Shown piece by piece: positions 1-12,343 of a DNA stretch of 12,343 nucleotides. Source of the DNA: Solirubrobacterales bacterium (lineage in GTDB: Bacteria; Actinomycetota; Thermoleophilia; Solirubrobacterales; Solirubrobacteraceae); contig PMKB01000051.1 in assembly GCA_003157595.1 (NCBI GenBank), positions 549-12,891 on the forward strand, written 5' to 3'. The notes beneath the pieces are model-generated. The model was not told the DNA's origin, made no database searches, and was given only the letters and a program-made list of their open reading frames with translations. Every line of letters starts with the position of its first letter. Positions within the stretch are counted from its first letter, which is position 1. Made by a program: the position numbers and the translations under genes.

Positions 1-1537
1 GCCGCCGATCACCGGCTTCTACGCCTTCGTCGCGGGCACCGTGCTGTTTGCGCTGCTGGGCTCCAACCCGCAGATGTCGGTCGGCGCCGACTCGACGATC
101 GCCCCACTGTTCGCGGTCGGCATCATGCGCCTCGCGCCGGTCGGTTCGCCCCACTACGTGGACCTGGTCGGGATCCTGGCGGTGATGGTCGGGGTGATCG
201 TGGCGGTGATCGGCCTGCTTCGCCTCGGCTGGATCGCGGAGTTCCTGTCCGCCCCGATAATCACCGGCTTCCTGGCGGGCGTGGCGGTGATCATCGTCGT
301 CCACCAGTTGCCGGACCTCTTTGGCCTGGCGTCGGTGAGCGGATCGACGCTCAATCGCATCTCGGTCGTCGTCTCGCACCTCGGCGACACCAGCGCCTGG
401 ACGCTCGGCATCGGCGCCGCGGTGTTCGCGGTCGTGGTCGGGGCCGAGCGGATCGACCGCAAGCTGCCGGGCGCGCTGGTCGGCCTGGTCGGCTCGACCG
501 TCGCGGTCGGCGTGTTCGGGCTGCATTCGCACGGCGTGGCGATCCTCGGCGCGATCGCGCATGGCGCGCCGCGCCTTGGGCTCTTCGATCTGTCGTGGTC
601 GGCGATCGGCAGCGTGGCGCCCGTCGCCGGCGTCGTCGCCCTCGTCGTCGTCAGCCAGTCCGCCGCCACGACCCGCGCCTTCGCCGACCAGGGGCACTAC
701 GAGGTCGACGTCGGGCGTGACTTCATCGGCGTCGGCGCCGGCTCGATCGCGGCCGGGCTGCTCGGGGCCTTCCCCGTCAACGCCAGCCCGGCGAGAACGG
801 CCGCGACGGCTTCGGCGGGCGGCCGCACGCAGGCCGCCGGCCTCGCCGCGGCGGCGGCGCTCCTGCTGTTGATCCCCGCGGCCGGCCTGCTCAAGGACGT
901 GCCGCTGGCCACGCTCGCAGCCGTGCTGATCTTCATCGCCACGCGGATCTTCCACGTGCGCGACCTCGTCGCGATCGCGCGCTTCGACCGCTTCGAGCTC
1001 GGGCTGGCGGTGGTCACCCTGCTGACCGTCGCACTCGTCGGCGTCGAGCAGGGCATCGGCGTCGCCGTCGCCCTCGCGATCCTCGACCGCACGCGCCTGA
1101 GCGCCCGCCCGCAGGTTCACGTGCTCGGCCGAATACCGGGCACGACCAGCTGGGTCGCGATGAGCGCCAGAGCGGACGCCGCCCAGGTGCCGGGCGTGCT
1201 GGCGGTGCTGTTCGCGACCCCGCTGTGGTACGCCAATGCGATCCACTTCCGCGCGCAGATGCAGGCCGCACTCGCGCGCGCCAAGGGAACCCCCCGACTG
1301 CTGGTGCTCGACGCGCTCGGCATGCACGACCTCGACTACACCGGCTCTCGCGCGCTCGCCGAGACCCTCGACGAACTCGACCACGACCACATCGCGTTCG
1401 CCGTCGCGCGGGCCGGGCAACACGCCCGCGAGGGCCTGCGGCGCAGCGGCCTGCTGGCGCGGATCGGCGAGGACCACCTGTTCCCCTCCGTCGACGAGGC
1501 CGTCAGGGCGCTCGGCACGCCGGAGCAGAACTCCTGA
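1..1537 (+). CDS. SulP family anion transporter with STAS domain, 5' partial
   Basis: This is an inner-membrane anion permease of the SulP (SLC26-like) family, whose members carry sulfate, bicarbonate or other anions. The reading frame is open from base 2 and shows the family's N-terminal signature, PPITGFYAFVAGT followed by GSNPQMSVGADSTIAPL, so translation starts upstream of the window and the GTG at 41 is internal. Perhaps 40-60 residues are missing. Hydrophobic segments continue to about base 1090. They include the loop NASPARTAATASAGGRTQAAG (bases 782-844), matching the SFSRTA...AGARTPLAG region of the family. A cytoplasmic STAS domain follows at about 1150-1520, with the SpoIIAA-like core LLVLDALGMHDLDYTGSRAL. 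The gene ends with TGA at 1535-1537. Substrate cannot be assigned from sequence; bicarbonate is as possible as sulfate. The family call is firm. Confidence 0.93.
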   Translation, partial: PPITGFYAFVAGTVLFALLGSNPQMSVGADSTIAPLFAVGIMRLAPVGSPHYVDLVGILAVMVGVIVAVIGLLRLGWIAEFLSAPIITGFLAGVAVIIVVHQLPDLFGLASVSGSTLNRISVVVSHLGDTSAWTLGIGAAVFAVVVGAERIDRKLPGALVGLVGSTVAVGVFGLHSHGVAILGAIAHGAPRLGLFDLSWSAIGSVAPVAGVVALVVVSQSAATTRAFADQGHYEVDVGRDFIGVGAGSIAAGLLGAFPVNASPARTAATASAGGRTQAAGLAAAAALLLLIPAAGLLKDVPLATLAAVLIFIATRIFHVRDLVAIARFDRFELGLAVVTLLTVALVGVEQGIGVAVALAILDRTRLSARPQVHVLGRIPGTTSWVAMSARADAAQVPGVLAVLFATPLWYANAIHFRAQMQAALARAKGTPRLLVLDALGMHDLDYTGSRALAETLDELDHDHIAFAVARAGQHAREGLRRSGLLARIGEDHLFPSVDEAVRALGTPEQNS

Positions 1538-1560
1538 GCGACCTCGCCTCGACTGGCGCT

Positions 1561-1607
1561 CCACAATCGTGCGCTGCCAGACGGCGCCCAATGGTCGAAG
1601 ATTGTGG
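1561..1607. promoter_or_regulatory. Nested inverted repeat between sulP and the GGDEF gene
   Basis: A perfect 8-bp inverted repeat, CCACAATC (1561-1568) and GATTGTGG (1600-1607), encloses a smaller hairpin, GCGCTG/CGGCGC (1571-1576 and 1582-1587, one G-U pair, loop CCAGA). There is no T-tract after it, so an intrinsic terminator for the transporter gene is only one option. The right arm lies about 10 bp upstream of a likely -10 box, so the repeat could also be an operator for the GGDEF gene. What is seen is the symmetry; the role is inference. Confidence 0.4.
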
Positions 1608-1614
1608 CGGTTGG

Positions 1615-1623
1615 TGCTAGGAT
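1615..1623 (+). promoter_or_regulatory. Candidate extended -10 promoter of the GGDEF gene
   Basis: The string TGCTAGGAT combines an extended -10 TG dinucleotide with a TANNNT hexamer (TAGGAT, 1618-1623). No good -35 element is visible at 16-18 bp upstream, which an extended -10 promoter can tolerate. Transcription would start near 1630, giving a leader of roughly 45-60 nt. A small hairpin, CAGTG/CACTG (1644-1648 and 1652-1656), lies in that leader. Confidence 0.35.
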
Positions 1624-1672
1624 GGCGTCGTCAATCGGGTAGCCAGTGGCTCACTGAGACTCGTGGTTAACC

Positions 1673-2773
1673 ATGTGGAGACGCGCCGTGCGCAGCGCAG
1701 CGCCAGGTGACAGTGACATCGACCCCGGGGTCGAACGTGACCAGGACGAGATCCGTCCCGTTCGAGGTCTGACCGAGGACGGCCAGACCGTCGCTGATCG
1801 CATCCAGACGAATTCGGACCGCGAGCAGACTCTCGCGGACAGCGACCAGAGCACGGCGGACAGCGACCAGACCGCGGCCGACAGCGACCAGGCGGCGTCC
1901 GACAGCGACCAGGCGGCCAGCGACATCGACCTCGCGCAGGGCGGCGACGAAGAGACGCACGATGCCACGCGCGACATTCGCGACCGCGGCAGCCGGCAAC
2001 GCAGCCAGGCCGCCGAAGACCGTATCGGGGCAGCCTCAGCACGCGACGCCGTGGCGCGCGCCCGCGATCGGGCCGCGGCCGCGCGCGACCAGGCCGCGAT
2101 CGTACGTGACCGGGAGCTGGGGACCGACGACGATGACGACGACGACGCGGACGCGCCGCAAGCGTCCACGAACCACCACGGAGGCGTTGCGGACCGCGTG
2201 TGGGCGGCTGAGTTTAGGGCTCGGGCCGCCGCAGATCGCGAGCAGGCGGCACTCGACCGCGAGCAGGCGGCCCGTGACCGGCTGGCGGCCCAGACCGACC
2301 GCGATGCGCTGCTGCAAAGGCTGGTGAGCGCCGAAACAGACGAGCTCACGGGGGCGCGCACTCGCTCCGCCGGCCTGGCGGACCTCGAACACGAGATTGC
2401 CCGCGCGCGCAGAACGTCGGGCCCGCTCGCCACCGCCTACGTCGACGTCGTGGGCCTGAAGTTGGTCAACGACGCGCAGGGCCATGGCGCCGGCGACGCG
2501 CTGTTGCAGCACGCCGTGCGCGCGATCCGCGAGCACCTGCGCTCCTACGACCTGATTGTGCGCATGGGCGGCGATGAGTTTCTGTGCGTGATGTCCGACG
2601 CGACGGTTGAGATCGCTCGCCGGCGCTTCGACGCGGTCCAGGCCGAGCTCGCGGCTGACACCGTCGAGCGATGTGAGATCAAGTTCGGCGTCGCCCAGCT
2701 CGGACCCGAGGACAGCGCGATCGAGCTCGTCAAACGCGCGGACGCCGAGCTGCCGTCCAGCCCCCGGCCTTAG
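1673..2773 (+). CDS. Diguanylate cyclase (GGDEF) with repeat-rich acidic N-terminus
   Basis: This predicted enzyme makes cyclic di-GMP from two GTP. The C-terminal GGDEF domain (about residues 225-358) looks active. It has an intact GGDEF motif at 299-303, the metal Asp D258, and PleD-equivalent guanine/phosphate residues K263, N266 and D275 in GLKLVND..GHGAGD. It also has an RxxD inhibitory site (RSYD, 290-293) exactly five residues before GGDEF, so product feedback inhibition is expected. The usual D-x-D is D-V-V here. The last helix is cut short: RADAEL is followed by PSSPRP and stop, without the common LYxAKxxGR. Residues 1-220 lack membrane or sensor domains and consist of 7-residue repeats, charged helix-like segments and an Asp7 run (152-158), probably an extended or coiled interaction region. 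Start choice is uncertain: ATG 1673 has no clear ribosome site, while GTG 1688 is preceded by GGAG with 7-nt spacing. Confidence 0.9.
   Translation: MWRRAVRSAAPGDSDIDPGVERDQDEIRPVRGLTEDGQTVADRIQTNSDREQTLADSDQSTADSDQTAADSDQAASDSDQAASDIDLAQGGDEETHDATRDIRDRGSRQRSQAAEDRIGAASARDAVARARDRAAAARDQAAIVRDRELGTDDDDDDDADAPQASTNHHGGVADRVWAAEFRARAAADREQAALDREQAARDRLAAQTDRDALLQRLVSAETDELTGARTRSAGLADLEHEIARARRTSGPLATAYVDVVGLKLVNDAQGHGAGDALLQHAVRAIREHLRSYDLIVRMGGDEFLCVMSDATVEIARRRFDAVQAELAADTVERCEIKFGVAQLGPEDSAIELVKRADAELPSSPRP
1796..1942 (+). repeat. 21-bp in-frame tandem repeat encoding D-x-D/E-Q heptads
   Basis: Seven consecutive 21-bp units encode DRIQTNS, DREQTLA, DSDQSTA, DSDQTAA, DSDQAAS, DSDQAAS and DIDLAQG. 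The four central units (from 1838, 1859, 1880 and 1901) share GACAGCGACCAG at the DNA level, which points to recent slippage or unequal exchange. Degenerate copies of the same 7-residue period recur later in the protein (DREQAAL, DREQAAR, DRLAAQT at residues 188-208). Confidence 0.85.
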
Positions 2774-2800
2774 CGGCCAGCTCAGCAGCAGCCCCGCGCG

Positions 2801-2833
2801 GCCTGCGTCCGATGACATCCGCCGGACGCAGGC
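2801..2833 (+). terminator. Hairpin terminator candidate after the GGDEF gene
   Basis: A perfect 11-bp stem, GCCTGCGTCCG (2801-2811) with CGGACGCAGGC (2823-2833), encloses an 11-nt loop and begins 28 nt after the TAG stop. No T-run follows directly. A weak second hairpin, CCGC/GCGG (2840-2843 and 2852-2855), is followed by CTTTT at 2856-2860, so the two together may end transcription. GC-rich hairpins without a U-tract are common in actinobacteria. Confidence 0.6.
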
Positions 2834-2873
2834 GCCACACCGCGATCCGCTGCGGCTTTTCACCGTTCGTCAC

Positions 2874-2902
2874 CTCGCGCGGGGAGCGAACGCGAGTAGA
2901 GT
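2874..2902 (+). promoter_or_regulatory. Candidate eno promoter with adjacent dyad; leaderless start
   Basis: A TANNNT box (TAGAGT, 2897-2902) ends 8 bp before the ATG of the enolase gene at 2911, the spacing expected when transcription starts at or beside the start codon. No usable Shine-Dalgarno sequence precedes the ATG; the nearby AGGG is only 3 nt away. Both facts fit a leaderless mRNA. A dyad, CTCGCG-N11-CGCGAG (2874-2879 and 2891-2896), abuts the -10 box where a -35 element would sit and could be an operator. No good -35 hexamer is seen. Confidence 0.45.
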
Positions 2903-2910
2903 TAGGGTAG

Positions 2911-4185
<1,275 letters not shown>

Positions 4186-4225
4186 GCGTCCGGGTCGCGT
4201 CGGCCCGCATGCTGCGCCGCCGCAC

Positions 4226-4238
4226 GCGAAAGCTTCGC
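4226..4238. repeat. Short hairpin downstream of eno
   Basis: GCGAA (4226-4230) and TTCGC (4234-4238) form a 5-bp stem with an AGC loop, 41 nt after the eno stop codon. It is followed within 12 nt by the two large palindromes and may be part of the same 3' structure. It is weak taken alone. Confidence 0.35.
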
Positions 4239-4249
4239 CTGGATGCTTT

Positions 4250-4298
4250 GCGGGTCGGCGCATGCGCCGACCCGCGGGTGGGTGCATGCACCCACCCG
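4250..4298. repeat. Two tandem perfect palindromes (24-bp unit)
   Basis: Two perfect palindromes lie end to end: 26 bp at 4250-4275 (half GCGGGTCGGCGCA) and 24 bp at 4275-4298 (half CGGGTGGGTGCA). Each contains a 22-bp core (4252-4273 and 4276-4297) with the same GCATGC centre and the same GGGT...ACCC ends. The cores differ at two positions per arm, and each change is matched in the other arm, so symmetry is kept. They may terminate eno transcription, in either direction because a palindrome is strand-symmetric, or bind a dimeric protein upstream of the hyf-like operon. No T-tract follows. Confidence 0.8.
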
Positions 4299-4317
4299 AA
4301 CAACCTCCAGGGTGCGC

Positions 4318-4323
4318 TATCTT
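4318..4323 (+). promoter_or_regulatory. Candidate -10 box of the hyf-like operon
   Basis: TATCTT fits the TANNNT consensus and is the most AT-rich hexamer in this intergenic region. A start near 4330 would give a leader of about 130 nt before the TTG start at 4459. No convincing -35 hexamer is present. At the right distance (4295-4300) the sequence is CCCGAA, partly inside the second palindrome, so a palindrome-binding protein could govern this promoter. Confidence 0.35.
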
Positions 4324-4329
4324 GTGGCG

Positions 4330-4396
4330 CGTCAGATGGAGTCCTGACGTGCGCGCCGGCTGTCCAGCCGACCGCCGAACCGCCCGGCCGGCTGGA
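4330..4396 (+). promoter_or_regulatory. Structured leader with competing stems
   Basis: The first element is the hairpin CGTCAG/CTGACG (4330-4335 and 4344-4349, 8-nt loop). After it, TCCAGCCG (4363-4370) can pair in two exclusive ways: with CGGCTG just upstream (4357-4362, a very tight loop) or with CGGCTGGA downstream (4389-4396, 8 bp, 18-nt loop). Such alternatives are typical of regulated leaders, but GC-rich sequence produces them by chance too. No known riboswitch class is recognised. Confidence 0.35.
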
Positions 4397-4405
4397 GGGC
4401 TGATG

Positions 4406-4447
4406 GCTCCTTTCGCGAATCATCGTCTGAGCGCACGCGAAAGGAGC
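4406..4447 (+). promoter_or_regulatory. Inverted repeat sequestering the operon's ribosome binding site
   Basis: A perfect 12-bp inverted repeat, GCTCCTTTCGCG (4406-4417) and CGCGAAAGGAGC (4436-4447), encloses an 18-nt loop. The right arm contains the only Shine-Dalgarno sequence of the next gene (AAAGGAG, 4440-4446, 12 nt before the TTG start). In RNA the stem would fully bury this site, so translation of the first gene, and of the coupled genes behind it, could depend on opening the stem. As DNA it could instead be a dimer operator. The pairing is directly visible; regulation is inferred. Confidence 0.6.
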
Positions 4448-4458
4448 TCGTCAACAGC

Positions 4459-6090
4459 TTGCCGATCCTTCCCGACTGGGCTGTCCAGGTACTGCAGGTC
4501 GTCACGATCCTGGCGTTCGCACCGCTCGTCAGCGGCGTCATCGCCTGGGCGGAGGCGAAGATTCAGCAGCGTCGCGGGCCGCGCGTCCTGCAGCCCTATT
4601 ACGACATCTTCAAGCTGCTGCGCAAGGAGACGGTGCTGCCGGCGCCGGCGGGTCCCCTGTTCCGCGCGGCGCCGTATGTGAGCTTCGCCGCCTACGCGAC
4701 CGTGCCGCTGCTGATCCCGGCGCTGAGCACCTTCCCGCTGCCGCTGGGGTACATGGCCGACTTTTTCGGCGTCGGGCTGATCCTCGCGCTGGCGAGCTTC
4801 GCCGTGTCGCTCGCGGCGGTTGACAGCGCCAGCCCCTACGCCCAGCTGGGGTCAAGCCGTCTGCGGTCGTTCGGGGCCTTCAACGAGCCGACCGTGATCT
4901 TCGTCACCTTCGTGCTGGCGCTCACCACGCACACCGACCTGCCCTACGCCTTCGGCGCGTCGCTGCGTTCGGCCACGGTGGCGGTCGTACGGCCCAGCCA
5001 TCTGCTGATGATCGCCGCCTTCTTCATGCTCGTGCTCGCCGAGACCGGACGCGTCCCGGTCGCCAATCACGGCTCCACGCTGGAGTTCGGGCAGATCGAG
5101 GAGGCCCGGGTCGCCGAGCATTCGGGGCCCGGACTGGCGTTTCTGCGCTGGGGCTCCGCCGTCAAGCAGCTGCTGCTGTTCACGATCTTCATGAACGTGC
5201 TGGTGGTGCCGTGGGGCCTCGCCGGGAGCGGCGGCCTGGGCGCGGTGGCGGTCGCGATCGGGCTGCTGCTCGCCAAGGCGCTCGTCGTCGGTGCGCTGGT
5301 GGTCGTGATCGAGTCGAGCTTCGCAAAGCTGCGGCTGTACAAGATCCCGGAGTTCACCGTCGCGAGCTTCCTGTTCTCGGTGCTCGCCGTCGTGATCTTC
5401 CTGTTCGAGCCGGCCTTCGGCGACCTGCACCTGAGCGTGTTCGGGGCCGCCGCGACGATCACCGCCGTCGGGGTGCTGCTGGCGGAGCTGGCGATGCTGC
5501 GCTCGACCGACGTCTGGGAGCAACTGCGGCTCTACGCGTTTGGATCGCTGCTCGTCGCAGCGCTGGCGTTCGCGACCGCGGCGACCGGGCGCGGCGGCGG
5601 CGAGCTCTACGCGCTGGGCGCGGTGACGATCGCGCTGAAGGCGATGCTCTTCCCGCTGGGGATCGCCTTCGTGCTGCGCCGCCTGGGCGCGCAGTCGCGT
5701 GTGCCGTCCTCGATCGGGGTGCCGAGCGCGATCCTGATCGGGGTCGCGCTGTGCGCGTTCGCGTTCATCGCGTTGCGCCCGGTGCACATCGGCGCCGAGG
5801 CCGTGCTGCCGCTGTCGGCGCTGCCGGTCGCGCTCGGCGGCGTGCTCGTCGCACTGCTGTTGATGGTGGTGCGCCCCTACGCGCCCTCGCAGCTGCTCGG
5901 CTTCCTCGTGCTGGAGAACGCGGTTTCGGTCGCGACGCTCGTGATCGCGCCGGGGCTGCCGATCATCCTCGCGCTGCTGTTGCTGTTCGACGTGCTGATC
6001 GGCGTGCTCGTGTTCGTCGTGCTCGTCCAGTACCTGGCGGTCGAGCGGACCGCGGTGCGCACCGACGTGCTGAACAGGCTGACCGGATGA
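4459..6090 (+). CDS. HyfC-HyfE fusion: NuoH-like plus hydrogenase-4 E-like membrane subunit
   Basis: This 543-residue membrane protein joins two subunits normally encoded separately. Residues 1-315 match HyfC/HycD/NuoH, the membrane anchor that couples the peripheral arm to the ion-pumping subunits. The matching features are AEAKIQQRRGP (31-41), YYDIFKLLRKE (47-57) and the acidic loop ETGRVPVANHG..LEFGQIEEARVAEHSG (195-223). Residues about 325-543 match HyfE: RLYAFGSLLVAALAF, an ALKAML segment with K394, and GFLVLENAV with E486. About 218 residues is close to a full-length HyfE, so the fusion keeps both parts whole. The frame runs through the junction without a stop. The start is TTG 4459, since no ATG/GTG lies in frame after the AAAGGAG site. 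The TGA overlaps the next gene's ATG (ATGA at 6087-6090), indicating translational coupling. No free HyfE gene is present in the window. Confidence 0.9.
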   Translation: MPILPDWAVQVLQVVTILAFAPLVSGVIAWAEAKIQQRRGPRVLQPYYDIFKLLRKETVLPAPAGPLFRAAPYVSFAAYATVPLLIPALSTFPLPLGYMADFFGVGLILALASFAVSLAAVDSASPYAQLGSSRLRSFGAFNEPTVIFVTFVLALTTHTDLPYAFGASLRSATVAVVRPSHLLMIAAFFMLVLAETGRVPVANHGSTLEFGQIEEARVAEHSGPGLAFLRWGSAVKQLLLFTIFMNVLVVPWGLAGSGGLGAVAVAIGLLLAKALVVGALVVVIESSFAKLRLYKIPEFTVASFLFSVLAVVIFLFEPAFGDLHLSVFGAAATITAVGVLLAELAMLRSTDVWEQLRLYAFGSLLVAALAFATAATGRGGGELYALGAVTIALKAMLFPLGIAFVLRRLGAQSRVPSSIGVPSAILIGVALCAFAFIALRPVHIGAEAVLPLSALPVALGGVLVALLLMVVRPYAPSQLLGFLVLENAVSVATLVIAPGLPIILALLLLFDVLIGVLVFVVLVQYLAVERTAVRTDVLNRLTG

Positions 6091-7565
6091 GCTGGGCGCT
6101 CTACGCGATGCTGGGTGTGCCGCTCGGCGCGGTGGCGCTGAGCGCGTTCGACGGCTGGCGGCTGGCGCGCGCGGCGACGCTGGTCGCCGGCCTGGTCTCG
6201 CTCGCGCTGGCGATCTGGATCGCGATCACCGTCGAGCACGGCCGGGTGATCGTGGCGGCGGGCGGCTGGCTGCGCGTGGACTCGCTCGGTGCCGTGTTCC
6301 TGCTCACGACGGGGCTGCTGTACGCGATGACGGGGATCTTCTCGATCGGCTACCTCGGCGTCGATCAGGGTCGCGCGGGCTTCCCGGGCTTCGCGAAGCG
6401 CTACTTCGCGCTGGTCAACCTGTTCGGCTGGAGCATGCTGCTCGTGCCGCTCGCCGCGGACTTCGGGACGCTGTGGGTCGCGGTCGAGCTGACGACGATC
6501 GTCTCCGCGCTGCTGGTCGCGATCGATCGCACTGACGCCGCGCTCGAGGCTTCGTGGAAGTACATCCTGATCGCCTCGAGCGGCCTGGGGATCGCGCTGG
6601 CGTCGATCGTCGTGCTCTACGCGACCGGTACGCACGCGCTCGGCAGCGCCTACCTTCCGCGTTTTCAGTCGTTTCTGCTGCACGCGCACGGCCTCTCGCC
6701 GGACGCGGTGCGCCTGGCATTCGTGCTTTCGCTGGTCGGGTTCGGCACGAAGGTCGGATTCGTGCCGACCCACACCTGGCTGCCGGATGCGCACAGCGAG
6801 GCGCCGGCGCCGGTCTCGGCGCTCCTTTCGGGCTCGCTGCTGGCGGCCGCGTTCTACGCGATCCTGCGCTTCTTCCAGGTCGCCGTTGCGGCCGGGGAGC
6901 GCTCGTTCGCCGAGCACGCGCTGATCGTCTTCGGCGTCATCTCGCTGGTCGCGGCGAGCTTCTTCGTGCTGCGCCAGAGCAATTACAAGCGGCTGCTGGC
7001 GTACTCATCGATCGAGCACATGGGGATCATCGCCCTGGGCATCGGCTTCGGCGCGCCGCTGGCGGTGGCCGGGGCGCTGCTGCACGTGATCACGCACGCC
7101 TCGGCGAAAGGCCTCGCGTTCTTCGGCTCCGGGTCGCTGCTGCGCGGCTATGACACCAAGGAGATCGACGGCGTGACGGGCGCCGGCCGGGCAATGCCGT
7201 GGACCGGTCCGATGTTCCTTGCGGCCGCGCTCGCCCTCTGCGGGCTGCCACTGTCGGGCGTGTTTCGCAGCGAGTTCCAGATCGTCCTCGGCGGGTTCGC
7301 CCAGGCGCAGTATGTCGGCGTCGCGCTGCTGCTGGTGTTCGTCAACGTCGCGTTCTTCGGCGTGATCTGGCACAGCGGGCGGATGGTCCTGAGCCGCGCC
7401 GCCGCGCCGGTCGCCGGCGTCGCGGCGCCGCGGGAGCGCAGCGCCTGGATGATCGCCGCGATGCTCGGCTGCCTGTTCGTCGTGATCGCACTCGGCGTGC
7501 ACCTCCCCGGGGATCTGGCGGCGCTGCTCGCCAACGCGAGCCACAGCCTGGCGGCTCCGCTGTGA
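6087..7565 (+). CDS. HyfF-like proton-translocating antiporter-type subunit
   Basis: This 492-residue integral membrane protein belongs to the NuoL/M/N-MrpA/D family and resembles hydrogenase-4 component F. Its role is ion (probably proton) translocation within the complex. The charged residues needed for this are visible in order: E134 in the TM5-like LWVAVELTTIVSALL, K222 in FGTKVGFVPTHTWLPDAHSE (219-238), then H337 and K341 in HVITHASAKG. The loop HTWLPDAHSEAPAPVSALLSG and the later LPLSGVFRSEFQIV are classic HyfF signatures. Translation starts at ATG 6087, inside the stop of the HyfC-HyfE gene, with no strong ribosome site of its own, so coupling is likely. It ends in GTGA, overlapping the next gene. 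No inactivating change is seen. Confidence 0.93.
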   Translation: MSWALYAMLGVPLGAVALSAFDGWRLARAATLVAGLVSLALAIWIAITVEHGRVIVAAGGWLRVDSLGAVFLLTTGLLYAMTGIFSIGYLGVDQGRAGFPGFAKRYFALVNLFGWSMLLVPLAADFGTLWVAVELTTIVSALLVAIDRTDAALEASWKYILIASSGLGIALASIVVLYATGTHALGSAYLPRFQSFLLHAHGLSPDAVRLAFVLSLVGFGTKVGFVPTHTWLPDAHSEAPAPVSALLSGSLLAAAFYAILRFFQVAVAAGERSFAEHALIVFGVISLVAASFFVLRQSNYKRLLAYSSIEHMGIIALGIGFGAPLAVAGALLHVITHASAKGLAFFGSGSLLRGYDTKEIDGVTGAGRAMPWTGPMFLAAALALCGLPLSGVFRSEFQIVLGGFAQAQYVGVALLLVFVNVAFFGVIWHSGRMVLSRAAAPVAGVAAPRERSAWMIAAMLGCLFVVIALGVHLPGDLAALLANASHSLAAPL

Positions 7566-9064
7566 GCGCCGGCGGCGGCGGCGCGGTCGGGGCGCCGGGC
7601 GAGCTGACCGGCTCGCTGGCGCAGCGGCTGGGCGCGGCGGTCGAGCCGGGCCCCCCGGGCGAGCTGCGTCTGCGCGTCGGCGCCGGCGAGTTCGATTCTG
7701 CCGTTCGGACGCTGCGTGAGGTGGGCGCGCGGTTCGTCAGCATTCTGTCCGCCGACACGCCGGAGCGGGCGCTGGTGGCGGTGTTCGCGCTGCATGGTGA
7801 GCTGGTCGTGCTGCGCGCCCCGGGCGGCGCGCCTGACGGGACGATCGGCAGCTGGTGGCCGGCCGTGCGCTGGGCCGAGCAGGAGCTGGTCGAACGGTGC
7901 TCCGGCGACGGCGGTGGCGCGGGCGGCTACGGGCGCCGCCTGACGGCGCCCGACGCTGACCTGCTCGACCGGCGGGTCGACGGCCTCGACGTCTTCACGA
8001 TCCCCTACGGCCCGGTGCGCTCGGGCGTGTTCGAGGCGATCCAATTCCAGATCGAGACCGGCGGCGAGGATGTCCCGCGGATCCAGACGCGTCCGTTCTT
8101 CAAGCACCGCGGGATGGAGCAGCGCTTCGCCGGCCTGACGCCCGACGCCGGCGTGCACGTCGCCGAGCGCGTCGCCGGCGTCGCGAGCGTCGCCTACGCC
8201 AGCGCGTTCTCCCAGGCCGTGGAGCGCGCCCTGGGCGTCGCGGCGCCGCCGCGGGCGGAGCGCTGGCGGGCCGTGTATGCCGAGCTCGAGCGGATCGCGT
8301 GCCACCTGGACGTGATCGCCAAGCAGGCCGAGGCGGCGGCGCTGTATGTCGGCCAGGCGCGCTTCGGGATCCTCAAGGAGCAGGTGATGCGCCTGCGCGC
8401 GACGCTGACCGGCAGCCGCTTCGGCCGCGGCGTGATAACGCCCGGCGGCGTGCGCTTCGAGGGCGCGATGGAGCTCGACGAGCTGCTCTTGGCGTTGGCC
8501 GGCCTCGAGCGTGAACTGCGCCGCGACCGGCGGCTGTTCCTCGCCACCGCGTCGATGACCGATCGCCTGATCGGCTCCGGGCGCCTGCCGCGGACGCTCG
8601 TGGAGGACCACAGCGCGGTCGGACCGCTCGCGCGCGGGTCGGGGCTCTCGACCGATGCTCGCCACGAGCGTCCCTACGGCGACTACCTGCGCCTGGGCCT
8701 GCGCGTGGTCACCCACCGCGAGGGCGACGCGATGGCCCGCGTGAACGTGCGCTTCGGCGAGCTGTCGGAGTCGCTGCGGATCCTGCGCCAGTCGATCGAT
8801 CATCTGCGCCGCCCCGCCGGCGAGCTCGCGGTTGCCCTGCCGGCTGACGGCGCCGGCGCGGCGTTCGGCTGGGCGGAGGCGCCGCAGGGCGAGCTGGTGA
8901 TCTGGGTCGAGATCCGCGACGGCTTGATCCACCGCGTGCACGTGGCGTCGCCGTCGCTGCGCAACTGGGCCCTGTTCGACCACGCCTTCCCGGACGACGT
9001 GCTGACCGACTTCGCCTTCATCGAGCACAGCTTCGGGCTGAGCGTCGCGGGAGCGGATCGCTGA
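7562..9064 (+). CDS. HyfG/NuoCD-like large subunit lacking all Ni-Fe cysteines
   Basis: This 500-residue soluble subunit has a NuoC-like (30-kDa) domain at about 30-130 and a NuoD/HycE-like (49-kDa) domain from about 145. Alignable motifs include YGPVRSGVFEAIQFQIETG (149-167), FFKHRGMEQRFAGL (179-192) and RPYGDYLRLGLRV (370-382). In Ni-Fe hydrogenases the segment after HRGME reads ERVCGIC; here it is ERVAGVA (202-208), so both cysteines are Ala. The C-terminal DPCxxC is also absent: the end is SFGLSVAGADR (490-500), with Ser494 and Gly497 at the cysteine positions. The protein stops at the Arg where hydrogenase precursors are normally cleaved, like NuoD. No Ni-Fe centre can be bound, so this is not a hydrogenase; it fits the Ehr class. 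The start is GTG 7562, overlapping the previous stop by 4 nt, followed by a Gly-rich N-terminus. Confidence 0.9.
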   Translation: MSAGGGGAVGAPGELTGSLAQRLGAAVEPGPPGELRLRVGAGEFDSAVRTLREVGARFVSILSADTPERALVAVFALHGELVVLRAPGGAPDGTIGSWWPAVRWAEQELVERCSGDGGGAGGYGRRLTAPDADLLDRRVDGLDVFTIPYGPVRSGVFEAIQFQIETGGEDVPRIQTRPFFKHRGMEQRFAGLTPDAGVHVAERVAGVASVAYASAFSQAVERALGVAAPPRAERWRAVYAELERIACHLDVIAKQAEAAALYVGQARFGILKEQVMRLRATLTGSRFGRGVITPGGVRFEGAMELDELLLALAGLERELRRDRRLFLATASMTDRLIGSGRLPRTLVEDHSAVGPLARGSGLSTDARHERPYGDYLRLGLRVVTHREGDAMARVNVRFGELSESLRILRQSIDHLRRPAGELAVALPADGAGAAFGWAEAPQGELVIWVEIRDGLIHRVHVASPSLRNWALFDHAFPDDVLTDFAFIEHSFGLSVAGADR

Positions 9065-9846
9065 TGCTCGAGTGGATTCCTCGAGGACTGCGCGGGGGCC
9101 GGGTAACCACGCGATACCCGCACCGCGAGGAGGCGGCCCCGCCGGGCTACCGTGGCCGTGTGGCGCTGCTGAACGACGCCGGCGCCGAGCGGGGGCTGGC
9201 CACCGTGTGCCCGACCGGCGCGATCGCGCTCGACGCGCAGCGGCGGCTGACGCTCGACCGCGGCCGCTGCATCCTTTGCGGGGCGTGCGTGGCGGCGGAG
9301 CCGGAGCGCTTCGCCTTCGAGTCGCGCTACCAGACCGCCGCGCGCTCACGCTCGGCGCTGATCGCCGGCGGCCCGGACGGCGCCGGCGGCGTCGAGCCGG
9401 CTCGCCGCGCGCTGGGTGAGCGGGCCGCTGCGCTGCGGCGCTCGATCCACGTGCGCCACATCGACTGCGGCTCCGACGGCTCCGAGGAGTGGGAGATCCA
9501 GGCCCTGTGGAACCCCCACTACGACATCCAGCGGCTGGGCTTCTTCCTCACCGCCGCTCCGCGCCACGCCGACGTGTTGCTCGTCACCGGCCCCGTGACC
9601 AGCGCGATGCGCCTGCCGCTGGAGCGCACATGGGAGGTCATGCCCGAGCCCAAGGCGCTGGTGGCCGTCGGCACCGACGCCTGCTCCGGCGGCCTCAGCG
9701 CCGCCGGGTCGCTGAGCGCCGGAGGCGTGGACGCCGTGCTGGGCGTCGATGTGTACGTGCCCGGCTCCCCGCCCGCGCCGATCGCGATCATGCACGGCCT
9801 GCTGCTCGCAACCGGCCTGCTGGGCGCCGCTGAGGTGAGCGCGTGA
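9064..9846 (+). CDS. Ferredoxin domain plus HyfI/NuoB-like small subunit with altered cluster ligands
   Basis: This 260-residue protein fuses a HyfH-like ferredoxin region (about 30-85) to a HyfI/NuoB-like domain (about 128-255). The ferredoxin region keeps one complete set of four [4Fe-4S] ligands, C49 (VCPTGAI) plus C69, C72 and C75 (CILCGAC). The four ligands of the other cluster are gone together: the first CxxCxxC is missing and Glu79 stands where the last Cys would be. In the NuoB-like domain, alignment to DxGSCNGCExEI gives DCGSDGSEEWEI (134-145), so CxxC becomes D138/E141. The third Cys is D205 (VGTDACSGG) and PGCPP is PGSPP (S235). The proximal N2-type cluster therefore cannot form normally. 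Two unpaired cysteines, C135 and C207, sit beside the lost positions. It starts with TGATG overlap at 9064 and ends in GTGA. Confidence 0.88.
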   Translation: MLEWIPRGLRGGRVTTRYPHREEAAPPGYRGRVALLNDAGAERGLATVCPTGAIALDAQRRLTLDRGRCILCGACVAAEPERFAFESRYQTAARSRSALIAGGPDGAGGVEPARRALGERAAALRRSIHVRHIDCGSDGSEEWEIQALWNPHYDIQRLGFFLTAAPRHADVLLVTGPVTSAMRLPLERTWEVMPEPKALVAVGTDACSGGLSAAGSLSAGGVDAVLGVDVYVPGSPPAPIAIMHGLLLATGLLGAAEVSA

Positions 9847-11819
9847 ACGCGGTCTACGCCGTCGCCATGGGCGCCCTCGCGCTCGCGCCGGCGCTTGCGC
9901 TGCGCACGCGTCGCCTGGCGTCGCTGTGCGCCGCCGCCGGCTGCACGCTGCTCGTGATCGTCGGGCTGACTGCGGCGCTCGACGGCGCGCGGCCGGTGCT
10001 CGAGCTCGGCAGCTGGCTCGGCTTCGGCCACAGCGCGCTGCGCGCGGACGGTCTCGCCGGCATCTTCCTCGCGCTCACCGGCCTGTGCGGCGCGGCGGTG
10101 TCGCTCGCCTACGCGGGGCTTCCCGCCGGTCGCTGGCTGACGGCGCTCGGCGCCGCGCTGCTCCTGTCGGTGGCGGTCGCGATCGGCTCCGACAACGCCT
10201 TCCTCTTCCTGCTGGCCTGGGAGGCGGTGACGGTCTGCATCTATCTGATCTCGAGCGCCGGCCGCGACCGCGAGGAGCTGATCGCCGGCTATCTCACCGG
10301 CGGGCTGGCGAAGCTCGGCGGCGCGGCGCTGCTTGCCGCCTTCGGGCTGCTGTACGCGCACACCCACAGCTTCTCGCTGGAGGCGTGGACGCACGCCGCG
10401 CTGCCGGCGGGAACGCGGAGCGTGCTGTTCGTGCTGTTCCTCGTCTGCTTCGCGACGAAGGTCGGCCTGGTCCCGCTGCAGGGCGGTTTGCCCGCCGGCT
10501 ACGGCTCGGCGCCCAGGTTGGGCGCCGCATCGCTTTCGGTCGCGCTGTGCGCCGGCTTCTACGGTCTGTGGCGCTTCGAGTTCCAGATCCTCGGGCCGCT
10601 GCCCGTCTGGTGCGGCGACGCGCTGCTGATCGTCGGCGCGATCAGCGCGTTGACCGGCATCACCTACGCCCTCACCCAGGACAACCTGCGGCGCTTCCTC
10701 GGCTATTCCACGGTCGAACACGCCGGTGTCGTGCTCGTCGGGCTCGGCGTCGCGCTGCTCGGCCACGCCGCGCACAAGCCGACGCTCGCCGCCGCCGGCC
10801 TGCTTGCCGCGACGCTGCACGTCTGCTCGCACAACCTGGCCAAGACGCTCGCCCTGATCGGCGTCGATCGCGTCGAGCAGGCGACCGGCCGGCGCACGCT
10901 CGACCCGCTCGGCGGGCTCTCCCGCCTGCTGCCGGCCAGCGCGCTGGCGCTCGGCATCTCCTCGCTGACGCTCGCGGCGATCCCGCCGCTCGGGGGCTTC
11001 GTCAGCGAGTGGTTCACCTTCGAGGCGCTGCTGCAGGCGTTCAGGATGCCGACGCTGCTCTCACGCCTCTTGTGCGCGCTGGCCGGCGCCGCGCTGGCGC
11101 TGACCGCGGGTCTCGGTCTGCTCGCCTTCGCCAAGTACTACAGCTTCATCTTCCTGGGCGCCGCGCGCAGCAAGCTGCGGATGCAGCGCGAGCCCTCGCG
11201 CTGGCCGTTCGGTCTGGTCGCGCTCGGCGCGGTGACGCTCTTCCTCGGCACGGTCGCACCGTGGGAGATCCATGCGATCGGGTCCGGCCTGCAGCCGCTG
11301 CTCGGACTGAACCCGGCCGCGACCACGATCAGCCATCCGCTCGTGCTCGGGCCCGTGTTCACGGGCTTCTCCGTGCTCGCCCCGACCTGGCTGAGCATCG
11401 TGCTGCCGGCGTACGCTGTGCTCGCGATGGTGATCGTGCGAGCGACTCGCGGACGCGAAGCGCGCGTCGCGCCGGTGCGGCGCGCGCCGGTCTGGGTCAG
11501 CGGCAGCGCCGCCGAGCTGGCCGCCGTGCAGTACCGGCCCTCCGCCTACTCCAACCCGATGCGCGTGATCCTGCGCGGCCCGCTCGGATTCCGCAGCTCG
11601 CTGCGCGCCGGCGGCGAGGAGGGCGCGCCGGAGCGCCTGACGCTCGACACGCGCGTCGTGCTCGCGGTCGACCGCTTCGTCTATGGGCCGACCGCCGCGC
11701 TCGCGTTGCGGATCGCGGGACGCGTTCGCGCGCTGCAGTCGGGCAAGCTCTCGTCCTACCTGCTCTACATGCTGATCGCCCTGATCGTCGCCCTCTCCCT
11801 CGTCCCGATCCTGCGCTGA
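9843..11819 (+). CDS. HyfB-like antiporter-type membrane subunit
   Basis: This 658-residue NuoL-family protein is like hydrogenase-4 component B, the second ion-translocating subunit of the complex. The key residues are conserved: E127 in LLAWEAVTVCIYLIS, K206 in CFATKVGLVPL, and H326, H330 and K334 in LHVCSHNLAKTLALIG. Also visible are YSTVEHAG (288-295) and PPLGGFVSEWFTFEALL. The C-terminus, from about 565 (SNPMRVILRGP to LQSGKLSSYLLYML), is the HyfB-type tail with a final membrane helix. One oddity is the loop after K206, which reads QGGLPAGYGSAP (213-224) instead of the usual HxWLPxAHPxAPS, so the histidines and Trp are lost here although HyfF retains them. The start is GTG 9843, overlapping the previous stop by 4 nt, with a good GAGG ribosome site 7 nt upstream. 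Confidence 0.92.
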   Translation: MNAVYAVAMGALALAPALALRTRRLASLCAAAGCTLLVIVGLTAALDGARPVLELGSWLGFGHSALRADGLAGIFLALTGLCGAAVSLAYAGLPAGRWLTALGAALLLSVAVAIGSDNAFLFLLAWEAVTVCIYLISSAGRDREELIAGYLTGGLAKLGGAALLAAFGLLYAHTHSFSLEAWTHAALPAGTRSVLFVLFLVCFATKVGLVPLQGGLPAGYGSAPRLGAASLSVALCAGFYGLWRFEFQILGPLPVWCGDALLIVGAISALTGITYALTQDNLRRFLGYSTVEHAGVVLVGLGVALLGHAAHKPTLAAAGLLAATLHVCSHNLAKTLALIGVDRVEQATGRRTLDPLGGLSRLLPASALALGISSLTLAAIPPLGGFVSEWFTFEALLQAFRMPTLLSRLLCALAGAALALTAGLGLLAFAKYYSFIFLGAARSKLRMQREPSRWPFGLVALGAVTLFLGTVAPWEIHAIGSGLQPLLGLNPAATTISHPLVLGPVFTGFSVLAPTWLSIVLPAYAVLAMVIVRATRGREARVAPVRRAPVWVSGSAAELAAVQYRPSAYSNPMRVILRGPLGFRSSLRAGGEEGAPERLTLDTRVVLAVDRFVYGPTAALALRIAGRVRALQSGKLSSYLLYMLIALIVALSLVPILR

Positions 11820-12250
11820 TGTTCCAGCGAATCCTGCTCGCCTGGGACGGCTCGGAGCTCGCGCTCCAAGCGTTCGACGTGGCGATCGATCTGGCCCGCC
11901 GCTACGAAGCCGAGCTGGTCGCGGTCTCGATCGCCTACTCCCCCACCCACGCCGAGACTGCCGCCGACCGCGAGGAGTCCTCAGATGCCGCACGCCGCTA
12001 TCTGCGGGAGACCTTTCGGGAGGTGGCCGACCGCGCGGAGCGGGTCGGCATGAGCGTCGAGCATCACATCATCGACGGCGAGCCGGCTGACGCGCTGGCC
12101 GGCTACGCCCACGAGCACGGCTTCGACCTGATCATCTGCGGACACCACCACAGCCGGCGTGCTGGACGCCTGCTGTTGCGCGGCGTCACTGAGCGCCTGC
12201 TCGCCGGCAGCACGGTCCCGCTGCTCATCGTCAGCAACGAGGCGCGCTGA
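11819..12250 (+). CDS. Universal stress protein (UspA family)
   Basis: This 143-residue single-domain cytoplasmic protein of the UspA family shows the N-terminal strand FQRILLAWDGSELALQAFDVAIDLA, a central VSIAYSP, and a C-terminal nucleotide-loop region ICGHHHSRRAGRLLLRGVTERLL before VPLLIV. Compared with the ATP-binding consensus G-2x-G-9x-G-S/T, the second Gly is His and the third is Arg (RGVT, shifted by one), so ATP binding is doubtful. The ATG overlaps the stop of the HyfB gene by one base (TGATG), and no separate ribosome site is seen. It is therefore probably co-translated with the membrane complex. A regulatory or protective role for the complex is inference from position only. Confidence 0.93.
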   Translation: MFQRILLAWDGSELALQAFDVAIDLARRYEAELVAVSIAYSPTHAETAADREESSDAARRYLRETFREVADRAERVGMSVEHHIIDGEPADALAGYAHEHGFDLIICGHHHSRRAGRLLLRGVTERLLAGSTVPLLIVSNEAR

Positions 12251-12343
12251 GGCGGGGCGGACGCTGAGTGGCGGCGGCGGGCGGGCCAGCGCGGCTGGCG
12301 GGCGGCGACGGGCGGGCGAGCGCGGAGGGCCGGCGGGCGTGGC
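12251..12343. other. G-rich low-complexity tail at window end
   Basis: The last 93 bases are strongly G-skewed on the + strand, with repeated GGCGGG/GGCGGC units and several GGG runs (for example around 12300-12315). This could form a G-quadruplex in RNA or single-stranded DNA. A GTG at 12268 opens a frame (VAAAGGPARLAGG...) that stays open to the window edge and might be the start of another gene, but 25 low-complexity codons are not enough to claim one. Confidence 0.3.

Follow-up and report, generated by a model that had tools for sequence, protein, structure and literature searches.

A complex I-like operon linked to a predicted fluoride riboswitch and lacking a hydrogenase site: a probable ion transporter for fluoride stress

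What a complex I-like membrane machine may do once its peripheral arm has lost the Ni–Fe site and the proximal cluster is the question raised by an operon in a 12,343-nucleotide stretch of DNA from a Solirubrobacterales MAG, referred to here as the window. The operon consists of six overlapping genes on the plus strand (4459–12250), with an overlap of 1 or 4 nt at every junction; that all six overlap had been noted in the initial annotation. It begins at a TTG codon (4459) with a 543-aa membrane subunit fusing a HyfC (NuoH-like) and a HyfE-like part (4459–6090; PF00146, E = 8.7e-27; hydrogenase 4 membrane subunit model on residues 340–542; 7z0s_D), followed by a HyfF-like antiporter subunit of 492 aa (6087–7565; PF00361; hydrogenase 4 subunit F models; 6u8y_H), the HyfG (NuoCD-like) large subunit of 500 aa (7562–9064; PF00346/PF00374; 7z0s_E by sequence and fold), a 260-aa fusion of a ferredoxin-like domain with one four-Cys motif (Fer4) to a NuoB/HyfI-like small subunit (9064–9846; PF13459 and PF01058; 7z0s_G), a HyfB-like antiporter subunit of 658 aa (9843–11819; PF00361; hydrogenase 4 subunit B model; 7z0s_C), and a UspA-family protein (11816–12250; PF00582, E = 2.7e-28). 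Residue conservation also entered the assignment of HyfF, the small subunit, and HyfB. The UspA gene holds the same position in all six orthologous loci L036–L041, and a Usp-cluster gene is present in 30 of the 80 named loci.

The predicted six-gene product is an Ehr-type (energy-converting-hydrogenase-related) complex. It shares with other Ehr complexes the HyfB/HyfF/HyfC/HyfE membrane part, encoded in one cluster with the small subunit, the HycE/HycG-like arm, and the lack of Ni–Fe ligands, whereas the subgroup of the window differs from Ehr in general in being riboswitch-linked, in having hyfC first, and in carrying the ferredoxin domain mostly fused to the small subunit. The function of Ehr complexes is given as unknown in two publications (PMC10284858, PMC6728331). 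The nearest solved sequence relatives of HyfB, HyfC, HyfG, and the small subunit are those of E. coli FHL-1 (PDB 7z0s/7z0t) and hydrogenase 4 (Hyf); unlike these and the group 4 [NiFe]-hydrogenases, the complex of the window lacks the two Ni–Fe CxxC motifs and the four-Cys proximal cluster. In HyfG, the four Ni–Fe ligand columns are occupied by A205, A208, S494, and G497, with no Cys left, although the predicted fold is still that of HycE (7z0s_E, TM 0.85). When the small subunit was aligned to E. coli HycG (7z0s_G) to locate the Cys positions of the proximal cluster (N2), these were found to be D138, E141, D205, and S235, of which D138, E141, and S235 are each conserved in at least 98%, and D205 in at least 90%, of 121 sequences (the window and its best 120 hits). 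Both losses had been called in the initial annotation. The identity of a hydrogenase was considered for the complex of the window and ruled out by the ligand table: because the Ni–Fe ligands are absent, the encoded complex cannot, as judged from its sequence, be a hydrogenase, and because the N2 ligands are absent, it cannot pass electrons through an N2-type cluster. The peripheral arm is nevertheless depleted rather than empty, since one [4Fe–4S] motif remains in it, the Fer4 Cys residues 49, 69, 72, and 75 being conserved in all of the same 121 sequences.

The membrane arm, on the other hand, resembles those of respiratory complex I, MBH (6cfw), and MBS (6u8y), with which the complex shares NuoH-, NuoM/L-, NuoB-, and NuoCD-like subunits together with ion-path residues, the latter chosen here on the basis of complex I work. 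HyfF residues E134, K222, K301, K341, and E396 are kept in 72–79 of 76–79 sequences, HyfB residues E127, K206, K334, and E389 in 79 of 79, and HyfC residues E209, E215, and E220 in 69–72 of 73–74 (window included in each case), which bears out the earlier observation that both antiporter-type subunits retain their Glu/Lys residues and that the coupling residues of HyfC are preserved. Compared with complex I, the window is devoid of N-module genes as well as N2 ligands. Among its nine proteins, no NuoE/F/G-like gene product was found, nor, in a Pfam-type domain search, a formate dehydrogenase or a separate HycB-type subunit, so that the reported absence of a formate dehydrogenase and an NADH module holds for the window. 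Likewise absent from the nine proteins is the DabA domain (UPF0753/PF10070), whose gene lies beside that of a NuoL-like subunit in the inorganic-carbon DAB complex (DabA/DabB).

Upstream of the operon, on the same strand, lies a match to the fluoride riboswitch aptamer (Rfam RF01734) at 4321–4422, with the conserved core at 4335–4410, which the initial annotation did not mention. The match itself (4323–4419; 22.0 bits, E = 0.019) stays below the Rfam gathering score of 34; its single-genome E value is 0.00106, so that it is missed at a cut-off of E 0.001 with stricter filters, and it was the only RF01734 match at E ≤ 0.1 in the 2.95-Mb MAG among the 150 of 392 first-look candidates scored. The conserved core, two stems, and pseudoknot of RF01734 are all present, the stems being set apart by an inserted segment, and similar leaders precede the orthologous operon in relatives. 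In 13 aptamers, the stems and the pseudoknot covary, 97.4% of the cells being paired and 7 of 12 pairs changing on both sides. The 3′ arm of the aptamer (4406–4417), which holds the pseudoknot strand CTCC, is complementary over 12 bases to a downstream strand (4436–4447) containing the Shine–Dalgarno sequence AAAGGAG, 12 nt before the TTG start; an equally long complementarity arose in none of 200 shuffles, and folds are consistent with the pairing. Exact pairing of 11, 10, 8, and 7 bp occurs in L059, L065, L064, and L061, whereas L056 and L057 reach no more than 5 and 6 bp. Control of the operon by the riboswitch thus looks translational, through masking of the Shine–Dalgarno sequence.

Eighty named relatives, which span four phyla, were then considered together with the window; 64 of these loci were testable for an upstream riboswitch. 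With a model (R1) built partly from the leaders of the operon itself (7 training loci), a same-strand match upstream of HyfC was found in 50 of the 64 at E ≤ 0.01, window included, and in 47 at E ≤ 0.001; with the 7 training loci removed, 43 of 57 remained at E ≤ 0.01. In all but two of the 50 positive loci (48 of 50), HyfC starts 13–164 nt beyond the 3′ end of the riboswitch. Of the 14 testable loci without an upstream R1 match at E ≤ 0.01, seven have weaker matches (E 0.014–0.18) at the expected position. The HyfC leaders of L125, L134, L155, and L156 pass Rfam gathering by themselves (50.7–57.2 bits), whereas none of those in the nine closest named loci does, the three passing matches there being on the strand opposite to the operon. 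A tree with 88 rows places every one of the 64 rows that carry a riboswitch within a single 79-row clade (100/99), and none among the nine rows outside it. Among related loci in which the Ni–Fe Cys residues are retained, 19 were testable and none has a riboswitch upstream of the operon; a riboswitch anywhere in the locus was found in 67 of 90 Ni–Fe-less places versus 2 of 22 places with Ni–Fe Cys (Fisher, 2.0e-8); the two control matches are weak and lie inside operons (R1, E ≤ 0.01), and their exclusion gives 3.5e-11. Fluoride riboswitches as such are widespread, 8 of 14 well-known control genomes having a match at E ≤ 0.1 and 4 of 14 one above the cut-off.

The neighboring genes point in the same direction. 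The survey of relatives that the initial annotation had proposed revealed recurrent CrcB (15), DUF190 (24), enolase (16), MutS-V (21), and dynamin-like (20) genes near the operon among 80 loci, representatives having been checked by Pfam. Enolase is a classic target of fluoride. It is encoded directly upstream of the operon in the window (2911–4185, plus strand; PF00113), recurs in 16 of the 80 named loci by cluster and in 18 by BLAST label, and has a second paralogue in several genomes. On a Burkholderia plasmid, the operon lies near genes annotated as inorganic diphosphatase, DUF190, and fluoride efflux transporter CrcB. The aptamer core, the pseudoknot, and the neighbor genes are thus held in common with the RF01734 regulon (crcB, enolase, pyrophosphatase, and antiporters), from which the present case differs in that the target is without a hydrogenase site, the aptamer of the window has an inserted segment, and control in the window looks translational. 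Altogether, the link of this operon type to fluoride is strong.

The statement that maturation genes are missing is true of the window but not of the MAG, where HypD was found (G000:C325); however, HypD is uninformative about the operon of the window because a second group-4-like operon, on contig C4, could need it. This operon, a candidate for a second Cys-bearing subunit pair, keeps the N-terminal CxxC, and the contig ends before the C-terminal motif; since it has its own HyfB, HyfC, and HyfF, in an order different from that of the window, it does not need the membrane subunits encoded there.

We consider that the operon probably encodes an ion transporter that is induced by fluoride, does not act as a hydrogenase, and re-establishes pH and the proton-motive force when HF stresses the cell. 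The mRNA leader, with the sequence and covariation of a fluoride aptamer, would act as one: fluoride would stabilize the GGAG:CTCC pseudoknot and thereby keep the 3′ arm off the Shine–Dalgarno sequence, turning on translation of the operon. In the resulting Ehr-type complex, predicted to consist of a HycE-/HycG-like arm on the HyfB/HyfF/HyfC/HyfE part, the membrane subunits may exchange H+ for a monovalent cation or move H+ otherwise. HF is described as acidifying the cytoplasm in a review in which Na+/H+ antiporters also appear as the next most common riboswitch gene class after exporters (PMC11139923). As HF leaks in and releases H+ and F−, movement of H+ would restore cytoplasmic pH and membrane potential, F− would exit through CrcB channels, and the peripheral arm may serve as a gate or sensor, perhaps together with UspA, whose role is a guess. 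Both the ions transported and the driving force are inferred. The antiporter subunits with their key Glu/Lys residues and the proposed mode of action would be common to Mrp-type cation/H+ antiporters, from which the complex differs in having a complex I-like peripheral arm; the window contains no Mrp gene set. The earlier suggestion of a regulated antiporter is accordingly the one favored here, whereas coupling to hydration or ligand binding found no direct support: operon-linked copies of enolase, a hydro-lyase, that of the window included, have catalytic residues that look intact, and are better explained as an extra supply, standing in for the fluoride-inhibited enzyme.

Electron flow has to be weighed against this antiporter reading. 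Reduced ferredoxin might, with glycolysis blocked by fluoride, feed the retained [4Fe–4S] cluster and pass electrons to some acceptor in or near the old Ni–Fe/quinone cavity. The invariant Fer4 cysteines would fit such a redox pump. So would the retention of Fer4, which is fused in 76 of the 80 clade members scored and encoded by its own gene in L042 and L043, the survival of all the N2 Cys residues in 31 members, and the greater abundance of the Geobacter Ehr complex on formate (PMC7894505). All four N2 cysteines are retained in a proteobacterial/acidobacterial clade, which, with the widespread Fer4, keeps a redox role conceivable for the class. However, N2 is lost in the Actinobacteria/Chloroflexi members of the subgroup, the ligands in the clade of the window being D/E/D/S; in the close relatives L056 and L062, an in-frame deletion has removed Fer4 as well and leaves no cluster motif in the operon; and no oxidoreductase partner is seen among the annotated recurrent neighbor clusters. 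The two relatives suggest that at least some members may be without a redox center of their own, and L056, the testable one, retains the riboswitch and hence fluoride control after the loss. A redox pump is therefore an unlikely explanation, and the earlier proposal that neither hydrogen nor quinone chemistry is involved is supported by these losses beside a conserved membrane arm. Still harder to sustain, and barely credible, is a true formate hydrogenlyase or hydrogenase serving fermentation under fluoride stress, as annotation and homology would have it and as the review cited above implies (PMC11139923). The Ni–Fe ligands are missing, the nine proteins of the window include no formate dehydrogenase, and at each of the 67 distinct places with a riboswitch at most one of the four Cys residues is present.

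The converted site itself might instead be the working part. At the former N2 position, beside the emptied Ni–Fe cavity, the D/E/D/S residues could bind F−, alone or with Mg2+ as Mg–F, and binding could drive or gate the proton channels in an H+/F− exchange amounting to fluoride export. This scheme is quite unlikely, although it would fit the Cys-to-carboxylate change within a single clade (35 of the 80 clade members scored read DEDS), the frequent proximity of F− channels and riboswitches, and an Alicyclobacillus plasmid on which HyfG occurs alone, preceded by a fluoride riboswitch. A second exporter nevertheless seems unnecessary in the 15 of 80 operons adjoined by CrcB, members with intact N2 Cys are likewise fluoride-linked, and the Ehr group of L048–L050 and L055, which is not, is also altered at N2 (TCDD). 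Finally, some operons are on plasmids and L117 lies near a phage-type integrase, as if an ordinary Ehr complex with no fluoride function were hitch-hiking in resistance islands. We regard this as very improbable in view of the riboswitch sitting directly on the operon, on the same strand and at the short distance given above, the exact Shine–Dalgarno pairing, 7–12 bp long at five loci belonging to the clade of the window, and the lack of any riboswitch match in other Ehr subtypes (L047–L050, L055, and the plasmid-borne operons of Rhodococcus, L157, and Rhizobium, L159).

A riboswitch-linked "formate hydrogen lyase" has already been listed among fluoride riboswitch targets in two papers (PMC2864571, PMC11139923), and read in the latter as formate-oxidizing fermentation; that reading is corrected here, the site for such chemistry being missing in the scored riboswitch-bearing loci. 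One branch of the Ehr complexes would thereby gain a concrete job, survival of fluoride. The branch also forms a natural series, with N2 present, N2 lost, N2 and Fer4 both lost, and possibly HyfG alone, which may be useful for a coupling question of long standing, namely how the membrane arm of a complex I-like machine can operate when no electrons flow. If the F−-binding scheme were true, a relative of complex I would be run on ligand binding and would add a third type to the known fluoride exporters or represent a fluoride-gated proton pump.

The window, located at G000:C286:549-12891 in a metagenome-assembled genome (MAG) of 2.95 Mb and 73% completeness, contains nine genes, all on the + strand: a SulP-STAS transporter (41-1537), a GGDEF protein (1673-2773) with a long, charged and repetitive N-terminal half (SDQxxAD/ADR-type repeats), an enolase (2911-4185), and, downstream of the enolase, the operon of the energy-converting-hydrogenase-related (Ehr) complex (4459-12250), whose six overlapping genes, as recognized in the initial annotation, encode a HyfC+HyfE fusion, HyfF, HyfG, a ferredoxin+NuoB fusion, HyfB, and UspA, in this order. 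The window's near relatives among named records are MAGs of Solirubrobacterales, plus the isolate Conexibacter sp. S30A1. Two neighbouring short palindromes (cores GGCGCATGCGCC and GGGTGCATGCACCC) lie at 4250-4300, in the gap between enolase and riboswitch, and are perhaps the enolase terminator.

Directly ahead of the first operon gene, at 4323-4419, cmscan with permissive filters detected a fluoride riboswitch (RF01734) aptamer; at 22.0 bits (E = 0.019), it falls short of the gathering score, 34. No other RF01734 match with E ≤ 0.1 was reported from the MAG, in which 150 of 392 first-look candidates were scored. A stricter scan (cut-off E 0.001, tighter filters) did not report this aptamer, its single-genome E being 0.00106. 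The low RF01734 score is probably explained by an insert between the two stems. Leaders sharing this core, with altered stems, precede the orthologous operons of relatives; none of the HyfC leaders of nine close relatives reaches the gathering score, and the three gathering-level matches among them (L059, L061, and L064) are all on the opposite strand. Since a strict-pattern search found the aptamer in only 12 of 101 sequences, a covariance model (R1) built from 13 such aptamers was used instead. In the alignment of these 13, the two stems and the pseudoknot are paired in 97.4% of cells, with 7 of 12 pairs changing on both sides, and the signal is abolished when the pairing partners are slid as a control. 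In the window's aptamer, the 3′ arm (4406-4417), which contains the pseudoknot strand, has a 12-base complement at 4436-4447, where the Shine-Dalgarno sequence lies, a length attained in 0 of 200 shuffles; the corresponding exact pairing extends over 11 bp in L059, 10 in L065, 8 in L064, 7 in L061, 6 in L057, and 5 in L056. The fluoride-stabilized pseudoknot and the masked Shine-Dalgarno sequence would then be mutually exclusive, giving a translational ON switch. We claim this masking platform for the window's clade only, because the exact-match test, in which wobble pairs are uncounted, is mostly non-significant elsewhere.

The riboswitch-operon association holds generally. Scanning genomes with an alignment of nine large subunits gave 80 named loci of 150 relatives, chosen by likeness to the window and belonging to Actinobacteria, Acidobacteria, Proteobacteria, and Chloroflexi, on which, together with the window, R1 was run, matches with E > 0.01 being uncounted. 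Among the 64 of 81 loci that were testable (HyfC and upstream DNA present; 17 were not), 50 carry a same-strand riboswitch within 500 nt upstream of HyfC at E ≤ 0.01, and 47 do so at E ≤ 0.001; in 48 of the 50, the distance from the riboswitch end to HyfC is 13-164 nt. Seven of the 50 are training loci of R1, and excluding these leaves 43/57. The other 14 testable loci include seven with weaker R1 matches at the expected place; in L067 and L072, the riboswitch precedes a histidine-phosphatase-cluster gene, itself ahead of hyfC. Counted anywhere in the locus, a riboswitch is found in 63/81, and neither a riboswitch nor CrcB, DUF190 or enolase is seen in 17 of the 80 named loci, 10 of which are shorter than 12 kb. 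RF01734 matches at gathering level precede HyfC in L125, L134, L155, and L156. In the reverse direction, 30 RF01734 loci were taken from the 146 genomes of the window's family, and four of them have a HyfC of this type as neighbour (L165 and L189 directly upstream, L166 and L185 divergent), with CrcB the commonest among the neighbours looked for. A relative of the window's genus (L042 2611-17503) has two complete tandem Ehr operons, in which the 4-Cys ferredoxin part is encoded by its own gene; each operon has a riboswitch match upstream (weak for the first, E 0.0024), and an enolase precedes the pair. This place, identical to L105, is counted once in the comparison per place and the small-subunit tallies (n = 80) described below, and twice in the ligand table and the linked-enolase residue check.

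Fluoride riboswitches are themselves frequent, 4 of 14 well-known genomes giving a match above cut-off. The control set comprised 22 loci of the window's class in which three or four of the Ni-Fe cysteines are kept; no riboswitch was found upstream of the operon in the 19 having at least 200 nt there, and two weak matches lie inside the operon, at HyfG (L142, E 0.0015; L145, E 0.007). Per place, a riboswitch accompanies 67/90 Ni-Fe-less versus 2/22 Ni-Fe-keeping operons (Fisher 2.0e-8; 3.5e-11 without the two weak matches). L154, scanned as a control, proved to lack the Ni-Fe cysteines, and carries both riboswitches and an enolase. No riboswitch match was obtained in other Ehr subtypes (L047-L050, L055, L157, and L159). 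Two of these, the plasmid-borne L157 1957-9245 (Rhodococcus) and L159 2618-9788 (Rhizobium), begin with small-subunit or HTH and hyfB genes, have lost Ni-Fe ligands and kept the N2 (proximal-cluster) cysteines, and show no annotated fluoride gene within 8 kb. In a tree of 88 large subunits, from which 14 of 102 rows (duplicates, fragments, and doubtful frames, including the riboswitch-bearing L064, L095, L105, and L107) had been omitted beforehand, all 64 riboswitch-bearing rows fall into one 79-row clade (support 100/99) and none among the nine rows outside; the deep rows L043 and L044-L046 are attached by long branches.

Neighbouring genes, counted by sequence clusters in the 80 loci with representatives checked by Pfam, point in the same direction: CrcB occurs in 15, DUF190 in 24, enolase in 16, and UspA in 30 loci, and at least one of CrcB, DUF190, and enolase in 33. 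MutS domain V(-like) ATPases (21/80) and dynamin-like GTPases (20/80) also recur beside operons and riboswitches (clusters c6 and c7). The operon leads straight into crcB and DUF190 in Acidithiobacillus ferrianus and Nitrobacter sp.; on a conjugative Burkholderia plasmid, which has seven above-gathering RF01734 matches in 21 kb, its surrounding genes bear the annotations inorganic diphosphatase, DUF190, fluoride efflux transporter CrcB, MutS, dynamin, and chloride-channel family protein. On the Alicyclobacillus sp. ALC3 plasmid NZ_CP066785.1, a fluoride riboswitch is followed by a lone HyfG-like large subunit (L158 7499-9203), with CrcB, DUF190, and MFS genes around them, and no membrane subunit is annotated at 20057-135900; a solo HyfG, if truly alone, would indicate a job of its own.

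The peripheral arm was compared with E. coli formate hydrogenlyase (7z0s), and the initial claim that it lacks the Ni-Fe site and the proximal cluster was borne out: the large subunit retains none of the four Ni-Fe ligands, and the N2 positions of the small subunit read D138, E141, D205, and S235. C207 was ruled out as a retained N2 ligand, the HycG alignment placing the ligand at D205, so that all four are lost. Among the window and the best 120 of 3606 matches, three of these residues are conserved at ≥98% and D205 at ≥90%, and a single ferredoxin-like 4-Cys (Fer4) motif is present in 121/121. The large subunit is predicted to adopt the HycE fold (TM 0.85), and the small-subunit model is of medium confidence (pLDDT 73). 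The named antiporter and HyfC charged residues, initially described as intact, are kept in at least 90% of 73-79 sequences. Judged from these alignments, the redox depletion is real and old, and the complex is a maintained machine, not a wreck. The window's MAG may also make a real hydrogenase: contig C4 (L003) carries a second group-4-like operon keeping the N-terminal CxxC, the contig ending ahead of the C-terminal motif, and the search for hyp genes elsewhere in the genome, proposed at the outset, found HypD on contig C325 (L005).

The N2 set is CCCC in 31 and DEDS in 35 of the 80 clade members with a scored small subunit, the remainder being mostly D-rich variants, and the riboswitch-bearing tree rows with D-rich replacement all belong to one 45-row clade (100/97) of Actinobacteria and Chloroflexi. 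Riboswitch linkage is common to N2-keeping and N2-replaced members; N2 loss alone is not special to fluoride, as the non-fluoride Ehr group L048-L050 and L055 also has an altered set (TCDD). The fused Fer4 motif is kept in 76/80, with L042 and L043 having it on a separate gene. Two members of the window's clade, L056 and L062, have an in-frame deletion of the motif that leaves the small subunit continuous, and no other ferredoxin-like CxxCxxC protein is apparent in either locus. L056 retains the riboswitch (R1, E 4.8e-13), and L062 is cut upstream. Both are MAGs and assembly error is possible, yet the two deletions differ and both are in frame. Since both N2 kinds are riboswitch-linked and L056 keeps the riboswitch without Fer4, N2 is dispensable for the fluoride-related job, and apparently, from these sequences, so is Fer4.

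Several partners and drivers were weighed for such a complex. Ehr complexes, described in passages of PMC10284858 and PMC6728331 as lacking Ni-Fe ligands and of unknown function, are suspected in part of PMC6349859 to be redox pumps, and the Fer4 cluster retained in most members could, fed by ferredoxin, drive pumping; the in-frame deletions in L056 and L062 stand against this, and because of them we moved the redox-driven pump from unlikely to very unlikely and raised our preferred explanation slightly. The hydration reaction proposed in the initial annotation, taken as coupling to enolase turnover, is also unlikely: among 17 linked enolases, the window's included, all 12 checked residues are retained in 12, and the five truncated by gene calling or contig ends retain whichever of them are present; several genomes have a second, unlinked enolase, only the linked copy being found in the window's incomplete MAG; and two linked copies are degenerate (G024 and G030). 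Dehydration-coupled pumping was rejected on these grounds. In another order of the class, the Ehr-adjacent enolases at L044 12746-13328 and L045 3190-4404 are degenerate copies, with stops or the middle missing, a hint that the extra enolase is lost once selection is gone. A SulP partner was rejected, no SulP label appearing among neighbours listed for the 80 loci, as were DAB-like carbon chemistry (no DabA domain in the window proteins) and a role in anti-phage defence (neither UspA nor the small subunit has a PADLOC match).

The crcB motif is reported in part of PMC2864571 ahead of formate hydrogen lyase, mutS, and K+/Cl− transport genes, and sections of a 2024 review (PMC11139923) list Na+/H+ antiporters, enolase, and formate hydrogen lyase among common riboswitch-linked genes, reading the last as formate oxidation in fermentation. 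Excerpts of two other papers describe a Geobacter Ehr complex more abundant on formate (PMC7894505) and a decrease in the true E. coli formate hydrogenlyase genes with a fluorinated acid (PMC12595759). No paper linking Ehr complexes to fluoride was found in a search of open-licence papers. We are highly confident that the operon serves fluoride stress, and the complex very probably moves ions without hydrogenase or N2 chemistry. The Fer4 deletions together with N2 loss seem, from sequence, the strongest argument for a membrane arm working independently of electron transfer. Cation/H+ antiport has about an even chance of being the activity, and fluoride itself is very unlikely to be the coupling ligand. 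Overall, the complex is likely to be a fluoride-induced, non-hydrogenase ion transporter that would restore pH and the proton-motive force under HF stress.
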